A DNA stretch of 64,000 bases, from NCBI RefSeq assembly GCF_017875465.1, contig NZ_JAGGMQ010000001.1:3968001-4032000 (forward strand). The letters are read 5' to 3'. This DNA comes from Winslowiella toletana (lineage in GTDB: Bacteria; Pseudomonadota; Gammaproteobacteria; Enterobacterales; Enterobacteriaceae). A program made the translations under genes and the position numbers. The notes below the pieces were generated by a model. It was given only the letters and a program-made list of their open reading frames with translations, was not told the origin of the DNA and made no database searches. This document shows, in pieces, positions 1 through 64,000 of the stretch. Numbering within the stretch: position 1 is the first letter of the stretch; each line of letters opens with the position of its first letter.

Positions 1-971
1 ATAATCAGATTGGCCTCCAGGTTCAGCGACAGACTCAGCGGATCGAGATTGCTGGAGCCGACGGTCGCCCACTGCTGATCCTGCACGGCGATTTTGCCGT
101 GCAACGGACGGCGAATGTACTCATAGATCTCGACCCCGGCTTCCAGCAGATAGTTATACAGCAGCTCCGCCCCGACCTTAACGATCGGCATATCCGGTTC
201 GCCCTGTACTATCAGCTTCACCCTGACGCCGCGTTTTGCCGCCTCGCGCATCTCGCGCAGCAGGCGATAGCCCGGGAAGAAGTAGGCATTGGCAATAATC
301 ACCTCCTGTTGCGCGCTGCGCAGCATATCCATGTAGTGCTGCTCAATATCGTCACGGTGCTGATCGTTATCGCGAAACACAAACAGCGCCTGCGCATCGC
401 CCGGGGTACTGTTATGCACCGGGCGGTGAGAGCGATAGCCCCACCAGCGGCGCGTCACTTGCTCGCTACCGATCTCCTGCTGCACATAGCGCGCAATATC
501 CTCAACAATCGGCCCTTTGACTTCCACCGCATAGTCCTGTTTAGCCTGCGGGCCATAGCTGGAGTTATGCTCTTCGGAGAAGTTAATCCCACCCACAAAG
601 GCGATTTCGCCATCTGCCACCACGATTTTGCGATGCAGACGGCGGAACACATTGGTACGCATACCAAATATCAGCGGGCGCGGATCGTAATAGATAAAAC
701 GCACCCCCTCGGCGGTCAGACTGTGCACATACTCATCCGACAGATCCGGTGAGCCGTAACCATCGACCATCATTTCAATCTTTACGCCGCGTCTGGCGGC
801 GGCCAGCAGCTCGGCGTGCAGATCTTTGCCAACCTGGTCCTCAAACAGAATAAACGTTTCCAGTAGCAGGCTGTGTTGCGCGCGACGAATCGCGCCATAG
901 ACCCGCGGGAAAAACGCTTCGCCATTTTCCAGCAAACGGATGCGGTTGCCATCGCGCCATTGCATATTCAT
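1..971 (-). CDS. clsB: Cardiolipin synthase B (3' part outside window)
   Basis: Phospholipase-D superfamily enzyme that makes cardiolipin at the inner membrane. Two HKD motifs are visible: an H-R-K-x4-D version ([18 protein letters not shown], about residue 110) and [21 protein letters not shown] near the truncated end. The start [17 protein letters not shown] overlaps the ybhP stop as ATGA (971-968), so the two genes are translationally coupled as in E. coli. The C-terminal portion, beyond roughly 320 residues, runs off the left edge. Identification is secure from the family motifs and the ybhP partner. Confidence 0.93.
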
Positions 972-1729
972 AGATGAATCTCCACGGCCAGCGGCGCATG
1001 ATCGGAGAGATGTGACCAGGGTTTGCGCGGGAGTTTCTGTGGATGACTGGCGCTGGCATTGCGCACATAGATACGATCGAGGCGCAGCAGCGGGAAGCGG
1101 GCAGGGAAAGTGCGTGCTGGCCGTCCATTTTCACGGCTGAACACCTCTTCCAACCCTGCGCCCTCTGCCAGCAGCTGATTAGCGCGCTGTTGCCAGTCAT
1201 TGAAATCCCCGGCGACCACTACCGGCGCATCGGCGGGTAGCGATTGCAGTAGCTGGCACATCATCTCCATCTGCGCGTTGCGGTGCGCGTCGCGCAATCC
1301 AAGGTGAACGCAGATAACATGCAGAGTGATATCCCGATCCGGCACCTGCACTTTGCAGTGCAACATGCCGCGCTTTTCACTATCGGGCACCGAAATATCA
1401 AGATTTTCGTAACTGACGATAGGAAAACGCGACAGTACCGCGTTGCCATGGTGTCCTTCGGGATAGACCGCATTTCGGCCATAGGCATAATCATTCCACA
1501 TGGTATCGGCAAGAAATTCGTAATGGGGTGTTTCAGGCCAGTTCTCCACGTTTAACAGATGCGTTTCGTGGGTGCCCATCACCTCCTGTAACAAGACAAT
1601 ATCTGCACTGGTTGCACGCACTGCTTCACGCAGTTCTGGCAGAATAAAGCGCCGGTTTGAAGCGCTAAAACCCTTGTGAGTGTTAATCGTCAGGACTTTA
1701 AATGAAAATCCTTGCGCCTTTTGTGACAT
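968..1729 (-). CDS. ybhP: YbhP, endonuclease/exonuclease/phosphatase-fold protein
   Basis: A 253-residue protein of the DNase I-like EEP metal-dependent phosphodiesterase superfamily. Hallmarks seen are the N-terminal LTINTHKGF (metal-site Asn), ADIVLLQEV (metal-binding Glu), [17 protein letters not shown] (Asp/Asn pair) and the C-terminal [10 protein letters not shown] (catalytic His). There is no signal peptide. Its substrate is unknown. Constant coupling to clsB suggests a phospholipid-related phosphodiester, which is inference. It is transcribed divergently from ybhQ and heads the ybhP-clsB operon. Confidence 0.9.
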
Positions 1730-1909
1730 ACTGTGTGCGCTCTCCTTTTCGTTTTGTTAAGGATAAAGTGTAGTCTTTGTCACAAAAGAGTGCCGATATG
1801 AGCGGTAATTTGCGGCAAAATCCGAAAATTGCGTTAGTCTGAGGAAATTCGTCACCGACACCTGTCGGTAACAGCTTGGGCGACCTTTACTTGGGTCTGC
1901 CAGGAGAAA

Positions 1910-2305
1910 ATGATGAAATGGTCGAACCGTATTCAGATTGTCACCGGACAAACCTGTGTACATATTTCACTGCATCTGTTGCTTATCGCCGCCCTGGTGT
2001 GGGGCTGGAAGCATCAGGCGCTGGTCCAGGTCAGCATGGTTTTACTGGCGATGTATAGCAGCGTGTTCGTTGCTATGATGCTGACACAGCGCGTTCCGCG
2101 CCTGCGTAACCTCGGGGACTTCCTCGAAGACGTCACCACCACTTACTACTTCGGCGCCGCGATGCTGGTGCTGTTGCTGCTGTCGCGGGTGATCCACAAT
2201 AACCTGTTGCTCGGCGGTATTGGTGTATTGATGGTGGCTGGTCCGGCCGTGGTCTCGCTGCTGGCGAAAGAGCCAGCACGCAATATAGAGAAAAAACGCG
2301 GCTAA
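1910..2305 (+). CDS. ybhQ: YbhQ, inner membrane protein
   Basis: A 131-residue hydrophobic protein with four predicted membrane spans (about residues 15-35, 38-57, 75-95 and 98-116) and a basic C-terminus. It matches E. coli YbhQ in length and in the blocks TTTYYFGAA and AGPAVVSLLAK. A ribosome-binding site (AGGAGAAA) precedes two consecutive ATG codons at 1910. Function is unknown. It stands alone and divergent from ybhP, and is followed by a strong terminator. Confidence 0.88.
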   Translation: MMKWSNRIQIVTGQTCVHISLHLLLIAALVWGWKHQALVQVSMVLLAMYSSVFVAMMLTQRVPRLRNLGDFLEDVTTTYYFGAAMLVLLLLSRVIHNNLLLGGIGVLMVAGPAVVSLLAKEPARNIEKKRG

Positions 2306-2320
2306 AGGCGGCGCGAAAGA

Positions 2321-2351
2321 AAAAGAGGCTGAGCAATCAGCCTCTTTTTTT
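2321..2351 (+). terminator. Intrinsic terminator after ybhQ
   Basis: Perfect 12-bp inverted repeat (2321-2332 with 2337-2348), GCAA tetraloop, ending in a T run. It closes the ybhQ transcript. Confidence 0.9.
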
Positions 2352-2523
2352 ATTGCTCTTCAGGTAGCATTAGGGAGTTAGCGACAGAGATGTTACAATC
2401 CCAAACTTACGCACCGTAGTTTGTGCCCCCCTTTCAAACGTCAGGCTCGCCTGGCGTCAAGTTATCCCCCTGGAAACTACGCCGTCGAACACGGTCAGGG
2501 CGGATCCGGAGTTACTCTAATTT

Positions 2524-3942
2524 ATGTCATTTGATTCTCTCGGCCTGAGTGCCGACATTCTGCGCGCTGTTGAAGAGCAGGGCTATACTGAGCCAACGCC
2601 AATCCAGCGTCAGGCGATCCCGGTAGTGCTGGCAGGCCGTGACCTGATGGCCAGTGCGCAAACCGGTACCGGTAAAACCGCAGGCTTCACCCTGCCGCTG
2701 TTGCAGCTGTTAAGCAGCAACAACCCGCACCCTAAAGGCCGTCGCCCGGTGCGCGCGCTGATCCTGACACCGACCCGTGAACTGGCGGCGCAGGTGGGCG
2801 AAAACGTCAGCGAATACAGCAAACATCTGAATATCCGTTCGATGGTGGTGTTTGGCGGCGTCAGTATTAACCCGCAGATGATGAAACTGCGCGGTGGCGT
2901 TGATGTGCTGGTGGCGACCCCAGGTCGTCTGCTGGATCTGGAACATCAGAATGCCGTGGATCTGTCCCACGTTGAAATCCTTGTGCTGGACGAAGCTGAC
3001 CGTATGCTGGATATGGGCTTTATCCACGATATCCGTCGTGTGCTGTCTAAACTGCCCGCGAAGCGTCAGAACCTGCTGTTCTCCGCGACTTTCTCTGATG
3101 AGATTAAAGGCCTGGCGGAAAAACTGCTGACCAATCCTGAGCAGGTAGAAGTGGCGCGTCGTAATACCGCTTCTGAGCAGGTTACTCAGCATGTAATGTT
3201 TGTTGATAAGAAGCGCAAACGTGAACTGCTCTCCTTCCTGATTGGCCGCGATAACTGGCAGCAGGTGCTGGTGTTTACCCGTACCAAACACGGTGCTAAC
3301 CATCTGGCGGAACAGCTGAATAAAGATGGCATCACTGCGGCGGCGATCCACGGTAATAAAAGCCAGGGCGCTCGTACCCGCGCACTGAGTGATTTTAAAG
3401 ATGGCGGCATCCGTGTGCTGGTCGCCACTGATATCGCGGCGCGTGGTCTTGATATCGAAGAGCTGCCGCATGTGGTCAACTATGAGCTGCCTAACGTACC
3501 GGAAGATTACGTTCACCGTATCGGCCGTACCGGCCGTGCTGCGGCAACCGGCGCCGCGCTGTCACTGGTGTGCGTTGACGAGCATAAACTGCTGCGTGAT
3601 ATCGAGCGTGTGCTGAAGCGTGAAGTGCCACGTAGCGCAATCGAAGGCTACGAGCCAGACCCGAACATCAAAGCTGAGCCGATTCAGAACGGTCGTGGTT
3701 CAGGTGGCGGCGGTGGTCGTGGCGGCAATGGCGGCGGCCGTGGCCGTGGTCCGGCGCAGGGCCAGCGTGGTGGTCAGAACAGCGGCGATCGCAGCGCGAG
3801 CAACGGTGAGCGTAGCCAGGGCAATGGTCAGCGTCGTCAGGGCGCAGCGCCTGCCGCACGTGGCAGCAAACCGGCTGGTAGCGGCGCGCCACGCACCAAC
3901 GTGACGCGTCAGCGCCGTTCGAATCCAGGCAATAACGGTTAA
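2524..3942 (+). CDS. rhlE: ATP-dependent RNA helicase RhlE
   Basis: DEAD-box RNA helicase of 472 residues. It remodels rRNA during ribosome assembly and works with the degradosome. Motifs run in order: Q motif ([14 protein letters not shown], about 20-34), Walker A (AQTGTGKT, about 45), [33 protein letters not shown], the helicase-[24 protein letters not shown], and [10 protein letters not shown]. The last ~90 residues are a low-complexity Gly/Arg/Gln tail of RGG type that binds RNA. GGAG lies 12 bp upstream of the ATG. The 172 bp before it hold no gene and presumably carry the promoter. Confidence 0.96.
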
Positions 3943-3953
3943 TCACCGTCACA

Positions 3954-3983
3954 GCGGGCCGCACTGGCGGCCCCTGATTTTTT
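3954..3983 (+). terminator. Intrinsic terminator after rhlE
   Basis: 7-bp GC stem GGGCCGC/GCGGCCC (3956-3962 with 3967-3973), 4-nt loop, then a run of six T. Confidence 0.85.
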
Positions 3984-4064
3984 CTTCCCCTGCGCTTTAT
4001 CCCCGTTTCACATCTTCGCGAAAACCCTTAAACTTGCGCGTCAATTTTTATGAGTGTAATCAGC

Positions 4065-5003
4065 ATGCGGGTTTTACTGGCTCCAATGGAAGGCGTTCTC
4101 GACTCTCTGGTACGTGAACTGCTTACCGAGGTTAATGACTACGATCTCTGTATCACCGAGTTTTTGCGGGTGGTCGATCAGCTATTGCCGGAAAAATCTT
4201 TCTATCGTCTCTGTCCTGAACTGCGGCATGCCAGTCATACGCCATCGGGTACCCGTGTGCGTCTGCAACTGTTGGGTCAGTATCCGCAATGGCTGGCGGA
4301 AAACGCCGCCCGTGCGGTCGCGCTCGGCTCCTGGGGCGTCGATCTTAACTGCGGCTGTCCTTCGAAACTGGTTAATGGCAGCGGTGGCGGCGCGACCTTG
4401 TTGAAAGATCCGGAGCTGATCTATCGCGGCGCGAAAGCGATGCGTGAAGCGGTGCCGGACCATCTGCCGGTGACAGTAAAAATCCGTCTTGGCTGGGATT
4501 CCGGCGCGCGTCAGTTTGAAATTGCCGATGCGGTGCAGCAGGCCGGAGCGACGGAGCTGGCGGTGCATGGCCGCACCAAAGAGGATGGCTATAAAGCTGA
4601 GCGTATTAACTGGCAGGCGATAGCGGATATCCGTCAGCGGCTGACCATTCCGGTGATTGCTAATGGTGAAATCTGGGACTGGCAGAGTGCGCAGGATTGT
4701 CTGGCCGTCACCGGTTGTAATGCGGTGATGATTGGCCGCGGCGCGCTGAATGTGCCCAACCTGAGCCGGGTGATAAAATACAACGAGCCGCGTATGCCAT
4801 GGCCAGATGTGGTGCAGCTGTTGCAGAAGTATACCCAGCTGGAAAAGCAGGGCGACACCGGTCTGTATCATGTGGCGCGGATCAAACAGTGGCTGGGTTA
4901 TCTGCGTAAAGAGTATGCCGAGGCCAGCGAGCTGTTTAGTCAGATTCGCACCCTGAAGCGCTCAGCGGAGATTGCCAGCGTTATCCAGCAGGTTGCCGGT
5001 TAA
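4065..5003 (+). CDS. dusC: tRNA-dihydrouridine(16) synthase DusC
   Basis: FMN- and NADPH-dependent enzyme that reduces U16 in the tRNA D-loop. The protein (312 residues from [13 protein letters not shown]) is close to E. coli DusC throughout, with the catalytic cysteine in DLNCGCPS (about residue 98), the FMN/substrate block [20 protein letters not shown] and IANGEIWDW. An in-frame ATG five codons upstream (4050) is possible, but the E. coli-like start is preferred. Neither has a strong Shine-Dalgarno. Its stop overlaps the stop of the convergent dehydrogenase gene by 4 bp. In E. coli dusC is at 48 min, so its place next to rhlE is a synteny difference. Confidence 0.94.
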
Positions 5004-5962
5004 TTTATCTCGCGGATTGGCTGCTGATCGAGCCAGGCGCGGATATTTTCCAGCGCTTCGCTAAAATAGCGCTGATAATTGCTGTCGCTGACATAGCCCA
5101 GATGCGGCGTGGCCAGCAGATTGGGCAACTGACGATACTCATCATCCTTTGCCACCGGCTCCTGCTCAAACACATCAATAGCCGCGCCAGCAATTAGCTG
5201 GTTTTTTAATGCATTTACTAATGCGCCTGGCGCGATTAATCCGGCCCTCGCGGTATTGATCAGGCAGGCCGTGGGTTTCATCACCGCAATATCTTCGCTG
5301 TCGATCAGACTGGCGCTTTTTGCAGACAACACCATATGCAGGGTGACAATATCACTTTGCGCTAACAGCGTGCGTTTCTGTGCGCAGAACGCTACCCCGG
5401 CCGCTTCCGCTCTGGCCTGCGTCAGACCCGGGCTCCAGGCGCAAACCTGCATGCCAAAAGCCTGTGCGACAGTGGCGACTCTGCTGCCGATTTTTCCCAG
5501 CCCGATAATACCCAGTCGTTTGCCGGCAAGCGTGGTGCCCAGCGTTTGCTGCCAGACATCGCCGCGGGTAAAGGCGTTATTTTCGGTGACCAGATGACGC
5601 GCCAGCCCGAGAATCAGCGCCCAGGTCAGTTCCAGGGGCGCATCCGCACCGCTGGCGGTGCCGCAAACCACCACGCCTTTCGCGCGCGCCGCGGCGATAT
5701 CGATAGCCGCATTGCGCATCCCGGAAGTAATCAGCAGTTTCAGATTGGGCAGCAGATCAAGCAGCGGACGATCGATTGGCGTTCTTTCACGCATCACGAT
5801 CACAATCGCGGCCTCTTTAAGCCGTGCGGCCAGTTGCGCGCGATCGGACAGGTGCTGATTGATCGCCGTGACACTGACGCGATCGCTGATGCTGCGCCAG
5901 TCAGCGAGGCTTAATGCGACATTTTGATAATCATCCAGGATGACACATTTTATCTGGCTCAT
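5000..5962 (-). CDS. D-2-hydroxyacid dehydrogenase family protein
   Basis: A 320-residue NAD(P)-dependent dehydrogenase of the SerA/formate-dehydrogenase fold. The Rossmann motif [13 protein letters not shown] is near residue 150. The catalytic triad can be placed: Arg in NTARAGLI, Glu in DVFEQEPV, and His in [11 protein letters not shown]. Substrate is not determined by sequence; glyoxylate, hydroxypyruvate or other 2-keto acids are possible. It is convergent with dusC and stands alone. Upstream lies a palindromic repeat. Confidence 0.85.
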
Positions 5963-6024
5963 AAGCCTCCGTTAAATGCGCCGGGCATTTCGCAACAATC
6001 TTAGCAAGATCTCTTAGCACGCTA

Positions 6025-6147
6025 TACCCGTCATACTTCAAGTTGCAGATGCGTTGGCTGCGCCCGCCCACTCCGGTCACATAGTTATCTATGCTCCCGG
6101 AGATGAGCGGGCTTGCCGCCTTCCTGCAACTCGAATTATTTAGGGTA
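6025..6147. repeat. Palindromic intergenic repeat element (~123 bp)
   Basis: The two ends are imperfect inverted copies (TACCC...AAGTTGCAG at 6025-6048 and CTGCAACTCG...GGGTA up to 6147). An inner pair GCCCGC-N3-CTCCGG / CCGGAG-N4-GCGGGC strengthens the palindrome. It resembles the dispersed enterobacterial intergenic palindromes known from Erwinia, Yersinia and Serratia genomes. No other copy was seen in this window. It would fold into a long cruciform or RNA hairpin between two divergent genes. Confidence 0.75.
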
Positions 6148-6193
6148 AATGCGTATGATAGGATGCTAATTATATACCGTTAACGGCTTTACG

Positions 6194-7384
6194 ATGTCCA
6201 CGACCGCAGCACTCAGCAATACCCAGCTTAATAAGCGTATTTTCTCGGTAATTGTTTTTACCTTTTTCTGTTATCTCTCGGTGGGTCTGCCGCTGGCAGT
6301 GCTGCCGGGTTTTGTGCATAACCAGCTCGGTTACAGCTCATTGCTGGCTGGTTTAATTATCAGTATTCAGTATTTCGCCACCCTGGTGAGTCGTCCGCAG
6401 TCGGGGCGACTGGCTGATATGCTTGGCCCGAAACGCGTGGTAATGCTGGGACTGGTCTGTTGCGGCATGAGCGGCGTCCTGACAATTGTGGCGATGCTGG
6501 CGCAGCACCTGCCGTGGCTAAGCCTGCTGCTGCTGGCGGTCGGACGGCTGTTTCTTGGCGTCGGCGAGAGCTTTACCAGCACCGGTTCAACCCTGTGGGG
6601 CATCAATGTGGTCGGTACGACGCAGACCGCGCGGGTGATTTCGTGGAACGGTGTCGCAACCTATCTGGCGATGGCGGTCGGTGCGCCGCTGGGGGTGATG
6701 CTGAATCAGCTGTCTGGTCTCGCTGGCTTTGCTTCACTGATTGTGCTGATGGGTGTGGTGGGCTTCTGGATGGCGAGCAGAAAACCGGCGATCAAAGTCA
6801 GTGTCAGCAGCCGCACGCCGTTTCGTCAGGTTTTTTCCCGCGTCTGGCTGTATGGTTTCGCGCTGGGACTGGGCACCATCGGTTTTGGCGTCATTGCTTC
6901 GTTTATTACCCTCTATTACGCCAGTCGTGACTGGAGCGGGGCAGCGCTGGCGCTGACGCTGTTCAGTCTCGGCTTTATTATGATGCGCATCGTCTTCAGC
7001 AGCTACATTACCCGTTTTGGCGGGCTGAAAGTATCGCTGTTCTCGCTGCTGATCGAGTGTGTTGGTTTGTTGATTATCTGGCAGGCCAGCTCGCCACTGC
7101 TGGTGGATTTCGGCGCGTTTCTTACCGGCGCCGGTTTCTCGCTGGTATTCCCGGCGCTCGGCGTCGAGGCAGTGAAGCAGGTGCTGCCGCAAAGTCAGGG
7201 CAGCGCACTGGGCACCTATTCAGCCTTTCTTGATCTGGGATTAGGGCTGAGCGGCCCGGTCGCCGGGGTTTTAATCGGCTTCTGGGGCATGCAATCCATC
7301 TACCTGGCGGCGGCGCTGGTGGTACTGCTGGCGGCGGCAATTACCGTCCGCATGCTAAGTCTGCCGCAGAAAACCCCGGTCTAA
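6194..7384 (+). CDS. MFS transporter (YfcJ/YhhS-like)
   Basis: A 396-residue major facilitator carrier with twelve predicted membrane spans. The A-like motif between TM2 and TM3 (GRLADMLGPKRVV) and the sequence RLFLGVGESFTSTG are typical of the YhhS/YfcJ (arabinose-efflux-like) group. Substrate unknown. It is a single gene; its last codons overlap the convergent phosphate transporter gene by 4 bp. The palindromic repeat lies in its upstream region. Confidence 0.8.
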   Translation: MSTTAALSNTQLNKRIFSVIVFTFFCYLSVGLPLAVLPGFVHNQLGYSSLLAGLIISIQYFATLVSRPQSGRLADMLGPKRVVMLGLVCCGMSGVLTIVAMLAQHLPWLSLLLLAVGRLFLGVGESFTSTGSTLWGINVVGTTQTARVISWNGVATYLAMAVGAPLGVMLNQLSGLAGFASLIVLMGVVGFWMASRKPAIKVSVSSRTPFRQVFSRVWLYGFALGLGTIGFGVIASFITLYYASRDWSGAALALTLFSLGFIMMRIVFSSYITRFGGLKVSLFSLLIECVGLLIIWQASSPLLVDFGAFLTGAGFSLVFPALGVEAVKQVLPQSQGSALGTYSAFLDLGLGLSGPVAGVLIGFWGMQSIYLAAALVVLLAAAITVRMLSLPQKTPV

Positions 7385-8991
7385 ATCTGGCTGAACAGCC
7401 AGTAGAGCAGCGCTGACAGCAGGACTGACACCGGCAGGGTGAGCAACCAGGCGCAGGCCAGATTACGTAAGGTGGCGATTTGCAGTCCGGAGCGATTCGC
7501 CGCCATGGTGCCTGCGACCCCGGAGGAGAGGACATGGGTAGTGGACACTGGCAGACCAAAGCCATCAGCGGCGCCAATGGTGGCCATCGCCACCAGTTCC
7601 GCGCTGGCGCCCTGAGCATAGCTAAGATGGCTTTTACCAATCTTCTCACCGACGGTCACCACAATCCGTCGCCAGCCCACCATGGTGCCAAGACCCAGTG
7701 CAATCGCCACCACCACTTTGACCCAGAACGGGATATAGCGCGTAGCGCGATCCAGCTCTTTTTTTATTGCCGTCAGGCTCTGTTGCGTGGCGGCAGGCAA
7801 TTTTAGCTCGCTGGATTGCAGCAGCTTAATGCTCTCCGATGCCAGATACATATCATTACGGGTATTTGCCACTGCCTGCGCCGGGATATTATCCAGATTG
7901 CCATAGTGGCCAATTTCATCGCCAATCGATCCTATCAGTTGTCCCAGCGCCGGCATTACCTGTGGCAGCACTTCACCATTTTCTACACAGGCGGTAAGTA
8001 CCGATCGCGGCGCATCCATCAGCGCCCGGGGAGGAAACTGTTGCAGCAATTGCTGTTCGGCCTGGTTTGCCAGCACCACCACGCGCGGGATCTCATGTGG
8101 TGGAATCGAGCGATTCAGCGCCCAGGCAATCGGCATACTGCCCACCAGAATCAGCATAATCAGCCCCATCCCTTTTTGTCCGTCATTGGAGCCATGGGCA
8201 AAGGAGACGCCGGTGCAGGTCAGGATCAGCATGCCACGGATCCACAGCGGTGGTGGATGGTTGCCGTCCGGCGCACGGTACAGCTGACGATTGCGGATAA
8301 ACAGCTTCATCAGCAGCAGCAGTAATCCGGCGGCGATAAAGCCAGTCAGCGGCGACAGCAATAGCGCGTAGCCCACCGTCAGCGCCTGATCCCAGTCAAC
8401 GCCGCTGGTACCGCTGCGGCCATGGATCAGGGCATTCGCGATACCGACGCCAATAATCGATCCAATCAGCGTATGCGATGAGGAAGAGGGCAGGCCCAGC
8501 CACCAGGTGCCAAGGTTCCAGATAATTGCCGAAAACAGCAGCGCATAAATCATGGCAAAACCTTTGCCGCTGCCCGCCTGCAGAATCAGCTCGACCGGCA
8601 GCAGCGAAATAATGCCAAACGCCACCACGCCACTGGAGAGCATGACACCAAGAAAGTTAAAAAAGCCTGACCAGATCACCGCAAAAGTAGGGGGAAGTGA
8701 ATGGGTATAGATGACTGTGGCCACCGCGTTGGCGGTATCGTGAAAACCGTTAACGAATTCAAAACCTAGCGCGATTAACAGCGCGAGTCCCAGCAGCAAA
8801 AAGGGAATATAGCTGATGTCGCTGACCCCCGCATCCTGCACATCCTGGAACAGATTCACCCCGGCAAAGGCGATGCCCAGTACCAGCAGCAGGATAAACA
8901 GCAGCATCGAACCACGGCTGTTTTTAGCGTAAATATTCGGGCGTCCGCTGGCAGGCTGGCGATACGGAGCGATTGCGTTATGTTGGCTCAT
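7381..8991 (-). CDS. Inorganic phosphate transporter, PiT family
   Basis: Low-affinity, metal-phosphate:H+ symporter of the inner membrane. It carries both PiT signature repeats: FVNGFHDTANAVATVIYT (about residue 80) and FAHGSNDGQKGMGLIM (about 260). It also has GLPSSSSHTLIGSIIG and GLPVSTTHVLSS, the paired Ser-rich motifs of the inverted-repeat fold. At 536 residues it is longer than E. coli PitA (499), with an extra N-terminal membrane segment. It is therefore a family member and not clearly the PitA orthologue. The ATG at 8991 follows AAGG; a GTG one codon upstream is less likely. Confidence 0.88.
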   Translation of the reverse strand: MSQHNAIAPYRQPASGRPNIYAKNSRGSMLLFILLLVLGIAFAGVNLFQDVQDAGVSDISYIPFLLLGLALLIALGFEFVNGFHDTANAVATVIYTHSLPPTFAVIWSGFFNFLGVMLSSGVVAFGIISLLPVELILQAGSGKGFAMIYALLFSAIIWNLGTWWLGLPSSSSHTLIGSIIGVGIANALIHGRSGTSGVDWDQALTVGYALLLSPLTGFIAAGLLLLLMKLFIRNRQLYRAPDGNHPPPLWIRGMLILTCTGVSFAHGSNDGQKGMGLIMLILVGSMPIAWALNRSIPPHEIPRVVVLANQAEQQLLQQFPPRALMDAPRSVLTACVENGEVLPQVMPALGQLIGSIGDEIGHYGNLDNIPAQAVANTRNDMYLASESIKLLQSSELKLPAATQQSLTAIKKELDRATRYIPFWVKVVVAIALGLGTMVGWRRIVVTVGEKIGKSHLSYAQGASAELVAMATIGAADGFGLPVSTTHVLSSGVAGTMAANRSGLQIATLRNLACAWLLTLPVSVLLSALLYWLFSQI

Positions 8992-9081
8992 CACACACCT
9001 TCTCAGTCTGAGGGCCGCAATTGCGCGGTATCTGAGCTGTATTACGCGGTTTCTGTGACAGAAAAATGATCGCTCAGTGAA

Positions 9082-9612
9082 CTACTTTTTCAGTCCGGCA
9101 ATAAATTCGCGGCTCATTTGTGGTGAGGTGAGACGTACAAAGTGCAGATGCTGATAGCGGCGGTCATTCAGCATCGCCTCGTAGCGCTGACGGTTGGTGC
9201 GCCAGGTTTTGATCGTCCACAGGATAATCGAGTCGCGGCTAAAGAAGCTTCTGCGGAAGGTTTCCCGGCAATTAGTGCCTGGCCAGATCTCCTGTTGCCG
9301 CCATGCGCGGCTGACAGCGCGACGAATCGCCTGACAGAGGGTACGCAGAAAACCGTAATCGACCCAGATAATGGTATCGACATCGCGCCATTTAATCGGC
9401 TGGCTGCGTTTATAGTTGCCATCCAGCACCCAGCCCGGCTGTTGCAGCGCCAGCTCAAGACGGGCAAATAGCTGCTCGTCACTGCTTTCCCCCCAGTCGC
9501 GCTGCCAGAATAGCGCATCCATTTCGATACAGGGCAGTGCCAGCTGGCGCGCAATCGCCCGGGCAACCGTCGATTTGCCGCTGCCGCTGGTACCAATCAC
9601 GTTGATCTTCAT
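9082..9612 (-). CDS. P-loop NTPase (adenylate-kinase-like, FlaR/topology-modulation type)
   Basis: A 176-residue protein with an N-terminal Walker [10 protein letters not shown] (residues 7-15) and the nucleoside-kinase layout of DNA topology modulation/FlaR-like proteins: LPCIEMDALFW, then GWVLDGNYKR, then DTIIWVDYG. These families resemble small-molecule kinases, but their substrates are unproven. The ATG at 9612 follows GGAG with 7-nt spacing, which decides the start over an adjacent GTG. It is a single-gene unit with no clear partner. Confidence 0.75.
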   Translation of the reverse strand: MKINVIGTSGSGKSTVARAIARQLALPCIEMDALFWQRDWGESSDEQLFARLELALQQPGWVLDGNYKRSQPIKWRDVDTIIWVDYGFLRTLCQAIRRAVSRAWRQQEIWPGTNCRETFRRSFFSRDSIILWTIKTWRTNRQRYEAMLNDRRYQHLHFVRLTSPQMSREFIAGLKK

Positions 9613-9647
9613 CACTTATCTCCATTATCCGTGATTATATTTAAGCA

Positions 9648-9675
9648 TAAAAAAAGCGGGCCATTGCGGCCCGCT
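9648..9675 (-). terminator. Intrinsic terminator after ldtB
   Basis: Read on the minus strand, AGCGGGCC and GGCCCGCT (9668-9675 with 9655-9662) form an 8-bp stem followed by a run of seven T. Confidence 0.88.
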
Positions 9676-9695
9676 GATTCTGGCAGTAGTAAAAC

Positions 9696-10847
9696 TTAGA
9701 AGTTGCTGCTGGCAGCTGGTGCGGCTGGCTGTTCTGTGGTGGTGTCAACGGGCTGATCTTCTGCCGGGGCAGGGGCTTCAGCGCTGTTGTCACTGCTCTG
9801 CGGTGCCGCTTCCGGGGTGGCGACATTCGCGCCCTCGGTAGTGGCTGGCGTCAGCGCATGTTCCTGCGGCTGTGCGCCGGCAGTTTCCGGCACCGCGACA
9901 GGTGCAGATTCACCATTTTCGGCCAGACCGGTAATCTTTGTCGGCATACCGCTACGGGCTTTCAGCGCCGCATCCATTTCCGTCTGATTAACCGTCGCAT
10001 CAATCACCACTTTGCTTACCGCTGGGGTAATAGTGATTGGCATTGGCTCACGCGAGTTAAACTGCTCTTCGGTCTGCGACAGCGGATTGTGGATTTCCAC
10101 ATAGCGCGAACCATCTGGTTCCACGCTGGCTTTTACCGGCTGGTTAATAAACTGCACGCGCGTGCCAACCGGCACGTTGTCGAACAGCCATTTGATATCG
10201 TCAGCACGCAGACGGACACAGCCATGGCTTACACGCAGGCCGATACCGAAGTTGGCATTGGTGCCGTGGATGGCATACAGGCGGCCAATATAGAGCGCGT
10301 AAAGACCCATTGGGTTGTCCGGACCGGCAGGGAACACATCCAGCAGTTTCTCACCGCGGGCGGCATACTCTTCATGCATCTTTTTGGTCGGTGTCCAGGT
10401 TGGGCCGTCTTTCTTACGCTGTACGCTGGTTACCCAGTCCATCGGCGTATCTTTGCCTAACTCACCGATACCAATTGGCAGAACCACCACGGTATTGGTG
10501 CCTTTTGGATAGTAATACAGACGCATTTCAGCGCTGTTAATCACAATGCCTTCACGTGGCGCGTCCGGCAACAGCAGCTGCTGAGGAATAATCAATTTAC
10601 TGCCAGCCTTCGGCAGGTAGACATCCACACCCGGGTTAGCTTCCAGCAGATTGCTGAGACCCATTTGATATTGCGCAGCAAAAGCCTCCAGCGGCAATTT
10701 GCTGTCTTGTGGAACAGTAATTTCCAGGTTTTCTCCCGTTAACCGGCTGTTTTTGGCCGGAAGAGGATAAACCACAGCAAAAGCAGATTGGCTAAAAGCC
10801 GCAACTACCAGTGCCAGTGTGACGATCGCGCGCATGCTCTTTTTCAT
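9696..10847 (-). CDS. ldtB: L,D-transpeptidase LdtB (YbiS)
   Basis: Periplasmic enzyme that attaches Braun's lipoprotein to peptidoglycan. A signal peptide (residues 1-24, cleavage after AFA) precedes a LysM-like region (about 55-90) and the YkuD catalytic domain. The active-site motif is [20 protein letters not shown], with His and Cys of the L,D-transpeptidase type. The first ~300 residues align with E. coli YbiS. The protein then continues for about 80 residues of Ala/Pro/Glu/Thr-rich sequence absent from the 306-residue E. coli enzyme. It is monocistronic with its own terminator. Confidence 0.93.
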
Positions 10848-11035
10848 AGTTCTTCAGGTGTTAGCGCCTTAGCAGGCTGTTAGAGAATCGACCCATTTCC
10901 GGATTGTGACCGGGTGCACATTATATGTGCATAATGGCGCCAGAAGGAACCAGGATTTTTCGCAGTTGAACTAACTTTACGTAAAATTGTCTGTCAGAGC
11001 GTCGATATTTACTGGCAGTGACAATTTTTTTGCGC

Positions 11036-12850
11036 TTAAGGCTGCCATAACGGCACTTCGCCGCTGAGTTTACGGTTAAGAAAGAAGGCGGTACTGATTA
11101 GCGCCAGGTGGCTCAGCGCCTGCGGCGTGTTGCCCAGCGGATAGCCGCGGGCGTCAAATTCTTCGGCATACAGGCCGAGTGGATTGGCGTAACTCAGCAG
11201 CTTTTCAAATTCAAAATGGGCTTCCTCCACGCGACCGGCCCGCGCCAGACATTCCACATACCAGAATGAACAGGCGGCAAATGCGCCTTCGCCGCCACGC
11301 AAACCATCGGCTGGCGTTTCAGCAACGTTATAGCGCCGCACCAGTCCATCGCTGACCAGATTCTCTTTAATCGCATCAAGGGTAGAGAGCCACTCCGGAT
11401 CGGTGGCGCCAACAAAACGCACCAGCGGCATCAGCAGCATTGAGGCATCCAGCGCATCGCCATGGCGGGTGGCGGTAAAGTGGCCCAGCTCTTTATTCCA
11501 GAAATGGTTCCAGATATCGGCGCGGATCTCAGCACGGACTTTTTCCCAGCGCGCATAAGGCATGGATAGCGAGCGTTTCATTCCCAGCCGCAGTGCGCGA
11601 TCCAGCGCCACCCAGCACATCAGGCGTGAATGCAGAAAGTGCTGCGGTTCGCCGCGCATCTCCCAGATCCCGGCATCCGGCTGATTCCAGTTTTCGCAGA
11701 CGTAATCGATCATCCGCTGCACATTTTCCCAGCCGCGATGGGAGATCGCCTCGCCATATTTGTTCGCCAGATAGATGGCATCCATCAGCTCGCCGTAAAT
11801 ATCCAGCTGTGTCTGCTGCCAGGCGTCATTACCGATGCGCACCGGCGTCGAGCCAGCATAACCGGCGAGATTAAGCAGTTCGATTTCATGCAGTTCCGTC
11901 CCGCTATCGAGGCGATACATCACCTGCAACTTCTCTTCGTCGTGGTGGCTGTTTTCGACGCAGCGCGCAACCCATTTGGTAAAGCGTTTGGCTTCCGAGA
12001 CATAGCCGAGGCGCATCAGCGCATACATACTGAATGAGGCGTCACGGATCCAGGAGGCGCGATAATCCCAGTTCCGCTCGCCACCTGGCTCTTCCGGCAG
12101 GCCAAAGGTAGCCGCGGCAGCAATCGAGCCATGTTGCCATGAGGTAAGCAGTTTCAGCACCAGCGCAGAGCGGTTGACCATCTCCTGCCAGCGGCCGTGA
12201 TACTGGCTTTTACCCGACCAGCGACGCCAGAAACTCAGGGTTTCCTGAAAACAGTAATCGGTTTCCAGTTTATCCAGATGTTCATCGTCGGCGCTGCCAA
12301 ACATAAACTCAGCATACTCGCCGCTTTTTAGCGTAAAACTGGCCACCGCGGCGCCGCCTTCGATTGCCAGCTGGCGACTGCCTGCCAGACACAGCGTCGG
12401 TTGTCCGGCGGCGGAAAACTCGACTAAACCTGCTTTCAGACTGGCCTGCGTATTGGCGCGGGCATAATCGTGCACCGGCGCGCAGCGCAGTTGAAAACGT
12501 GCTTCGCCATGTACCATTTTTACCCGACGCACAATACGCGGCTGCTTGTCCTGACCGTTACACAGCGGCATATAGTCAGTAATTTCGGCCACGCCTTCGG
12601 TCGCCAGCCAGCGGGTTTGCAGAATATTCGTATCGGGCAGGTAGAGCTGCTGGCGACGTGCCTGTGGCCAGTCGGGAGCAATGCTGAATAATCCCGATTC
12701 ATCGTTGTCGAGCAGCGCAGTAAATACCGAAGGGCTGTCGAGATTTGGCCAGCAGAAGTAATCAATCGCGCCATCACTGGCGATTAGCGCGCAGGTTCGC
12801 AGGTCGCCAATTACACCATGATCGCCAATCTCTCTTTTTACGTGGTTCAT
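11036..12850 (-). CDS. Glycoside hydrolase family 15 protein (glucoamylase/trehalase-like)
   Basis: A 604-residue cytoplasmic protein (no signal peptide) of the two-domain prokaryotic GH15 type: an N-terminal beta-sandwich and a C-terminal (alpha/alpha)6 barrel. Diagnostic blocks are IGDLRTCALIASDGAIDYFCWPNLDSP, RNWDYRASWIRDASF, PDAGIWEMRGEPQHFLHSR (acid-catalyst Glu region) and the late GEGAFAACSFWYVECL. Relatives hydrolyse alpha-glucans or trehalose; sequence alone does not decide which. The start at 12850 has GGGAG in front. An upstream in-frame ATG would add 25 residues that look unconserved. Confidence 0.85.
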   Translation of the reverse strand: MNHVKREIGDHGVIGDLRTCALIASDGAIDYFCWPNLDSPSVFTALLDNDESGLFSIAPDWPQARRQQLYLPDTNILQTRWLATEGVAEITDYMPLCNGQDKQPRIVRRVKMVHGEARFQLRCAPVHDYARANTQASLKAGLVEFSAAGQPTLCLAGSRQLAIEGGAAVASFTLKSGEYAEFMFGSADDEHLDKLETDYCFQETLSFWRRWSGKSQYHGRWQEMVNRSALVLKLLTSWQHGSIAAAATFGLPEEPGGERNWDYRASWIRDASFSMYALMRLGYVSEAKRFTKWVARCVENSHHDEEKLQVMYRLDSGTELHEIELLNLAGYAGSTPVRIGNDAWQQTQLDIYGELMDAIYLANKYGEAISHRGWENVQRMIDYVCENWNQPDAGIWEMRGEPQHFLHSRLMCWVALDRALRLGMKRSLSMPYARWEKVRAEIRADIWNHFWNKELGHFTATRHGDALDASMLLMPLVRFVGATDPEWLSTLDAIKENLVSDGLVRRYNVAETPADGLRGGEGAFAACSFWYVECLARAGRVEEAHFEFEKLLSYANPLGLYAEEFDARGYPLGNTPQALSHLALISTAFFLNRKLSGEVPLWQP

Positions 12851-13024
12851 AACGCTCCCGTTTTTATTCATCAGCTTTAAGTGACTATAGTCAATCAACT
12901 GGAGCGGCGGGCGCAGTAAGCGCAACGAAGTGTAAATCAGCGTACCGGGCGTTTGAGAAAAATGGCGCGTTGCTGATGGCGTCTATACTTGCAAGTCAGC
13001 CATTACTGAGTTCAGGAGGAAACC

Positions 13025-13801
13025 ATGAGTAAGCCGACGAACAAAGTCGCCATTGTCACTGCATCGGATTCCGGTATCGGTCAGGCTTCGGCGATTATGC
13101 TGGCGGAGCAGGGATTTGATATTGGCATTACCTGGCGATCGGATCAGGACGGGGCGCAGCAGACCGCACAGCAGGTCAGAGCGCTGGGCAGGCGCGCCGA
13201 AATTGCGCAGCTGGATCTCGCCGATCCCGAGCAAGGCGGCCAGTCACTGCTAAAACTGATCGAGACGCTGGGGCGGATTGATGTGCTGGTCAATAATGCG
13301 GGCGTCAATATCAAAGCCGATTTCCTTGAGACCACTTTTGCTGACTGGCGCAAGGTGTTTACCGTGAATGTCGACGGCGCGTTTATTTGCGCGCAAATCG
13401 CCGCGCGCCAGATGGTGCAGCAGGGGGAAGGGGGGCGAATTATTAATATCACTTCAGTGCATGAACATACGCCGCTGCCCGGCTCCGTCGCCTATAGCGC
13501 CAGCAAGCATGCCCTCGGGGGGCTGACTCAGTCGATGGCGCTTAGCCTGTTGCCGCATAAGATTCTGGTTAATGCTGTCGCGCCAGGTGCGATTGCCACG
13601 CCAATGAATCATATGAGCAACAGCGATGCGCATCAGGTGTCGATGCCGGAGATCCCCGCCGGACGACCGGGCGACACGCGTGAGATCGCCAGTATGGTCG
13701 CCTGGCTCTGCTCACAATGGTCGACCTATACCACCGGCCAGTCGTTTATTATTGATGGCGGATTTAGTCTGGCTAATCCGCAATTCTTTATGCAGAAATA
13801 A
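13025..13801 (+). CDS. yohF: YohF, short-chain dehydrogenase
   Basis: A 258-residue NAD(P)-dependent short-chain dehydrogenase that matches E. coli YohF nearly end to end (VNNAG, INITSVHEHTPLP, VNAVAPGAIATPMN, TTGQS). The cofactor turn reads TASDSGIG where most of the family has TGxxxGIG, a YohF trait. Catalytic Ser is in INITS and Tyr/Lys in YSASK. The Shine-Dalgarno AGGAGG is optimal. It faces yohD, as in E. coli. Physiological substrate is unknown. Confidence 0.93.
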   Translation: MSKPTNKVAIVTASDSGIGQASAIMLAEQGFDIGITWRSDQDGAQQTAQQVRALGRRAEIAQLDLADPEQGGQSLLKLIETLGRIDVLVNNAGVNIKADFLETTFADWRKVFTVNVDGAFICAQIAARQMVQQGEGGRIINITSVHEHTPLPGSVAYSASKHALGGLTQSMALSLLPHKILVNAVAPGAIATPMNHMSNSDAHQVSMPEIPAGRPGDTREIASMVAWLCSQWSTYTTGQSFIIDGGFSLANPQFFMQK

Positions 13802-13830
13802 TCTAGTCCCCCGCCCGGCGGGGGAAGCAT

Positions 13831-14406
13831 TTACTCTTCGCGCTTATTTGACCAGTGGCGGAACGCCAGCCGCAGTCCCCACGCCAGCGCCAGTGCGGCG
13901 ACTACCCACAACAGATGTTTCAGGTGCTGATCAAGCTTATGCAGCCATGGCGCGATCACCTCACCCCCGACATACCCCAGGCTGACAAAAATCAGTGACC
14001 AGAGCAGGGCGCCGGTCACATTCAGCAGAAAAAATTTCAATGGGTTTAAGCGGCTGGAGCCGATAATAATCGGGCCGATCAGTCGCAAGCCGTACATAAA
14101 GCGCACGCCGACCACAAACAGTACCGGGCGGCGGCGGATCATCTTATTCGCTTTTGTGATTTTGCCCTGATGCTTGCGAAACCGTTGCAAAATGCTGGCG
14201 CCATAATAGCGGCCAATAAAGAACAGAATCTGATCGCCGAGCGTTCCGCCCAGCGCCGCGACCAGCACCACCCAACCGTAATGTAACAGTCCTTCGTGGG
14301 CCGCTACGCCGCCAAGTAGCGTAAAGGTCTCCCCCTCGGCCAGACAACCCACTAACAGCGCCCAGTAACCATATTGTGTGATCAGCCCATTTATATCGAT
14401 CGGCAA
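13831..14406 (-). CDS. yohD: YohD, DedA-family membrane protein
   Basis: A 191-residue DedA/VTT-superfamily protein (flippase-like; members help membrane lipid homeostasis and the proton gradient). It shows LAEGETFTLLGGVAAHEGLL, the family's re-entrant acidic motif, and the F-x3-R-x3-G cluster VVGVRFMYGLRLIGPIIIG. C-terminal spans follow, with a Lys/Arg-rich tail. The match to E. coli YohD is clear. A short GC inverted repeat (about 13806-13826) lies between its end and yohF. Confidence 0.92.
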   Translation of the reverse strand: MPIDINGLITQYGYWALLVGCLAEGETFTLLGGVAAHEGLLHYGWVVLVAALGGTLGDQILFFIGRYYGASILQRFRKHQGKITKANKMIRRRPVLFVVGVRFMYGLRLIGPIIIGSSRLNPLKFFLLNVTGALLWSLIFVSLGYVGGEVIAPWLHKLDQHLKHLLWVVAALALAWGLRLAFRHWSNKREE

Positions 14407-14626
14407 AACTTACCTTCCCGTTATGACGTTTGAGGATCTGATTTTATACCCGGATACGCCCTGGCTGCGCGGAAAACGCTAAATTTCGGTCTTTTCCGCC
14501 GTCGCATGGCTTTATTGATGGAAAAATGTGCAATCCGCCAGCTAAAAGCGCCAGCGGCAATTATACTTGCTTATGAATACGCCGCAGGCGATCGCTGGCG
14601 GTTAGTCGTGTCAGAGGAGTGATTTT

Positions 14627-15214
14627 ATGAATCATGTCTGGGGACTGATGGCGCATCCCAACCGTGAAATGCGCAATATTAAGCAAGAAAACGAGAGCGT
14701 CTCGCACCACTACACGCACCACGTACTGATAATGGCGGCGATCCCGGTGATCTGCGCATTTATTGGTACTACGCAGCTGGGGTGGGATCTGGGCGCGGAG
14801 CGGACAATTCAACTCAGTATGTTTACCGGCATTGCGCTTGGCATTTTGTTTTATCTGCTGATTCTTGGCGGTGTGGCGGTAATGGGCCGGGTGATCCACT
14901 GGATGGCGCGTAACTATCCGCAGCGCCCCAGTCTGCAACGCTGTACGGTGTTCGCCGGTTATGTCGCCACGCCGCTATTCCTCAGCGGACTGGTGGCGCT
15001 CTATCCGCTGGTATGGCTCTGTTTACTGGTGGGATCGCTGGCGATGGTGTATACCGGCTATCTGCTGTATGTCGGCATCCCGATGTTCCTGAATATTGAC
15101 CGCGAGGAGAGCCTGCGTTTTTCCGGTTCGACGCTGGCGATCGGTATTCTGGTATTTGAAGTGTTGCTGGCCCTGACCGTGGTGATCTGGGGCTATGGCT
15201 ATCTGATGTTCTGA
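14627..15214 (+). CDS. yohC: YohC, Yip1-family inner membrane protein
   Basis: A 195-residue membrane protein with five predicted spans, very close to E. coli YohC (MNHVWGLMAHPNREM, SHHYTHHVLIMAAIPVICAFIGTTQ, FAGYVATPLFLSGLVALYPLVWLC). It belongs to the Yip1 domain family. Function is unknown. GAGG lies upstream of the ATG. It is divergent from yohD and upstream of pbpG, the same order as E. coli. Confidence 0.93.
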   Translation: MNHVWGLMAHPNREMRNIKQENESVSHHYTHHVLIMAAIPVICAFIGTTQLGWDLGAERTIQLSMFTGIALGILFYLLILGGVAVMGRVIHWMARNYPQRPSLQRCTVFAGYVATPLFLSGLVALYPLVWLCLLVGSLAMVYTGYLLYVGIPMFLNIDREESLRFSGSTLAIGILVFEVLLALTVVIWGYGYLMF

Positions 15215-15229
15215 GTGCGGGCTTCTCAG

Positions 15230-15257
15230 GTTGCAGTGGCGCCTGCGCCGCTGCAAC
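15230..15257 (+). terminator. Strong hairpin after yohC
   Basis: Near-perfect palindrome: GTTGCAG-t-GGCGC paired with GCGCC-g-CTGCAAC around a 2-nt loop. There is no T run after it, so it may act as an mRNA 3' stabiliser and not as a classical terminator. Confidence 0.5.
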
Positions 15258-15418
15258 ATTCTCGCCGTTTGTTTACGCCCGGAAACGAATCTCCTGTAGG
15301 AATTTACTTAATCGCCGGAGTATGATGCTGCGGCCAGCCCCCGTGTAGCGTTACTTTCGCGGATGGCGGCCTGTGCGTTTTGCACTGTTAAACATCCACC
15401 CGCTTAAGTTTTCACACG

Positions 15419-16360
15419 ATGCCTGCAAAAATCCGTTATTCACTATTGAGTTTAGCTATTCTTTTTTCTGGTCAGGCACTGCTGAACCCGGCGGTTGCCA
15501 GTTCCGCAATCGTGGCGCAGTCACAGCCTGAGATTGCCTCTGGCAGCGCCATGGTGATTGATTTAAATACCAATAAAGTGATTTACGCCAGCCATCCCGA
15601 TCTGGTGCGACCGATTGCCTCGATCACCAAGCTGATGACCGCGATGGTGGTGCTGGATGCGCATCTGCCACTGGACGAGAAGTTAAAGGTCGATATCAGT
15701 CATACTGCGGAAATGCGCGGTATCTATTCTCGCGTACGTCTGAACAGTGAAATCAGCCGCAAAAATATGTTGCTGCTGGCGCTGATGTCATCGGAAAACC
15801 GCGCAGCAGCCAGTCTGGCGCACCATTATCCCGGCGGCTACGATGCTTTTATCCGCGCGATGAATGCCAAAGCGCGCGCCCTTGGTATGACCAATACGCG
15901 CTACGTGGAGCCAACCGGTTTGTCGATTCATAATGTATCGACCGCGCGTGACTTAACCAAATTGCTGATTGCCAGCAAAAACTATCCTTTAATCGGCCAG
16001 TTAAGCACCACCCATGAGGATATGGCGAACTTCAGCAGCCCGAACTACACGCTGCCATTCCGTAATACTAACCATCTGGTTTATAAGCAGGACTGGAATA
16101 TTCAGCTGACGAAAACCGGTTTTACCAATCAGGCCGGACACTGTCTGGTGATGCGCACCACCATTAAACAGCGTCCGGTGGCGCTGGTGGTGCTGGATGC
16201 TTTTGGCAAGTATACCCATTTTGCCGACGCCAGCCGTCTGCGCACGTGGATGGAAACCGGCAAGGCTGCGCCGGTTCCGGCGGCTGCGCTAAGCTATAAA
16301 AAGCAGAAAGCCGCGCAAACCGCCAGTAACCGCGCCAGCGACGACAGCGTAACCGAGTAG
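15419..16360 (+). CDS. pbpG: D-alanyl-D-alanine endopeptidase PBP7 (PbpG)
   Basis: Periplasmic low-molecular-weight penicillin-binding protein that cuts D,D-crosslinks in peptidoglycan. A signal peptide (residues 1-27, cleavage near AVASS) precedes the S11 peptidase domain. It has the SxxK motif [10 protein letters not shown] (about residue 65), the SxN motif [11 protein letters not shown], and the KTG motif [13 protein letters not shown]. At 313 residues it is close to E. coli PBP7. The C-terminal tail after ~285 is Ala/Lys/Ser-rich. The 200 bp upstream hold the yohC hairpin and presumably its promoter. Confidence 0.93.
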
Positions 16361-16575
16361 TGATTTTCCGGCCCTGCTGGCGCAGGGTCTGTGCTCTGCA
16401 ACCGATACTGATGCGCCCCTGCGGCGGCGGTCAGCAAAAAAGCTTATCGTGACAGCGCCCCGATTTGACCATAAATCCTATAGTTAAGGCTGCTGCAAAA
16501 GCATAAACTAACGCGCTGAATTGCCGCGGCCTGATGCCGTGCCAGCCATCGATAACCGTATGGATCGCCCTTCTT

Positions 16576-19017
16576 ATGTCTACGTTGTTAACTTATTGTC
16601 GAATTTTTTTACTGGCGCTGATCACCCTGACGCCAGTGGTGAGCATGGCTGCGGAGGTGAACACTCCTCCGGTCGCAGAAGGTGATGCGGCACCTAAGGT
16701 CAATGCGTCGGTGGAATTGCCGAAAATGCAGAAGATCCTCGACAAGATCAAAGGGCAGGTTTCCGGCGAAAATAACGACGGTAAGCTGGTGCAGCTTAAC
16801 GATATGGCGCTCGAACTTTCTGCTAACGCGGATACGCTGGGTCAGGCGCTGATCCCACAGCGCGTGCAGCTGATTTCGCAGCTGGCGGTGCTGGGTCCGG
16901 CGCCAACGGCGGAAAGCGGGGTAAAAGAGACGCCGGAAGTGACGCGCAAGCGCACCACGCTGGAGAATCAGAAGAGCAAGCTTGACGATCAAATCAAGCA
17001 GGCTGACGCGATTAAAAACAGCGCGCAGAATCTTTCGGCGCAGATTATTAACCTGCGTCGCGATGCGATGAAAACCCAGCTGGCGCTGAATTCCGGCAGT
17101 ATTTTTGGCGCACGTTTCTGGGCGCCGTTGTTTGGCGACCAAAATCTCGACGCCGAAAAAATCAGCGGCTTTGCCGACGAACTGGCCGCCACCGCAGCGC
17201 TGTCATGGGAGCCGGGCTGGCGTTTTGGCACTGTCGCCTGGGTGCTGTCGGCGCTGCTGATTGCCACGCTGGGCCGTCGCTATTCCGAAGAGTTTTTCGC
17301 CTGGATCAGCATCCATAAAATGCCGGAAGGACGTCTGCGTCGCAGTTTCCTTGCAGCGACAATTGCGCTCAGCACCCTGGCGGCAATCGTGCTGGCGTTT
17401 AACTTTATCGACCTCGCTTTTACCCGTCGCGAAGAGGTTTCTGACGACGTGCAGAGCTTTGTCGATAAACTGGTGCAGCTCAGCGTGTTCTGCGGCCTGA
17501 TTGCCGGACTGGGACGCGCATTTCTCTCTACGCGTCGGCCATCATGGCGACTGCCCGCTATCTCCAATGAAGTGGCGACCGCGCTGAAACCTTTCCCTCC
17601 GCTGACCGCCTCCCTGGTATTTGTGTTCCAGGCGCTGGAATCCTTTAACAGCAGCGCCGGCACCAGCGTAGGCACCACCATCTGGGCCAACGGCCTGACG
17701 GCGTTGCTGATTGGCGCCACCGCGCTGTCGATCAGTTTCCGCACCAGCCGTGCGCGCCGCAAAATGATACAGGAAGGCAATCAGCCGGAAGCGCGCTCCA
17801 CGCTGGTCGGGCTGGTTCAGATGGCGATCACCCTGACCGGCGGCGCGATCCTCGCGTCGCTGGTGATTGGTTATGTCACTCTCGGCCGCTTCCTCAGTTA
17901 TGAATTGATCTGGATGGGCATCGTTATTGGCTCGTTCTATCTGCTCAGCCATCTGGTAACCGATGCCTGTGAAAGCCTGCTCTCCACCAGCAATACCACC
18001 GGTAAACGCCTGCAAAGTTCGTTAAATATCGACGAACGTCATCTGGCGCAGGCGGCGGCGCTGCTCTCCGCGCTGGGCAAGACCATCCTGATTCTGTTTG
18101 CCGCCATGTCACTGCTGAATGGCACGCTCGGCAGCTCGACGCCGATTGAACTGCTGCAAAAAGCGGTGGAGTTTTGGGGCGGCAAGGGGCTGGAGTCACT
18201 GAATATTGTCCCGGCGCATATGGTTAACGCGCTGTTGTGTCTGGTGATCGGGATTTATGTACTGCGCTCGGTGAAGCGCTGGCTGGACAAAGATTTCCTG
18301 CCGAAAACCACCATGGACGTCGGGATGCGCGTCTCGCTGGTGACGCTGTTCAGTAATATCGGCTATGTGCTGATTATCCTGCTGACCCTGTCGATTATGG
18401 GGCTGCAGTGGAACAAGCTGGCATGGATTGTCAGTGCGCTGTCGGTCGGTATCGGTTTTGGTTTACAGGAGATTGTGAAGAACTTTATCTCCGGTCTGAT
18501 TCTGCTAACCGAACGGCCGGTTAAAGTCGGCGATCTGGTGAGCATCAGCGGCATTGAAGGGGATATTCGTCGTATTAACGTGCGCGCCACTGAGATTCAG
18601 CTGGGCGATAAATCGACGGTGATTGTGCCGAACTCGCAGCTGATTTCGCAGAATGTACGTAACGCCACCATGGGCAATGCGCAAGGGGTGGCGACCATTA
18701 CGCTGACCTTCCCGCTGGATATCGATCCGGTGCTGGTGCGCCAGCTGCTGCTGGATGTGTATAACGATAACGAGCGCATTCTTGAGACGCCGGAACCGTC
18801 GGTCTCCTTTAAGGATCTGACGCCAGCCGGTATCGTGCTGAGCGTGACCGGCAATGTCGCCAGTCCGCGTCAGGTGAGCGGGGCGAAAAGCGATCTGCTG
18901 TTTGATATGCTGACCCGTTTACGTAAAGAGGGCGTGATGCTGTCAACGCCGCAGACCATGGTGATTGAGCGCAGTAAGTCTGGCAATGTGATGCTGAAAG
19001 AGGCGCCTGAACAGTAA
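16576..19017 (+). CDS. MscS-family mechanosensitive channel with DUF3772 domain
   Basis: A large inner-membrane channel of 813 residues from the chosen start. A signal peptide is followed by a periplasmic coiled-coil region (about 30-200), which includes the DUF3772 segment. Many membrane spans follow, then the MscS core: pore helix SALSVGIGFGLQEIVKNFISG and the beta-domain TERPVKVGDLVSISGIEGDIRRINVRATEIQLGDKSTVIVPNSQLI. It would release solutes on hypo-osmotic shock. It is not YbiO or MscK by sequence. An ATG at 16534 is possible, but the signal peptide begins at 16576. Neither start has a good Shine-Dalgarno. Confidence 0.88.
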   Translation: MSTLLTYCRIFLLALITLTPVVSMAAEVNTPPVAEGDAAPKVNASVELPKMQKILDKIKGQVSGENNDGKLVQLNDMALELSANADTLGQALIPQRVQLISQLAVLGPAPTAESGVKETPEVTRKRTTLENQKSKLDDQIKQADAIKNSAQNLSAQIINLRRDAMKTQLALNSGSIFGARFWAPLFGDQNLDAEKISGFADELAATAALSWEPGWRFGTVAWVLSALLIATLGRRYSEEFFAWISIHKMPEGRLRRSFLAATIALSTLAAIVLAFNFIDLAFTRREEVSDDVQSFVDKLVQLSVFCGLIAGLGRAFLSTRRPSWRLPAISNEVATALKPFPPLTASLVFVFQALESFNSSAGTSVGTTIWANGLTALLIGATALSISFRTSRARRKMIQEGNQPEARSTLVGLVQMAITLTGGAILASLVIGYVTLGRFLSYELIWMGIVIGSFYLLSHLVTDACESLLSTSNTTGKRLQSSLNIDERHLAQAAALLSALGKTILILFAAMSLLNGTLGSSTPIELLQKAVEFWGGKGLESLNIVPAHMVNALLCLVIGIYVLRSVKRWLDKDFLPKTTMDVGMRVSLVTLFSNIGYVLIILLTLSIMGLQWNKLAWIVSALSVGIGFGLQEIVKNFISGLILLTERPVKVGDLVSISGIEGDIRRINVRATEIQLGDKSTVIVPNSQLISQNVRNATMGNAQGVATITLTFPLDIDPVLVRQLLLDVYNDNERILETPEPSVSFKDLTPAGIVLSVTGNVASPRQVSGAKSDLLFDMLTRLRKEGVMLSTPQTMVIERSKSGNVMLKEAPEQ

Positions 19018-19028
19018 GCCTTGTGAAG

Positions 19029-19050
19029 AGGGGGCATCAATATGCCCCCT
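19029..19050. terminator. Hairpin between convergent channel and HipB-like genes
   Basis: Perfect 9-bp inverted repeat AGGGGGCAT/ATGCCCCCT with a CAAT loop. It overlaps the last codons of the minus-strand HTH gene. It has only short T runs, so termination is plausible but not certain. Confidence 0.55.
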
Positions 19051-19510
19051 GGTCGGTAAACAGCGTGGCCAGTATATGGCGGGAAGTTGGCACTAATCCC
19101 ACCTGCAAGCCAAAGGGTTTAAACAGTTTGTTAATGATGTCTGACGTATAATTCCCTTTATCGTTTTCGACTTCAGAGAGCGTTTTACGTGACACCGACA
19201 CCAGTCTGGCAAACGTATCCTGCTTTAATCCCAGCACATCAATTCTCAGGGTTTTTAATGCCACTCCCTGGGTTATCTCCCCAAGTAGTAGCGCTTTAAT
19301 GATCGCCAGCCTGGCGGCATTTCTGCCATCAACCCCCATCGCCTGTGAAAGTCCAGACACTCTCTGGCGTGAAACGCGTTTTTCAGCAGCGGGGATATCC
19401 GCTCTGGATGCTGTTGTGCTCACTGTGCTGGCACTCTGTTTTACACGGTTTTGTTTTGCTCTGATTCTATTAATGGTTTCTCTTGCAGAGTCGGCGGCGT
19501 GATCTTTCAT
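19037..19510 (-). CDS. HipB-like HTH antitoxin
   Basis: A 157-residue protein with a long, basic, probably disordered N-terminus (about 1-70). A C-terminal helix-turn-helix follows (QDTFARLVSVSRKTLSEVENDKGNYTSDIINKLFKPFGLQVGL), typical of HipB/XRE antitoxins. Its start overlaps the stop of the hipA-like gene as ATGA (19510-19507), and GGAG 6 nt upstream sets that start. The antitoxin is therefore encoded after the toxin, the reverse of E. coli hipBA. The long N-terminal extension is also unusual for HipB (88 residues in E. coli). Confidence 0.72.
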   Translation of the reverse strand: MKDHAADSARETINRIRAKQNRVKQSASTVSTTASRADIPAAEKRVSRQRVSGLSQAMGVDGRNAARLAIIKALLLGEITQGVALKTLRIDVLGLKQDTFARLVSVSRKTLSEVENDKGNYTSDIINKLFKPFGLQVGLVPTSRHILATLFTDQGAY

Positions 19511-20856
19511 AGCAAACTCCATCGGGCTAGTTTATCAGCAATAAAATTGAAATTTATCGCGGGCATTTCAAGAATTTGCTCAGGAACGCCTCTGGCCTGC
19601 AGCCGCTGCTTGAGCGTAACTAATTGCTGAGCGGTCTCTTGCAGTGCCTGCAATAATTTATCAGCAGGGACCAGGTCGTAAAGCGCCGCAGCTATACCGA
19701 CAAAATCATACTCCCCCCCAATTTCTAACGGTGGCGCCCATTTAGTGGTTCTGGCAATCCCTTCCGGATCGGCCTTCATCGGTGCGAAGTCGTAGATTGG
19801 CGCGAGCCTGATACTTTTATCGTCTTTAATAAACGACGTGTTTCGTCCATGGTTATCGCTGTTGCCGAAAATAATATTCAGTAAATCACGACGTACCCAC
19901 TCAATAACAAATAACGCACTATCAAAATAAAAGCCCTGTTCTGTCACCATATTGCTGTGATTGATTTTATCGATCAGCGCCCTGATCGTCTCCTCATGGT
20001 ACAGGGTGACGCCGGGGGATTTTTTCAACAGCGAATAGACGGACTCCATGCCAAACCGTTTAACCTGGTTTTGATCCACAAAAGCGATATCGAATCTGGG
20101 CAGCCACAATGAAGGGTAATGTAAACCTTCTTCAAGGCGCATATGGCGGGTTGGGATGGTATCAAATCCCATGGCTTCCAGTTCATGGTAGTAATGGAAT
20201 TCAGCCCTTAAAATATTACAGTCGACTTCGCTTTTTGCACCGCGTGGATATTTCACTAAATAGTGGATATCGCGATTGGCTAAATCATTTTGCCAGGTGT
20301 CGATCCAGATACGTTGATCCTTGCTGCAACGCAGCAGCAGCTTCGGTGCTTCCCCGCCGGCACCCGTTGCCCCACCTGCAGCTGCGCCTCGCTGCTGAGC
20401 ATAATCCAGAAAGTCACCGGCTCTGTTTTTAACGTCATTTACAGTAAAAAACAGCGTTTCAGCCAGGGGATGGTATTCAGGTAAAGACTCTTTGATACGC
20501 AAATTGCCGACCGGGGAAATGGTGCCATGTTTTAGCAACACAAAGTTTTTTTGGTCTGCGGTTAACCCGGCAAGATCCAGATAATTTTCCCAGTAGCGTT
20601 TGCTGGCACCGCTGGGAATAATGTCATCAAGGAACCTCATCCAGCCGGGCTGACCGTTATTGTCAAAGAACAGCGATACGGGATGATTAAGTGACACGGC
20701 ATGATTATCATCGCGATCAAGATTTTCAAGCGCATAATCAGATTGATACTCTAATTCGCTAACCTGATAAGAGTTAGTATTACTATCGGGAAAAGTGATA
20801 TCAGCAATATCTACCCATTGATTACTCAGGAAAGCTTGCAGTGTTAAAGATTCCAT
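19507..20856 (-). CDS. HipA-family kinase toxin
   Basis: A 449-residue HipA-like Ser/Thr kinase. Members phosphorylate glutamyl-tRNA synthetase or other targets and cause growth arrest. It carries a Gly-rich nucleotide loop GGATGAGGEAPKLLL, the catalytic GNSDNHGRNTSF and the metal-binding LAPIYDFAPM. The N-terminal subdomain (NHPVSLFFDNNGQPGWMRFLDDIIPSG) also fits. The start is the ATG at 20856, preceded by GGGGG; a farther in-frame ATG lacks support. It is the first gene of a two-gene operon with the HTH protein. The local sequence is more AT-rich than the flanks, suggesting horizontal acquisition between the channel gene and dld. Confidence 0.8.
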   Translation of the reverse strand: MESLTLQAFLSNQWVDIADITFPDSNTNSYQVSELEYQSDYALENLDRDDNHAVSLNHPVSLFFDNNGQPGWMRFLDDIIPSGASKRYWENYLDLAGLTADQKNFVLLKHGTISPVGNLRIKESLPEYHPLAETLFFTVNDVKNRAGDFLDYAQQRGAAAGGATGAGGEAPKLLLRCSKDQRIWIDTWQNDLANRDIHYLVKYPRGAKSEVDCNILRAEFHYYHELEAMGFDTIPTRHMRLEEGLHYPSLWLPRFDIAFVDQNQVKRFGMESVYSLLKKSPGVTLYHEETIRALIDKINHSNMVTEQGFYFDSALFVIEWVRRDLLNIIFGNSDNHGRNTSFIKDDKSIRLAPIYDFAPMKADPEGIARTTKWAPPLEIGGEYDFVGIAAALYDLVPADKLLQALQETAQQLVTLKQRLQARGVPEQILEMPAINFNFIADKLARWSLL

Positions 20857-21005
20857 ATCAAACCCCCGGTGATTTATGAGTGATATACTACACGTTAAAC
20901 AGTGCAGTCTCAATTATTGTAACTGATAATACTCATTACGTGATTTTTATGCTTTTTGTGTAACCTATGTTACTCATTGTCGGCTGGGTTTTACCAGAAT
21001 CAAGA

Positions 21006-22742
21006 TCAATGCGGATGCGATTTGTCGCAGCCGCAATCCGCCCAGTTTTTCAGTTTGCTGGTTTTACCAATACCGGGGTTAAAACTGTTGGTGGGATCCA
21101 GCTGGCGATAAAAAGCTTTTAGCTGTGGTTTCGCCTGATACAAATGGCCGACATTATGTTCCGCCGGATATTCCGCACCACGCGCCGCCAGCAGCGCCAG
21201 CATCTTCTCCTTCAGCGCATGCACATCCACGCCTTTTTTCACAATGTAATCCTGATGGAAGACATGGCACATGAAGTGGCCGTAATAGAGCCGATGCACC
21301 AGCGCATCATCAAATTCCGCCGGCAGTTGCTCAAACCAGTGACGATCGTTTCGCCGCAGCGCAATATCCAGCGCCAGAATATCTTCCACATCCTGATGAT
21401 GTACCGCGTGATAGCGTACCGCGGCGCCAGCAGCGGCAAAACGATGCAGAAACGCTTTGCCGCCTTCCTGCGCATCGCACTCAAAGAAGTCGCCATCGGC
21501 CTGCTGAAAGTAGTGCTGTAAAAAATCGCGCGCTTCCTGGATGCCTTCACCAGACATTTTAAGCATCAGATGATGCTCGAAACGGTCGCGATACTGCTTC
21601 AGACGTTGCGGCAGATGGGATGGCAGCAGCGAACTGACTTTTTGCAGCAGACGATCGATGGCGTTGGGCTTAATAAATGACAGGCGACTGAGCAGGGCGT
21701 CAGCGCGTCCCTTCAGGGTGAAGAACAGCGGCATTTTGTCGGTGCCCAGCTTGTCGATCATCACAAAGGTATCTTTGCCATACACTTCGGCGATATCGAA
21801 AATATCGCGATGCATATACTCACCGGCCACCGGCAAGTGAGTGAAGTTCGCCAGCATATGGCGGCGCAAATCGTCGAGCACTTCCGTATGGTCAGTACCG
21901 ATATAGAACACCTGCTGTGCGCTGTCGGCGACAAAGGTATCGAGACGTACCGCAAACACCGCCAGTTTGCCGGCGCAGCCAGAGGCTTCGAACAAGCGGC
22001 GTGCATCGGCGTTAAAGCGCGACGGCGTATCGGCGTCCACATCGCGCACCCGCTCAGCATACTCATTGTCTGAAGCGTGACGCTGGTCGTGCAGTACATC
22101 GCTGGCGCGCCAGTTTTCATCATCAAGGCGACCGAGGATCTGCTCTGGCGTGACGCCAAGATCGATCCCCAGATGATTGACCAGCTGTAGTTCACCTTGT
22201 GGGGTGATCTGCGCATACAGCGCCATCTCGGTATACGCCGGGCCGCGTTTAACCAGTGAACCGCCGGAGTTATTACAGATGCCGCCCATGACTGAAGCGC
22301 CAATGCAGGAGGAGCCAATCACCGAATGGGGTTCACGTCCCAGTGGTTTCAGCAGCTTCTCCAGCTGGTAAAGGGTGCTGCCCGGAAAGGCCAGCACCTG
22401 TTTACCGTTGTCGATTAACTGAATCTTATCCATCCGCAGCGTGCTGATAATGATAATTTCGCGCTGATAGTCGTTACCGTCTGGTGTTGAACCTTCGGTA
22501 AGTCCGGTATTTGCCGCCTGCATCAGAATAATTTTATCGGCGGCGACAGCGATTTTCAGTACGCGCCACAGCCCGGATAACGAACCGGGGAAAATCACCG
22601 CCAGCGCCTCGCCTCCGCCCGAGCGGAAGCCTTTGCGATAACGTTCGGTTTTAGCCGGCTCGGTTAACAGATGGTCACGGCCGACGATACGGGCAAACTC
22701 GGCAAGCAGGGTCTTATTGGTGTCGGTTACAGAGGGTTGCAT
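21006..22742 (-). CDS. dld: Quinone-dependent D-lactate dehydrogenase
   Basis: Peripheral inner-membrane flavoenzyme that oxidises D-lactate to pyruvate and passes electrons to quinone. Close match to E. coli Dld (571 residues). The FAD-binding PCMH domain has MQAANTGLTEGSTPDG (about 75-90) and SSCIGASVMGGICNNSGGSLVKRGPAYTEMALYAQ. The C-terminal cap/membrane domain includes RFEHHLMLKMSGEG and HRLYYGHFMCHVFHQDYI. The start at 22742 is favoured because AGGA is 8 nt away, against 2 nt for the ATG two codons upstream. As in E. coli it neighbours bglX, though here an mgtC-like gene intervenes. Confidence 0.95.
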   Translation of the reverse strand: MQPSVTDTNKTLLAEFARIVGRDHLLTEPAKTERYRKGFRSGGGEALAVIFPGSLSGLWRVLKIAVAADKIILMQAANTGLTEGSTPDGNDYQREIIIISTLRMDKIQLIDNGKQVLAFPGSTLYQLEKLLKPLGREPHSVIGSSCIGASVMGGICNNSGGSLVKRGPAYTEMALYAQITPQGELQLVNHLGIDLGVTPEQILGRLDDENWRASDVLHDQRHASDNEYAERVRDVDADTPSRFNADARRLFEASGCAGKLAVFAVRLDTFVADSAQQVFYIGTDHTEVLDDLRRHMLANFTHLPVAGEYMHRDIFDIAEVYGKDTFVMIDKLGTDKMPLFFTLKGRADALLSRLSFIKPNAIDRLLQKVSSLLPSHLPQRLKQYRDRFEHHLMLKMSGEGIQEARDFLQHYFQQADGDFFECDAQEGGKAFLHRFAAAGAAVRYHAVHHQDVEDILALDIALRRNDRHWFEQLPAEFDDALVHRLYYGHFMCHVFHQDYIVKKGVDVHALKEKMLALLAARGAEYPAEHNVGHLYQAKPQLKAFYRQLDPTNSFNPGIGKTSKLKNWADCGCDKSHPH

Positions 22743-22791
22743 ATCCATTGTCCTGTTTTATCACACGACAATACTGTAGCAGACCGTGATG

Positions 22792-23487
22792 TTAAGCCGG
22801 CGTCTCCGCCACTTGCCAGTGCACTGCGCTGACACTTTTCTCCAGGCTGATGCGGCAAACAATATTTTCCAGTTCGCGCTGGGCATGGGGAAACGCCAGA
22901 ATATTGGCGCAGACTTCCAGCTGGCCGGGGCGGGCGATATCCGCGCTGCACAGTGATTGCAGGCGCAAAGCCATCCCGTTAATCGCCTGTAAGATCAGCG
23001 TGCGCACCAGAATTTCATCCTCGGCGCCACAGGTGATCTGAATGCGATAGCACTGCTCGATGTCGACCTCCGGCGCCTTCGGTTGCAGGTTAATGCGCTG
23101 CGCCGCTTCACGCAGCAGAATATTCGCGCACAGCAGCACCAGCGTAGCGGCGGCTGCATTGGCAAATTGTCCCAGCCCGCACAGTACGCCAACGGCGGCG
23201 GAACACCACAGGGTTGCCGCGGTATTCAGTCCCGTGATGCTCATACCCTGACGCATAATCACGCCCGCGCCGAGAAAGCCAATGCCGGAAACAACCTGCG
23301 CGGCAATGCGGCCAGGGCTGTCCGGTGAGGTGCTGGCGGAACTTAAAATAAAAATTGCCGCGCCGGTAGCGACCAGCGCATTGGTGCGCAGACCTGCCAT
23401 CCGTTGCCGCCACTGCCGTTCTGCACCAATTACGGCGCCGAGCAGAACGGCCAGCGCCAGATGCACGATAAAAGGAGACCATGCCAT
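22792..23487 (-). CDS. MgtC/SapB family membrane protein
   Basis: A 231-residue protein with the MgtC membrane domain. Five hydrophobic segments occupy about 1-125, with the motifs VLLGAVIGAERQ, GLRTNALVATGAAIF and QVVSGIGFLGAGVIMRQG; the last holds the conserved Gly cluster. A soluble ACT-like C-terminal domain (about 140-228) follows. In Salmonella, MgtC acts in low-Mg2+ and acid survival by inhibiting the F-ATPase. Here the role is inferred from family only. AAGGG sits upstream of the ATG. A 46-codon ORF lies in its likely leader. Confidence 0.87.
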   Translation of the reverse strand: MAWSPFIVHLALAVLLGAVIGAERQWRQRMAGLRTNALVATGAAIFILSSASTSPDSPGRIAAQVVSGIGFLGAGVIMRQGMSITGLNTAATLWCSAAVGVLCGLGQFANAAAATLVLLCANILLREAAQRINLQPKAPEVDIEQCYRIQITCGAEDEILVRTLILQAINGMALRLQSLCSADIARPGQLEVCANILAFPHAQRELENIVCRISLEKSVSAVHWQVAETPA

Positions 23488-23530
23488 GATAACGACCCTT
23501 ATTTTCCCGGCGCAGAGCGCCAGGCAATGA

Positions 23531-23671
23531 TTAATTAACGGGTAGCATCAGCGAAATAATCGGGGTGATAGCATTGCCCGCCGTGGGATACGGCAAGCAA
23601 CGAAACAGGAGAGACGTCAGATTGCCGTGGAGATGTAATGTCGACTTTGCGTGTCCAATGATCTTCTCCAT
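23531..23671 (-). CDS. Candidate 46-residue leader ORF upstream of mgtC-like gene
   Basis: An uninterrupted ATG-to-TAA frame ending 43 bp before the MgtC-family start on the same strand. The product begins MEKIIGHAKS and contains LFRCLPYPT, with prolines near the middle. Leaders of Salmonella mgtA/mgtC/mgtCBR use short proline-containing ORFs to sense Mg2+ or proline, so the position is suggestive. The Shine-Dalgarno is poor and a GGCGC/GCGCC hairpin follows (about 23506-23524). It could equally be a chance ORF. Confidence 0.25.
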   Translation of the reverse strand: MEKIIGHAKSTLHLHGNLTSLLFRCLPYPTAGNAITPIISLMLPVN

Positions 23672-23791
23672 AAAAATTTGCCGGGACTATAAGCGTAAAT
23701 TTTCAGGCTGTAAATTGTGAGCTGGCGGGTGGTTTAATCATGGTTAAGCTATCGCCAAATAAAGATTCTGCCGCTAGCATTGGAGTAAGCC

Positions 23792-23884
23792 ATGAATTTT
23801 CAGGCGATTTTTGCCCATCGTGGTGATTTGTTAACGGGTGCAGAGCGGCGACTTATGGCACACTGCAACGATCACTACAGTTAA
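23792..23884 (+). CDS. Possible 30-residue small protein upstream of bglX
   Basis: ATG at 23792 with GGAG at good spacing, reading MNFQAIFAHRGDLLTGAERR and ending at TAA 23882-23884, 49 bp before bglX. No family is recognised. The good ribosome-binding site is the only positive sign. It could be a leader peptide for bglX or a chance frame. Together with the 46-codon minus-strand ORF it occupies the ~450-bp gap between the MgtC-family gene and bglX; otherwise the gap shows only promoter-type sequence. Confidence 0.25.
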   Translation: MNFQAIFAHRGDLLTGAERRLMAHCNDHYS

Positions 23885-23933
23885 GTGAAAAAATAAATCG
23901 TTATTGCGCAGTTACTTAAGAGAAGCCAATCTG

Positions 23934-26231
23934 ATGAAATGGATTTACTCTGTCAGCCTTGCTGTCACGCTGGCGATGCAGCCAGCTTTTGCCGATGAAC
24001 TCTCTGGCCAGCATCCGTTAACCCCTGAAGCACGTGACGCCTTTGTCACTGATTTGCTGAAAAAAATGACCCTCGATGAAAAGATTGGTCAGCTGCGACT
24101 GATTACCGTCGGCCCGGTGGTCACCAAAGATGTCATCCGCGACATGATTCAGCATGAGCAGGTGGGCGCCATCTTTAATACCGTGACCCGGCAGGATATT
24201 CGCGTTATGCAGGATCAGGTGATGCAGCTCAGCCGCCTGAAAATCCCCCTGTTTTTTGCTTACGATGTGATACATGGTCAGCGCACCGCTTTCCCGATTC
24301 CGTTAGGGCTGGCCGCCAGCTGGGATCTGGATGCAGTGGCGCAGGTCGGACGGATTTCAGCGTATGAGGCGGCGGATGATGGCCTGAATATGACCTGGGC
24401 GCCGATGGTGGATGTCACCCGCGAGCCGCGCTGGGGCAGGGTATCGGAAGGTTTTGGCGAAGATACTTTCCTCACTTCTGCGATGGGACGCACCCTGGTC
24501 GAATCGATGCAGGGGAAAAGCCCGGCGGATCGCTACTCGGTGATGACCAGCGTGAAACACTTCGCGGCCTATGGCGCAGTGGAAGGCGGTCGTGAATACA
24601 ACACGGTGGATATGAGTCCGCAGCGCCTGTTCCAGGATTATCTGCCGCCATATAAAGCGGCGCTGGATGCCGGCAGTGGCGGGGTGATGGTGGCGCTGAA
24701 TTCAGTTAATGGCGTGCCCGCGACCTCCGACAGCTGGCTGCTGAAAGATGTTTTGCGTGATGACTGGAAATTTAAAGGCATTACCATCAGCGATCATGGC
24801 GCAATCAAAGAGCTGATTAATCACGGGGTCGCCAGCGATCCACGCGATGCGGTGCGGGTGGCGATTAAGTCCGGCGTCAATATGAGCATGAGCGACGAGT
24901 ATTACAGCAAATATCTGCCAGGCCTGGTGAAAAGTGGTGAGGTCAGCGAGCAGGAAATTGATGATGCGACCCGCCATGTGCTGAATGTTAAGTACGATAT
25001 GGGACTGTTTAACGATCCCTACAGCCATTTAGGGCCGAAGGGCAGCGATCCGGCGGATACCAATGCCGAAAGCCGCCTGCATCGCAGTGAAGCGCGTGAT
25101 GTGGCGCGCAAAGGCATCGTGCTGCTGAAAAACCGTCTGGAAACGCTGCCGCTGAAAAAATCGGGCACCATTGCGCTGATTGGTCCACTGGCGGACAGTC
25201 AGCTCGATATGATCGGCAGCTGGTCGGCGGCGGCGGTCGCGGCCCAGGCCGTTACGCTACGTCAGGGGATGGAAAATGCCATGGCCGGTAAGGCGACGCT
25301 GCTGTACGCCAAAGGCGCGAATGTCACCGACAACAAGGGAATTAAAGATTTCCTTAATCTGTATGAAAATGCGGTGCAGAATGAGTCGCGCAGCGCGCAG
25401 CAGATGCTGGATGAAGCGGTAGCGGCCGCGCAGAAAGCCGATGTAGTGGTGGCGGCGGTGGGTGAAGCGCGCGGCATGGCCCATGAAGCCTCCAGCCGCA
25501 GCGATATCACCATTCCCCCGAGCCAGCTGAAGCTGCTGGATGCCCTTAAAGCCACCGGTAAGCCGCTGGTGATCGTGCTGATGAATGGGCGTCCGCTGGC
25601 GCTGGTGAAAGAGCATCAGCAGGCTGATGCGCTGCTGGAGACCTGGTTTAGCGGTACGGAAGGGGGCAATGCGATCGCCGATGTACTGTTTGGCGATTAC
25701 AATCCGTCGGGTAAATTGCCGATGTCCTTCCCGCGTTCAGTGGGACAGATTCCGATTTACTACAACCATCTGAATACCGGCCGTCCGTATAATGCCGAAA
25801 AACCGAATAAATACACGTCACATTACTATGATGCGGCAAATGGTCCGCTGTTCCCGTTTGGTTACGGCCTCAGTTACACCCGTTTTGAGGTGTCGCCGGT
25901 AAAAATGTCGGCGACCACCATGCCGCGTAATGGCAAGGTCACCGCCAGCGTCACGGTCACCAATACCGGCGATCGCGATGGCGCAACGGTGGTGCAGATG
26001 TATCTGCGTGATCAGGTGGCCAGTATCAGCCGTCCGGTGAAGGAGCTGAAAGGCTTTAAACGCATTATGCTGAAGGCCGGCGAATCACAAACCGTGAGCT
26101 TCCCGATTGATGTCGAAGCGCTGAAGTTCTGGAATGCGCGTATGCAGCAGGTTGCCGAGCCGGGTAAATTCAGCGTAATGATTGGACTGGACTCCGCCAG
26201 CACGCAAGACGCCGGGTTTACTTATCTGTAA
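23934..26231 (+). CDS. bglX: Periplasmic beta-glucosidase BglX
   Basis: Secreted GH3 exo-beta-glucosidase, 765 residues. Signal peptide MKWIYSVSLAVTLAMQPAFA (residues 1-20). The N-terminal TIM barrel contains VKHFAAYGAVEGGREYN and the nucleophile Asp in GITISDHGAIKEL (about residue 285). The alpha/beta sandwich (about 400-600) has GIVLLKN and ALIGPLADS. The C-terminal fibronectin-III-like domain includes PFGYGLSYTRF. A TTG ten codons upstream (23904) also opens the frame, but the ATG starts the signal peptide and has GAGAAG upstream. Synteny with dld and osmF matches E. coli. Confidence 0.94.
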   Translation: MKWIYSVSLAVTLAMQPAFADELSGQHPLTPEARDAFVTDLLKKMTLDEKIGQLRLITVGPVVTKDVIRDMIQHEQVGAIFNTVTRQDIRVMQDQVMQLSRLKIPLFFAYDVIHGQRTAFPIPLGLAASWDLDAVAQVGRISAYEAADDGLNMTWAPMVDVTREPRWGRVSEGFGEDTFLTSAMGRTLVESMQGKSPADRYSVMTSVKHFAAYGAVEGGREYNTVDMSPQRLFQDYLPPYKAALDAGSGGVMVALNSVNGVPATSDSWLLKDVLRDDWKFKGITISDHGAIKELINHGVASDPRDAVRVAIKSGVNMSMSDEYYSKYLPGLVKSGEVSEQEIDDATRHVLNVKYDMGLFNDPYSHLGPKGSDPADTNAESRLHRSEARDVARKGIVLLKNRLETLPLKKSGTIALIGPLADSQLDMIGSWSAAAVAAQAVTLRQGMENAMAGKATLLYAKGANVTDNKGIKDFLNLYENAVQNESRSAQQMLDEAVAAAQKADVVVAAVGEARGMAHEASSRSDITIPPSQLKLLDALKATGKPLVIVLMNGRPLALVKEHQQADALLETWFSGTEGGNAIADVLFGDYNPSGKLPMSFPRSVGQIPIYYNHLNTGRPYNAEKPNKYTSHYYDAANGPLFPFGYGLSYTRFEVSPVKMSATTMPRNGKVTASVTVTNTGDRDGATVVQMYLRDQVASISRPVKELKGFKRIMLKAGESQTVSFPIDVEALKFWNARMQQVAEPGKFSVMIGLDSASTQDAGFTYL

Positions 26232-26241
26232 CCGTCAGTGG

Positions 26242-26268
26242 ACTCAGGGGCGCAGGCCCCTGAGTTTG
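26242..26268 (+). terminator. Terminator after bglX
   Basis: Perfect 10-bp inverted repeat ACTCAGGGGC/GCCCCTGAGT with a 4-nt loop, followed by TTTGT. The T tract is short but the stem is strong. Confidence 0.7.
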
Positions 26269-26295
26269 TCGTAAAGTATAATCAGCAGAGGCAGG

Positions 26296-27168
26296 ATGAA
26301 CGGGTTGCGCGCAAAGATTCAGCAACAGGTGTTTCGTCTGAACGGCCTGTCGTTGAATGAGTTTGATATTTCTCAGCCGGCAGGCGATGCGGGACTGTAT
26401 GGCCCGGATAGCGTTATCTGGCGGGTGCATGGCGATTTTACTTCGATGTTATGTGGCGGCATTAGCGCGCTGCTGATGCAAATGTTGCATCCGCTGGCGC
26501 TGGCGGGTGTCTGGGACCACTCCACTTTTCGCGATGATATGCTGGGGCGTTTACGTCGCACCAGCCAGTTTATTGCGGTCACCACCTTTGGCAACAGCAC
26601 CGATGCCAGCACGCTGATTGAGCGCGTTAAACGTATTCATCTGCGGGTTAACGGCGTTGATGCGCAAGGACGTGCTTATGCCGCCAGCGATCCGGCGCTG
26701 CTTACCTGGGTGCATGTGGCGGAATCCAGCCGCTTTCTGGCTGCGCATCTGCGCTACAAAAATCCGCATCTTAGTCTGGCGGAGCAGGATCGTTACTATG
26801 CCGAAGCCGCCGTGGTGGCGGAAGCGCTTGGCGCTGCTGGAGTGCCAAAAAGTCAGCATGAGGTTAGTGATTATCTGCATGATATGCGCCCGCAGCTGCG
26901 CTGTGACGATCGCACCCGTGAAGTCACCCGGCTGCTGCTGAATGCGCCTGCGCCCAGCTGGCAGGCGAAGCCGGTGATGAAAACCATGATGCTGGCGGGG
27001 ATCGCTTTACTACCGGAGTGGGCGCAGCAGCAGTCGGGTTTTCGCTTCTCGCGTTTGCAGCGTTTTACTCTCGACAGCAAGATTGGCATTATCGCCGCCG
27101 GATTACGCTGGGCAGTGCAGAATGGCGCTTATCAGCGGGCGATGCGGCGTATGGGGCGGGAAATTTGA
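26296..27168 (+). CDS. DUF2236 (MpaB-like) oxygenase-family protein
   Basis: A 290-residue protein of the DUF2236/MpaB family. The relative Lcp (latex-clearing protein) uses b-type heme to oxidise its substrate. Family signs are the N-terminal GPDSVIWRVHGDFTSMLCGGISALLMQMLHPLALAGVWDHS and RRTSQFIAVTTFGNSTDA. A later WVHVAESSRFLAAH block and the C-terminal RLQRFTLDSKIG also fit. His residues in MLHPLA and WVHVAES are candidates for heme contacts, which is inference. There is no signal peptide. Its substrate is unknown, and it stands between bglX and the Tlde1 gene with no obvious operon link. Confidence 0.75.
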   Translation: MNGLRAKIQQQVFRLNGLSLNEFDISQPAGDAGLYGPDSVIWRVHGDFTSMLCGGISALLMQMLHPLALAGVWDHSTFRDDMLGRLRRTSQFIAVTTFGNSTDASTLIERVKRIHLRVNGVDAQGRAYAASDPALLTWVHVAESSRFLAAHLRYKNPHLSLAEQDRYYAEAAVVAEALGAAGVPKSQHEVSDYLHDMRPQLRCDDRTREVTRLLLNAPAPSWQAKPVMKTMMLAGIALLPEWAQQQSGFRFSRLQRFTLDSKIGIIAAGLRWAVQNGAYQRAMRRMGREI

Positions 27169-27284
27169 GAATTTTACCTCTTGCTCTGTACGGTGACTAA
27201 AGTGATGCTGCATATAACTGGCCGGATAATTACTACCCACTTGATTCGATGTCATTTTAATTTTTCTGATAGCAGGATACCTGG

Positions 27285-27815
27285 ATGATCCAGATGCAGA
27301 TGGTTTATGACGATGCGGCCCGTAAGACCGGGCGCGCGCAATTAACGGTGTACGGCGTGGGGACATACGCGGTGCTCTCCGGGCGCGATAAGTTTATTAA
27401 CAATGCCAACTGCTCGTTTGTCACCGACTATGGTTCGATCCCGGTGGGTGAATATTGGATCGTGGCGTTACCTTCCGGCAGTTTTGCCAATAGCGTGTTG
27501 CGTGAAGTAAAAGATCTGGTTAATCGTACTAATCACGATGAATGGTTTGGCCTGTTCAGTACCAAAACCATGTCCGATCATGTACTGGTCAATGAAGTTC
27601 AGCGCGGTTCGTTTCGCCTTCATCCGTTACGACCGGACGGATCGGGAGAGTCCTGGGGCTGTATCACTTTTTTCAATGTGCAGGAATTTCAGATCGTCAG
27701 ACAGGCGCTGCTGCGTACTGAGCAAAGCAGCGTTGCGGGGTCGCGCAATGGACTGCAGGCCTATGGCAAAGTCACAGTTAAAGGGACGCCAGATTATGCG
27801 AAATGTGATGTTTAA
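27285..27815 (+). CDS. Tlde1-type (DUF2778) peptidoglycan-targeting effector
   Basis: A 176-residue protein with the L,D-transpeptidase-related catalytic signature H-x9-S-x-G-C (HPLRPDGSGESWGCITFFN, about residues 112-130). The N-terminal beta-rich part is YDDAARKTGRAQLTVYGVGTYAVLSG. DUF2778 proteins include Tlde1, a Salmonella type VI secretion effector that cuts or edits tetrapeptides in target-cell peptidoglycan. There is no signal peptide, as expected for cargo delivered by a secretion machine. AGGA lies upstream of the ATG. The next gene overlaps by 20 bp and encodes a membrane protein suited to be its immunity factor. No T6SS structural gene is in the window. Confidence 0.78.
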   Translation: MIQMQMVYDDAARKTGRAQLTVYGVGTYAVLSGRDKFINNANCSFVTDYGSIPVGEYWIVALPSGSFANSVLREVKDLVNRTNHDEWFGLFSTKTMSDHVLVNEVQRGSFRLHPLRPDGSGESWGCITFFNVQEFQIVRQALLRTEQSSVAGSRNGLQAYGKVTVKGTPDYAKCDV

Positions 27816-28077
27816 AACCGCTCGCGCGGTAATCTATATCGTGCTGGCGATGCTATTAATCCGCTATGTCTATCCGCTGGGTAATCTGGTCGGTCGCTTG
27901 CAGGATAAATCGTACCATCTGCTGTCACCTGAAGGGCTCGGCCTGATCGATCATGCGCAGGAGTGGGGCAATGACTGGGCGAGTTTTTTCACCGGTATCG
28001 CCTGCATTCTGCTGATTGCCTCACTTATCGCCCTGCTGGTCAGCGTGGTGATTAAAACCGCTAAACGCAATTTTTGA
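27796..28077 (+). CDS. Putative Tldi1-like immunity membrane protein
   Basis: A 93-residue protein beginning MRNVMFKTARAVIYIV, with hydrophobic segments at about residues 8-28 and 63-86 flanking a ~35-residue loop (VGRLQDKSYHLLSPEGLGLIDHAQEWGND). That would expose the loop to the periplasm, where a Tlde1 effector would act. The start (ATG 27796) overlaps the effector gene by 20 bp, which favours coupled translation of toxin and immunity. Assignment rests on position and topology; I do not recognise the family from sequence. Confidence 0.6.
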   Translation: MRNVMFKTARAVIYIVLAMLLIRYVYPLGNLVGRLQDKSYHLLSPEGLGLIDHAQEWGNDWASFFTGIACILLIASLIALLVSVVIKTAKRNF

Positions 28078-28097
28078 GAGTTTTACCCTTGTCCTGA

Positions 28098-28155
28098 CGT
28101 GGCGTGAAGGAGGATCCTGCTCTATTCTCGGGGAAAAGGATCCCTCCACGCTACG
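28098..28155 (+). terminator. Large imperfect hairpin after the immunity gene
   Basis: CGTGGCGTG...GGATCC (from 28098) pairs imperfectly with GGATCC...CACGCTACG (to 28155) around a ~20-nt loop. No T run follows, and the next gene starts 10 bp later. It may attenuate read-through into the downstream SUFU gene or protect the toxin/immunity mRNA. Confidence 0.4.
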
Positions 28156-28165
28156 TAGAGGCTTT

Positions 28166-29275
28166 ATGACACAGTCGCATCTGATTGCTGAAGTAGCTAA
28201 TCAGCAACAAACGCTCACCGCCGTCATCGAACAGGATGAGCGTGCCGCCTACTTCTATATCTGGCCTGCTGAGCCGTTTCGCACGCAGTTTGCGGTGCGT
28301 GGCTGCTGGCTGCGTAATCTGTTACCTGCTCCCCAACAGGAAGATCGTGAAGCCATGGCGCAGGGGATTGCACCGTTGCTGAGCGCCGAATACTGCCGCA
28401 CGCTGGAAGCCGAACCCCCCCTCGATCCTGCCGGTATCCAGATTATCTGGGAGCCAGCCGACGATGGCGCTGCCGTCTGGTATCAGGGACAACTGCTGGC
28501 GGTGATCCCCGGCTGGAGTCTGTATCAGCAGCAGCAGGTCAGTTTCTCCGCCGGGTGCATCAAAGAAAATCGCCTGACCGCACCGCTCGGTTCCGCCTCA
28601 ACCAATGAACATTATGCGCAGGCTGGTAAACATCGCCTGTTCTGGCGCGACTGGCATGATGGTCATCTGTGGGAACCGATGCAGCGTGAGATGCTGAAGT
28701 GCTACGAAGCACAGTATGGCGAGTCACTAAAGTATTACGCTATCGATCAGGGCAACTGGCCACCGATGGCGATTTCCCAGCACTATCATCAGGGCGTCTG
28801 GTATTTCCTGACGCTGGGGATGAGCATCCGTCCAATGCCGTGGGTCGATTTCCTGTATGAAGATCTGGCGCCGCAATATCGCCGTACTGAACTGGCGATG
28901 GCGATTGATGCCGAAGTAATGACCGAAGATAACGCGGTGCAGATGGCCAGTGCGCTGGCGGGCTTTGCCCATCTTCCCTGGGGCCGTTTAAGCTGGATCG
29001 GTGAAGGCCATACGCTGGAATCAGCCGTTGCGCCGGTCGGTTTTGAAGGCTTTATTCTCTCTGGGGCGCTGGCGCGCGAAGAGGGACAGTTCCCGCTGCC
29101 GAAGCGCGAAGGGGAGAAGGTTAATCTGTTGTGGGCCAGTCCGGTGACCACCGCTGAGCGCGAATTTGCCCAGGCCGATGAGAATGGCGGCTATCAGCTG
29201 GTCGCGCGTCTGCTGCAATATGGTTCTGGTCATATCTTCCGTCCACGTCAGCAGGTGGTGGAGATCGAAAGCTAA
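28166..29275 (+). CDS. Suppressor-of-fused (SUFU)-like domain protein
   Basis: A 369-residue soluble protein whose C-terminal half resembles bacterial SUFU-domain proteins: MPWVDFLYEDLAPQYRRTELAMAI, LAGFAHLPWGRLSWIGEGHTLES, NLLWASPVTTAEREFAQ. In polymorphic toxin loci SUFU proteins often act as immunity factors, which fits its place directly after the Tlde1 pair. The N-terminal half is not recognised. GAGG lies 4 nt before the ATG. The domain call is by pattern recognition only and should be tested by profile search. Confidence 0.55.
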   Translation: MTQSHLIAEVANQQQTLTAVIEQDERAAYFYIWPAEPFRTQFAVRGCWLRNLLPAPQQEDREAMAQGIAPLLSAEYCRTLEAEPPLDPAGIQIIWEPADDGAAVWYQGQLLAVIPGWSLYQQQQVSFSAGCIKENRLTAPLGSASTNEHYAQAGKHRLFWRDWHDGHLWEPMQREMLKCYEAQYGESLKYYAIDQGNWPPMAISQHYHQGVWYFLTLGMSIRPMPWVDFLYEDLAPQYRRTELAMAIDAEVMTEDNAVQMASALAGFAHLPWGRLSWIGEGHTLESAVAPVGFEGFILSGALAREEGQFPLPKREGEKVNLLWASPVTTAEREFAQADENGGYQLVARLLQYGSGHIFRPRQQVVEIES

Positions 29276-29411
29276 ATCCATTCAGCTTAACCCTTGATCG
29301 CGTCGCACAAATCTTTACGCGGAATGTGACGTGGATCGCCTCAAGTTGTCGCCGTGTACGCCGTTAACTCGATCAGGTAATCGTGCCTTTTTCGAGTCAA
29401 GTGGTGTGCAT

Positions 29412-31307
29412 ATGCTAAAAACAACACAATCCCGCTTTACCGTAATACTCATCAGCTTTTTTCTGCTGTTACTGCTGGTGACGGTGGTGGTAATAAAACA
29501 ATTTGTCGCACCGCAACTGACGGCTAATGAGAGTCAGCGCGTACGCTATCAGGTAGATGCGCTGGCGGCGAATATCGTCGAACAGATGAACCGGGTGCAG
29601 GCGCAGCAGCGCAGTATCACAGAAGCCGCCGGTGTGATGGACAGCAGTACCATTGATACCCTGCTGCCGGTGCTGGTTAACCAGTATCAGGACGTAAACG
29701 TATTCGGTGGCGGTATCTGGCCACTGCCAAACCGGCGTGATCCCGCGCGGGAAAAATTCAGCAGCTTTTTTGCCCGCGACAGCAGCAACCAGCTGAAGGT
29801 GAATACCTTCTGGAACTCCGCTGAAGCGCCAAAATATTATGAACAGCCCTGGTACAAGGATGGCATCGCCGCGCCAAAAGGGCAGTGCGCCTGGGCAAAA
29901 GCCTATCAGGATGCCGCCAGTCCTCAGCCGCGTACCAACTGCGCCATGGCGATTTATCGGGACGGCACCGCATGGGGCGTGGCCACCATCGACGTCACTC
30001 TTGGCTTCTTTAACCATCTGGCCAGACAGATGGGTGAAGCAATTCAGGGCCGGGTGCTGATTGTGGAAGCCGATGGCAAAGTGGTCGGCGATGCCGCACT
30101 GGCTGACGGCAGCGCCAAACTGCAAAACCTTAACGATCTGTCACTGCCGATGGCGGCGCCGCTGCATAAACTGTTAGCCACAGCCAATGGCGAACCGACT
30201 CAGCTGGAATACAGCAGCGATGATGGCGACCACACGTTACTGGTGCAGCCGATTGCCGGGAGTCCGTGGTATCTTGCCAGCGATGTCCCTTCCAGCCTGC
30301 TGGTGCAGCAGACCAATTCAATGTTAACCCGTCTGGGCCTGGTGCAGATCCCGCTGGCGGTGATCCTGCTGTTAGTGCTGCTCGGCTTTATCCGCAATAT
30401 GATGAAGCGCCTGGGCGGACTGAATGACAATATTCTTGCGCTCTCCACCGGTGGTGCGGATTTAACCCAGCGTCTGCCAGAGAGCAAAAGCCCGGAATTT
30501 AATGCCGTGGCGCAGAGCTTTAACAATTTTATTGAGTACCTGCAGGGGCTGATGCGCCAGGTGGGCGACAGCGCGCTGGCGATTACTGCCGCTTCACGTG
30601 AGATTGCCAGCGGCAATGCCGATCTTTCATCCCGCACCGAAGAGCAGGCCAGTTCGATTGTTGAAACCGCGGCGTCAATGGAGCAGTTAACTGGCACTGT
30701 GCGTCAGAACGCCGATAACGCCACCCATGCCAATCAGCTGGCCGGTGATGCCTCACAGGTGGCGGCACGCGGTACCGAAGTGGTGCGTCAGGTGGTGTCG
30801 ACTATGGGAGCGATTAACTCCTCGTCGCGCAAAGTGGTGGATATTATCAGCGTGATTGACAGTATCGCCTTCCAGACCAATATCCTGGCGCTTAACGCTG
30901 CGGTAGAAGCGGCGCGCGCCGGTGAGCAGGGTCGTGGTTTTGCGGTGGTGGCGTCTGAAGTCCGCAACCTTGCGCAGCGTTCCGCTAACTCGGCGCGTGA
31001 AATCAAAAAGCTGATTGAAGAGTCGGTAGCCAATATCGACACCGGGAGTCAGCTGGTTGAACAGGCGGGTAGTACCATGGATGAACTGATGCAGGGGGTC
31101 AGCAGTGTCACGACGCTGATGAGCGAGATTATGTCTGCCAGCCGTGAACAGAGTATGGGGATCGATCAGGTTAATATCGCGATTAACCAGCTTGATAGCA
31201 CCACCCAGCAAAACGCCGCGCTGGTGGAGCAGGTCTCTTCTGCTGCCCAGGCGATGGAAGAGCAGAGCGTGCAGCTGGAGCTGGTGGTTAACAGTTTCCG
31301 TCTGTAA
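29412..31307 (+). CDS. Methyl-accepting chemotaxis protein
   Basis: A chemoreceptor of 631 residues from the ATG at 29412. TM1 (about 10-30) and a periplasmic double-Cache-type sensor (about 31-300, with [10 protein letters not shown], a family hallmark) come first. TM2 (about 308-330), a HAMP domain and the cytoplasmic signalling rod follow. The rod tip is [44 protein letters not shown]. It ends in SFRL, so the CheR/CheB-tethering pentapeptide NWETF is absent and it would be a low-abundance type receptor. An upstream in-frame ATG (29331) adds 27 unconserved residues. Ligand unknown; a dCache fold suggests amino acids or organic acids. Confidence 0.9.
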
Positions 31308-31330
31308 TGGCCCTTAACTGAGAATGGTTA

Positions 31331-31363
31331 TCAGGCGGAATTTACCCCGCCTGAGTTTTTTTT
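31331..31363 (+). terminator. Intrinsic terminator after the chemoreceptor
   Basis: Perfect 8-bp stem TCAGGCGG/CCGCCTGA followed within 2 nt by eight consecutive T. Confidence 0.92.
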
Positions 31364-31452
31364 GTCACATTTGTCATCAATTCGCACGATTTCATACGGT
31401 AAATCTGGCCAGGGATATGTCAGAATAGTGAGATTAGTCCTAAGGAGCTGTC

Positions 31453-31986
31453 ATGTCCGCGATAGAAGTCATCCTGGTCGACCATCTTGATCGTCCGACC
31501 GGCCGTATGGAAAAGCTGGAAGTACACGAGAAAGGGTTGCTGCATCGCGCTGTGACGGTCTACGTGTTTAACTCACAACATCAGTTGCTGCTGCAGCAGC
31601 GCGCCAGTGATAAATATCACTGCGGCGGCTTGTGGAGCAATACCTGCTGTGGCCATCCTTACCCGCTGGAATCGACGCAGCACGCGGCGGAACGTCGCCT
31701 GTTCGAAGAGATGGGCATGCGTCTGACCCTGACGCCGATGTTTGAATTAAGTTACAACCTGCCAATGAGCAACGGACTGACTGAGCACGAGTATGGTCAC
31801 GTCTTTTTTGCGGTCAGTGACGATCTGCCAAGGCTTAACCCGCAGGAAGCGGATAGCTGGCGTTATGCCTCCGTTGAGGAGGTCGCGCAGCAGATTAAGC
31901 AGGATCCCGAGGCGTTTACGCCATGGTTTTTGCATACCTTCGCACGTATTCCGCAGCAGCTGACATACTTTACCCGCAAAATATAA
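31453..31986 (+). CDS. idi: Isopentenyl-diphosphate delta-isomerase (type I)
   Basis: Nudix-fold enzyme of 177 residues that interconverts isopentenyl and dimethylallyl diphosphate for isoprenoid synthesis. The catalytic Cys is in SNTCCGHPYP (about residue 65) and the catalytic Glu in LTEHEYGHVFF (about 115). The Nudix-like helix is AAERRLFEEMGM. The Shine-Dalgarno is AAGGAG. It is a single gene bounded by terminators on both sides. No carotenoid or other isoprenoid gene is nearby. Confidence 0.95.
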   Translation: MSAIEVILVDHLDRPTGRMEKLEVHEKGLLHRAVTVYVFNSQHQLLLQQRASDKYHCGGLWSNTCCGHPYPLESTQHAAERRLFEEMGMRLTLTPMFELSYNLPMSNGLTEHEYGHVFFAVSDDLPRLNPQEADSWRYASVEEVAQQIKQDPEAFTPWFLHTFARIPQQLTYFTRKI

Positions 31987-32009
31987 AGGCCGGGTCACCC
32001 CGGCCTTTT
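31985..32009. terminator. Bidirectional terminator between idi and MFS gene
   Basis: 10-bp perfect stem AAAGGCCGGG/CCCGGCCTTT with a TCAC loop. A/T tracts on both sides serve idi on the plus strand and the convergent transporter on the minus strand. Confidence 0.9.
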
Positions 32010-32011
32010 AA

Positions 32012-33481
32012 TTAGTGCGCAAAGTCCTCGGCATCAACGTCGTAGCCAGATGGCTCCCAGCGCATCAATACCATCGCCAGTAAGCCAATCACCGGCGCGA
32101 AAGCAATCACCCAGAACACGCCGGTATCCAGCATTGCCGCCAGTACCGGGAACAGGAACAGCGACAGGGTTGAGCTGGCGCGTACCACTGTCTGATTAAA
32201 GCCAACGCCGACGCCACGCAGTGAGGTCGGGTAGCTTAAAGAGGCGTAAGTCATGGTGTGCGCGCCGGGACCAAAGCCCTGGCCCAGCAGGAACAGCGCC
32301 AGCATGGCGATGGCGAATGCCGCTTCTCCGGCGCCATCCGGGCGTCCGGTCAGCGCCAGTCCAAGCAGCGCGACCAGCTGGAAACTGTAACCGAGTACGG
32401 TCATTTTCCACGCGCCAAAGCGCGGCACCAGGCGAACTGCGAGTATCCCACCAACAAAAGCAAACAGCAGATTCAGCGCCAGCGAGATCAGAATGGTGGT
32501 CAGCAATGACTGCGCGAGGAAACTGGAGATAATGACCGGCAGGCCAAAGGCCACCGCGTTATAGGCAAACGGTGAGACAGTGGAGATAATGGTCGCCAGC
32601 ACAGTACGTTTCAGATAGATCCCTTTCAGCAATTCACCGTAGTTACTCCAGCTGGCGCGCCGCGTGGGTTTGGCTGGCGTGAGGTCAGCGTCCTCGGCAA
32701 CATGCGCATTGATGCCATAGGAATTGCGCAGAATATGGGCCGCCCCCTTAAGATCGCCCTGATTGGCCGCCCAGACCGGCGATTCACTCATATAGCGACT
32801 ACGAATCGCAATAATGATCAACGCAGGCACCGCGCCAAAGCCAAGGATCAGACGCCACAGCCAGTCGGTATGGCTCTCCGGCAACACCGCATACAGCAGC
32901 AGCACCAGCAGATAAGAGGTGCTGATCGCCGCGTACCAGGTCGGACACCACATAGCAATACTGGCGGCTTTATTGCCGCGCCCCTTCAGCTTTGAGAACT
33001 CAGCGAGAAACGCCATCGCCACCGGCAGGTCAATCCCGACCCCCATACCCATCACAAAACGGGCGGCAGCCAGCACATACTCATTTGGCGCAAAGGCGCA
33101 GGCCAGCGCAGCAAAGACAAAAAACAGCATATCGGCCATAAATACGCGATAGCGGCCAATTTTATCGGTGAGATAGCCGCCAATCAGCGCACCGACAATC
33201 GCGCCAAAAGTGATCGCTGAGGCGACCATACCGGTACCGGCCGGTGTCAGATTAAATTCGCGCGTAATATCTTTAATACCAAACGCCAGCGAGCCGAGAT
33301 CGTAGGCGTCAAGAAATACGCCACCGAGCGCGATGCCGATGACGATGCGCGCATTGCTGCGTGACTGACTGCTATGGTTAACCAGTTGCGAGACGTCAGC
33401 CGCGCTGCGAATCATTTCCGCCTTGCCAGACGGCGCTTCCCCTGCCAGCGCGACGTGCGCCGAAGATGTAATTTCAGACAT
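32012..33481 (-). CDS. MFS transporter, sugar/aromatic-acid porter type
   Basis: A 489-residue inner-membrane carrier with twelve spans after a ~45-residue hydrophilic N-terminus. It shows the MFS loop motif GGYLTDKIGRYRVF between TM2 and TM3, the TM1 motif GGVFLDAYDLGSLAFGIKDI, and ARFVMGMGVGIDLPVAMAFLAEF. Together these place it with metabolite:H+ symporters (the DAYD-type TM1 is seen in aromatic acid and phthalate carriers). Substrate unassigned. It is divergent from osmF across a 245-bp gap. Confidence 0.8.
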   Translation of the reverse strand: MSEITSSAHVALAGEAPSGKAEMIRSAADVSQLVNHSSQSRSNARIVIGIALGGVFLDAYDLGSLAFGIKDITREFNLTPAGTGMVASAITFGAIVGALIGGYLTDKIGRYRVFMADMLFFVFAALACAFAPNEYVLAAARFVMGMGVGIDLPVAMAFLAEFSKLKGRGNKAASIAMWCPTWYAAISTSYLLVLLLYAVLPESHTDWLWRLILGFGAVPALIIIAIRSRYMSESPVWAANQGDLKGAAHILRNSYGINAHVAEDADLTPAKPTRRASWSNYGELLKGIYLKRTVLATIISTVSPFAYNAVAFGLPVIISSFLAQSLLTTILISLALNLLFAFVGGILAVRLVPRFGAWKMTVLGYSFQLVALLGLALTGRPDGAGEAAFAIAMLALFLLGQGFGPGAHTMTYASLSYPTSLRGVGVGFNQTVVRASSTLSLFLFPVLAAMLDTGVFWVIAFAPVIGLLAMVLMRWEPSGYDVDAEDFAH

Positions 33482-33669
33482 GATGTTGTGAACACATTAT
33501 TAGAATGGAACCAGCAGCATACTCAGCCCCGGCCGGGCGTTAAATTCTTTCTGGTTATAAGTTACAACCGTTTGGTGGTTGATAAGGCGAGCGGAAAGCT
33601 GTTATCGACGTCAGTTGTGGAGAGAAGCACGTTTTTCCTGCTTTGTGCCCAGCGACCGCAAGATTTGCG

Positions 33670-33676
33670 CTACGCT
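33670..33676 (+). promoter_or_regulatory. Candidate sigma-S-type -10 box upstream of osmF
   Basis: CTACGCT preceded by G resembles the RpoS-preferred extended -10 (CTAcacT) and lies 50 bp before the osmF start. E. coli osmF is RpoS- and osmolarity-dependent. The surrounding 245-bp gap contains no other gene. Confidence 0.4.
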
Positions 33677-33726
33677 GAAAGAGCTTGCTTAAGGGCATGT
33701 TTAATCAATGATAAGGATAAAAAAAG

Positions 33727-34647
33727 ATGACTTTCAACGCATTGCGTAGCGGGTTACTGGGATTTGCCGCACTGATGACGCTGGCCGGGACGGCGTCGGC
33801 GGCCGATCCGGTGCGTGTCGGTTCAAAAATTGATACTGAAGGCTCATTGCTGGGCAATATCATTCTGCAGGTGCTGGATAAACACGGGGTGAAAACCGTG
33901 AATAAAATTCAGCTCGGTAATACGCAGGTGGTGCGCGGCGCCATTACCGCCGGTGAGCTGGATATCTACCCTGAATATACCGGCAACGGCGCGTTTTTCT
34001 TTAATGATGAGAAGGATGCGGCGTGGAAAAATGCCAAAGCCGGGTTTGAGAAGGTGAAAACCCTCGACCAGCAGAAAAATCAGCTGACGTGGTTAACCCC
34101 GGCGCCAGCCAATAACACCTGGACCATCGCGGTACGCAGCGATGTGGCACAGAAGAATCAGCTGCACTCGCTTGACGATCTCAGCCGTTATCTGAAGTCG
34201 GGTGGTGAGTTCAAACTGGCGGCGTCGGCGGAGTTTATTGAACGTGCTGATGCGCTGCCGGCGTTTCAGAAAGCCTACGGCTTCCAGCTAAAGCAGGATC
34301 AGCTGCTGTCGCTGGCCGGTGGTGATACCGCGGTAACAATTAAAGCTGCCGCGCAGCAAACCTCCGGCGTCAATGCCGCGATGGCTTATGGCACCGATGG
34401 TCCGGTGGCGGCGCTGGGCCTGCAAACCCTGAGCGATCCGAAAGGCGTACAGCCAATCTATGCGCCTGCTCCGGTGGTGCGCGCCGCGGTGCTGAAGCAG
34501 TATCCGGATATCGCAAAATGGTTGCAGCCGGTATTTAGCTCACTGGATGAAAAAACGCTGCAACAGCTGAATGCCAAAATCGCGGTGGAAGGGCAGGACG
34601 CGAAAAGCGTGGCGGCCGACTATCTGAAACAGAAAAAACTGCTGTAA
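33727..34647 (+). CDS. osmF: OsmF, betaine-type ABC transporter binding protein
   Basis: Periplasmic solute-binding protein (306 residues) of the OpuAC/ProX-like family, serving the low-affinity glycine betaine importer OsmF-YehYXW. Signal peptide 1-25 (cleavage after TASA). Nearly identical blocks to E. coli OsmF: VGSKIDTEGSLLGNIILQVL, GELDIYPEYTGNGAFFF, LTPAPANNTWTIAVR, LAGGDTAVTIKAAAQQTSGVNAAMAYGTDGPVAALGLQTLSDP. It is the first gene of the operon; a hairpin separates it from yehY. Confidence 0.95.
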   Translation: MTFNALRSGLLGFAALMTLAGTASAADPVRVGSKIDTEGSLLGNIILQVLDKHGVKTVNKIQLGNTQVVRGAITAGELDIYPEYTGNGAFFFNDEKDAAWKNAKAGFEKVKTLDQQKNQLTWLTPAPANNTWTIAVRSDVAQKNQLHSLDDLSRYLKSGGEFKLAASAEFIERADALPAFQKAYGFQLKQDQLLSLAGGDTAVTIKAAAQQTSGVNAAMAYGTDGPVAALGLQTLSDPKGVQPIYAPAPVVRAAVLKQYPDIAKWLQPVFSSLDEKTLQQLNAKIAVEGQDAKSVAADYLKQKKLL

Positions 34648-34652
34648 GTCGC

Positions 34653-34684
34653 CGTGCAGACGCGATTATCGCGGCGTCTGCACG
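34653..34684 (+). promoter_or_regulatory. Intercistronic hairpin osmF-yehY
   Basis: Perfect 11-bp inverted repeat CGTGCAGACGC/GCGTCTGCACG with a 10-nt loop, located just after the osmF stop. There is no T run. Such elements commonly keep binding-protein mRNA abundant relative to the downstream permease. Confidence 0.7.
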
Positions 34685-34735
34685 TCCGTAATCTGCGCCA
34701 GGTGGATGCCGATCCGCTGGCTGAACGGAGTCATT

Positions 34736-35896
34736 TTGCGAATCACACTGTATAACCGCGTGTTGCTGGTTTTGATGCTGCTGATGCTGATTGCCATCAG
34801 TACGCTGCCTTTCCTGACTTATGCTGCTAATCGTCTGGTCTCTGGTCAGCCGCTAATGCTGTGGTCGCTGCTGGACGGCGTCAATGGCTTGCTGCTGTTG
34901 CCGGTGCTGTTGCTGTTTCTGCTGGCCTGGCGTCCGGTGACGCGTGGCAATCTGACGCTGGTGGTGATCCTCAGTGAAATCCTGCTTACTCTGCTGGTGG
35001 CGTTTAGTGGCCACCAGGCGACAACGCTGGCGCAGCAGGGCAGTCCGCTGGCGCGCACCGCCTTCGGCAGCGGTCTGTGGCTGGCGGCGGCGCTGTGCCT
35101 GTTGATCGCCGCAGATGCGCTGACGCGCGCCACGCACAGCGCCTTCTGGCGGCTGTTGCTCAATGCTCAGATGTGGCTGCCGGTGATTGCGCTGCTGCTG
35201 CTGGGTCAGCTCGATCAGCTGGCGCTGTTAAAAGAGTACGTTAACCGCCATGAAGTGTTTGATCAGGCGCTGTCACGTCATCTGTTGCTGCTGGTCAGTA
35301 CTCTGCTGCCGACACTGTTGCTGGGACTGCCACTGGGCCTGCTCTGTTACCGCCAGCCGCGCTGGCAGTCATCAGTGTTTGCGCTGCTGAATATTATTCA
35401 GACCGTGCCATCGGTGGCGCTGTTTGGCCTGCTGATTGCGCCACTGGCGGGACTCGCCAGGAGCTTTCCGCTACTGGCGGGTCTTGGCATCAGCGGCATC
35501 GGTATGGCGCCAGCGCTGATTGCTTTGGTGCTGTATGCGTTGTTGCCGCTGGTGCGCAGCGTGGTTGCCGGATTGCAGCAGGTGCCTGCCGGGGTGATTG
35601 AGACGGCCAGAGGCATGGGCATGACGCGGATGCAGGTATTCTGGCATGCGGAAGCGCCACTGGCGTTGCCGGTGATGCTGAGTGGTCTGCGGGTGGTGGC
35701 GGTGCAAACCGTCGGCATGGCGGTGATAGCCGCGCTGATCGGTGCCGGTGGATTTGGCGCAATTATCTTTCAGGGCTTACTGAGTAGTGCGCTGGAGCTG
35801 GTGCTGCTCGGGGTGATCCCGGTGATTGCCATGGCGGTGGTGGTCGATGCGCTGTTTAAATTTGTGATTTCACTGCTGGAGGCGGAACGCCGATGA
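34736..35896 (+). CDS. yehY: YehY, betaine ABC transporter permease
   Basis: Inner-membrane permease of 386 residues from a TTG start with GGAG 5 nt upstream. This start aligns the N-terminus with E. coli YehY. An ATG at 34706 would add ten residues but has its Shine-Dalgarno too close. An N-terminal four-span extension precedes the BPD-transport domain (about 195-380), which contains LLNIIQTVPSVALFGLLIAPLAGLA and the EAA loop GVIETARGMGMTRMQVFWHAEAPLALPV. It overlaps yehX by 4 bp (ATGA). Confidence 0.92.
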   Translation: MRITLYNRVLLVLMLLMLIAISTLPFLTYAANRLVSGQPLMLWSLLDGVNGLLLLPVLLLFLLAWRPVTRGNLTLVVILSEILLTLLVAFSGHQATTLAQQGSPLARTAFGSGLWLAAALCLLIAADALTRATHSAFWRLLLNAQMWLPVIALLLLGQLDQLALLKEYVNRHEVFDQALSRHLLLLVSTLLPTLLLGLPLGLLCYRQPRWQSSVFALLNIIQTVPSVALFGLLIAPLAGLARSFPLLAGLGISGIGMAPALIALVLYALLPLVRSVVAGLQQVPAGVIETARGMGMTRMQVFWHAEAPLALPVMLSGLRVVAVQTVGMAVIAALIGAGGFGAIIFQGLLSSALELVLLGVIPVIAMAVVVDALFKFVISLLEAERR

Positions 35897-36828
35897 TCCA
35901 CTTTGACCAGGTGAGTAAGTATTTTAATGGCAATGCGGCGGTCAGTGACTTAACCCTGAATATAGCTGAAGGCGAATTTACCGTGCTGATTGGCACCTCC
36001 GGCTCGGGCAAGTCCACCACCCTGAAAATGATTAACCGGCTGATTGAGCATGATGCCGGCGCCATTCGTTTTGCCGGAGAAGAGATCCGCAGTTTTAATC
36101 CGCAGACTTTGCGGCGTCGCATGGGGTATGCGATTCAGTCGATCGGTCTGTTTCCGCACTGGACGGTGGAGAAGAATATCGCCACCGTGCCGTCGCTGCT
36201 TAACTGGCCGAAAGCGCGTATTGATGAGCGGGTAAGCGAGCTGCTGGCCTTGCTGAATCTGGATAACGCATTTCGCCAGCGCTATCCGCATCAGCTGTCC
36301 GGTGGTCAGCAGCAGCGGGTTGGGGTGGCGCGCGCACTGGCGGCCGATCCGGAAGTACTGCTGATGGACGAACCTTTCGGTGCGCTCGATCCGGTGACTC
36401 GCGCCGCGCTACAGCAGGAGATTATCCGTATTCATCAGCTGTCGGGGCGTACCATCGTACTGGTTACGCACGATATTGATGAAGCCCTGGCGCTGGCGGA
36501 TAAAATTGTGCTGATGGATGGCGGGCGTGTCATTCAGCAGGGTACGCCAGTTGAGCTGTTAACCCGTCCGGCCACGGCTTTTGTGCGAGATTTTTTTGGT
36601 CGCAGCGAGCTGGGCGTACGTCTGCTGTCGCTGGGCAATGCTGGCGCTACCGCCAGGCGTGGCGAGTGGCTGGACGCGGAACCGGTGGCATCCGATATCA
36701 CCTTACGCGAGGCGCTTTCGCTGTTTATTGGCCGGCAGACCGATAAATTGCCGGTAGTGGATCAGCAGCAGAAGCCGCTCGGCGTGCTGCATTTTATCGA
36801 TCTGTTGCGTCAGCGGGAGGCAATATGA
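35893..36828 (+). CDS. yehX: YehX, betaine ABC transporter ATPase
   Basis: A 311-residue ABC ATPase: Walker [11 protein letters not shown] (about residue 36), signature [15 protein letters not shown], Walker [14 protein letters not shown], and H-loop [11 protein letters not shown]-terminal CBS-like portion ([34 protein letters not shown]) is typical of betaine importers, where it senses ionic strength. It is translationally coupled to both neighbours by 4-bp overlaps. Confidence 0.94.
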
Positions 36829-37559
36829 TGCGCTGGCTGCGCGATCCGTTGCTGTGGCTGCTGATGTTATTTATCGCGCTGCTGCTGGCGTTGCCACACA
36901 GTGGTGCGCTGTTTGCTTACTGGTTTCCGCAACTGGAGCGGCCGCTGTATCAGCAGGATAGCTTTGCCCGGCTGGCACTGGCGCATATCGAGCTGGTGGC
37001 AATCTCCAGCCTGCTGGCGACACTGCTGGGGGTGGGCGCAGGGATACTGGTTACGCGTGGCGCCGGACGTGAGTTTCGTTCGCTGGTGGAGACGCTGGTG
37101 GCGGCCGGACAAACCTTCCCGCCGGTGGCGGTGCTGGCGATTGCGGTGCCGGTGATGGGGTTTGGCGATCGACCGGCGATCATTGCGCTGTTGCTGTACG
37201 GACTGTTGCCGATTTTGCAGGCCACGCTGGCCGGGATCAGCGCGGTACCCGCCAGCGCGCGGGAGATTGCCGAAGGTACAGGCATGAGCGCATGGCAGAT
37301 TTTAACCAAAGTGGAGCTGCCACTGGCGGCGCCGGTGATCCTTGCAGGTGTGCGCACCTCGGTGATCATCAATATCGGTACCGCGGCCATCGCCTCAACG
37401 GTCGGCGCGAAAACCCTTGGCTCACCGGTGATTATCGGCCTGAGCGGCTTTAATACCGCTTATATTATTCAGGGCGCGGTACTGGTGGCCCTGCTGGCGA
37501 TTGTCACTGACAGAGTGTTTGAACGACTATTGCAGCGGCTTAAGAAGCATGCAGAATAA
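36825..37559 (+). CDS. yehW: YehW, betaine ABC transporter permease
   Basis: A 244-residue permease with about six spans and the BPD-transport EAA loop ([29 protein letters not shown]). Last gene of osmF-yehYXW. Its final 20 bp overlap the convergent 3' end of yohO on the other strand. Confidence 0.93.
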
Positions 37560-37647
37560 TGGCGTAGCCCACCAGCATCAGACCGCCAACGCCGCCGATA
37601 GCCAAAACCAGGAAGCCAGAGATAATCGCAACTTTTTGCAGGTTCAT
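37540..37647 (-). CDS. yohO: YohO, 35-residue membrane microprotein
   Basis: A short ORF on the minus strand reading [20 protein letters not shown] and ending YAIILHAS. It has the same length as E. coli YohO (35 aa) and shares the Val-Ala-x-Ile start, the IGGVGG-x-MLxGY core and its position between yehW and mlrA. A single hydrophobic span covers residues 6-32. The Shine-Dalgarno is AAAGG. The 3' end overlaps yehW tail-to-tail by 20 bp. A terminator lies just upstream (37664-37700), so it needs its own promoter or read-through; TATGAT on the minus strand near 37685 is a candidate -10. Confidence 0.85.
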
Positions 37648-37663
37648 TGCCGTGCCTTTTAAC

Positions 37664-37700
37664 AAAAAAAAGAGGGCGGATCATAACGCGATCCGTCCTC
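37664..37700 (-). terminator. Terminator after the DUF3833 gene
   Basis: On the minus strand an 11-bp stem (37690-37700 with 37672-37682, one G-U pair) with a 7-nt loop is followed by eight T. It ends the mlrA-to-DUF3833 transcript before yohO. Confidence 0.88.
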
Positions 37701-37724
37701 TCAGCATAGGCGATTAAAGCGTTT

Positions 37725-38258
37725 TTATTGCACGCCATTCGCTTCTTTGTTGAAAAATATTGTCACGCGCGCCACTTCAATACCCAGTTTTTTCAGTGAA
37801 GTGACGTTCAGCAAATGATGTTCATCCTGCTGCCAGATCCAGTCATCAAAGTTCAGACGGTAACTGGAGTCGTCCGTTTTCACCTCCATCTGATAGCGCC
37901 AGTTAAAGGCATTGCCCGCCGTATGACCAATCGCGCGACCAATAATATCGTTTGCCGTGCCGACATAGCTGCCATCCTGCAGACGACGAATCTGCCAGAC
38001 GCGCGTCTGCTTCTCGCCATCGTCATAGACAAACTGCTCATGCAGGGTCAGGGTTTCACCCAGCACCTCACCGCGAATGGTGACTTCAAAGCGTCGAATC
38101 TGTTTGCCACTGAAATCCTGCACCATCCCCCAGGCGCGCGACTGACCGTCAAAATAGCGGAAAATATCAATTTTTGGCGTGGCTGACTGATAGTCATCAA
38201 TAGTGCTGCCACAGCCGCTGATTACCAGGCATAGCCCCAGACAGAGTGCTTTCCACAT
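37725..38258 (-). CDS. DUF3833 lipoprotein
   Basis: A 177-residue lipoprotein with signal peptide and lipobox LVISGC (Cys about residue 16), destined for the envelope. The DUF3833 body includes IDIFRYFDGQSRAWGMVQDFSGK and DEHHLLNVTSLKKLGIEVARVTIFF. DUF3833 genes recur in clusters with a Cfa-like methyltransferase, DUF1365 and FAD oxidoreductase genes in many proteobacteria, so a role in envelope-lipid modification is inferred. A 71-bp gap separates it from DUF2878, so it may also have its own promoter; a terminator follows it. Confidence 0.82.
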   Translation of the reverse strand: MWKALCLGLCLVISGCGSTIDDYQSATPKIDIFRYFDGQSRAWGMVQDFSGKQIRRFEVTIRGEVLGETLTLHEQFVYDDGEKQTRVWQIRRLQDGSYVGTANDIIGRAIGHTAGNAFNWRYQMEVKTDDSSYRLNFDDWIWQQDEHHLLNVTSLKKLGIEVARVTIFFNKEANGVQ

Positions 38259-38329
38259 TTCAGATTCCTCCGGTCAGACCCTGACGGATTTCAGGGTATT
38301 CGGTTTTTGCTGACAGCCATCTTTTCATG

Positions 38330-38809
38330 CTATGTGTTCCTCAGTATCCTGCGTGTCACCGGCAGATAGAACGCCCAGCCGCAGCCCAGCAGGGGGTAAA
38401 CCAGCGCGGCGCTGTGTTGCAGTTGCATCGCGCCGAGCTGGGCGCCAGTCAGATAACTTAACGGGCCACCGATAGCACCCAGTGCAATCAGCCAGCTAAG
38501 GGGTAACTTCAGCGTCGCTATCAGCGTTCGCCACCAGCAGGCAAAGGTCAGCCATAACGACAACATCCACAATGGCAGCCACTGGCTGCCACTAAAGTGC
38601 AACAGATCCAGCGCCAGCCACAGGCTGTCGAGGGCGATGCCGATCATCGCCAGCGCTAACAACGACCAGCGGCTGCCATGGGGAGACAGCCATAGCGCCA
38701 GCAAAGCAATCGCCGCGGCGGCCAGTTCGCCACGTTCGCGCAGGCCCACGGCCAGTGCCCAGTAAGCATCGAAGCCGAGGGTCAGCAGCCAGAAGCGCCA
38801 GTTTTTCAT
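38330..38809 (-). CDS. DUF2878 membrane protein
   Basis: A 159-residue integral membrane protein with about five spans, starting MKNWRFWLLTLGFDAYWALAV. The conserved DUF2878 block is GAIGGPLSYLTGAQLGAM. The ATG overlaps the stop of the Cfa-like gene (ATGA, 38809-38806), so it is translationally coupled. A longer frame upstream lies inside the Cfa-like gene and is rejected. Function unknown; the context points to membrane lipids. Confidence 0.82.
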   Translation of the reverse strand: MKNWRFWLLTLGFDAYWALAVGLRERGELAAAAIALLALWLSPHGSRWSLLALAMIGIALDSLWLALDLLHFSGSQWLPLWMLSLWLTFACWWRTLIATLKLPLSWLIALGAIGGPLSYLTGAQLGAMQLQHSAALVYPLLGCGWAFYLPVTRRILRNT

Positions 38810-40035
38810 GCGCGAGCGGCAGTCAGCTGCACGGTGCCAATGGTGCGCGCCATAAAGCCTGCCTCGCAGTAGCAGAGATAGAACAGCCACATACGGCGAA
38901 AACGCTCATCAAACTGGCTGTTTTCCAGCTGCGGCCAGGCGCGATCAAAACGCTGACGCCATTCACGCAGCGTTCTGGCGTAGTCGTGGCCCATCTCAAA
39001 AACATCCTGCACCACGTAGTCGCTGACGTCGCTCATTGTCTGCTGCAGCAGGGTGACGGAAGGTAAAAAACCACCGGGAAAGATATAGCGTTGAATAAAA
39101 TCAACGCCTTTGGCATAGCTGCCGTAGCGTGCTTCGCTGATGGTGATCGCCTGCAACACCATCCGACCACCGGGTTTTACCAGCTCCTGACAGCGCTGGA
39201 CAAACAGCGGGATATAGCGGCGACCCACGGCTTCAATCATCTCGACCGATACCAGCTTGTCATACTGGCCTTGCAGGTTGCGGTAGTCCTCGCACAGCAC
39301 CGTGACCCGATCGCTCAGTCCGGCCTGTTCAATACGCTGACGGGCAAACTGATACTGTTCGCGCGAAATGGTGGTGGTAGTCACCCGACAACCATATTCA
39401 CGAGCGGCAAACTCCGCCAGCGCGCCCCAGCCGGTGCCGATCTCCAGCAAATGATCGCCGGGACGCAGCGCCAGCTTGACGCAAAGCCGGCGTAGCTTCG
39501 CTTCCTGCGCCTGTTCCAGTGTGGTGCTGTGATCGCGAAACCAGGCGCTGGAATACTGCATCGATTGATCGAGAAAGGCGCGATAGAAGTCGTTGCCCAG
39601 ATCGTAGTGCGCGGCGATATTGCGTTTCGCCTGGCGTACGCTGTTACGCCGCAGGGCGTGAATCAGTTTGTTAACCGGGATGGTGAGCCAGCTTAAGCGC
39701 GTTTCCAGTTTATCCATTACCGCCATATTCAGCGCCAGCGTCTGGATCACGGCCGTCAGATCCGGCGTGTCCCAGTCATCGTCCATATAGCTTTCCGCCG
39801 CCGCAATGCTGCCGCCGAGCAATACGCGGCGATATGCCCGGGTATGTTTGACCTGCACTTCCGCCTGCAAGGCTGCCTGTGGATCACCAAAAAACTGCTC
39901 CCCCAGATGCGGATCAATAATGCGTAATCCGGCGCCACTAATGTGGTTTAACAGCGCAAAAATCACACGACGCGAGGCTGAGACGCGCTTGCCGGGTTTA
40001 TTGCCGTGCGTAAAGCTCACTTCAGAGATGCACAT
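38806..40035 (-). CDS. Cyclopropane-fatty-acid-synthase-like SAM methyltransferase
   Basis: A 409-residue enzyme of the CfaS family, which methylates or cyclopropanates unsaturated acyl chains of membrane phospholipids using S-adenosylmethionine. Seen are the SAM loop LLEIGTGWGALAEFAA (about residue 200), the active-site approach NDFYRAFLDQSMQYSSAWF, EMIEAVGRRYIPLF and the C-terminal LCYCEAGF. In clusters of this composition the methyltransferase has been linked to furan fatty acid precursors (UfaM-type) instead of stationary-phase cyclopropanation. The sequence does not decide between them. GGAG precedes the ATG. Confidence 0.85.
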   Translation of the reverse strand: MCISEVSFTHGNKPGKRVSASRRVIFALLNHISGAGLRIIDPHLGEQFFGDPQAALQAEVQVKHTRAYRRVLLGGSIAAAESYMDDDWDTPDLTAVIQTLALNMAVMDKLETRLSWLTIPVNKLIHALRRNSVRQAKRNIAAHYDLGNDFYRAFLDQSMQYSSAWFRDHSTTLEQAQEAKLRRLCVKLALRPGDHLLEIGTGWGALAEFAAREYGCRVTTTTISREQYQFARQRIEQAGLSDRVTVLCEDYRNLQGQYDKLVSVEMIEAVGRRYIPLFVQRCQELVKPGGRMVLQAITISEARYGSYAKGVDFIQRYIFPGGFLPSVTLLQQTMSDVSDYVVQDVFEMGHDYARTLREWRQRFDRAWPQLENSQFDERFRRMWLFYLCYCEAGFMARTIGTVQLTAARA

Positions 40036-40038
40036 GGT

Positions 40039-40752
40039 CTATTTCTCCGACTTCGGATGGTTATACAGCGGCGCGCCTTTGCGCCATAACCTGAAAGCCT
40101 GCCAGTAAATGGCCAGCGCCGTGCGCAGGGTAATCAGGGGAAAACGCCACAAATGGTGGCGCAGGTTGCGACCTGTTAATGGCTGCTGACGCAGATACAG
40201 TGTCGCGTCGAATTCCCGCCCGATACGGTGGTTTTCAATATGGACGGAGAGCGATTTTGCAGGCCGCGACAGCCGCCAGTGATAAACCATATCCATCGGA
40301 TTAAACGGCGAGACATGAAAGGCTTTTTCCGTGGTTTCACTGCCGTCGGGATTGACCGCATAGGTATGGCGCTCATTCCACGGCGTATTACGCACCTCCG
40401 CCAGCATCCAGCGCAGCTGGTCGTGCTGATCATAGAGGTAGTAAAAATTGACCGGATTAAATGAGCAGCCAAGATAGCGCAGCTGACACAGCAGCATCAC
40501 GCGGCCGGTCAGCGTCTCGCCGGTCAGTTCGGCAATGCGCTGCTGGGCGCGCGTTTTGATATCTCCACCGCCGAGATAATCCTCAGGATAAAATGAGGCA
40601 GGGGAGAAGCGTCCGAGGCGGATCCCCACTTGTGACAACAGCGGCAGCTCATCAAGGTCAATCAGCGGCATGAAAATGCGATAGCTGAACTGATGATCGA
40701 TGGGCGTAAAACGCCGGTGGCGCACATGGCCGCTGTAGAGGGTGCTGTTCAT
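40039..40752 (-). CDS. DUF1365 family protein
   Basis: A 237-residue protein of the DUF1365 family, with the N-terminal LYSGHVRHRRFTPIDHQFSYRIFMPLIDLDEL and CSFNPVNFYYLYD plus the invariant EVRNTPWNERHTYAV. Its activity is uncharacterised, but it is a constant partner of the FAD protein and Cfa-like methyltransferase around it. Start overlaps the FAD gene stop (ATGA). There are no obvious membrane spans. Confidence 0.88.
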   Translation of the reverse strand: MNSTLYSGHVRHRRFTPIDHQFSYRIFMPLIDLDELPLLSQVGIRLGRFSPASFYPEDYLGGGDIKTRAQQRIAELTGETLTGRVMLLCQLRYLGCSFNPVNFYYLYDQHDQLRWMLAEVRNTPWNERHTYAVNPDGSETTEKAFHVSPFNPMDMVYHWRLSRPAKSLSVHIENHRIGREFDATLYLRQQPLTGRNLRHHLWRFPLITLRTALAIYWQAFRLWRKGAPLYNHPKSEK

Positions 40753-42014
40753 AACAGCGCCGCCTGTTCCATCGCGGCGACCACGTCCAGCGCACTGCGG
40801 ATGCCGTCTTCATGAAAGCCGTTATAACTCCAGGCGCCGCAAAACCAGCTGCGGCGCTGGCCGTTCAGCAGCAGACGCTGCTGCTGAGTCATCAGGCTTT
40901 GTGCGCTGAATTGCGGATGATGATAGCAATATTTTCCCAGCACTTTGCTGGCGTCAATCGGTCGCGTCGGATTAAGCGAAACGCAGAACGTATGCGGAGC
41001 ATCAATGCCCTGCAACATATTCATATTGTAGGTCACACTGGCGCCCAACAGCTCATCGCCGTTTTGCGTATCATCAAGGTGGTAATTCCAGCTGGCCCAT
41101 GTGCGACGATTGGTGGGAAGCATGGCGGTGTCGGTATGCAGCACCACCTCATTGACGCTGTAAGGCACGCCCGACAGCATGGTCTGTTCTTCCGGCGTGG
41201 CGTCCTGCAGCATCTGAAGCGTCTGATCGCAGTGGCTGGCAAAAATCACCTGATCAAAGCGCTGACTGCCGTTAGCGGTGCGTAATGTCACCCCCTCCGC
41301 ATCGCGCTGCACGGCAAGCACCGGGGTATTCAGATGCAGTTGCAGTTTATTATCCAGCAGCGCCAGCAAGCGGCTAACATATTGACGCGAGCCACCCGGG
41401 ATCACATACCACTGCGGCCGGTTAACCACATCCAGTAAGCCGTGGTGGTTGAAAAAGTGCAGAAACAGCGACAGTGGCATATTGCGCATTTCAGCCAGTG
41501 AGGTTGACCAGATCGCGGCCCCCATCGGCAGGATATAGTGCTGGGCAAAAAAGTTGCTGAAGCCCTGACTATTGAGAAAGTCATCCAGCGTTTCATCATC
41601 GTTTTGTTGCTGTAACCACAGTTTTCCGCGCTGATTAAAACGCATAATTTCGCCGATAAAACGCAGAAATTTCGGCCTGAACAGGTTGCTGCGCTGGGCA
41701 AACAGACTGTTCAGCGAGTGGCCGTTATATTCGAGTCCACTGCGGTGGTTGCTGACGGAAAAGCTCATTTCTGTTTTCTGGCTTTCCATGCCCAGCTCAG
41801 CCAGCAGCGAGAGAAATCGCGGGTAGGTGCGGTCGTTATAAACAATAAAACCGGTGTCGATCGCCCAGGTTTTACCCTCCAGCTCGACGTCGATAGTAGC
41901 GGTATGGCCGCCCGGCGTGGCTGAAGCCTCAAACAGCTGCACATCGGCGCGTTCAGCCAGTTTCCAGGCGCAACTAAGCCCGGCAATGCCGCTGCCGATA
42001 ATGGCAATCTTCAC
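40749..42014 (-). CDS. FAD-dependent oxidoreductase (amine-oxidase/desaturase-like)
   Basis: A 421-residue flavoprotein with an N-terminal FAD dinucleotide motif (IAIIGSGIAGLSCAWKL, residues 3-19) and the follow-on GGHTATIDVELEGKTWAIDTGFIVYNDRTYPRF. This is typical of the NAD(P)-binding Rossmann/amine-oxidase-like family found with DUF1365 and Cfa-like genes. Relatives may oxidise or desaturate lipid-bound acyl groups; that is inference. The start codon is GTG (42014) with GAGGTAG 4 nt upstream. Confidence 0.85.
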   Translation of the reverse strand: MKIAIIGSGIAGLSCAWKLAERADVQLFEASATPGGHTATIDVELEGKTWAIDTGFIVYNDRTYPRFLSLLAELGMESQKTEMSFSVSNHRSGLEYNGHSLNSLFAQRSNLFRPKFLRFIGEIMRFNQRGKLWLQQQNDDETLDDFLNSQGFSNFFAQHYILPMGAAIWSTSLAEMRNMPLSLFLHFFNHHGLLDVVNRPQWYVIPGGSRQYVSRLLALLDNKLQLHLNTPVLAVQRDAEGVTLRTANGSQRFDQVIFASHCDQTLQMLQDATPEEQTMLSGVPYSVNEVVLHTDTAMLPTNRRTWASWNYHLDDTQNGDELLGASVTYNMNMLQGIDAPHTFCVSLNPTRPIDASKVLGKYCYHHPQFSAQSLMTQQQRLLLNGQRRSWFCGAWSYNGFHEDGIRSALDVVAAMEQAALL

Positions 42015-42018
42015 AAAA

Positions 42019-42735
42019 CTACCTCGCTATCTGCTGAGTTAAAAGTCGCTGCCACGACTGGGGTAAACGCGAAATCAGGCGCAGCAGCAGAGCAAACAGG
42101 GGCGGAAAAACCACTTCCCGTTTGCCCCGCGCCAGACCACGACGAATAAAGCCTGAAGCCTGTGCCACGTTAATTTTCATCGGCATAGTAAAATCGTTGC
42201 GCGCAGTGAGTGGCGTATCAACAAATCCCGGTAATACCAGCGAAATATGGATCTGCCGCCGGGTCAGATCCTGCGCCAGACTGCGGGCGAAGTAAGCGAG
42301 CGCCGCTTTGGATGCGCCATAAGCTTCCGCGCGCGGCAGTGGCACCAGGCTGGCGGTAGAGCCGACCAGCGCCACCCGGCTCTGTGGCGGCAGTTGCGGT
42401 AGCAGAGCATCAAGGCAATTGACCGGGCCGCTGAAATTGGTGCTCATCACCCGATGGACTTTTTCGGCGTCGACCACGCCATTATCGAGATATTCACAGG
42501 TGCCGGCGCAGAGGATCACCAGCTCGGCGCTTTTACCGTTCAGCGCCGCGCGCGTGTCAGCTAAATCGGTGATATCGAATACACAGAGGGTAATGTCAGG
42601 GGCATGGCTGTGCAGCTGTTGCAGTTTGTCGCGGTTACGTCCGCAGGCGATCACCGCCCAGCCGTCAGCGGCATAATCGCATGCCAGCTGAAAGCCAATT
42701 CCTGAACTTGCACCGGTAATCAGTACGCGTTTCAT
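42019..42735 (-). CDS. Short-chain dehydrogenase in the lipid cluster
   Basis: A 238-residue SDR: cofactor motif TGASSGIGF (residues 7-15), CAGTCEYLD in the NNAG position, catalytic Ser in VGSTAS and YGASKAALAYF (Tyr/Lys). A hydrophobic C-terminal helix (PLFALLLRLISRLPQSWQRLL) could anchor it at the membrane, fitting a lipid substrate. It overlaps the NTF2-like gene by ATGA and lies 4 bp from the FAD gene. Confidence 0.85.
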   Translation of the reverse strand: MKRVLITGASSGIGFQLACDYAADGWAVIACGRNRDKLQQLHSHAPDITLCVFDITDLADTRAALNGKSAELVILCAGTCEYLDNGVVDAEKVHRVMSTNFSGPVNCLDALLPQLPPQSRVALVGSTASLVPLPRAEAYGASKAALAYFARSLAQDLTRRQIHISLVLPGFVDTPLTARNDFTMPMKINVAQASGFIRRGLARGKREVVFPPLFALLLRLISRLPQSWQRLLTQQIAR

Positions 42736-43169
42736 GATTTCAGCCTCCTTTTCAGGGCGGCGATCACGCGTCCCAGCAACGGTACTTTTTCATACAGCAT
42801 TTCGCCGAGGTCATAATAATCGCGCTGAAAATGGATACGCTCCTGGCGAAAGGTCAGATAACTGCTGCCTTCCAGCGACTGTGGCGCGCCTTTTTGCAGC
42901 GCCGGATGCGCATATTCCATCCGCCATAACAGCAATGCACACTGGTCAAAATAGTGCTTGTGCGTCACTTCAAAACGGCAATAGCGCAAGTTTTTCAGTA
43001 GTGAAGCAAAATAGCGTTCCAGCGCTTCGAGTCCGTGATGCTGACCTACAGGATCCACCAGCAACATATCCTGATGGTAAATCTCAGCGAGCTGGCTAAG
43101 TTGTCCGGCCTGCATATTCTGGTAAAACGCCACCAGGCTATTCAGTGTGACCTGTTGTGCATGCTGCAT
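42732..43169 (-). CDS. NTF2/SnoaL-like protein
   Basis: A 145-residue protein of the NTF2/SnoaL alpha+beta barrel fold (AEIYHQDMLLVDPVGQHHGLEALERYFASLLKN). The fold binds small hydrophobic ligands or acts as cyclase/isomerase. It is the first structural gene after mlrA (18-bp gap, AGGGA before the ATG) and is coupled to the SDR. Specific role unknown. Confidence 0.8.
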   Translation of the reverse strand: MQHAQQVTLNSLVAFYQNMQAGQLSQLAEIYHQDMLLVDPVGQHHGLEALERYFASLLKNLRYCRFEVTHKHYFDQCALLLWRMEYAHPALQKGAPQSLEGSSYLTFRQERIHFQRDYYDLGEMLYEKVPLLGRVIAALKRRLKS

Positions 43170-43187
43170 AGTTATCCCTAAACTGCT

Positions 43188-43919
43188 TTAACCGCTAAGG
43201 GGTTTAATGGAGAACCCTTGCTCCTGCCAGTGCGCGATCTGTTCCTGCTGACCCCGCGTGAGTTTTTTACCGGTCCACAGGAAAAGATGCTGACCAGGGA
43301 AAAGCTCTGGTCGCAGGGTATCCAGTGGTTCTGCTAATACGTCAATGCGCCAGCCATGCTGTGATAAGCGCCATGCCTCCAGCCAGAGTCGGGTGCGATC
43401 CTCTGTTCCCCAGCCGAGCAGTAACGCATCTTTACCGGCCTTCTTACGCGATCCTGTCAGACAGAATGCGACATAGTCGATAAGTGCGCCATCCAGCAGG
43501 CTGCTCATGGCTTTTGCCGTAGCCTGATCCAATCCCAGCCGCTGACGAACCGGTATAATCACATTATCTATTAGCGCATCTGATGGGTTTTCGCGACCCA
43601 TTGTGGCAATTTTTACCCGTAATTTGGATGGGCGTACGCTTCGCAGCACCGCCATCAGCTCATCCTGCAGGGTCATCCAGCCGTCATGGGCATGGACGTT
43701 TTCACCCTCGAGCAGGGCCTTCACTTTGCCCACCGGTACGCCGCTTTCCACCCAGCGCATGATTTCTTCAATACGGCGGATATCCTCATCATCAAACTGA
43801 CGATGACCTCCCTCCGAGCGCTGGGGTTTTAACAAACCATAACGACGCTGCCATGCACGTAGCGTTACCGGGTTGATCCCACAACGTTCAGCGACTTCAC
43901 CGATACTATAAACGGCCAT
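43188..43919 (-). CDS. mlrA: MlrA, MerR-family transcription regulator
   Basis: A 243-residue regulator very close to E. coli MlrA. The MerR winged helix at the N-terminus reads [44 protein letters not shown] long C-terminal effector domain resembles the B12-binding module of light-sensing MerR proteins, but no cobalamin-binding His motif (DxHxxG) is visible. In E. coli MlrA activates csgD for curli/biofilm. Here it is the first gene of a packed operon of lipid-modification genes, 18 bp before the NTF2-like gene. A TGTACA palindrome lies 56 bp before its start. AGAGG precedes the ATG. Confidence 0.92.
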
Positions 43920-43975
43920 GTTTTTCCTCTTTATGCGACCATCTCTACCTCAACGTTAGCCCGACACGGTTAACT

Positions 43976-44000
43976 TGTACAACTATTTTTACATTGTACA
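43976..44000. promoter_or_regulatory. MlrA-like operator, TGTACA-N13-TGTACA
   Basis: Two TGTACA half-sites (43976-43981 and 43995-44000), with TT before each, lie in the divergent mlrA/XRE-cupin intergenic region. From memory, the reported E. coli MlrA site in csgD is a TTGTACA-N12-TGTACAA palindrome, and light-responsive MerR (LitR/PplR) boxes share the TGTACA core. The spacer here counts 13. It suggests autoregulation and control of the downstream operon, and possibly the divergent gene. Confidence 0.6.
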
Positions 44001-44029
44001 GGTTGACCTGGCGCAATTTCAGGAGTATT

Positions 44030-44063
44030 TCTCATATTTGAGATTTAATCCCTTATTTGAGAT
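44030..44063 (+). promoter_or_regulatory. Repeats before the XRE-cupin gene
   Basis: TCTCA-TATT-TGAGA palindrome (44030-44043), plus a direct repeat TATTTGAGAT at 44035-44044 and 44054-44063, 19 bp apart and ending 6 bp from the start codon. The placement suits an autoregulatory operator for the XRE-cupin protein. Confidence 0.45.
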
Positions 44064-44069
44064 GAATAT

Positions 44070-44633
44070 ATGACCCGACAGGATGGCACTGAACAACGAC
44101 TGGCTTTCAGGCTGGCTGAATTGCGGCTGGAGAAAGGCTGGTCGCTGGAAGAACTGGCGGAGAACACCGGTATCAGTCGCGCATCGCTGTCACGGATTGA
44201 GCGCGCGGAAACCAGTCCGACGGCGTCCCTGCTGAATAAGCTGTGTGCAGCTTATGGTCTGACCATGTCGCGCTTACTGAGTGATGTGGAAGAGAATATT
44301 GCCCAGCACCTGCGTGCGGAACAGCAGCTGGTATGGGTTGATAAAGAGAATGGTTTTGAGCGGCGCAGTCTGTCACCGCCCGCCACTGCCTTTCGCGCTG
44401 AGCTGGTTGAGGCACGGCTGCGTGCCGGGGCGCGCATTGAATACGATACGCCGCCGCTGCCGGGCCTGGAGCAACATATCTGGATACTGGATGGTGTGCT
44501 GGAAATCAGGATGAATGAGCAGCACTGGCGGCTGGTCGCCGGAGATTGTCTGCGCTTTCATCTTTTTGGCCGCTCCTCTTTTCACGCGCCGGACACTATG
44601 GCGCACTACGCTCTGGTGGTATGCCGACCATGA
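44070..44633 (+). CDS. XRE-family regulator with C-terminal cupin domain
   Basis: A 187-residue one-component regulator. The N-terminal HTH (about 8-65) reads LAELRLEKGWSLEELAENTGISRASLSRIERAETSPTASLLNKLCAAYGLTMSRLL. The C-terminal cupin sensor (about 100-185) has a small jelly-roll pattern, LEQHIWILDGVLEIRMNEQHWRLVAGDCLRFHLFGRSSFHAP. Such regulators sense amines, amino acids or antibiotics. The stop overlaps the first acetyltransferase start as ATGA, giving a three-gene operon. It is divergent from mlrA. Confidence 0.85.
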   Translation: MTRQDGTEQRLAFRLAELRLEKGWSLEELAENTGISRASLSRIERAETSPTASLLNKLCAAYGLTMSRLLSDVEENIAQHLRAEQQLVWVDKENGFERRSLSPPATAFRAELVEARLRAGARIEYDTPPLPGLEQHIWILDGVLEIRMNEQHWRLVAGDCLRFHLFGRSSFHAPDTMAHYALVVCRP

Positions 44634-45166
44634 TTGATTACGAAATACTGGATGCCGCACAGGCGCAGCAGGAGCATCCCGCGCTGTGCGAAGTGCTCAC
44701 CCGCTGTGTAGCACAAGGGGCGAGTATCGGTTTTATTGATGCTGCCGATCAATTATCAGTCACCCGCTTCTGGCAGGATGTGGTTTACAGTCTTGCCAGT
44801 GGTGATAAGCAGCTGCTGGTGGCGCGTGAGCAGGGCAGGATTGTCGGCACTATTATTGTGGTGCTGGGCATGATGCCAAATGGTTCACACCGGGCGGAGA
44901 TCAGCAAACTGCTGGTGCATCCGCGGGCGCGGCGACAGGGGATTGCGCGCCAGTTGATGCTTCAGGCCGAGCAGATTGCCGTGCAGGCGCAGCGCACGCT
45001 GCTGGTGCTGGATACGCGCAGTGGTGATGTGGCGGAACAGCTTTACCTGTCGCTTGGCTGGCAGGTAGCTGGCAGCATTCCCTGTTATGCGCGGTCAACG
45101 GCAGGTGAGTTTGATGCCACCACCGTGATGTATAAGCTGACCGGACAAAACAGTGATCGATCATAG
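44630..45166 (+). CDS. GNAT-family N-acetyltransferase (first)
   Basis: A 178-residue acetyl-CoA-dependent transferase starting MIDYEILDAAQAQQEHP. The acetyl-CoA pyrophosphate loop is ISKLLVHPRARRQGIARQLM (about 83-102), followed by LVLDTRSGDVAEQLYLSLGWQ. Substrate unknown. An upstream ATG at 44621 would add three residues. It is coupled to the XRE-cupin gene and overlaps the next acetyltransferase by 14 bp. Confidence 0.85.
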   Translation: MIDYEILDAAQAQQEHPALCEVLTRCVAQGASIGFIDAADQLSVTRFWQDVVYSLASGDKQLLVAREQGRIVGTIIVVLGMMPNGSHRAEISKLLVHPRARRQGIARQLMLQAEQIAVQAQRTLLVLDTRSGDVAEQLYLSLGWQVAGSIPCYARSTAGEFDATTVMYKLTGQNSDRS

Positions 45167-45620
45167 CGGACTGGTCATTGCCCGTGAGCCGGTCACTTCT
45201 GCTGATGCGCAGTTGCTGATGATGCAGCTATCCGCCGCTTTGCATGACATTACCGGTGACAGTGGCCTTAGCTCGTTTAATCCGCAGGATTTACAGCATG
45301 CTGGCGCCTGTTTTGCTGTTGCGCGCAATCAGGCCGGTGGCGCCATTGGCTGTGGCGCTTTGCGGCCGCTTAGCGCCGGGATTGCCGAATTAAAGCGTAT
45401 GTATGCGGCAGAGCCTGCTCTGGGAATTGGCTATGCACTGCTCGCATTTCTGGAGCAGGAAGCGTGTCAGTTGGGATATCGGGAAATCTGGCTGGAAACG
45501 CGGCGGGTCAATCAACAGGCGGTCAGATTTTATCTGCGCCATGGTTATCAGTTAATTGACAATTATGGCCGCTATAGTGGTAATCCGGAGGCTGTTTGTT
45601 TCGGTAAGGTGCTGGAATAA
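45153..45620 (+). CDS. GNAT-family N-acetyltransferase (second)
   Basis: A 155-residue GNAT protein with ELKRMYAAEPALGIGYALLAFLEQEA in the acetyl-CoA loop region (its R/Q-x-x-G-x-G/A motif is weaker than in its neighbour). It ends with the typical ETRRVNQQAVRFYLRHGYQLIDNYGRY. Substrate unknown. The tandem of two acetyltransferases behind a cupin regulator suggests detoxification or small-molecule modification in response to a sensed ligand, which is inference. Confidence 0.82.
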   Translation: MIDHSGLVIAREPVTSADAQLLMMQLSAALHDITGDSGLSSFNPQDLQHAGACFAVARNQAGGAIGCGALRPLSAGIAELKRMYAAEPALGIGYALLAFLEQEACQLGYREIWLETRRVNQQAVRFYLRHGYQLIDNYGRYSGNPEAVCFGKVLE

Positions 45621-45630
45621 TTCCGCAGCT

Positions 45631-45987
45631 TTAGCCGGTAAACGCCTTGATGATGGCAGGAATAAATTGCGCCAGAAACACGGCACCCATCACCCACATA
45701 ATGATTTGGCTCTTCGCCTCGCTGATTTCACTTCTGATGGCGCTGATATCCGCTTTAGTGGCATAGTTTGATTTAATCACCGCGACATCAATTTTCAGCT
45801 CTGCAACATCGGTTTTCAGGACTTCAACATCGGTTTGCAGCTTACCCACATCGGTTTGCAGCTTACCCACATCGGTTTGCAGCTTGCTCACATCGGTTTG
45901 CAGCTTGCTCACATCGGTTTGCAGCTTGCTCACATCGGTTTGCAGCTTGCTCACATCATATTCGAGTTTTTCCAGTCTCGGTTGCAT
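45631..45987 (-). CDS. Heptad-repeat coiled-coil protein with C-terminal membrane anchor
   Basis: A 118-residue protein: short N-terminus MQPRLEKLEYD, then nine or so consecutive heptads of DVSKLQT/DVGKLQT type (about 11-73). A linker YATKADISAIRSEISEAKSQI follows, then one hydrophobic span IIMWVMGAVFLAQFIPAII (about 94-112). It should form a parallel coiled-coil rod anchored in the inner membrane, resembling small XhlA/DUF1640-like proteins. Its ribosome-binding site AAGGAGGTGAT is an 11-nt perfect complement to the 16S 3' end, 3 nt before ATG. A farther in-frame ATG (46065) is inferior. Function unknown. Confidence 0.75.
   Translation of the reverse strand: MQPRLEKLEYDVSKLQTDVSKLQTDVSKLQTDVSKLQTDVGKLQTDVGKLQTDVEVLKTDVAELKIDVAVIKSNYATKADISAIRSEISEAKSQIIMWVMGAVFLAQFIPAIIKAFTG
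45828..45953. repeat. Six tandem 21-bp units encoding heptads
   Basis: Units of CATCGGTTTGCAGCTT plus ACCCA (two copies) or GCTCA (four copies), head to tail. A degenerate seventh copy lies at 45807-45827. It is coding (DVSKLQT heptads on the minus strand). Near-identity of the units suggests recent expansion, and copy number is likely variable between strains. Confidence 0.92.
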
Positions 45988-46339
45988 ATTATCACCTCCT
46001 TTGTGATTACCGTCGGAGAACCGACAGTTTCCCCGGGCGATTTTAGTCTGTTTTGCATTGTGCATATTTTATCCAATATCCTTTTGGTTGTCCTGAGTTT
46101 TTTGTCAATTTTTTGCCGCAGATGACACTCGGTTAGCTGATTCAATCATGAGCCAGCAAGAATGAAAATCACCACTAACGAAATTTGGAATGCGTCACGC
46201 ATATGGTAAACTCCGCCGCAAACCAGGGCTGAATAGCTGCAATTCTCTGTAGAGCACTGTTGTGTTTTATGATGATATGTTGTGCATAATATAAGCTGAT
46301 TTTTCGACAACTAACTGAAATAAAACAGAACCTAAATAA
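45988..46339. other. Gene-poor intergenic region between coiled-coil gene and dinG
   Basis: About 350 bp, AT-rich, holding the leader of the coiled-coil gene and the dinG promoter region. In the minus-strand leader a CTGTCGG/CCGACGG hairpin sits 30 bp before the ATG. ATCAC/GTGAT flanks the strong Shine-Dalgarno so that it would lie in a loop. No convincing LexA box (CTGT-N8-ACAG) was found before dinG. No further gene seen. Confidence 0.5.
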
Positions 46340-48493
46340 ATGCTTACCTCCGCGCTAAAAGCGCAAATCGGCCAGTGGTACAAGGCCCTGCAACAACAGG
46401 TTCCCGATTTTATCCCGCGTACACCGCAGCGCCAGATGATCGCCGAAGTGGCGAAAACGCTGGCGGGCGACGCGGGACGACATCTGGCGATTGAAGCGCC
46501 CACCGGCGTCGGAAAAACGCTGTCCTATCTGATCCCTGGCATTGCGGTTGGTCGTGCGCAGGAGAAACCGCTGGTGGTCAGCACCGCCAATGTGGCCCTG
46601 CAGGATCAAATCTTCAGTAAAGATTTGCCGCTGCTGAAAAAAATTATCCCCGATCTTAAATTTACGGCTGCCTTTGGTCGCGGGCGTTATGTGTGTCCGC
46701 GTAATCTGTCGGCGCTGGCGGCTGACAAAGATCAGCAGGGCGATCTGTTGCTGTTTCTCGATGACGAACTTACCGCCAGCAAAGATGAGCGTGCCCAGTG
46801 CGCGGTCCTGCAAAAATCCCTCGACCGCTACCAGTGGGATGGTCTGCGCGATCACAGCGAGGAAGCGATTGAAGACTCTCTGTGGCAGCGCCTGAGTACC
46901 GATAAAGCCAACTGTCTGGGACATAACTGCCACTGGTATCGCGAGTGCCCGTTCTTTGTGGCGCGCCGCGAAATTGAGAATGCTGATGTGGTAGTGGCTA
47001 ACCATGCACTGGTGATGGCCGCGCTGGAAAATGAGTCGGTATTGCCACCGGCAAAAAATCTGTTGCTGGTGCTGGATGAAGGCCATCATTTACCTGAGGT
47101 GGCGCGCGATGCGCTGGAGATGAGCGCGGAAATCACCCCGGGCTGGACCAGTGTGCAACTCGATCTGTTTGTGCGTCTGGTGGAGCTGTGTATGGCGCAG
47201 TTCCGGCCAAAAACACCGCCGCCGCTGGCCAATATTGAACGGCTGAAGGGGCACTGCGAAGAGATGCGTGAGCAGTTGCAGATGCTGTCGGCGATGCTGG
47301 CGCTGTGGCTGCCAAAAGATGAGATCGCTGGTGAATACCGCTTTGAGATGGGGCAACTGCCGGAAGAGATCCTTACCCTGTGCGCGCGTCTGTTTAAGCT
47401 GAGCGATGCCCTGCGTGGTCTGTCAGAGGCGTTGCTTAACGATCTGAGCGACAAAACCGGCCAGTATGATGTGGTGCGCCTGCACCGCACACTGTTACAG
47501 ATGAATCGGGCCTTTGCGTGGTTCGAGTCGATCAGCAAGCTATGGCGTCTGGCGGCGATGGAGCAAGCCTCGGGCGCACCAGTATCAAAATGGGTGACGC
47601 GTGAAAACCGCGAAGGCAATGCGCACCTGCTGTTTCACTGCGCCGGCATTCGCGTCAGTGAGCAGCTGGAGAAACTGCTGTGGCGCAAAGTGCCACATGT
47701 GGTGGTGACCTCCGCGACGTTGCGTTCGCTGAGCAGTTTTAACCGCCTGCAGGAGATGTCTGGCCTCAGTGAAAAGCCCGGTGACCGCTTTGTCGCGCTG
47801 GATTCTCCTTTTAATCATATTGAGCAGGGAAAACTGGTCATTCCGCAGATGCGCCATGAGCCGGTAATGGCCAGCGAGCCGCAACATATTGCGGAAATGG
47901 CGCATTTTTTCCGTCAGCAAATGACGCAAGCGCAGCATAAAGGGATTCTGGTGCTGTTTGCCAGTGGCCGCGCCATGCAGCTGTTTCTGACGCATGTTAC
48001 CGATTTGCGGCTGATGATGCTGGTGCAGGGCGATAAACCACGTAGTCGCCTGGTGGCGCTGCATCGTCAGCGGGTGGAGCAGGGTGAAACCAGCATTCTG
48101 GTAGGCCTGCAATCGTTCGCCGAGGGGCTGGATCTGAAAGGCGAGCTGCTGACGCAGGTACATATCCATAAAATTGCTTTTCCCCCGATCGACAGTCCGG
48201 TAATTTTGACCGAAGGGGAGTGGCTGAAAAGCCTGAAACGTTATCCGTTTGAGGTACAGAGTTTACCCAGCGCGTCGTTTAATCTGATTCAACAGGTGGG
48301 TCGTCTGATTCGTAGTCACGAATGTTTCGGTGAGATTGTGATTTACGATCGACGCTTAATCAGCAAACGTTATGGCCCACGTCTGCTGGCTGCGCTGCCG
48401 GTGTTTCCGATTGAACAGCCCGCGATGCCGGCAGGGGACCCACCGCCAGCGCTAAAAGAAAAAAGCGCCAAAAAAACCAGACGGCGGCGCTGA
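46340..48493 (+). CDS. dinG: ATP-dependent DNA helicase DinG
   Basis: A 717-residue superfamily 2 (XPD/Rad3-like) 5'-3' helicase that clears R-loops and replication obstacles. Walker A is APTGVGKTLSY (about residue 54). Four iron-sulfur cysteines are visible: one in GRYVCPRN and three in ANCLGHNCHWYREC. The DEGH box is VLDEGHHLP, and the C-terminal helicase motifs include VVTSATLRSL and QQVGRLIRSHE. The tail is Lys/Arg-rich. E. coli dinG is SOS-induced, but no clear LexA operator is visible here. It is followed by ybiB as in E. coli. Confidence 0.95.
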   Translation: MLTSALKAQIGQWYKALQQQVPDFIPRTPQRQMIAEVAKTLAGDAGRHLAIEAPTGVGKTLSYLIPGIAVGRAQEKPLVVSTANVALQDQIFSKDLPLLKKIIPDLKFTAAFGRGRYVCPRNLSALAADKDQQGDLLLFLDDELTASKDERAQCAVLQKSLDRYQWDGLRDHSEEAIEDSLWQRLSTDKANCLGHNCHWYRECPFFVARREIENADVVVANHALVMAALENESVLPPAKNLLLVLDEGHHLPEVARDALEMSAEITPGWTSVQLDLFVRLVELCMAQFRPKTPPPLANIERLKGHCEEMREQLQMLSAMLALWLPKDEIAGEYRFEMGQLPEEILTLCARLFKLSDALRGLSEALLNDLSDKTGQYDVVRLHRTLLQMNRAFAWFESISKLWRLAAMEQASGAPVSKWVTRENREGNAHLLFHCAGIRVSEQLEKLLWRKVPHVVVTSATLRSLSSFNRLQEMSGLSEKPGDRFVALDSPFNHIEQGKLVIPQMRHEPVMASEPQHIAEMAHFFRQQMTQAQHKGILVLFASGRAMQLFLTHVTDLRLMMLVQGDKPRSRLVALHRQRVEQGETSILVGLQSFAEGLDLKGELLTQVHIHKIAFPPIDSPVILTEGEWLKSLKRYPFEVQSLPSASFNLIQQVGRLIRSHECFGEIVIYDRRLISKRYGPRLLAALPVFPIEQPAMPAGDPPPALKEKSAKKTRRRR

Positions 48494-48566
48494 TTTGTCC
48501 GTAAACCGTGTCAATGTTGTGCATGACGTCCGTTTTTGCACTATCCGATCAGGAAAAAACAGAGCG

Positions 48567-49544
48567 ATGGAATACAGCAAAATTATTAAAGAAGTGGGGC
48601 GTGGCAAAAACCATGCGCGTGATATCGATATTGATACGGCGCGTGCGCTCTATCGCAGCATGCTGGCGGGGGAAGTGCCGGAACTGGAGCTGGGTGGCCT
48701 GTTAATCGCCTTGCGTATTAAGGGGGAAGGCGAAGAGGAGATGCTGGGTTTTTACCAGGCGATGCAGGAGCAGGTGCTGCAGCTGACGCCGCCTGCCGGT
48801 AAACCGCTGCCGGTTGTGATCCCCAGCTATAACGGCGCGCGTAAGCAGGCCAATCTGACGCCTTTACTGGCGCTGCTGCTGTCAAAACTTGGCTTTCCGG
48901 TGGTGGTGCATGCGGTCAGTGACGATCCCACTCGCGTGACCAGTGAAGCGGTGTTTAGCGCGCTGGGCATTACGCCGGTGATGGATGCGCGATCCGCCCA
49001 GCAACAGCTGGATGCCGGTGAGCTGGTTTTGATGTCGGTAGCTACGCTCTGTCCGCCGCTGGCAACACAACTCTCCCTGCGCTGGCGCATGGGGGTGCGT
49101 AACAGCGCGCATACGCTGGCGAAGCTGGCTACGCCATTTGCGGAAGCCGCTGCGCTGCGCCTCTCCAGCGTTTCACATCCGGAATATATTGCGCGGGTGG
49201 CGAAGTTCTTTACTGCCATTGGCGGCGCCGCTTTGCTGATGAATGGCACGGAAGGTGAAGTCTACGCTAATCTGCAACGTTGTCCGGCAATCACGCTGAT
49301 CGGTGGTCAGCAGACGGAACCGCAGCTACTGCTGGCGCGTCAGGAGGAGGTGGCTATCGCGCGTGATGCGCTGCCGTTATCCAAAGAAGCCGCCGGGACG
49401 GCTGGCTGGATCCAGCGGGTGGTCAATAAAGATCTACCGGTGCCGCACTCATTGCGGTTACAGCTGGCCTGCTGCTTTGTCGCCAGCGGGCAAACGGCGG
49501 ATATCGCCAGCGGTCTTGCTGAACTGGATGCCGCGGGTTATTAA
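48567..49544 (+). CDS. ybiB: YbiB, TrpD2-family nucleic-acid-binding protein
   Basis: A 325-residue protein of the glycosyltransferase-3/TrpD2 family, which resembles anthranilate phosphoribosyltransferase but binds DNA/RNA non-specifically. The start MEYSKIIKEVGRGKNHARDIDIDTARALY matches E. coli YbiB. IPSYNGARKQANLTPLLALLLSKLGFPVVVH and WRMGVRNSAHTLAKLATPFAE are nearly identical to it. An upstream in-frame start (48495) would add 24 unconserved residues. It sits 73 bp after dinG, probably in the same DNA-damage transcription unit. Confidence 0.93.
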   Translation: MEYSKIIKEVGRGKNHARDIDIDTARALYRSMLAGEVPELELGGLLIALRIKGEGEEEMLGFYQAMQEQVLQLTPPAGKPLPVVIPSYNGARKQANLTPLLALLLSKLGFPVVVHAVSDDPTRVTSEAVFSALGITPVMDARSAQQQLDAGELVLMSVATLCPPLATQLSLRWRMGVRNSAHTLAKLATPFAEAAALRLSSVSHPEYIARVAKFFTAIGGAALLMNGTEGEVYANLQRCPAITLIGGQQTEPQLLLARQEEVAIARDALPLSKEAAGTAGWIQRVVNKDLPVPHSLRLQLACCFVASGQTADIASGLAELDAAGY

Positions 49545-49560
49545 CGCCAGTTAAACGTTA

Positions 49561-49579
49561 CGGGCGGCAGTGCCGCCCG
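49561..49579 (+). terminator. GC hairpin after ybiB
   Basis: Perfect 8-bp stem CGGGCGGC/GCCGCCCG with an AGT loop, but no T run follows (CACCAAATT). A weak terminator or 3' stabiliser. Confidence 0.5.
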
Positions 49580-49720
49580 CACCAAATTAACTCTATCAGT
49601 TAAAAAAAGAATTAACCGTTTCCTGTCTGGATATTTCTTAATAACCGCGCAACTTTGGGAAAATATATTCCCGCTCTTTCTTATCGAATACTCACTTATT
49701 TCATTTTACCCTGCGCGGAG

Positions 49721-49770
49721 AAGTCTCGGTCATGCTGATTTTCAATCGCAAGTATTACTGACTGAGACTT
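49721..49770 (+). promoter_or_regulatory. 12-bp inverted repeat in leader of the M60 peptidase gene
   Basis: AAGTCTCGGTCA (49721-49732) and TGACTGAGACTT (49759-49770) pair with one G-T mismatch around a 26-nt loop and are followed by TATTTT. They lie 38 bp before the peptidase start. It could be an operator dyad or an attenuator hairpin. The AT-rich 264 bp between ybiB and the peptidase hold nothing else recognisable. Confidence 0.45.
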
Positions 49771-49808
49771 TATTTTCCCAGGGAAAGATAAGTAATAATG
49801 AGGTAAGA

Positions 49809-51713
49809 ATGAAGAAGTCGGTTTATTTACTGTTAACCGGTGTTGTTATGACTCCGCTGGTAGCAGCCGCTGCGGATGCTGGCCCACAGGAGAATTACTG
49901 GTGGAGCAGCGAAGCGCAAAACACGGGTTTTCAGGAGGCGCTAAAGCAATTTGATCTGACGCCGCAGCAGTTAACATCCGATCCGCAAAGCGCACTGGCG
50001 CGCTCGCAGGACCGAAATGATCCGTTGTACTGGATCAAACGCACGCTGGCGATCTATCCGGCGGAGAATGGTCGTGCATTTAACATCCCTGTTACTGAAG
50101 TGCATGCTAATGGCCGTGCGCGCACCCATGCGGGCGGCAGAACCGGGCATTTTATTACGCCGATATTTATGCAGGCTGGCGATAAAATTAAGGTCAGTGC
50201 AGGTGATTATAGCGATAATCAAATCGACTGTAGCGTTTCAACGGGTGTCAAATTTAATGATGAAAACCATATTTTTGATGTCATCAAACTGGTTAAAAAC
50301 AGTAGCGTTGAATATCAGGCCAGACAACAGGGTACCTTAATGCTGGCGTGTTTCGATAAAACTCGTGATATGCAGCATTATGAAACCATGGTGCCAGTAA
50401 CTATTGGGTCTGGCGGTAAAACCTATCCGATGTTTATTTTTGGCCGTTCGTCGCAGCAGGAATGGGAAACGCAGATCAGTCAGACGCCTAATCCGCTGGG
50501 CCAGGTGCTGCTGTTTAGCGGGCGTTCACGCCTCTATGCGCCAGCGGCTAAAGCGCAAGCCTCCGCGAAGGACAATATCATCAGCTTAATGCGTGAGCAC
50601 CTGCTGATGACCATCGAAAGCGATAAGGTCAACGGTTTTGACAGCACGCAAAGTGCGTTAAACCTGCCGACGCAGGGGCTGATTAACGCCTCCTACGAAG
50701 GTTGCTGTTCTGCGGCGGGTGGCCAGGGGTTGGTACGGATTGGTTTCAGTAACAAACTCAGACCGACCGCCTGGGGCGAATGGCATGAATACGGTCATCA
50801 GTATCAGTTTGGCGGCGTGAACTGGTCGGGGCTGGGCGAGGTGAGTGTCAATATTTACTCGGTGGCGATTCAGCATTTGTTAACCGGCAAAGTGAATGCT
50901 AAAGCCTGTTTTCAGAATAAAAGCGACAAAGATGGCGTAGTCTCGCGCGATCCTGATGCGGTCGTAAACTTTCTGAAATCCGGTGAGCCTTATCAGTTTG
51001 ATCAGGGTGGCAGCGGCACGGAATTTGCGCGGATGGTGATGTTCTGCCAGCTGTTGTCCAGCTATGACAACCTGTATCCGCAACTGGGCAAAGCATGGCG
51101 CGCGGCTTATCACTATGGTGATAATGCGGGGCAGTTTAACACCGTGCAGAAAACCAAAGACTGGTTTGTGATTAATGCCAGCCGTTTCTCTGGCCATGAT
51201 TTGCGCAGCTTCTTTGATAAGTGGGGACTGGGTTATAGCTCTGCCGCCGCCGCTGAAATCGTCAGTCTGCGCCTGCCGGCGCCTGATGAGGTAATTAGCG
51301 AACCGGAACCGCAGCCGGAACCGCAGCCGGAACCGCAGCCGGAACCGCAGCCGGAACCGCAGCCGGAACCGCAGCCGGAACCGCAGCCGGAACCGCAGCC
51401 GGAACCGCAGCCGGAACCGCAGCCGGAACCGCAGCCGGAACCGCAGCCGGAACCGCAGCCGGAACCGCAGCCGGAACCGCAGCCGGAACCACAGCCGGAA
51501 CCACAACCGGAACCGCAGCCTGGCTATCCTGCTTTCAGTGATAATATGGTTTATCACGCCGGCGATATTGTGAAATCACGCGATGGCAAGCTCTATCAGT
51601 GCAAGCCATGGCCGTACACTGGCTGGTGTACGGTGAAAACTGCAGCACAAATGTTGCATTATGAACCCGGCATGGGCCTGAACTGGAAAGACGCATGGAC
51701 GCTGTATCAGTAA
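49809..51713 (+). CDS. Secreted M60-family (enhancin/mucinase-like) metallopeptidase
   Basis: A 634-residue secreted protein. Signal peptide 1-22 ([10 protein letters not shown] junction). The M60 gluzincin domain has zinc motif HEYGHQYQ (residues 326-333) and the downstream Glu ligand in [12 protein letters not shown] proline/glutamate/glutamine linker of 18 PEPQ units follows (about 499-570). The C-terminal ~60-residue module ([29 protein letters not shown]...WKDAWTLYQ) resembles chitin-binding CBM5/12. M60 peptidases cut O-glycosylated mucin-like proteins. The architecture suggests host or insect surface targeting through chitin. GAGGTAAG precedes the ATG. Confidence 0.87.
51303..51518. 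repeat. 18 tandem 12-bp units encoding PEPQ
   Basis: Repeat unit CCGGAACCGCAG, sixteen identical and two with single-base changes (units 16 and 17). Length change by slippage keeps the frame because the unit is a multiple of three. Confidence 0.97.
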
Positions 51714-51758
51714 CCTGACCTGTGCAGGTTGCACCCTGAAAACCATGACTGTTAACCC

Positions 51759-51793
51759 ACAAGCGAACCCCATTCTGGTGGTTCGCTTGTTTT
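51759..51793. terminator. Bidirectional terminator after the M60 gene
   Basis: 11-bp perfect stem ACAAGCGAACC/GGTTCGCTTGT with a 10-nt loop, then TTTTATT. It serves the peptidase and possibly the convergent amidohydrolase. Confidence 0.85.
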
Positions 51794-51805
51794 ATTATCG
51801 CCGCA

Positions 51806-52963
51806 CTATTTTAACGCCAGCAGGCGTTCCACCAGCCGCAGCCAGATGCCAATTCCCTGCTCAATGATCGCATCGTTAAAATCATACCAGGCATTATGCA
51901 GCGGGCGTGAAGGGGTGTCGCCGTCGGCGCCAATCCAGAAATAAGCGCCCGGACAGGCTTCCAGCATGCAGCCAAAATCTTCTGATGCCATTGATGGATT
52001 CACTTCCCAGCGCAAAGCATCTTCGCCCAACGCGCTAATCGCCGCCTCGCGCACATTGATTGCCGGCTGCGGATGATTTTTGGTTACCGGGTAGCCGGGA
52101 TACCAGTTAATCGTTCCCTCGACGTCAAATGGTGTCGGTAAAGTAGTCACAAACTCATCAATCAATCCGCGAACTTTAGTGCGCACTTCGCTTTGTAAAC
52201 AACGCACCGTACCGCGCAGTTTCACCTGTTCCGGGATCACATTAATGGCTTCGCCGCCATTAATCTGGGTGATGCTGACGACGGCTGAGGCGAGCGGCGA
52301 CAGGCGGCGCGCCGGAATAGTCTGCAGCGCCATAATCAGTTCAGCGGCGGTCACTATCGGGTCGGCGCCGCTTTCGGGCATTGCGGCGTGGCAGCTTTTA
52401 CCGGTCAGGGTGATTTCAAATGAATCCAGTGACGCCATCATAACGCCGCTGTTGACCGCAACAGCACCGATTGGCAGTCCCGGCCAGTTATGCAGACCGT
52501 AAATGGCATCCATCGGAAACAGAGTAAATAAGCCGTCTTCGACCATTTTGCGCGCGCCGCCAAGATTTTCTTCAGCGGGCTGGAAGACAAAGTGCAGGGT
52601 GCCGCTAAAGCGCCGCGTCTGGCTAAGCAGCTTAGCGGTCGCCAGCAGGATCGCGGTATGGCCGTCATGCCCACAGGCATGCATCACGCCGGGATGGTTT
52701 GATTTATGGGGGGGATTACCCAGTTCAGTCATTGGCAGCGCATCCATATCCGCACGCAGACCAATGACCGGACCCGGCCCGTTTTCCAGCGTGCCGACCA
52801 CACCGGTGCCCGCCAGCCCTGTATGCACCTGCAGACCAAAGGCCCGCAGCTGTTCGGCGACCATTCGCGATGTCTGATGTTCCTGATAGCCCAGTTCGGG
52901 CCGTGCATGTAGCTGGCGTCGCCAGTTAATTGCTTCTTCAATTAACGAAACAGGAATGGTCAT
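51806..52963 (-). CDS. M20-family amidohydrolase (hippurate-hydrolase-like)
   Basis: A metal-dependent amidohydrolase of about 385 residues from MTIPVSLIEEAINWRRQLHARPELGYQEH. Metal-site blocks are GLRADMDALPM, MHACGHDGHTA (di-metal ligands), FQPAEENLGGARKMVEDG (catalytic Glu-Glu) and the late SEDFGCMLEACPGAYFWIG. Substrates of the group are N-acyl amino acids or hippurate/indole-acetyl conjugates. Starts at 52981 or 53005 are also possible; none has a strong ribosome-binding site. It is divergent from the TauT-type operon and may supply a substrate for it, which is inference. Confidence 0.85.
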   Translation of the reverse strand: MTIPVSLIEEAINWRRQLHARPELGYQEHQTSRMVAEQLRAFGLQVHTGLAGTGVVGTLENGPGPVIGLRADMDALPMTELGNPPHKSNHPGVMHACGHDGHTAILLATAKLLSQTRRFSGTLHFVFQPAEENLGGARKMVEDGLFTLFPMDAIYGLHNWPGLPIGAVAVNSGVMMASLDSFEITLTGKSCHAAMPESGADPIVTAAELIMALQTIPARRLSPLASAVVSITQINGGEAINVIPEQVKLRGTVRCLQSEVRTKVRGLIDEFVTTLPTPFDVEGTINWYPGYPVTKNHPQPAINVREAAISALGEDALRWEVNPSMASEDFGCMLEACPGAYFWIGADGDTPSRPLHNAWYDFNDAIIEQGIGIWLRLVERLLALK

Positions 52964-53005
52964 AAATGCATTTTTCTCCATGTTATTGCCGTATATCCCC
53001 AGCAT

Positions 53006-53373
53006 TACCGCGAACTGATTCGACTTTCACTTTAGTTGCAACAGAGGTGCGTCGTCCATCAGTCACAGCAGAAAATCCTTTTTATCCAGACCGCGTTGCC
53101 CGGGCAACGAAACTTTGTGAGCCAGACTGAATAATTATCGATGCTTTTTTGCAGTTGCCGCCAGTTGTCTTAAACATAACCCATTAGTGTGCTTTTTCTG
53201 CGCAATGATGGTGCGCGAACAGCGGCAATTTGCGCCAAAAAAGGGCATCAGGAAAAGGGAGAAGCCAGTCGGTCAGGCTTTGCTGATTGGCATTGCTCTT
53301 GCATGAACTTGTATATACATGAGCGGACAGAGCTATAACAGCTCACCGTTAAATTCACCAGAAGGAAACCAAC
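53006..53373 (+). promoter_or_regulatory. Divergent control region with TGTATATACA palindrome
   Basis: A 368-bp gene-free gap between the amidohydrolase and the ABC-importer operon. A perfect 10-bp palindrome TGTATATACA (53310-53319) resembles operators of HutC-type GntR repressors. It coincides with a plausible promoter (TTGGCA 53287-53292, 17 bp, TGTATA). It lies 54 bp before the first gene, which starts after AGAAGGAAA. No regulator gene is adjacent. Confidence 0.5.
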
Positions 53374-54357
53374 ATGCTTTCTCTCCGTGCGTTGAAAAAC
53401 ACTCTCGCCGCTGCCTGCTGTTTTGGTCTGCTGGCTTCCACCTCATCTGTGGCGGCTCCGGAAGCAGGAACCCTGAAGATGGGGGTTGAACCCTGGCTTG
53501 GCTACGGCCAGTGGCATGTTGCCGTTGCGCATGACCTGTTTAAAAAACAGGGGTTTGAAAAGGTCGAGGTGATTAACTTCGCCGAAGATAAAGATATTAA
53601 CGCGGCGCTGGCCAGTGGGCAAATTGATGCGGCAAATATCGCTTCCCACACGGCGATGGGCATGATCTCCGCTGGCCTGCCGGTGAAAGTGGTGCTGCTG
53701 CTCGATCAAAGCAACACCGCCGATGCGATGCTGGTGTCGAAAGAGATCGGCTCGTTAAAAGATTTGCAAGGCAAGCAGGTCGCCTATGAAGAGGGCACCA
53801 CCAGCGACATTCTGCTGCGCAGCGCGCTGGCGTCGGCAGGCATGGCCTTCAGTGATATCAAGCCGGTGCCGATGCCTGCGGCTTCTGCCGGTAGTGCGTT
53901 GATTGCCAAACGTGTTCCGGCGGCTGTCACTTATGAACCCTATCTGTCAGTGGCGATGCAGGGCGATGCCAGCCTGAAAATGCTCTACAGCGGCCACTCC
54001 GATCCGGGCCTGATCAGTGACGTGCTGGTGGTGCGTGATGACGCGATTAAAAACAAACCCGGCCAGATTGCCGCCCTGATTAAAACCTGGGATGCGGCGC
54101 TGGCGCACTACCAGGCCAACACGGTTGCCGACCGCGCCGTGATTGCCAAAGCGGTTGGCGCGACGCCGGATGAGCTGAAAACCGCCTTTGATGGTGTGAA
54201 GTACTACACGCTGGCAGAGAACAAACAGTTGCTGAGCCATGACTACTCCAGCAAAACCTTCCCGCATATTCTGAAAGCCGCCACGGAAGCCGGCATTATC
54301 CAGCAACCGGTGACGCCGGCGCAGGTGATTGACGCCAGTTTTGTTAATGCCGATTAA
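53374..54357 (+). CDS. NitT/TauT-type ABC transporter substrate-binding protein
   Basis: A 327-residue periplasmic binding protein of the NMT1/SsuA/TauA family. Signal peptide 1-28 (SVAAPEAG). Blocks include LKMGVEPWLGYGQWHVAVAHDLFKKQGF, LASGQIDAANIASHTAMGMI, LQGKQVAYEEGTTSDILLRSAL and VPAAVTYEPYLSVAM. The family binds sulfonates, nitrate, cyanate or thiamine precursors. First gene of a seven-gene operon; the catabolic genes downstream define its likely substrate. Confidence 0.88.
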   Translation: MLSLRALKNTLAAACCFGLLASTSSVAAPEAGTLKMGVEPWLGYGQWHVAVAHDLFKKQGFEKVEVINFAEDKDINAALASGQIDAANIASHTAMGMISAGLPVKVVLLLDQSNTADAMLVSKEIGSLKDLQGKQVAYEEGTTSDILLRSALASAGMAFSDIKPVPMPAASAGSALIAKRVPAAVTYEPYLSVAMQGDASLKMLYSGHSDPGLISDVLVVRDDAIKNKPGQIAALIKTWDAALAHYQANTVADRAVIAKAVGATPDELKTAFDGVKYYTLAENKQLLSHDYSSKTFPHILKAATEAGIIQQPVTPAQVIDASFVNAD

Positions 54358-54370
54358 GGTCGGAGGTGCT

Positions 54371-55216
54371 ATGAGTTCGTTAAAACTGGAGGGCGCCAGC
54401 CCTCCGTCAAAACCGCGTCGTCGTCGCTGGAGCCTGATGACGATCGGCAAAGCGCCAACCCAGAGTCAGTTTCTGACGATCGCCATTATCGTGTTTGTGG
54501 TGCTGACTGGCAGCTGGTGGCTGGCGACGAGAAGCGGTGCGATCCCGCCGCTGTTTCTGCCAGGACTGGATCGCGTCTGGCAGCGCATGCTGGCGCTGGC
54601 GGTTAACGGCACGCTGTGGAGCGATGTGCAGAGCAGTCTGTACCGTATTGTTATCGCCTTTGCCATTTCATCGCTGATGGCGATTGTGATTGGCGTGCTG
54701 GCCGGTTGCTACGGGCTGTTTAAAGCGATTGTTGAACCGCTGGTGGATTTTATCCGCTATATGCCGGTGGTGGCTTTTGTGCCGCTGACCATTTTGTGGA
54801 CCGGCACCGACGACTTCCAGAAGTTTCTGGTGATCTGGATTGGCACCTTTTTCCAGCAGGTGCTGATGATGATTGATGCAGTAAAACGCGTACCGATCGA
54901 TTTTATCGGTCTGGGCCGCACGCTGGGTATGCCGGACCGCAAAATCCTGTTCCGTATTGTGTTGCCGGCGGCGTTTCCGGCCATCTGGGATGCACTGCGT
55001 ATCAGCCTTGGCTGGGCGTGGACCTGGCTGGTGCTGGCGGAGCTGGTGGCCTCAACCTCCGGCCTCGGCTATCGCATTGTGGTATCACAACGCTATTTCC
55101 AGACTGACACCATTATTGGCTACATTCTGCTGCTGGGTCTGCTGGGATTAATCACCGACCAGCTGATGCGCGCCGCCGAGCGTGTGCTGTTCCGCTACAA
55201 CCGGAGACGTTCCTGA
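54371..55216 (+). CDS. NitT/TauT-type ABC transporter permease
   Basis: A 281-residue permease starting MSSLKLEGASPPSKPRRRRW after CGGAGG. About six spans and the BPD-transport EAA loop (PIDFIGLGRTLGMPDRKILFRIVLPAAFPAIWDALRISLGWAWTWLVLAEL), characteristic of SsuC/TauC. The stop and next start share one base (TGATG). Confidence 0.9.
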   Translation: MSSLKLEGASPPSKPRRRRWSLMTIGKAPTQSQFLTIAIIVFVVLTGSWWLATRSGAIPPLFLPGLDRVWQRMLALAVNGTLWSDVQSSLYRIVIAFAISSLMAIVIGVLAGCYGLFKAIVEPLVDFIRYMPVVAFVPLTILWTGTDDFQKFLVIWIGTFFQQVLMMIDAVKRVPIDFIGLGRTLGMPDRKILFRIVLPAAFPAIWDALRISLGWAWTWLVLAELVASTSGLGYRIVVSQRYFQTDTIIGYILLLGLLGLITDQLMRAAERVLFRYNRRRS

Positions 55217-55977
55217 TGGCGACATTGACCTTAAAAAATCTGGATAAGAGCTTCTCTCTGGGGAAAACGCGGCGTCAGGTGCTGCACGGTATCGATTTAA
55301 CCCTGAATGATAACGAATTTGTCTCGATTGTCGGTTCGTCCGGCTGCGGCAAAAGCACTCTGTTGTCGATTGCCGCCGGGCTGGAAGAGTTCGACAGCGG
55401 CGATGTGCTGGTGGATGGCCGTTCGATTACCGGCCCCGGCATCGACCGTGGCGTGGTGTTTCAGTCCTACACGCTGCTGCCGTGGCTGACTGCGCGGCAG
55501 AATATTGAATTTGCGCTGAAAGCGGCGGGGATTCCGGCGAATCAGTGCCGCGATATTGCCCAGCAGCATCTGGAACTGGTGAAGCTGGGCAGCTCCGGTG
55601 ACCGCTGGCCGGGCGAGCTTTCCGGCGGTATGAAGCAGCGCGTCGCCATTGCACGCGCGCTCTCATACCGGCCAAAGATCCTGCTGATGGATGAGCCTTT
55701 TGGCGCGCTTGACGCCATGACGCGCCATCAGATGCAACAGTTGCTGATTGAAATCTGGGAGAAACACCGTCTGACGGTGATGTTTGTTACCCATGATATT
55801 GAAGAGGCGGTATGGCTGTCGGATCGCATTGTGGTGATGGGGCCTGGGGTAATTGACTCAACCTTTGACGTCAATCTGCCACGCCCGCGTCTGGAAACCA
55901 TGAACCGTGAGCCTGAATTTATTGACCTGCAACATCGCGTGCTGGATCGCATTCGCCAGCCTGCGCTCGCTAACTAA
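55216..55977 (+). CDS. NitT/TauT-type ABC transporter ATPase
   Basis: A 253-residue ATPase: Walker A GSSGCGKSTLLS (about residue 36), Q-loop VFQSYTLLPWLT, signature LSGGMKQRVAIARAL, Walker [14 protein letters not shown] and H-loop VTHDIEEAV. It pairs with the preceding permease and binding protein. 14 bp separate it from the HisD-like gene. Confidence 0.92.
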   Translation: MATLTLKNLDKSFSLGKTRRQVLHGIDLTLNDNEFVSIVGSSGCGKSTLLSIAAGLEEFDSGDVLVDGRSITGPGIDRGVVFQSYTLLPWLTARQNIEFALKAAGIPANQCRDIAQQHLELVKLGSSGDRWPGELSGGMKQRVAIARALSYRPKILLMDEPFGALDAMTRHQMQQLLIEIWEKHRLTVMFVTHDIEEAVWLSDRIVVMGPGVIDSTFDVNLPRPRLETMNREPEFIDLQHRVLDRIRQPALAN

Positions 55978-55991
55978 TGAAGGAATAGAAG

Positions 55992-57320
55992 ATGTCTGTA
56001 ACTTTTCACGATCTCTCGGCCGCCGACCAGTTGCCGACCCAGCTGTTTAAACGTACTGAATCGGACCTCTCTTTTTTCAGCGAACGCGTGACGCCAATTA
56101 TTGCCGCCGTTCAGGCGCAAGGCGACGCGGCGTTGATCCGTTTTGGCCGTGAGTTTGATGGCGTGCAGCCGGAACATTTTTCCCTGCGCGCGGAAGAGAG
56201 CGAATTTGACGAAGCCTTTGCCCGCATGGATCCGGAAGTGATTGCCTCGATTCGCTTCTCGGTGGAAAACGTGCGCGCCTTCCATGAAGCGCAGAAGCCG
56301 GAAGAGATGTGGCTGAAAGAGATGCAGCCAGGGGCATTTGCCGGCGATCGCCATGTGCCGATCGATGCGGTGGCCTGCTATGTGCCGCGCGGTAAAGGTT
56401 CCTTCCCCAGCGTGCTGATTATGACCGCAGTACCGGCGGTGGTGGCCGGGGTACCGCGCGCGATTGTGATTACGCCGCCAGGACCGGATGGCAAAGTGGA
56501 TGATGCGACGCTGGTTGCGGCGCGGCTGGTGGGGATCACTGAGATCTATAAATGCGGCGGCGCGCAGGGCGTGGCGGCGGTGGCTTACGGCACCGAAACG
56601 GTACCAAAATGCCTGAAAATTGTCGGGCCAGGCAGCCCGTGGGTGGTAGCGGCAAAACGCCAGCTGACCCATCTGCTGGATCCGGGGGTCCCGGCCGGTC
56701 CGAGCGAAAGTCTGATTCTGGCCGATGACAGTGTTGATGGCGCGCTGGCGGCGCTCGATCTGCTGATTGAATCAGAACATGGTCCGGATTCCTCGGCGTA
56801 TCTGGTGACCTCCAGCCGCCGGGTGGCGGAACAGGCGATTGCAGCGCTGCCGGGCTACTGGGCGCAGCAAACCGAGCAGCGCGCCGGGTTCTCGCAGCAA
56901 GTGCTGTGCGGCGATCATGGCGGGGTGGTGCTGACTAAAGATTTCGCCACTGCGGTGGAGTTTGTTAATCAGTATGCGCCGGAGCATCTGGAGATTCTGA
57001 CGGCAGAACCGATGGCGGTGATGACGCAAATCCGTAATGCCGGTGAGATTCTGCTGGGGAAATATACCCCGATTACGCTGGGTAACTTTGTGCTCGGACC
57101 CAATGCGGTGCTGCCAACCAATGGCGCGGCAAAAACCGCCGGACCGCTGTCGGTATTCGACTATATGAAACGTATCTCGGTCGGTTATGTCACGGCGGCG
57201 GGCTACCAGCCACTGGCCGATAAAGCCAGACGCTTTGCCGAATACGAAGGTTTTCCTGGTCATGCGCTGGCGGTTTCCGGGCTGCGTAATACCCTGCTGG
57301 AAGGGGATAAGCATGGCTGA
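55992..57320 (+). CDS. Histidinol-dehydrogenase-family enzyme (HpsN-like candidate)
   Basis: A 442-residue NAD-dependent four-electron dehydrogenase of the HisD family. The catalytic Glu331-His332 pair is in APEHLEI. His263 and the C-terminal His424 are kept as zinc ligands. Compared from memory with E. coli HisD, zinc-site Gln259 is replaced by Glu260, zinc ligand Asp360 by Asn365 (LGNFVLG), and the imidazole-contacting His367 by Ala372 (GPNAVLP). It is therefore unlikely to make histidine. Sulfopropanediol 3-dehydrogenase HpsN, which oxidises 2,3-dihydroxypropane-1-sulfonate to sulfolactate, is a HisD paralogue found beside sulfonate transport genes and two alcohol dehydrogenases, like here. 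It overlaps the next gene by 8 bp. Confidence 0.85.
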   Translation: MSVTFHDLSAADQLPTQLFKRTESDLSFFSERVTPIIAAVQAQGDAALIRFGREFDGVQPEHFSLRAEESEFDEAFARMDPEVIASIRFSVENVRAFHEAQKPEEMWLKEMQPGAFAGDRHVPIDAVACYVPRGKGSFPSVLIMTAVPAVVAGVPRAIVITPPGPDGKVDDATLVAARLVGITEIYKCGGAQGVAAVAYGTETVPKCLKIVGPGSPWVVAAKRQLTHLLDPGVPAGPSESLILADDSVDGALAALDLLIESEHGPDSSAYLVTSSRRVAEQAIAALPGYWAQQTEQRAGFSQQVLCGDHGGVVLTKDFATAVEFVNQYAPEHLEILTAEPMAVMTQIRNAGEILLGKYTPITLGNFVLGPNAVLPTNGAAKTAGPLSVFDYMKRISVGYVTAAGYQPLADKARRFAEYEGFPGHALAVSGLRNTLLEGDKHG

Positions 57321-58599
57321 AGATTCCCGTCAGCCCCTCGCTGCTGAAGCACGCACGCTGGCGCGCGCCGGGGAGTGGCAGCAGGCCAGTGAGAAGCTTT
57401 GTCAGTTAATCGGCGAGGTGACTGGCGTACAGGCGCTGACTTTGCAGATTAACCGCGATCAGTACAGTCTTAACTCGCTGAATGGCCGGGTAACGCTGGC
57501 CGACGACCGCACGCTGTTTTTTAAATATCACCATGAAGAGGGTGAAGATCACACCATCGAAGAGTACTACCGCGCGGAGCTGTTGCGTGAGCATGGTTTT
57601 CGCGTCGATGTGCCGCTGTATGCCTGTGGTGAGCCGGGGCGGCAGATCCTGCTTTATCGCCTGCGTGACGATCGGCGGCTGGCGGATGTCTGCCGTGATA
57701 TTGAACTGCAACCGTCAGCGGTGGCGGAACAGCAGGTGATCGAAGCACAGCGTCGCGCCGATGCGGAAATCCTGCAGCAAACCCTGCCGACATTACAGGC
57801 CGGGCGCGCCACGGAGGTGGCCGCCGAACCCATTCATCAGCTGTTTTATCACCGGCTGATCACCCCCGGCGAACAGCCGGGGCTGGGCGGGCGGGTAAAG
57901 CAGTTTTATGTTGATAAAAACTTTCAGCTCGGCGACCAGCAGCTGAGCTGGCAGACCCTGAGCAATCTGCAGTGGGAAATTAACGGCGTACGTTACCACC
58001 ACACGCTGCGTCAGTTGTTCCTGGAAGCCGCGACCACGCTGGCGCCCGCAGCACTGGCGCAGCATGGGGTAGTGGTGGCGCATGGCGATGCGCATAACGC
58101 CAATGTGTGGTTTGAAACCCACGATAACGTGGCGCAGCTGGTGAGTTTTGATCCGGCTTTTGCCGGTAGCCATATCCCGGCGCTGCTGGCGGAGATCAAA
58201 GCCACTTTCCACAATATCTTTGCCCATCCCTGCTGGTTATATGAACCGGCGCTGGCCGCCGATCTGTATCAGGTTGCAGTGACGCGCACCGGCGACACCC
58301 TGCAGGTCAGCCATAACTGGCAGCTGACCTCGCTGCGCGCGGCATTTCTGCGCAGTAAAGGCGATCTCTACTGGCGACCATTGCTGAATGAGCTGCGATC
58401 GCGCGGACTATTGCCGGGCAACTGGCAGCGGATTATGCGACTGGCGCTGTTTTGCTGTCCGACGCTGGTGCTCGATCTGCGCGCCGCAGGCGGCAGTGGT
58501 CATACGCCGACCAGTTCAGCGCTGGGGCTGGCCATCGCGGTGATGCTTGGCAGTGAAGGTGATGATGAATTTGATCGCTGGCTGCAACAGCTGGTGTGA
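57313..58599 (+). CDS. APH/choline-kinase-fold putative small-molecule kinase
   Basis: A 428-residue protein with the catalytic loop HGDAHNANVWF (His257, Asp259, Asn264) and the metal-binding Asp280 in VSFDPAF. This is the H-x-D...N / D-P pattern of aminoglycoside phosphotransferase and choline/fructosamine kinase relatives. The N-terminal lobe includes TLFFKYHHEEGEDHTIEEYYRAELLREHGFRVDVP (Lys for ATP, then the Glu helix). The start at 57313 has AAGGGGA upstream; a longer frame lies inside the HisD-like gene. It presumably phosphorylates the imported compound or an intermediate. I do not recognise a characterised subfamily. Confidence 0.7.
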   Translation: MAEDSRQPLAAEARTLARAGEWQQASEKLCQLIGEVTGVQALTLQINRDQYSLNSLNGRVTLADDRTLFFKYHHEEGEDHTIEEYYRAELLREHGFRVDVPLYACGEPGRQILLYRLRDDRRLADVCRDIELQPSAVAEQQVIEAQRRADAEILQQTLPTLQAGRATEVAAEPIHQLFYHRLITPGEQPGLGGRVKQFYVDKNFQLGDQQLSWQTLSNLQWEINGVRYHHTLRQLFLEAATTLAPAALAQHGVVVAHGDAHNANVWFETHDNVAQLVSFDPAFAGSHIPALLAEIKATFHNIFAHPCWLYEPALAADLYQVAVTRTGDTLQVSHNWQLTSLRAAFLRSKGDLYWRPLLNELRSRGLLPGNWQRIMRLALFCCPTLVLDLRAAGGSGHTPTSSALGLAIAVMLGSEGDDEFDRWLQQLV

Positions 58600-58609
58600 G
58601 GAGAGGGCG

Positions 58610-59575
58610 ATGAAAGCGGTACGTTTATATGGCGTCGGTGATTTGCGGGTTAACACGCTTGATCTGCCGGAGATGGCCGCGAATCAGCTACGGCTGAAAG
58701 TGCTGGCGGCGGGGATTTGCGGTTCAGATCTGCATAACTATCGCACCGGCAAGTGGCTTGCGCAGCTGCCGGTGACGCCGGGCCATGAAATTTGTGGCGA
58801 AGTGCTGGAAGTGGGCGCTGATGTGCGCGGCTTCCAGCCTGGCGACCGGGTGGTGGCCGATTCCCGCGTCTGGTGTGGTGAGTGCCCTGCCTGTCAGCGG
58901 CGCAGCTTTAATCTCTGTACCGCGCTGGGTTTTGTCGGTGAAGTCTGTGATGGCGGTTTTGCTGAACAGACGGTATTACCGCCGGAAGGATTGCTTAAGG
59001 TACCAGCGGATATGCCAGCGGCGGTGGCGGTGCTTAGCGAACCGCTGGGCGTGGCGCTGCGGGTGGTGAATCAGCTGCGTATTCCGGCGGGTGCGCGGGT
59101 GCGCGTGGCCGGAGGCGGCACCATCGGCGGCCTGGTGGCGCTGCTGTTGCATGAAGTCGCGCAGTGCCAGGTGCAGCTGTCAGAACCCAATGTCGCACGT
59201 TATCAGTTGCTGGCGCAGATCATCCCGCTGCAGCCGGACGGTGAGTTTGACTATGCGGTGGAAGCCACCGGTATTACCGCTGTGCTGCAACAGCTGGTCG
59301 ATGAGATTAGCGCCGGTGGCCGTATCGCGCTGGTCGGGCTGTTTCATCATCGCGCGGACTTTGATTTTAATCGTCTGGTGGAGCGTGAAATCGATCTGGT
59401 GGGCTGTAGCGTATTTGCTGATGAGCAACGTCAGGCGCTGGCGTTGTTGCCGCAACTGGCGGATAAACTGGCGACGCTGACCGCGCCACCGATCGCGCTG
59501 GATGCGGTGCCACAAACCTATCTTGATCTGATTGCCGGCAACAGCCGCTGGTTAAAGTCGTGGGTACAACCATGA
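58610..59575 (+). CDS. Zinc-dependent medium-chain alcohol dehydrogenase
   Basis: A 321-residue MDR enzyme. Catalytic zinc site CGSDLHNY and GHEICGEV. Structural zinc lobe with four cysteines in DSRVWCGECPACQRRSFNLC. NAD-binding GGGTIGGLVALL. It resembles polyol/threonine/sorbitol dehydrogenases. GAGGAGAGGG precedes the ATG, and the stop overlaps the SDR start (ATGA). With the SDR it could interconvert alcohol enantiomers through a ketone. Confidence 0.9.
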   Translation: MKAVRLYGVGDLRVNTLDLPEMAANQLRLKVLAAGICGSDLHNYRTGKWLAQLPVTPGHEICGEVLEVGADVRGFQPGDRVVADSRVWCGECPACQRRSFNLCTALGFVGEVCDGGFAEQTVLPPEGLLKVPADMPAAVAVLSEPLGVALRVVNQLRIPAGARVRVAGGGTIGGLVALLLHEVAQCQVQLSEPNVARYQLLAQIIPLQPDGEFDYAVEATGITAVLQQLVDEISAGGRIALVGLFHHRADFDFNRLVEREIDLVGCSVFADEQRQALALLPQLADKLATLTAPPIALDAVPQTYLDLIAGNSRWLKSWVQP

Positions 59576-60333
59576 ATGCAACGATGCAACGTTTTTCATT
59601 ATCCGGTAAGCGCGCGCTGATCACCGGCGGCACGCGCGGCATTGGCTTTACGCTGGCGGCGGGACTGGCGCAGGCCGGTGCGCAGGTGATTATTAGCGGG
59701 CGCCAGCAGACCACGCTCGACGCGGCAGTGGCGCAGCTGCAGCAGCTTGATGTCACCGCCAGCGGCCTGCTGCTGGATGTGACGCAACCGCAACAGATCA
59801 GCGCCGCATTTGCCACGCTGGATGCGCCGGATATTTTGATTAATAACGCCGGAACCGAGCAGCTGTGCCCGTCGCTGGATGTCGATGAAGCGCTGTGGCA
59901 GCGCATTGTCGATACCAATCTGAAAGGGGCGTTTTTCTGTGCGCAGGCGGCGGCGCGTCTGATGACGGAGAATGGCGGCGGGGCGATAGTCAATCTCTGT
60001 TCGCTGACCAGCAAAGTGGGCGTGCCGGGTGCTGCGGCTTATGGCGCATCAAAGTCCGGGCTGGTAGGGCTGACGCATACCCTGAGCAGTGAGTGGGCGT
60101 CACTGGGCATTCGGGTGAATGGCATCGGGCCGGGCTATTTCAGTACTGATATGACAGAGGTGTTTTATCAGGACAGCGCCTGGTGCGCCGCGATGCTGGC
60201 GAAAATTCCCCTTGGCCGCTTTGGTGAGCTGGACGACCTTGTCGGCGCGGCGATTTTCCTTTGCTCCGATGCCGCCCGCTATATCACCGGCCAGGTGCTG
60301 TATGTGGATGGCGGCTATTTAGCCTCGATTTAA
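59572..60333 (+). CDS. Short-chain dehydrogenase of the TauT-type operon
   Basis: A 253-residue classical SDR: TGGTRGIGFTLAAGLAQAG cofactor site, NNAGTEQ, catalytic Ser in NLCSLTS and YGASKSG (Tyr/Lys), and the C-terminal TGQVLYVDGGYLAS. Closest in style to gluconate 5-dehydrogenase-like enzymes, oxidising secondary hydroxyls. The ATG at 59572 is coupled to the upstream gene; a GTG four codons earlier is less likely. Last gene of the operon. Confidence 0.9.
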   Translation: MNATMQRFSLSGKRALITGGTRGIGFTLAAGLAQAGAQVIISGRQQTTLDAAVAQLQQLDVTASGLLLDVTQPQQISAAFATLDAPDILINNAGTEQLCPSLDVDEALWQRIVDTNLKGAFFCAQAAARLMTENGGGAIVNLCSLTSKVGVPGAAAYGASKSGLVGLTHTLSSEWASLGIRVNGIGPGYFSTDMTEVFYQDSAWCAAMLAKIPLGRFGELDDLVGAAIFLCSDAARYITGQVLYVDGGYLASI

Positions 60334-60358
60334 ACCACTTGTTCCTCTATACCAAAAT

Positions 60359-60389
60359 GTCTCTTGATCAGATCTGCTTATCGAGAGAC
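60359..60389. promoter_or_regulatory. Inverted repeat GTCTCT...AGAGAC
   Basis: Six-bp arms with an ATCG-type inner pairing around a ~19-bp centre, 26 bp after the SDR stop, at the start of an AT-rich 190-bp gap before the oxygenase gene. Could be a weak terminator or an operator. Confidence 0.3.
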
Positions 60390-60527
60390 TTCAGGTGCGA
60401 TTAATTAAATAATAATTTTAAATATATCTATTATTCAGCGTAGAAAATACTCACCAAAGTCGTTTGCGTCGGAGCGAAAAATCTTTACAGGGTTTGATTC
60501 ACTCCGATGGAAAAGGAACGATTACGT

Positions 60528-61541
60528 ATGTCAGAAAGCATCCCCATTATTGATATTTCGCCAGTGCAGGAATCGGATGCCGGGCAAAAAAAATGTTTGT
60601 CGACATTAAGGCAGACCGCCCATGATGTCGGTTTTTTCTATTTAACCGGACATGGTGTCGATAGCGCGTTATTAAATGATATAAAGAGAGTGACTCGCGC
60701 TTTCTTTTTATTATCTGACGAAGAAAAACTGGCCGTTTCTATGATTAATTCCCCGCACTTTCGCGGCTATAATCGCGCGGCGGCTGAGTTAACGCGGGGA
60801 CAGCCAGACTGGCGAGAGCAGTTTGATATTGGTGCTGAAAGAGTTGCAGTTAATATGTCGGCGGATAGCCCAGTATGGCACTGCATGCATGGGCCGAATC
60901 AGTGGCCAGAGAATTTACCCGATTTAAAATCAGTCACGCTGCGATATCAGCAAGCGATGACTGTCGTGGCGTTAAAACTGCTGCGTTTGTTAGCTCTGGC
61001 ACTGGAATTACCCGCCTCCTGTTTCGATATCCTTTATGGCAACCAGCCGAATGAACATATGAAGCTTATCCGCTATCCGGGACGAGACTGCGCCTCTACC
61101 AGCCAGGGTGTTGGCGCGCATAAGGATTCGGGACTGCTAACTTTTATTATGCAGGATGAACAGCCGGGGTTACAGGTCGAAATCAGCGAGCGGCGCTGGA
61201 TTGATGTCCAGCCAATAGATGGTTTGTTTGTGGTGAATATCGGCGAATTATTAGAACTGGCGACCAATGGTTATCTGCGTGCGACCATGCATCGGGTGGT
61301 TGCACCGCCCGCGGGCGCGGAACGGCTCTCTGTTGCGTGGTTCTTAGGTGCCAGCCTGGATGCGACGGTGCCGGTTTTTCCGTTGCCAGAACATCTGCGC
61401 AAAGACTGCAAAGGTGTCGATACCGATCCGCAAAACCCATTACTCAGAGATGCAGGAATAAACTATATCAAAGGGCGATTCCGCTCTCACCCCGATGTAG
61501 CCTGCAAATTTTACCGCAAATGGATGTGCGAAAATGGATAA
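60528..61541 (+). CDS. Isopenicillin-N-synthase-family 2OG-Fe(II) oxygenase
   Basis: A 337-residue non-heme iron oxygenase starting MSESIPIIDISPVQESDAGQ. N-terminal DIOX_N domain (VGFFYLTGHGVDSALL, FFLLSDEEKL). Iron-binding facial triad His in GAHKDSG, Asp two residues later, and distal His in RATMHRVV. 2-oxoglutarate/substrate Arg in ERLSVAWF. Members oxidise plant hormones, peptides or amino acids; the substrate here is unknown. The start at 60528 has AAGGA; an ATG at 60507 adds seven residues. Its stop overlaps the next (broken) dehydrogenase gene by 8 bp, so the two formed an operon. Confidence 0.85.
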   Translation: MSESIPIIDISPVQESDAGQKKCLSTLRQTAHDVGFFYLTGHGVDSALLNDIKRVTRAFFLLSDEEKLAVSMINSPHFRGYNRAAAELTRGQPDWREQFDIGAERVAVNMSADSPVWHCMHGPNQWPENLPDLKSVTLRYQQAMTVVALKLLRLLALALELPASCFDILYGNQPNEHMKLIRYPGRDCASTSQGVGAHKDSGLLTFIMQDEQPGLQVEISERRWIDVQPIDGLFVVNIGELLELATNGYLRATMHRVVAPPAGAERLSVAWFLGASLDATVPVFPLPEHLRKDCKGVDTDPQNPLLRDAGINYIKGRFRSHPDVACKFYRKWMCENG

Positions 61542-62256
61542 AAAACTCATAGTGATTACCGGCGCCAGTTCTGGATTTGGTGCAGAAATCGCCAGACAAT
61601 TTAGCGCGCTTGGACACCCGTTATTATTGTTAGCCCGGCGCACATAGCGTCTGTTTGCACTTAACTTACCGCACAGCTTGTGCCGCACTATTGATGTTAA
61701 CGATCTTCAAAGCTTCATTGATGCTATTGATGAGGCGGAAGAGGCGTATGGGCCGGTCGACTGTATCGTCAATAATGCAGGTATTATGCTGTTGGGTAAT
61801 ATTGAGCAACAGGCCGACGCTGAATGGCGCAAAATGTTTGAAACTAACGTATTGGGCTTACTCAACGGTATTAGCATTGTGCTGGAGAGTATGAAGAAAA
61901 ACCAACGAGGCACCATCATCAATATCAGTTCGCTGGCAGGCCGCAAAACCTATGAGCACCATGCTGCCTATTCGGGGACGAAGTTTGCGGTTCATGGTAT
62001 TTCGGAAACGGTCAGATGGGAAATGGCGCCTTATAATATTCGGGTGATAACCATTGCACCGGGGGCTGCTGAAACAGAATTACTTGACCATATCTCCAGC
62101 GAATCGATTGTTGACGAATACCGCCAGTGGAAAAGTGATATCGGCGGCGTAATGAGCGCAGAAGAGGTAGCAAAATCGGTGATTTTCGCCTACTCACTCC
62201 CACAAAGCGTATGTGTTCGCGAACTGGTTATTGCTCCAACCAGACAACAAAATTAA
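61534..62256 (+). pseudogene. Short-chain dehydrogenase gene with in-frame amber stop
   Basis: The frame from ATG 61534 reads MDKKLIVITGASSGFGAEIA and on to LLLLARRT. It meets TAG at 61645-61647 and then continues in the same frame for 203 codons with NNAGIML, NISSLAG, YSGTKFAVHG and TIAPGAAETELL, all intact SDR motifs. Homologues of this type usually have Glu (ARRxERL) at the stop position, so a single GAG-to-TAG change explains it. The gene is either a recent nonsense pseudogene, a sequencing error, or read through. A shorter product from an internal start would lack the NAD site. About 240 residues if read through. Confidence 0.85.
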
Positions 62257-62276
62257 TTGTAATGATTAACTGTAAA

Positions 62277-62444
62277 TTAATTTAAATCTTTTCGTTTATT
62301 GAGGATCTTTTGTATGGCTTCTTGCTCCATTTCTGCACCTTCAATATTACCTTCGAAAATGGCGACCCAGTAGCCTGATAACGGACCTTTTTGATTGGGT
62401 AAGTTTTTTGTTTTTATCCGTTTGTCTTTCTGTTTATCATTCAT
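62277..62444 (-). CDS. Hypothetical 55-residue basic protein
   Basis: Starts MNDKQKDKRIKTKNLPNQKG and contains PLSGYWVAIFEGNIEGAEMEQEAIQKIL. Very Lys-rich at both ends with a central conserved-looking core. GGAAAAG precedes the ATG. An ATG eight codons upstream lacks a ribosome-binding site. No family recognised. It is convergent with the broken SDR gene, in AT-rich surroundings. Confidence 0.5.
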   Translation of the reverse strand: MNDKQKDKRIKTKNLPNQKGPLSGYWVAIFEGNIEGAEMEQEAIQKILNKRKDLN

Positions 62445-62521
62445 AACTTTTCCATAAGTTATCTGCATTTATGTTGATGGTGCTATATATAGCTAAATAA
62501 TAGTTAGCCTAGGATGAAAGT

Positions 62522-62883
62522 ATGGTTGATTTATATCGTAGGGAAAAATAACAAACAACACAAGCAATCAAAAAAATATTGAATGGTATTATCAAAACCC
62601 GATTATTCCATGGGGTGTCGGCATTATGTTAGTTAAGGACAAAGATCACAGATTTGTCGCATCCAATGTCAATTTTTCCCAGTACTCAGGCGTATCGCCT
62701 GAGTTACTGATTGGACTAAATGATAGTGAACTGGCGCGGGTCTCATTAAATGCTTATGATTTCCACCTGAAAAACTTAAGACTAAAATTCAGCGCAAACA
62801 GTATCGATGATTTAATATGGCAATGCTATCAACGTGGCTTTCATCATCTTATCCCTTCTCCGGTTATTATCAATTACAAATAA
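62522..62883 (+). pseudogene. PAS-domain protein gene with frameshift at an A5 run
   Basis: ATG 62522 has AGGA at 7-nt spacing but ends after nine codons (MVDLYRREK-TAA). One extra A in the A5 run at 62544-62548 would join it to the open frame ITNNTSNQKNIEWYYQNPII and onward to stop 62881-62883. That would give about 120 residues with a PAS-like core (MLVKDKDHRFVASNVNFSQYSGVSPELLIGLNDSEL). Without the shift only an 85-residue product from the internal ATG 62626, lacking a ribosome-binding site, is possible. Relatives with such N-terminal PAS domains usually carry a LuxR-type HTH; none follows, so the gene may be truncated too. A terminator comes directly after. Confidence 0.6.
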
Positions 62884-62914
62884 AACCTCCAAAACTTCGG
62901 AGGTTTTATTTTTT
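62882..62914 (+). terminator. Intrinsic terminator after the PAS gene
   Basis: 9-bp perfect stem AAAACCTCC/GGAGGTTTT followed by ATTTTTT. The ~160 bp from here to the FMN-oxidase gene hold nothing recognisable. Confidence 0.9.
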
Positions 62915-63075
62915 CAGAAATTGACGGTCAGGATGAATGTTTTTATAGTGCTTTTATCAGGGAGTCATCTCTTTTTATTTAGCCTGGGCTGTACCTGATA
63001 TTATCCATGCTAACACCAGGAAGCCACTGTTGGGTACTGCCCAGACTAAAGCAATCAAAGAAGAGATACAGCATT

Positions 63076-64000
63076 TTATGGCGGAGGGGGCATTGGGCGC
63101 AGCAAATATGGCCCGAGCTGCGCCAGATTGCTGCAACCCAGCTGCGCCAGCGTGCGGTCAATCTCGTTACGCAGCAGGGTTAATGCCTGTTCGACCCCGG
63201 CCTGACCTTGCACCGCGACGGCATACAGCAGCGGGCGGCCAATCAGCACCGCATCAGCACCCAGCGCCAGCGCTTTCACCACATCGGTGCCGCGACGGAA
63301 ACCACTGTCGATGAGAATGGTGGCTTCTGCGCCCACTGCCTGACGAATTTCCGCCAGCATCAGCATTGGACTGACGGCGCCATCCAGCTGACGCCCACCA
63401 TGATTTGACAGCACCATGCCATCGGCGCCGCTGGCCATTGCCTGCTGCGCGTCTTCTACCGTCAGAATGCCTTTAATCAGTAATTGCCCCGGCCACTGCT
63501 CGCGCAGCCAGCGGATAGTCTGCCAGTCGAGCTGCGTCTCCATCTGCTCAGCAAAATAAGCTGCGCCGCCGACGCCGCGCTGATACTGCGGTGGAATATA
63601 GGGCTGCAGATTACCAAAGCCCGGCATGCCCTGCGGCTTCAGCGTGCGCCATACCCAGCCGGGTTTACTGGCGACATTCAGCAGGCTGCTGAGCGAGAGT
63701 TTCATCGGGCGGCGATAATGGCGTTTATCGCGCTCACGATTGCCAAAATGCACCGCATCCACCGACACCACCAGCGTACTGCAACCGGCCTTACGCGCCC
63801 GTTTCAGCAGGTCAATGGTGACCTGACGATCTTTTAACACATACAGCTGAAACCAGTGATTGCCATAGCCGTCGGCGGCAATCTCCTCCATCGCCGCCGT
63901 TGATACGGTACTCTGGATATACGCGATATTGGCGGCGCGTGCAGCGCGCGCCAGCATCAGATCGGCCTGATAGCGCAACATGCCGTTATAGCCGGTGGGG
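63076..64000 (-). CDS. FMN-dependent alpha-hydroxy-acid oxidase/dehydrogenase (5' part outside window)
   Basis: C-terminal ~308 residues of a glycolate oxidase/L-lactate dehydrogenase-type flavoenzyme, entering the window at PTGYNGMLRYQADLMLARAA. FMN/active-site blocks seen: WFQLYVLKDRQ, LVVSVDAVHFGNRERDKR, LLIKGILTVEDAQQA, the catalytic His/Arg in VLSNHGGRQLDG (SNHGGRQ), and LIDSGFRRGTDVVKALALGADAVLIGR. Substrate (lactate, mandelate, other) is not decided. The start codon lies beyond position 64000. Confidence 0.9.
   Translation of the reverse strand, partial: PTGYNGMLRYQADLMLARAARAANIAYIQSTVSTAAMEEIAADGYGNHWFQLYVLKDRQVTIDLLKRARKAGCSTLVVSVDAVHFGNRERDKRHYRRPMKLSLSSLLNVASKPGWVWRTLKPQGMPGFGNLQPYIPPQYQRGVGGAAYFAEQMETQLDWQTIRWLREQWPGQLLIKGILTVEDAQQAMASGADGMVLSNHGGRQLDGAVSPMLMLAEIRQAVGAEATILIDSGFRRGTDVVKALALGADAVLIGRPLLYAVAVQGQAGVEQALTLLRNEIDRTLAQLGCSNLAQLGPYLLRPMPPPP

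Follow-up and report, generated by a model that had tools for sequence, protein, structure and literature searches.

Among the closest described relatives of the locus analysed here are MerR-type regulators of E. coli and Pseudomonas. E. coli MlrA activates curli (PMC3509220, citing Ogasawara 2010), and BluR, which targets ycgZ-ymgAB, is released by BluF; the published explanation of the pair is that the curli activator was duplicated rather recently (PMC3509220). TGTACA-type motifs are bound by MlrA and BluR (GTACA motif, PMC3509220) and by LitR (TGTACA, PMC9758184). In the description of PMC9758184, the class II LitR proteins of Pseudomonas (PplR/PmlR) are MerR-type repressors with a short LOV protein as partner, and their gene cluster contains photolyase, SDR, FAD oxidoreductase and UfaM. 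The furan pathway of Rhodobacter and Rhodopseudomonas comprises UfaM, UfaD (an NAD/FAD-binding protein, kin to phytoene dehydrogenases) and UfaO, which carries a DUF1365 domain; the R. palustris genes bear the consecutive locus numbers RPA2569-2571 (PMC7380195).

In the window (the whole stretch of 64,000 nucleotides analysed), a regulator of this family heads an operon containing the same three Ufa enzyme families. According to our model, which we hold to be likely, a B12-less LitR/CarH-type repressor of its own lipid operon is the ancestral state, and the E. coli line lost the cluster and rewired the regulator to csgD. The analysis covers anatomy, synteny, operator presence and absence, a tree and a predicted fold, from which we infer repression, the lipid product, the order of events and a photo-oxidative signal. 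Searches of the open-licence PMC literature found no paper that connects MlrA with CarH, photolyase or DUF1365 in the sense of an ancestral regulon.

The operon and its lipid genes

Eight genes, all on the minus strand, occupy positions 37725-43919 in the window annotation, with intergenic gaps of 18, -4, 4, -4, 3, -4 and 71 bp along the operon. These coordinates confirm the preliminary description of a closely spaced same-strand operon with 71 bp before DUF3833, and Pfam agrees with the family names given there. Gene 1, at the mlrA locus, encodes an MlrA/BluR/LitR-family MerR regulator (43188..43919; MerR_1, MlrA_helical, MlrA_C), and is followed by an NTF2/SnoaL-like protein (42732..43169; SnoaL_2) and a short-chain dehydrogenase (SDR; 42019..42735; adh_short). 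Then come an FAD amine-oxidase-like protein (40749..42014; Amino_oxidase) as candidate UfaD, the methyl-fatty-acyl desaturase, a DUF1365 protein (40039..40752; DUF1365, 3e-80) as candidate UfaO for furan ring formation, and a Cfa-like SAM methyltransferase (38806..40035; CMAS, 7.7e-87) as candidate UfaM. DUF2878 (38330..38809) and DUF3833 (37725..38258) proteins, both with the Pfam family of that name, complete the series. A scan placed a hairpin of terminator type, followed by a T run, at the operon end (37677..37695, minus strand, read as 37695-37677), where a single closing terminator had been proposed; since the scan gave 13 such sites across 8.5 kb and shuffled sequence gave 8.1, the call rests on position and T run.

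Three neighbours serve as synteny markers: a yohO-like ORF of 35 codons common with E. coli (37540..37647, minus strand), the convergent osmF-yehY-yehX-yehW transporter (33727..37559, plus strand; NCBIfam OsmF) and a divergent XRE regulator (44070..44633, plus strand; Pfam HTH_3). The neighbourhood comparison found the XRE neighbour also in Erwinia persicina, Serratia, Ewingella and Rahnella. In E. coli K-12 the order is mlrA-yohO-yehW with no intervening genes, in agreement with the earlier statement that mlrA there stands beside yohO without lipid genes, and osmF-yehYXW adjoins mlrA-yohO in E. coli and in other E. coli-type loci.

By family, the FAD-DUF1365-Cfa core corresponds to ufaD-ufaO-ufaM; the matching is at the level of the families described in PMC7380195. 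The CMAS, FAD amino-oxidase and DUF1365 genes are adjacent, which is the gene set of a furan fatty acid operon. The pathway in R. sphaeroides is raised by ChrR loss (PMC7380195), whereas the window operon is headed by a MerR regulator. Moreover, in contrast to the Rhodobacter pathway, NTF2, SDR, DUF2878 and DUF3833 genes accompany the ufa-like genes here, and the product, read from the genes, may be methylated or furan fatty acids. A second Cfa-like homologue elsewhere in the genome, with 43% identity, is presumably the ordinary Cfa. The operon thereby places DUF2878, DUF3833, NTF2-like and SDR proteins in a regulatory and chemical context, and common enteric and plant-associated bacteria are predicted to contain furan or methylated fatty acids.

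Operators at the lipid operon, rudS-phr and csgD

Upstream of the operon lies a putative operator, TGTACA-N13-TGTACA (43976..44000, minus strand), whose promoter-proximal half overlaps the probable -35 element TTGTAC (43982-43977, minus strand), assigned by eye. The probable -10 element TAACGT (43953..43958, minus strand), also read by eye, stands 18 bp from it, and the promoter listing contains a similar -10 element in relatives, E. coli-type mlrA included. Pseudomonas class II LitR uses an identical half-site, TGTACA, and its site 1 likewise covers the -35 element (PMC9758184); this arrangement of the LitR/CarH branch is thus also found here, with the -35 read by eye and a spacer of N13 instead of the N12 described in Pseudomonas. 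In the 5.3 Mb window genome there are two perfect TGTACA-N12-14-TGTACA sites, one of them at the lipid operon, against 0 in a reversed control, and perfect sites with a spacer of 12 or 13 arose in 0 of 20000 shuffles of the 150 bp intergenic stretch. The operator is present in 16/16 cluster-headed mlrA-locus promoters, which amount to fewer than 16 independent events because some rows (e.g. L100/L162) are near-identical, versus 0/32 E. coli-type mlrA promoters. Of these 16 loci, two from Yersinia and the one from G375 do not adjoin yohO, and a further one is truncated by a contig end. BluR promoters carry the repeat within one mismatch in 11 cases out of 13.

According to the proposed mechanism, the regulator would occupy this operator over the -35 element and repress its own operon, until an inducing signal makes it release the operon and the UfaM, UfaD and UfaO steps bring methylated or furan fatty acids into the membrane. 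E. coli MlrA activates csgD, and hence repression by the window regulator is not to be assumed. Erwinia-type genomes that lack the cluster also retain the operator at mlrA (7/7, six of them in perfect form and one with a single mismatch), so its conservation does not depend on the cluster alone. This would suit an operon under another factor only, such as sigma-S or an ECF sigma factor, with the TGTACA repeat solely autoregulating mlrA, as would the replacement of the MerR regulator by ECF/ChrR, in other bacteria, in 15 of the best 80 of at least 572 loci. However, both regulator types together were found in none of those best 80 of at least 572 loci, and the spacing of the first seven genes (-4 to 18 bp) offers no intergenic space for a further promoter before the eighth, so that autoregulation would affect the cluster too unless there is an intragenic promoter. 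We regard control by another factor as very improbable; as predicted from sequence, the head-gene regulator very probably controls the lipid operon.

The gene rudS serves tRNA 4-thiouridine removal and phr encodes DNA photolyase. A near-perfect operator copy precedes rudS-phr in the window genome, and this operon is probably under the same regulator; none of nine E. coli-type genomes has the operator there. In the Pseudomonas class II LitR cluster as described in PMC9758184 photolyase is part of the cluster, whereas in the window genome rudS-phr forms an operon of its own, apart from the lipid operon that the regulator heads. The known csgD site (TGTGCA-N12-TGTACA), related to the operator, occurs in 16/27 E. 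coli-type genomes and 0/12 others, counts that exclude G283 (promoter cut by a contig end), include G215 (only 370 bp) and treat G331 as E. coli-type. A CsgD-like protein is present in 5/6 Serratia/Yersinia-type genomes with the cluster, which counts against our model. A search at E 1e-40 found no csgD homologue in the window genome (G000) or in G308. This result bears on the idea that the window MlrA is a general biofilm and stationary-phase regulator as in E. coli, with the lipid genes a minor added target. Its domain architecture is indeed that of MlrA and the -10 element of its promoter is like that of E. coli, but the missing csgD homologue in both genomes, the lack of the csgD site in the 12 genomes of other types and the presence of one of only two perfect operators at the lipid operon make such a role quite unlikely.

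Descent of the regulator and its CarH-like domain

The head regulator has 62% identity to E. coli BluR and 56% to MlrA, and scores 305 bits, under the NCBIfam MlrA equivalog cut-off of 417; its MerR domain, MlrA_helical and MlrA_C are all above the Pfam cut-off. In the careful family tree (77 of 115 rows, 38 long-branched or redundant rows having been dropped), it groups with Erwinia-type mlrA and BluR (support 97/90) and not with E. coli MlrA; its position is near the BluR clade and outside it. Cluster-linked regulators branch outside the clade containing E. coli MlrA. By descent as judged from these sequences, BluR is a closer relative of the Erwinia-type "mlrA" than E. coli MlrA is. The name mlrA first given to the head gene therefore holds for locus and domains, and sequence and descent point to BluR. 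E. coli MlrA indeed has the locus (yohO, osmF) and domains of the window regulator, but its own promoter lacks the operator and it has no lipid cluster. BluR, the closer of the two by sequence, differs in target, which is ycgZ-ymgAB in E. coli (PMC3509220) and predicted to be the lipid operon in the window. Three topologies were rejected: mlrA-locus genes as one clade without BluR (p 0.004), cluster-linked MlrA as one clade travelling with the cluster (p 1.6e-65), and a simple pairing of BluR with E. coli MlrA (p 0.007, for groups named after tree inspection and with E. coli MlrA on a fairly long branch).

CarH binds adenosylcobalamin, and the adenosyl-B12 motif is [DE]xHxxG. The profile of the regulator family matches LitR over 229 columns (E 1.4e-54), and residues 79-243 are predicted to fold like the cobalamin domain of CarH (CarH residues 78-249, PDB 5c8d, Thermus), in a model whose alignment A2 included LitR rows; by sequence alone, an MlrA-only profile matched CarH in the MerR domain only. 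Profile and model together point to full-length homology with the LitR/CarH branch, to which class II LitR also belongs, beyond the DNA-binding domain. Unlike CarH of Thermus, the window regulator lacks the [DE]xHxxG motif, as do 113/114 other rows, 29 LitR rows included, and a B12 motif as in class I LitR/CarH was accordingly rejected for this regulator. A BLUF partner was rejected as well, the search of the window genome for bluF or a BLUF-EAL partner finding no BLUF domain. With neither a BLUF protein nor the B12 motif, the light link comes without a known sensor; a light or singlet-oxygen signal for the operon may be inferred from relatives. A wider proposal, which we judge evenly balanced, is that MlrA and BluR descend from a local repressor of LitR type, whose photo-oxidative regulon of lipid, photolyase and tRNA-repair genes was dismantled stepwise. 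The old regulon would still work in Erwinia-type genomes, through CarH-like-domain input needing neither B12, BLUF nor local ECF/ChrR, and thus through a sensory mechanism outside those known.

Distribution and proposed history of the cluster

Among 217 relatives, 22/24 strong FAD homologues adjoin an MlrA-family gene. Regulator and cluster recur together in Erwinia, Yersinia, Serratia, Hafnia, Rahnella and Ewingella, and the cluster sits between mlrA and yohO in Serratia, Hafnia, Ewingella and Erwinia; a cluster peculiar to the window genome, which would have spoken against the ancestral regulon first suggested, is thus refuted. A near-identity search of E. coli genomes gave no match. Kosakonia, Klebsiella, Citrobacter and Buttiauxella share a paralogous regulator-cluster pair; the rudS-type paralogue heads the cluster without a TGTACA operator upstream (0/15 with cluster, 0/9 without). 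Promoters of this paralogue have a TAGTATA element in 19/24 cases and no recognisable operator. In the wider survey, 36 of the best 80 of at least 572 loci, Pectobacterium among them, have no nearby MlrA/LitR gene, and a TGTACA scan upstream of such clusters found 0/11. Clusters headed by the operator-free paralogue and clusters with no such regulator nearby count against our model. Outside enterics a homologous LitR heads the same lipid genes, and Photobacterium and relatives have a single rudS-litR-phr-lipid gene series.

The cluster might instead have been inserted horizontally beside an older mlrA, the regulator being merely upstream and co-transcribed without controlling it. Its patchiness in Erwinia-type genomes, with seven sampled mlrA loci free of it, and its occurrence elsewhere, accompanied by the rudS-type paralogue or by no MlrA gene at all, fit such an insertion. 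But the mlrA-yohO interval is occupied in two distant groups, an MlrA-type operator stands at the operon promoter, and LitR heads the same genes outside enterics. In addition, the cluster-gene tree of 62 chosen loci unites the Erwinia-type set in a single clade (100) and puts it next to the Yersinia/Serratia/Pectobacterium set (joined at 98), the pattern expected under vertical descent. Insertion is therefore improbable in our estimation. MlrA as original local regulator of the lipid cluster, with the head gene nearer to bluR, is well supported by the recurrence, the operator pattern, the csgD and rudS-phr sites and the tree.

The ancestral arrangement would be related to the Photobacterium series. 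On the way to E. coli, a deletion would have removed the lipid cluster from between mlrA and yohO, both mlrA and rudS-phr would have lost their operators, and a related site would have arisen at csgD; with these losses and this gain the regulator is proposed to have become a biofilm activator. The data suggest that the family is older than a recent duplication implies, that it originally acted on genes for membrane lipids and photolyase, and that the curli link is a derived rewiring, readable base by base in three promoters. The history of this regulator thereby becomes directly testable.

Second perfect operator sites also occur in other genomes. Four of the inspected loci lie between genes read as rcsD and ompC, one precedes rudS-phr and the remaining ones have no common neighbour, a comparison limited to listed sites with an assigned locus. 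Among the loci listed, the nearest named cluster relatives of the window genome are those of Erwinia persicina and E. mallotivora.

The mlrA-led lipid operon and its probable ancestral regulator

Synteny, trees, operators and predicted fold together make it probable that the MlrA family ancestrally regulated the lipid cluster locally, and that E. coli lost the cluster and kept the regulator. This idea of the preliminary description is sustained in substance but its wording needs correction, because the Erwinia-type gene of the window is close to BluR and E. coli-type MlrA is derived. Our comparisons support a LitR-type ancestor that would have controlled neighbouring lipid and photolyase genes, an Erwinia-type gene that is predicted to keep the ancestral regulatory role, and an E. 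coli-type MlrA that would be a derived copy.

The eight minus-strand genes (37725-43919), whose families were all assigned by Pfam, have the strand, order and tight spacing originally described, with intergenic gaps of 18, -4, 4, -4, 3, -4 and 71 bp. A terminator-like hairpin (37695-37677) lies at the downstream end, and a yohO-like ORF and the convergent osmF-yehYXW genes follow. In E. coli K-12, mlrA, yohO and yehW are direct neighbours, without lipid genes between them; hence, the window has seven lipid-type genes where E. coli has none. At 2/5 Erwinia-type and 5/11 Yersinia/Serratia-type loci, a Chalcone_3 (chalcone isomerase-like) gene occupies the position of the 71 bp gap that precedes DUF3833 in the window (38259-38329), and this gene may have been lost from the window operon. 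Beyond the GNAT genes, a minus-strand ORF (45631-46065) contains a run of KLQTDV heptad-like, coiled-coil-like repeats.

The arrangement is not confined to the window genome. Among 217 genomes of the family, broadly drawn, 83 have an MlrA-family protein (E 1e-35) and 25 the FAD protein of the cluster (E 1e-30), with strong matches in 24; by coordinates, an MlrA-family gene is no more than about 3 kb away from 22 of these 24 homologues (exceptions G166 and G126). The cluster comes directly after mlrA in Serratia, Hafnia, Ewingella, Rahnella and two Erwinia species. The next gene is yohO in both Erwinia and, after an opposite-strand EamA gene, in Serratia, Hafnia and Ewingella; the Rahnella contig ends before that point. 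In total, yohO or yehW lies beyond the cluster at 12 of 16 loci where mlrA directly leads it, one being cut by a contig end and three (two Yersinia and G375) having other flanks. At locus L123, mlrA and a DUF2878 gene remain between XRE and yehW together with other genes, which is what a half-deleted cluster might look like. Among the best 80 of at least 572 loci, the FAD gene is near an MlrA-family gene at 17 and a LitR-like gene at 27, of which 22 also have photolyase and 25 rudS close by; 15 have an ECF sigma/ChrR pair without MerR, 11 an M48 peptidase neighbour, 10 no listed neighbour type, and none MerR and ChrR together.

By family, the FAD and DUF1365 proteins and the Cfa-like methyltransferase are candidate counterparts of UfaD, UfaO and UfaM. 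In Rhodobacter and Rhodopseudomonas, these three enzymes convert phospholipid vaccenic acid to a methylated furan fatty acid, according to excerpts of PMC7380195. A second methyltransferase homologue (43% identity) is encoded elsewhere in the window genome.

Descent of regulator and cluster

LitR is separated from the enteric MlrA family by a branch with 99/97 support, on which the tree was rooted. E. coli-type MlrA, Erwinia-type mlrA and BluR form one clade (100/99), in which BluR is a single clade (100/93) among Erwinia-type genes, and the cluster-linked mlrA of Serratia/Hafnia/Rahnella and of Yersinia fall outside it. Support for the deep order of Yersinia, Serratia and rudS-type branches is weak. 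Forcing the cluster-linked regulators of both groups into one clade costs 219 log units (p 1.6e-65). Grouping of BluR with E. coli MlrA (p 0.007), and of E. coli-type with Erwinia-type genes without BluR (p 0.004), was also rejected.

In a cluster-protein tree, built by a quick method with SH-aLRT support only, Erwinia-type clusters form one clade (100) joined at 98 to those of Yersinia/Serratia/Pectobacterium, and Enterobacter/Klebsiella rudS-type clusters stand apart (100). This fits the regulator tree and would be consistent with vertical descent and repeated loss; two separate transfers into the same interval appear less likely than such descent.

A third MlrA-family paralogue (L126-L136, L095-L110; 41-46% identity to the window regulator) lies mostly near rudS, and at some of its loci a second lipid-cluster copy is present; its promoters are without the TGTACA operator, and TAGTATA is common to 19/24 of them. 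Moreover, the window genome encodes a second, diverged family member (G000:C1:2188331-2189035, L142; 35% identity). It belongs to a separate clade ('other'), and eight other sampled genomes also have copies.

Operator at the mlrA promoter

A TGTACA-N13-TGTACA repeat occupies 43976-44000 in the window mlrA promoter, with TTGTAC of the inner half-site 18 bp from the probable -10 element TAACGT. Passages of PMC3509220 give AAAGTTGTACA(12N)TGCACAATTTT as the csgD site bound by E. coli MlrA and a GTACA repeat at ycgZ as bound by BluR. The class II LitR site in the available text of PMC9758184 is T(G/A)TACA-N12-TGTA(C/T)A, site 1 lying over -35, and its spacer is N12, whereas that of the window operator is N13.

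Across 115 family rows, a perfect N13 repeat lies 75 to 90 bp upstream of 5/5 Erwinia-type and 11/11 Yersinia/Serratia-type cluster-headed genes. Cluster-less Erwinia-type genes have it in six of seven, with one mismatch in the seventh. Repeats with spacing 12-15 and at most one mismatch precede 11/13 BluR genes and L041, a gene outside the named groups. At this mismatch limit, none was found before the 12 E. coli-type mlrA genes, two remnants, nine 'other' rows, two single rows or rudS-type genes (15 + 9 rows) of the survey, nor at another 20 loci whose best match and yohO/yehW neighbours show them to be E. coli-type. The difference between cluster-headed (16/16) and E. coli-type (0/12) genes gives Fisher p 3e-8, kinship ignored. 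By eye, a -10-like element is still visible in E. coli-type promoters, so the operator, not the entire promoter, seems to have been lost. The repeat precedes litR itself in 2/22 cluster-linked and 0/7 other rows, and is rare there because rudS is usually the first gene.

The N12-14 pattern occurs twice in the window genome (reversed control, 0), and nine genomes with an MlrA-headed cluster contain 14 sites, nine of which fall at the cluster promoter. Reversed-control searches gave one site in these nine genomes and four across the 26 genomes scanned. The second of the two perfect repeats in the window genome (G000:C1:4657549-4657574; L248, L290) has spacing N14 and lies outside listed ORFs of >120 codons, with no obvious target. 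In the intergenic region shared with the divergent XRE regulator, an inverted TCTCA...TGAGA-like repeat near the XRE gene (44023-44075), recurring by eye in some Erwinia-type relatives, may be the operator of that regulator.

Sites beyond the cluster and a possible inducing signal

Repeats of the TGTACA type, with spacing 11-13, precede rudS in 21/25 rudS + litR loci of Vibrionaceae, Aeromonas and others. Enteric rudS-phr forms a separate operon, and a site that is perfect or has a single mismatch lies upstream of rudS in 8/11 Erwinia-type genomes, including that of the window (TATACA-N13-TGTACA), and, with spacing N12, in 6/8 Serratia/Yersinia-type genomes. The chance rate in mononucleotide-shuffled sequence was 4 in 3000 per 150 bp. 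Before phr, the site is absent in eight E. coli-type genomes and K-12.

RudS, which strips 4-thiouridine from tRNA, is frequently encoded in operons that respond to light (excerpts of PMC11417400). The consulted part of PMC9758184 places a Pseudomonas class II LitR gene beside a photolyase-SDR-FAD-UfaM cluster. In Vibrio cholerae, the Cfa-like gene VC1122 is induced by blue light, and ChrR and a MerR regulator are required for the overall response to blue light, as sections of PMC5241685 report. We lean slightly towards a photo-oxidative inducing signal.

With spacing N12 and up to two mismatches allowed, a csgD site lies 286 to 310 bp upstream in 16/27 testable E. coli-type genomes, among them K-12, and in none of 12 other genomes. 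CsgD itself (E 1e-40) occurs in 61/217 genomes, including 5/6 Serratia/Yersinia-type genomes with the cluster, and in none of 10 Erwinia-type genomes, among them G308 and the window genome. In addition, E. coli K-12 has a perfect TGTACA-N13-TGTACA between ompC and rcsD, about 160 bp before rcsD (L347 about 3327; K-12 record 2313326), through which BluR or MlrA may act directly on the Rcs system. The same perfect repeat lies between probable rcsD and ompC genes, judged by their protein starts, in four other E. coli-type genomes (L296, L301, L304 and L312).
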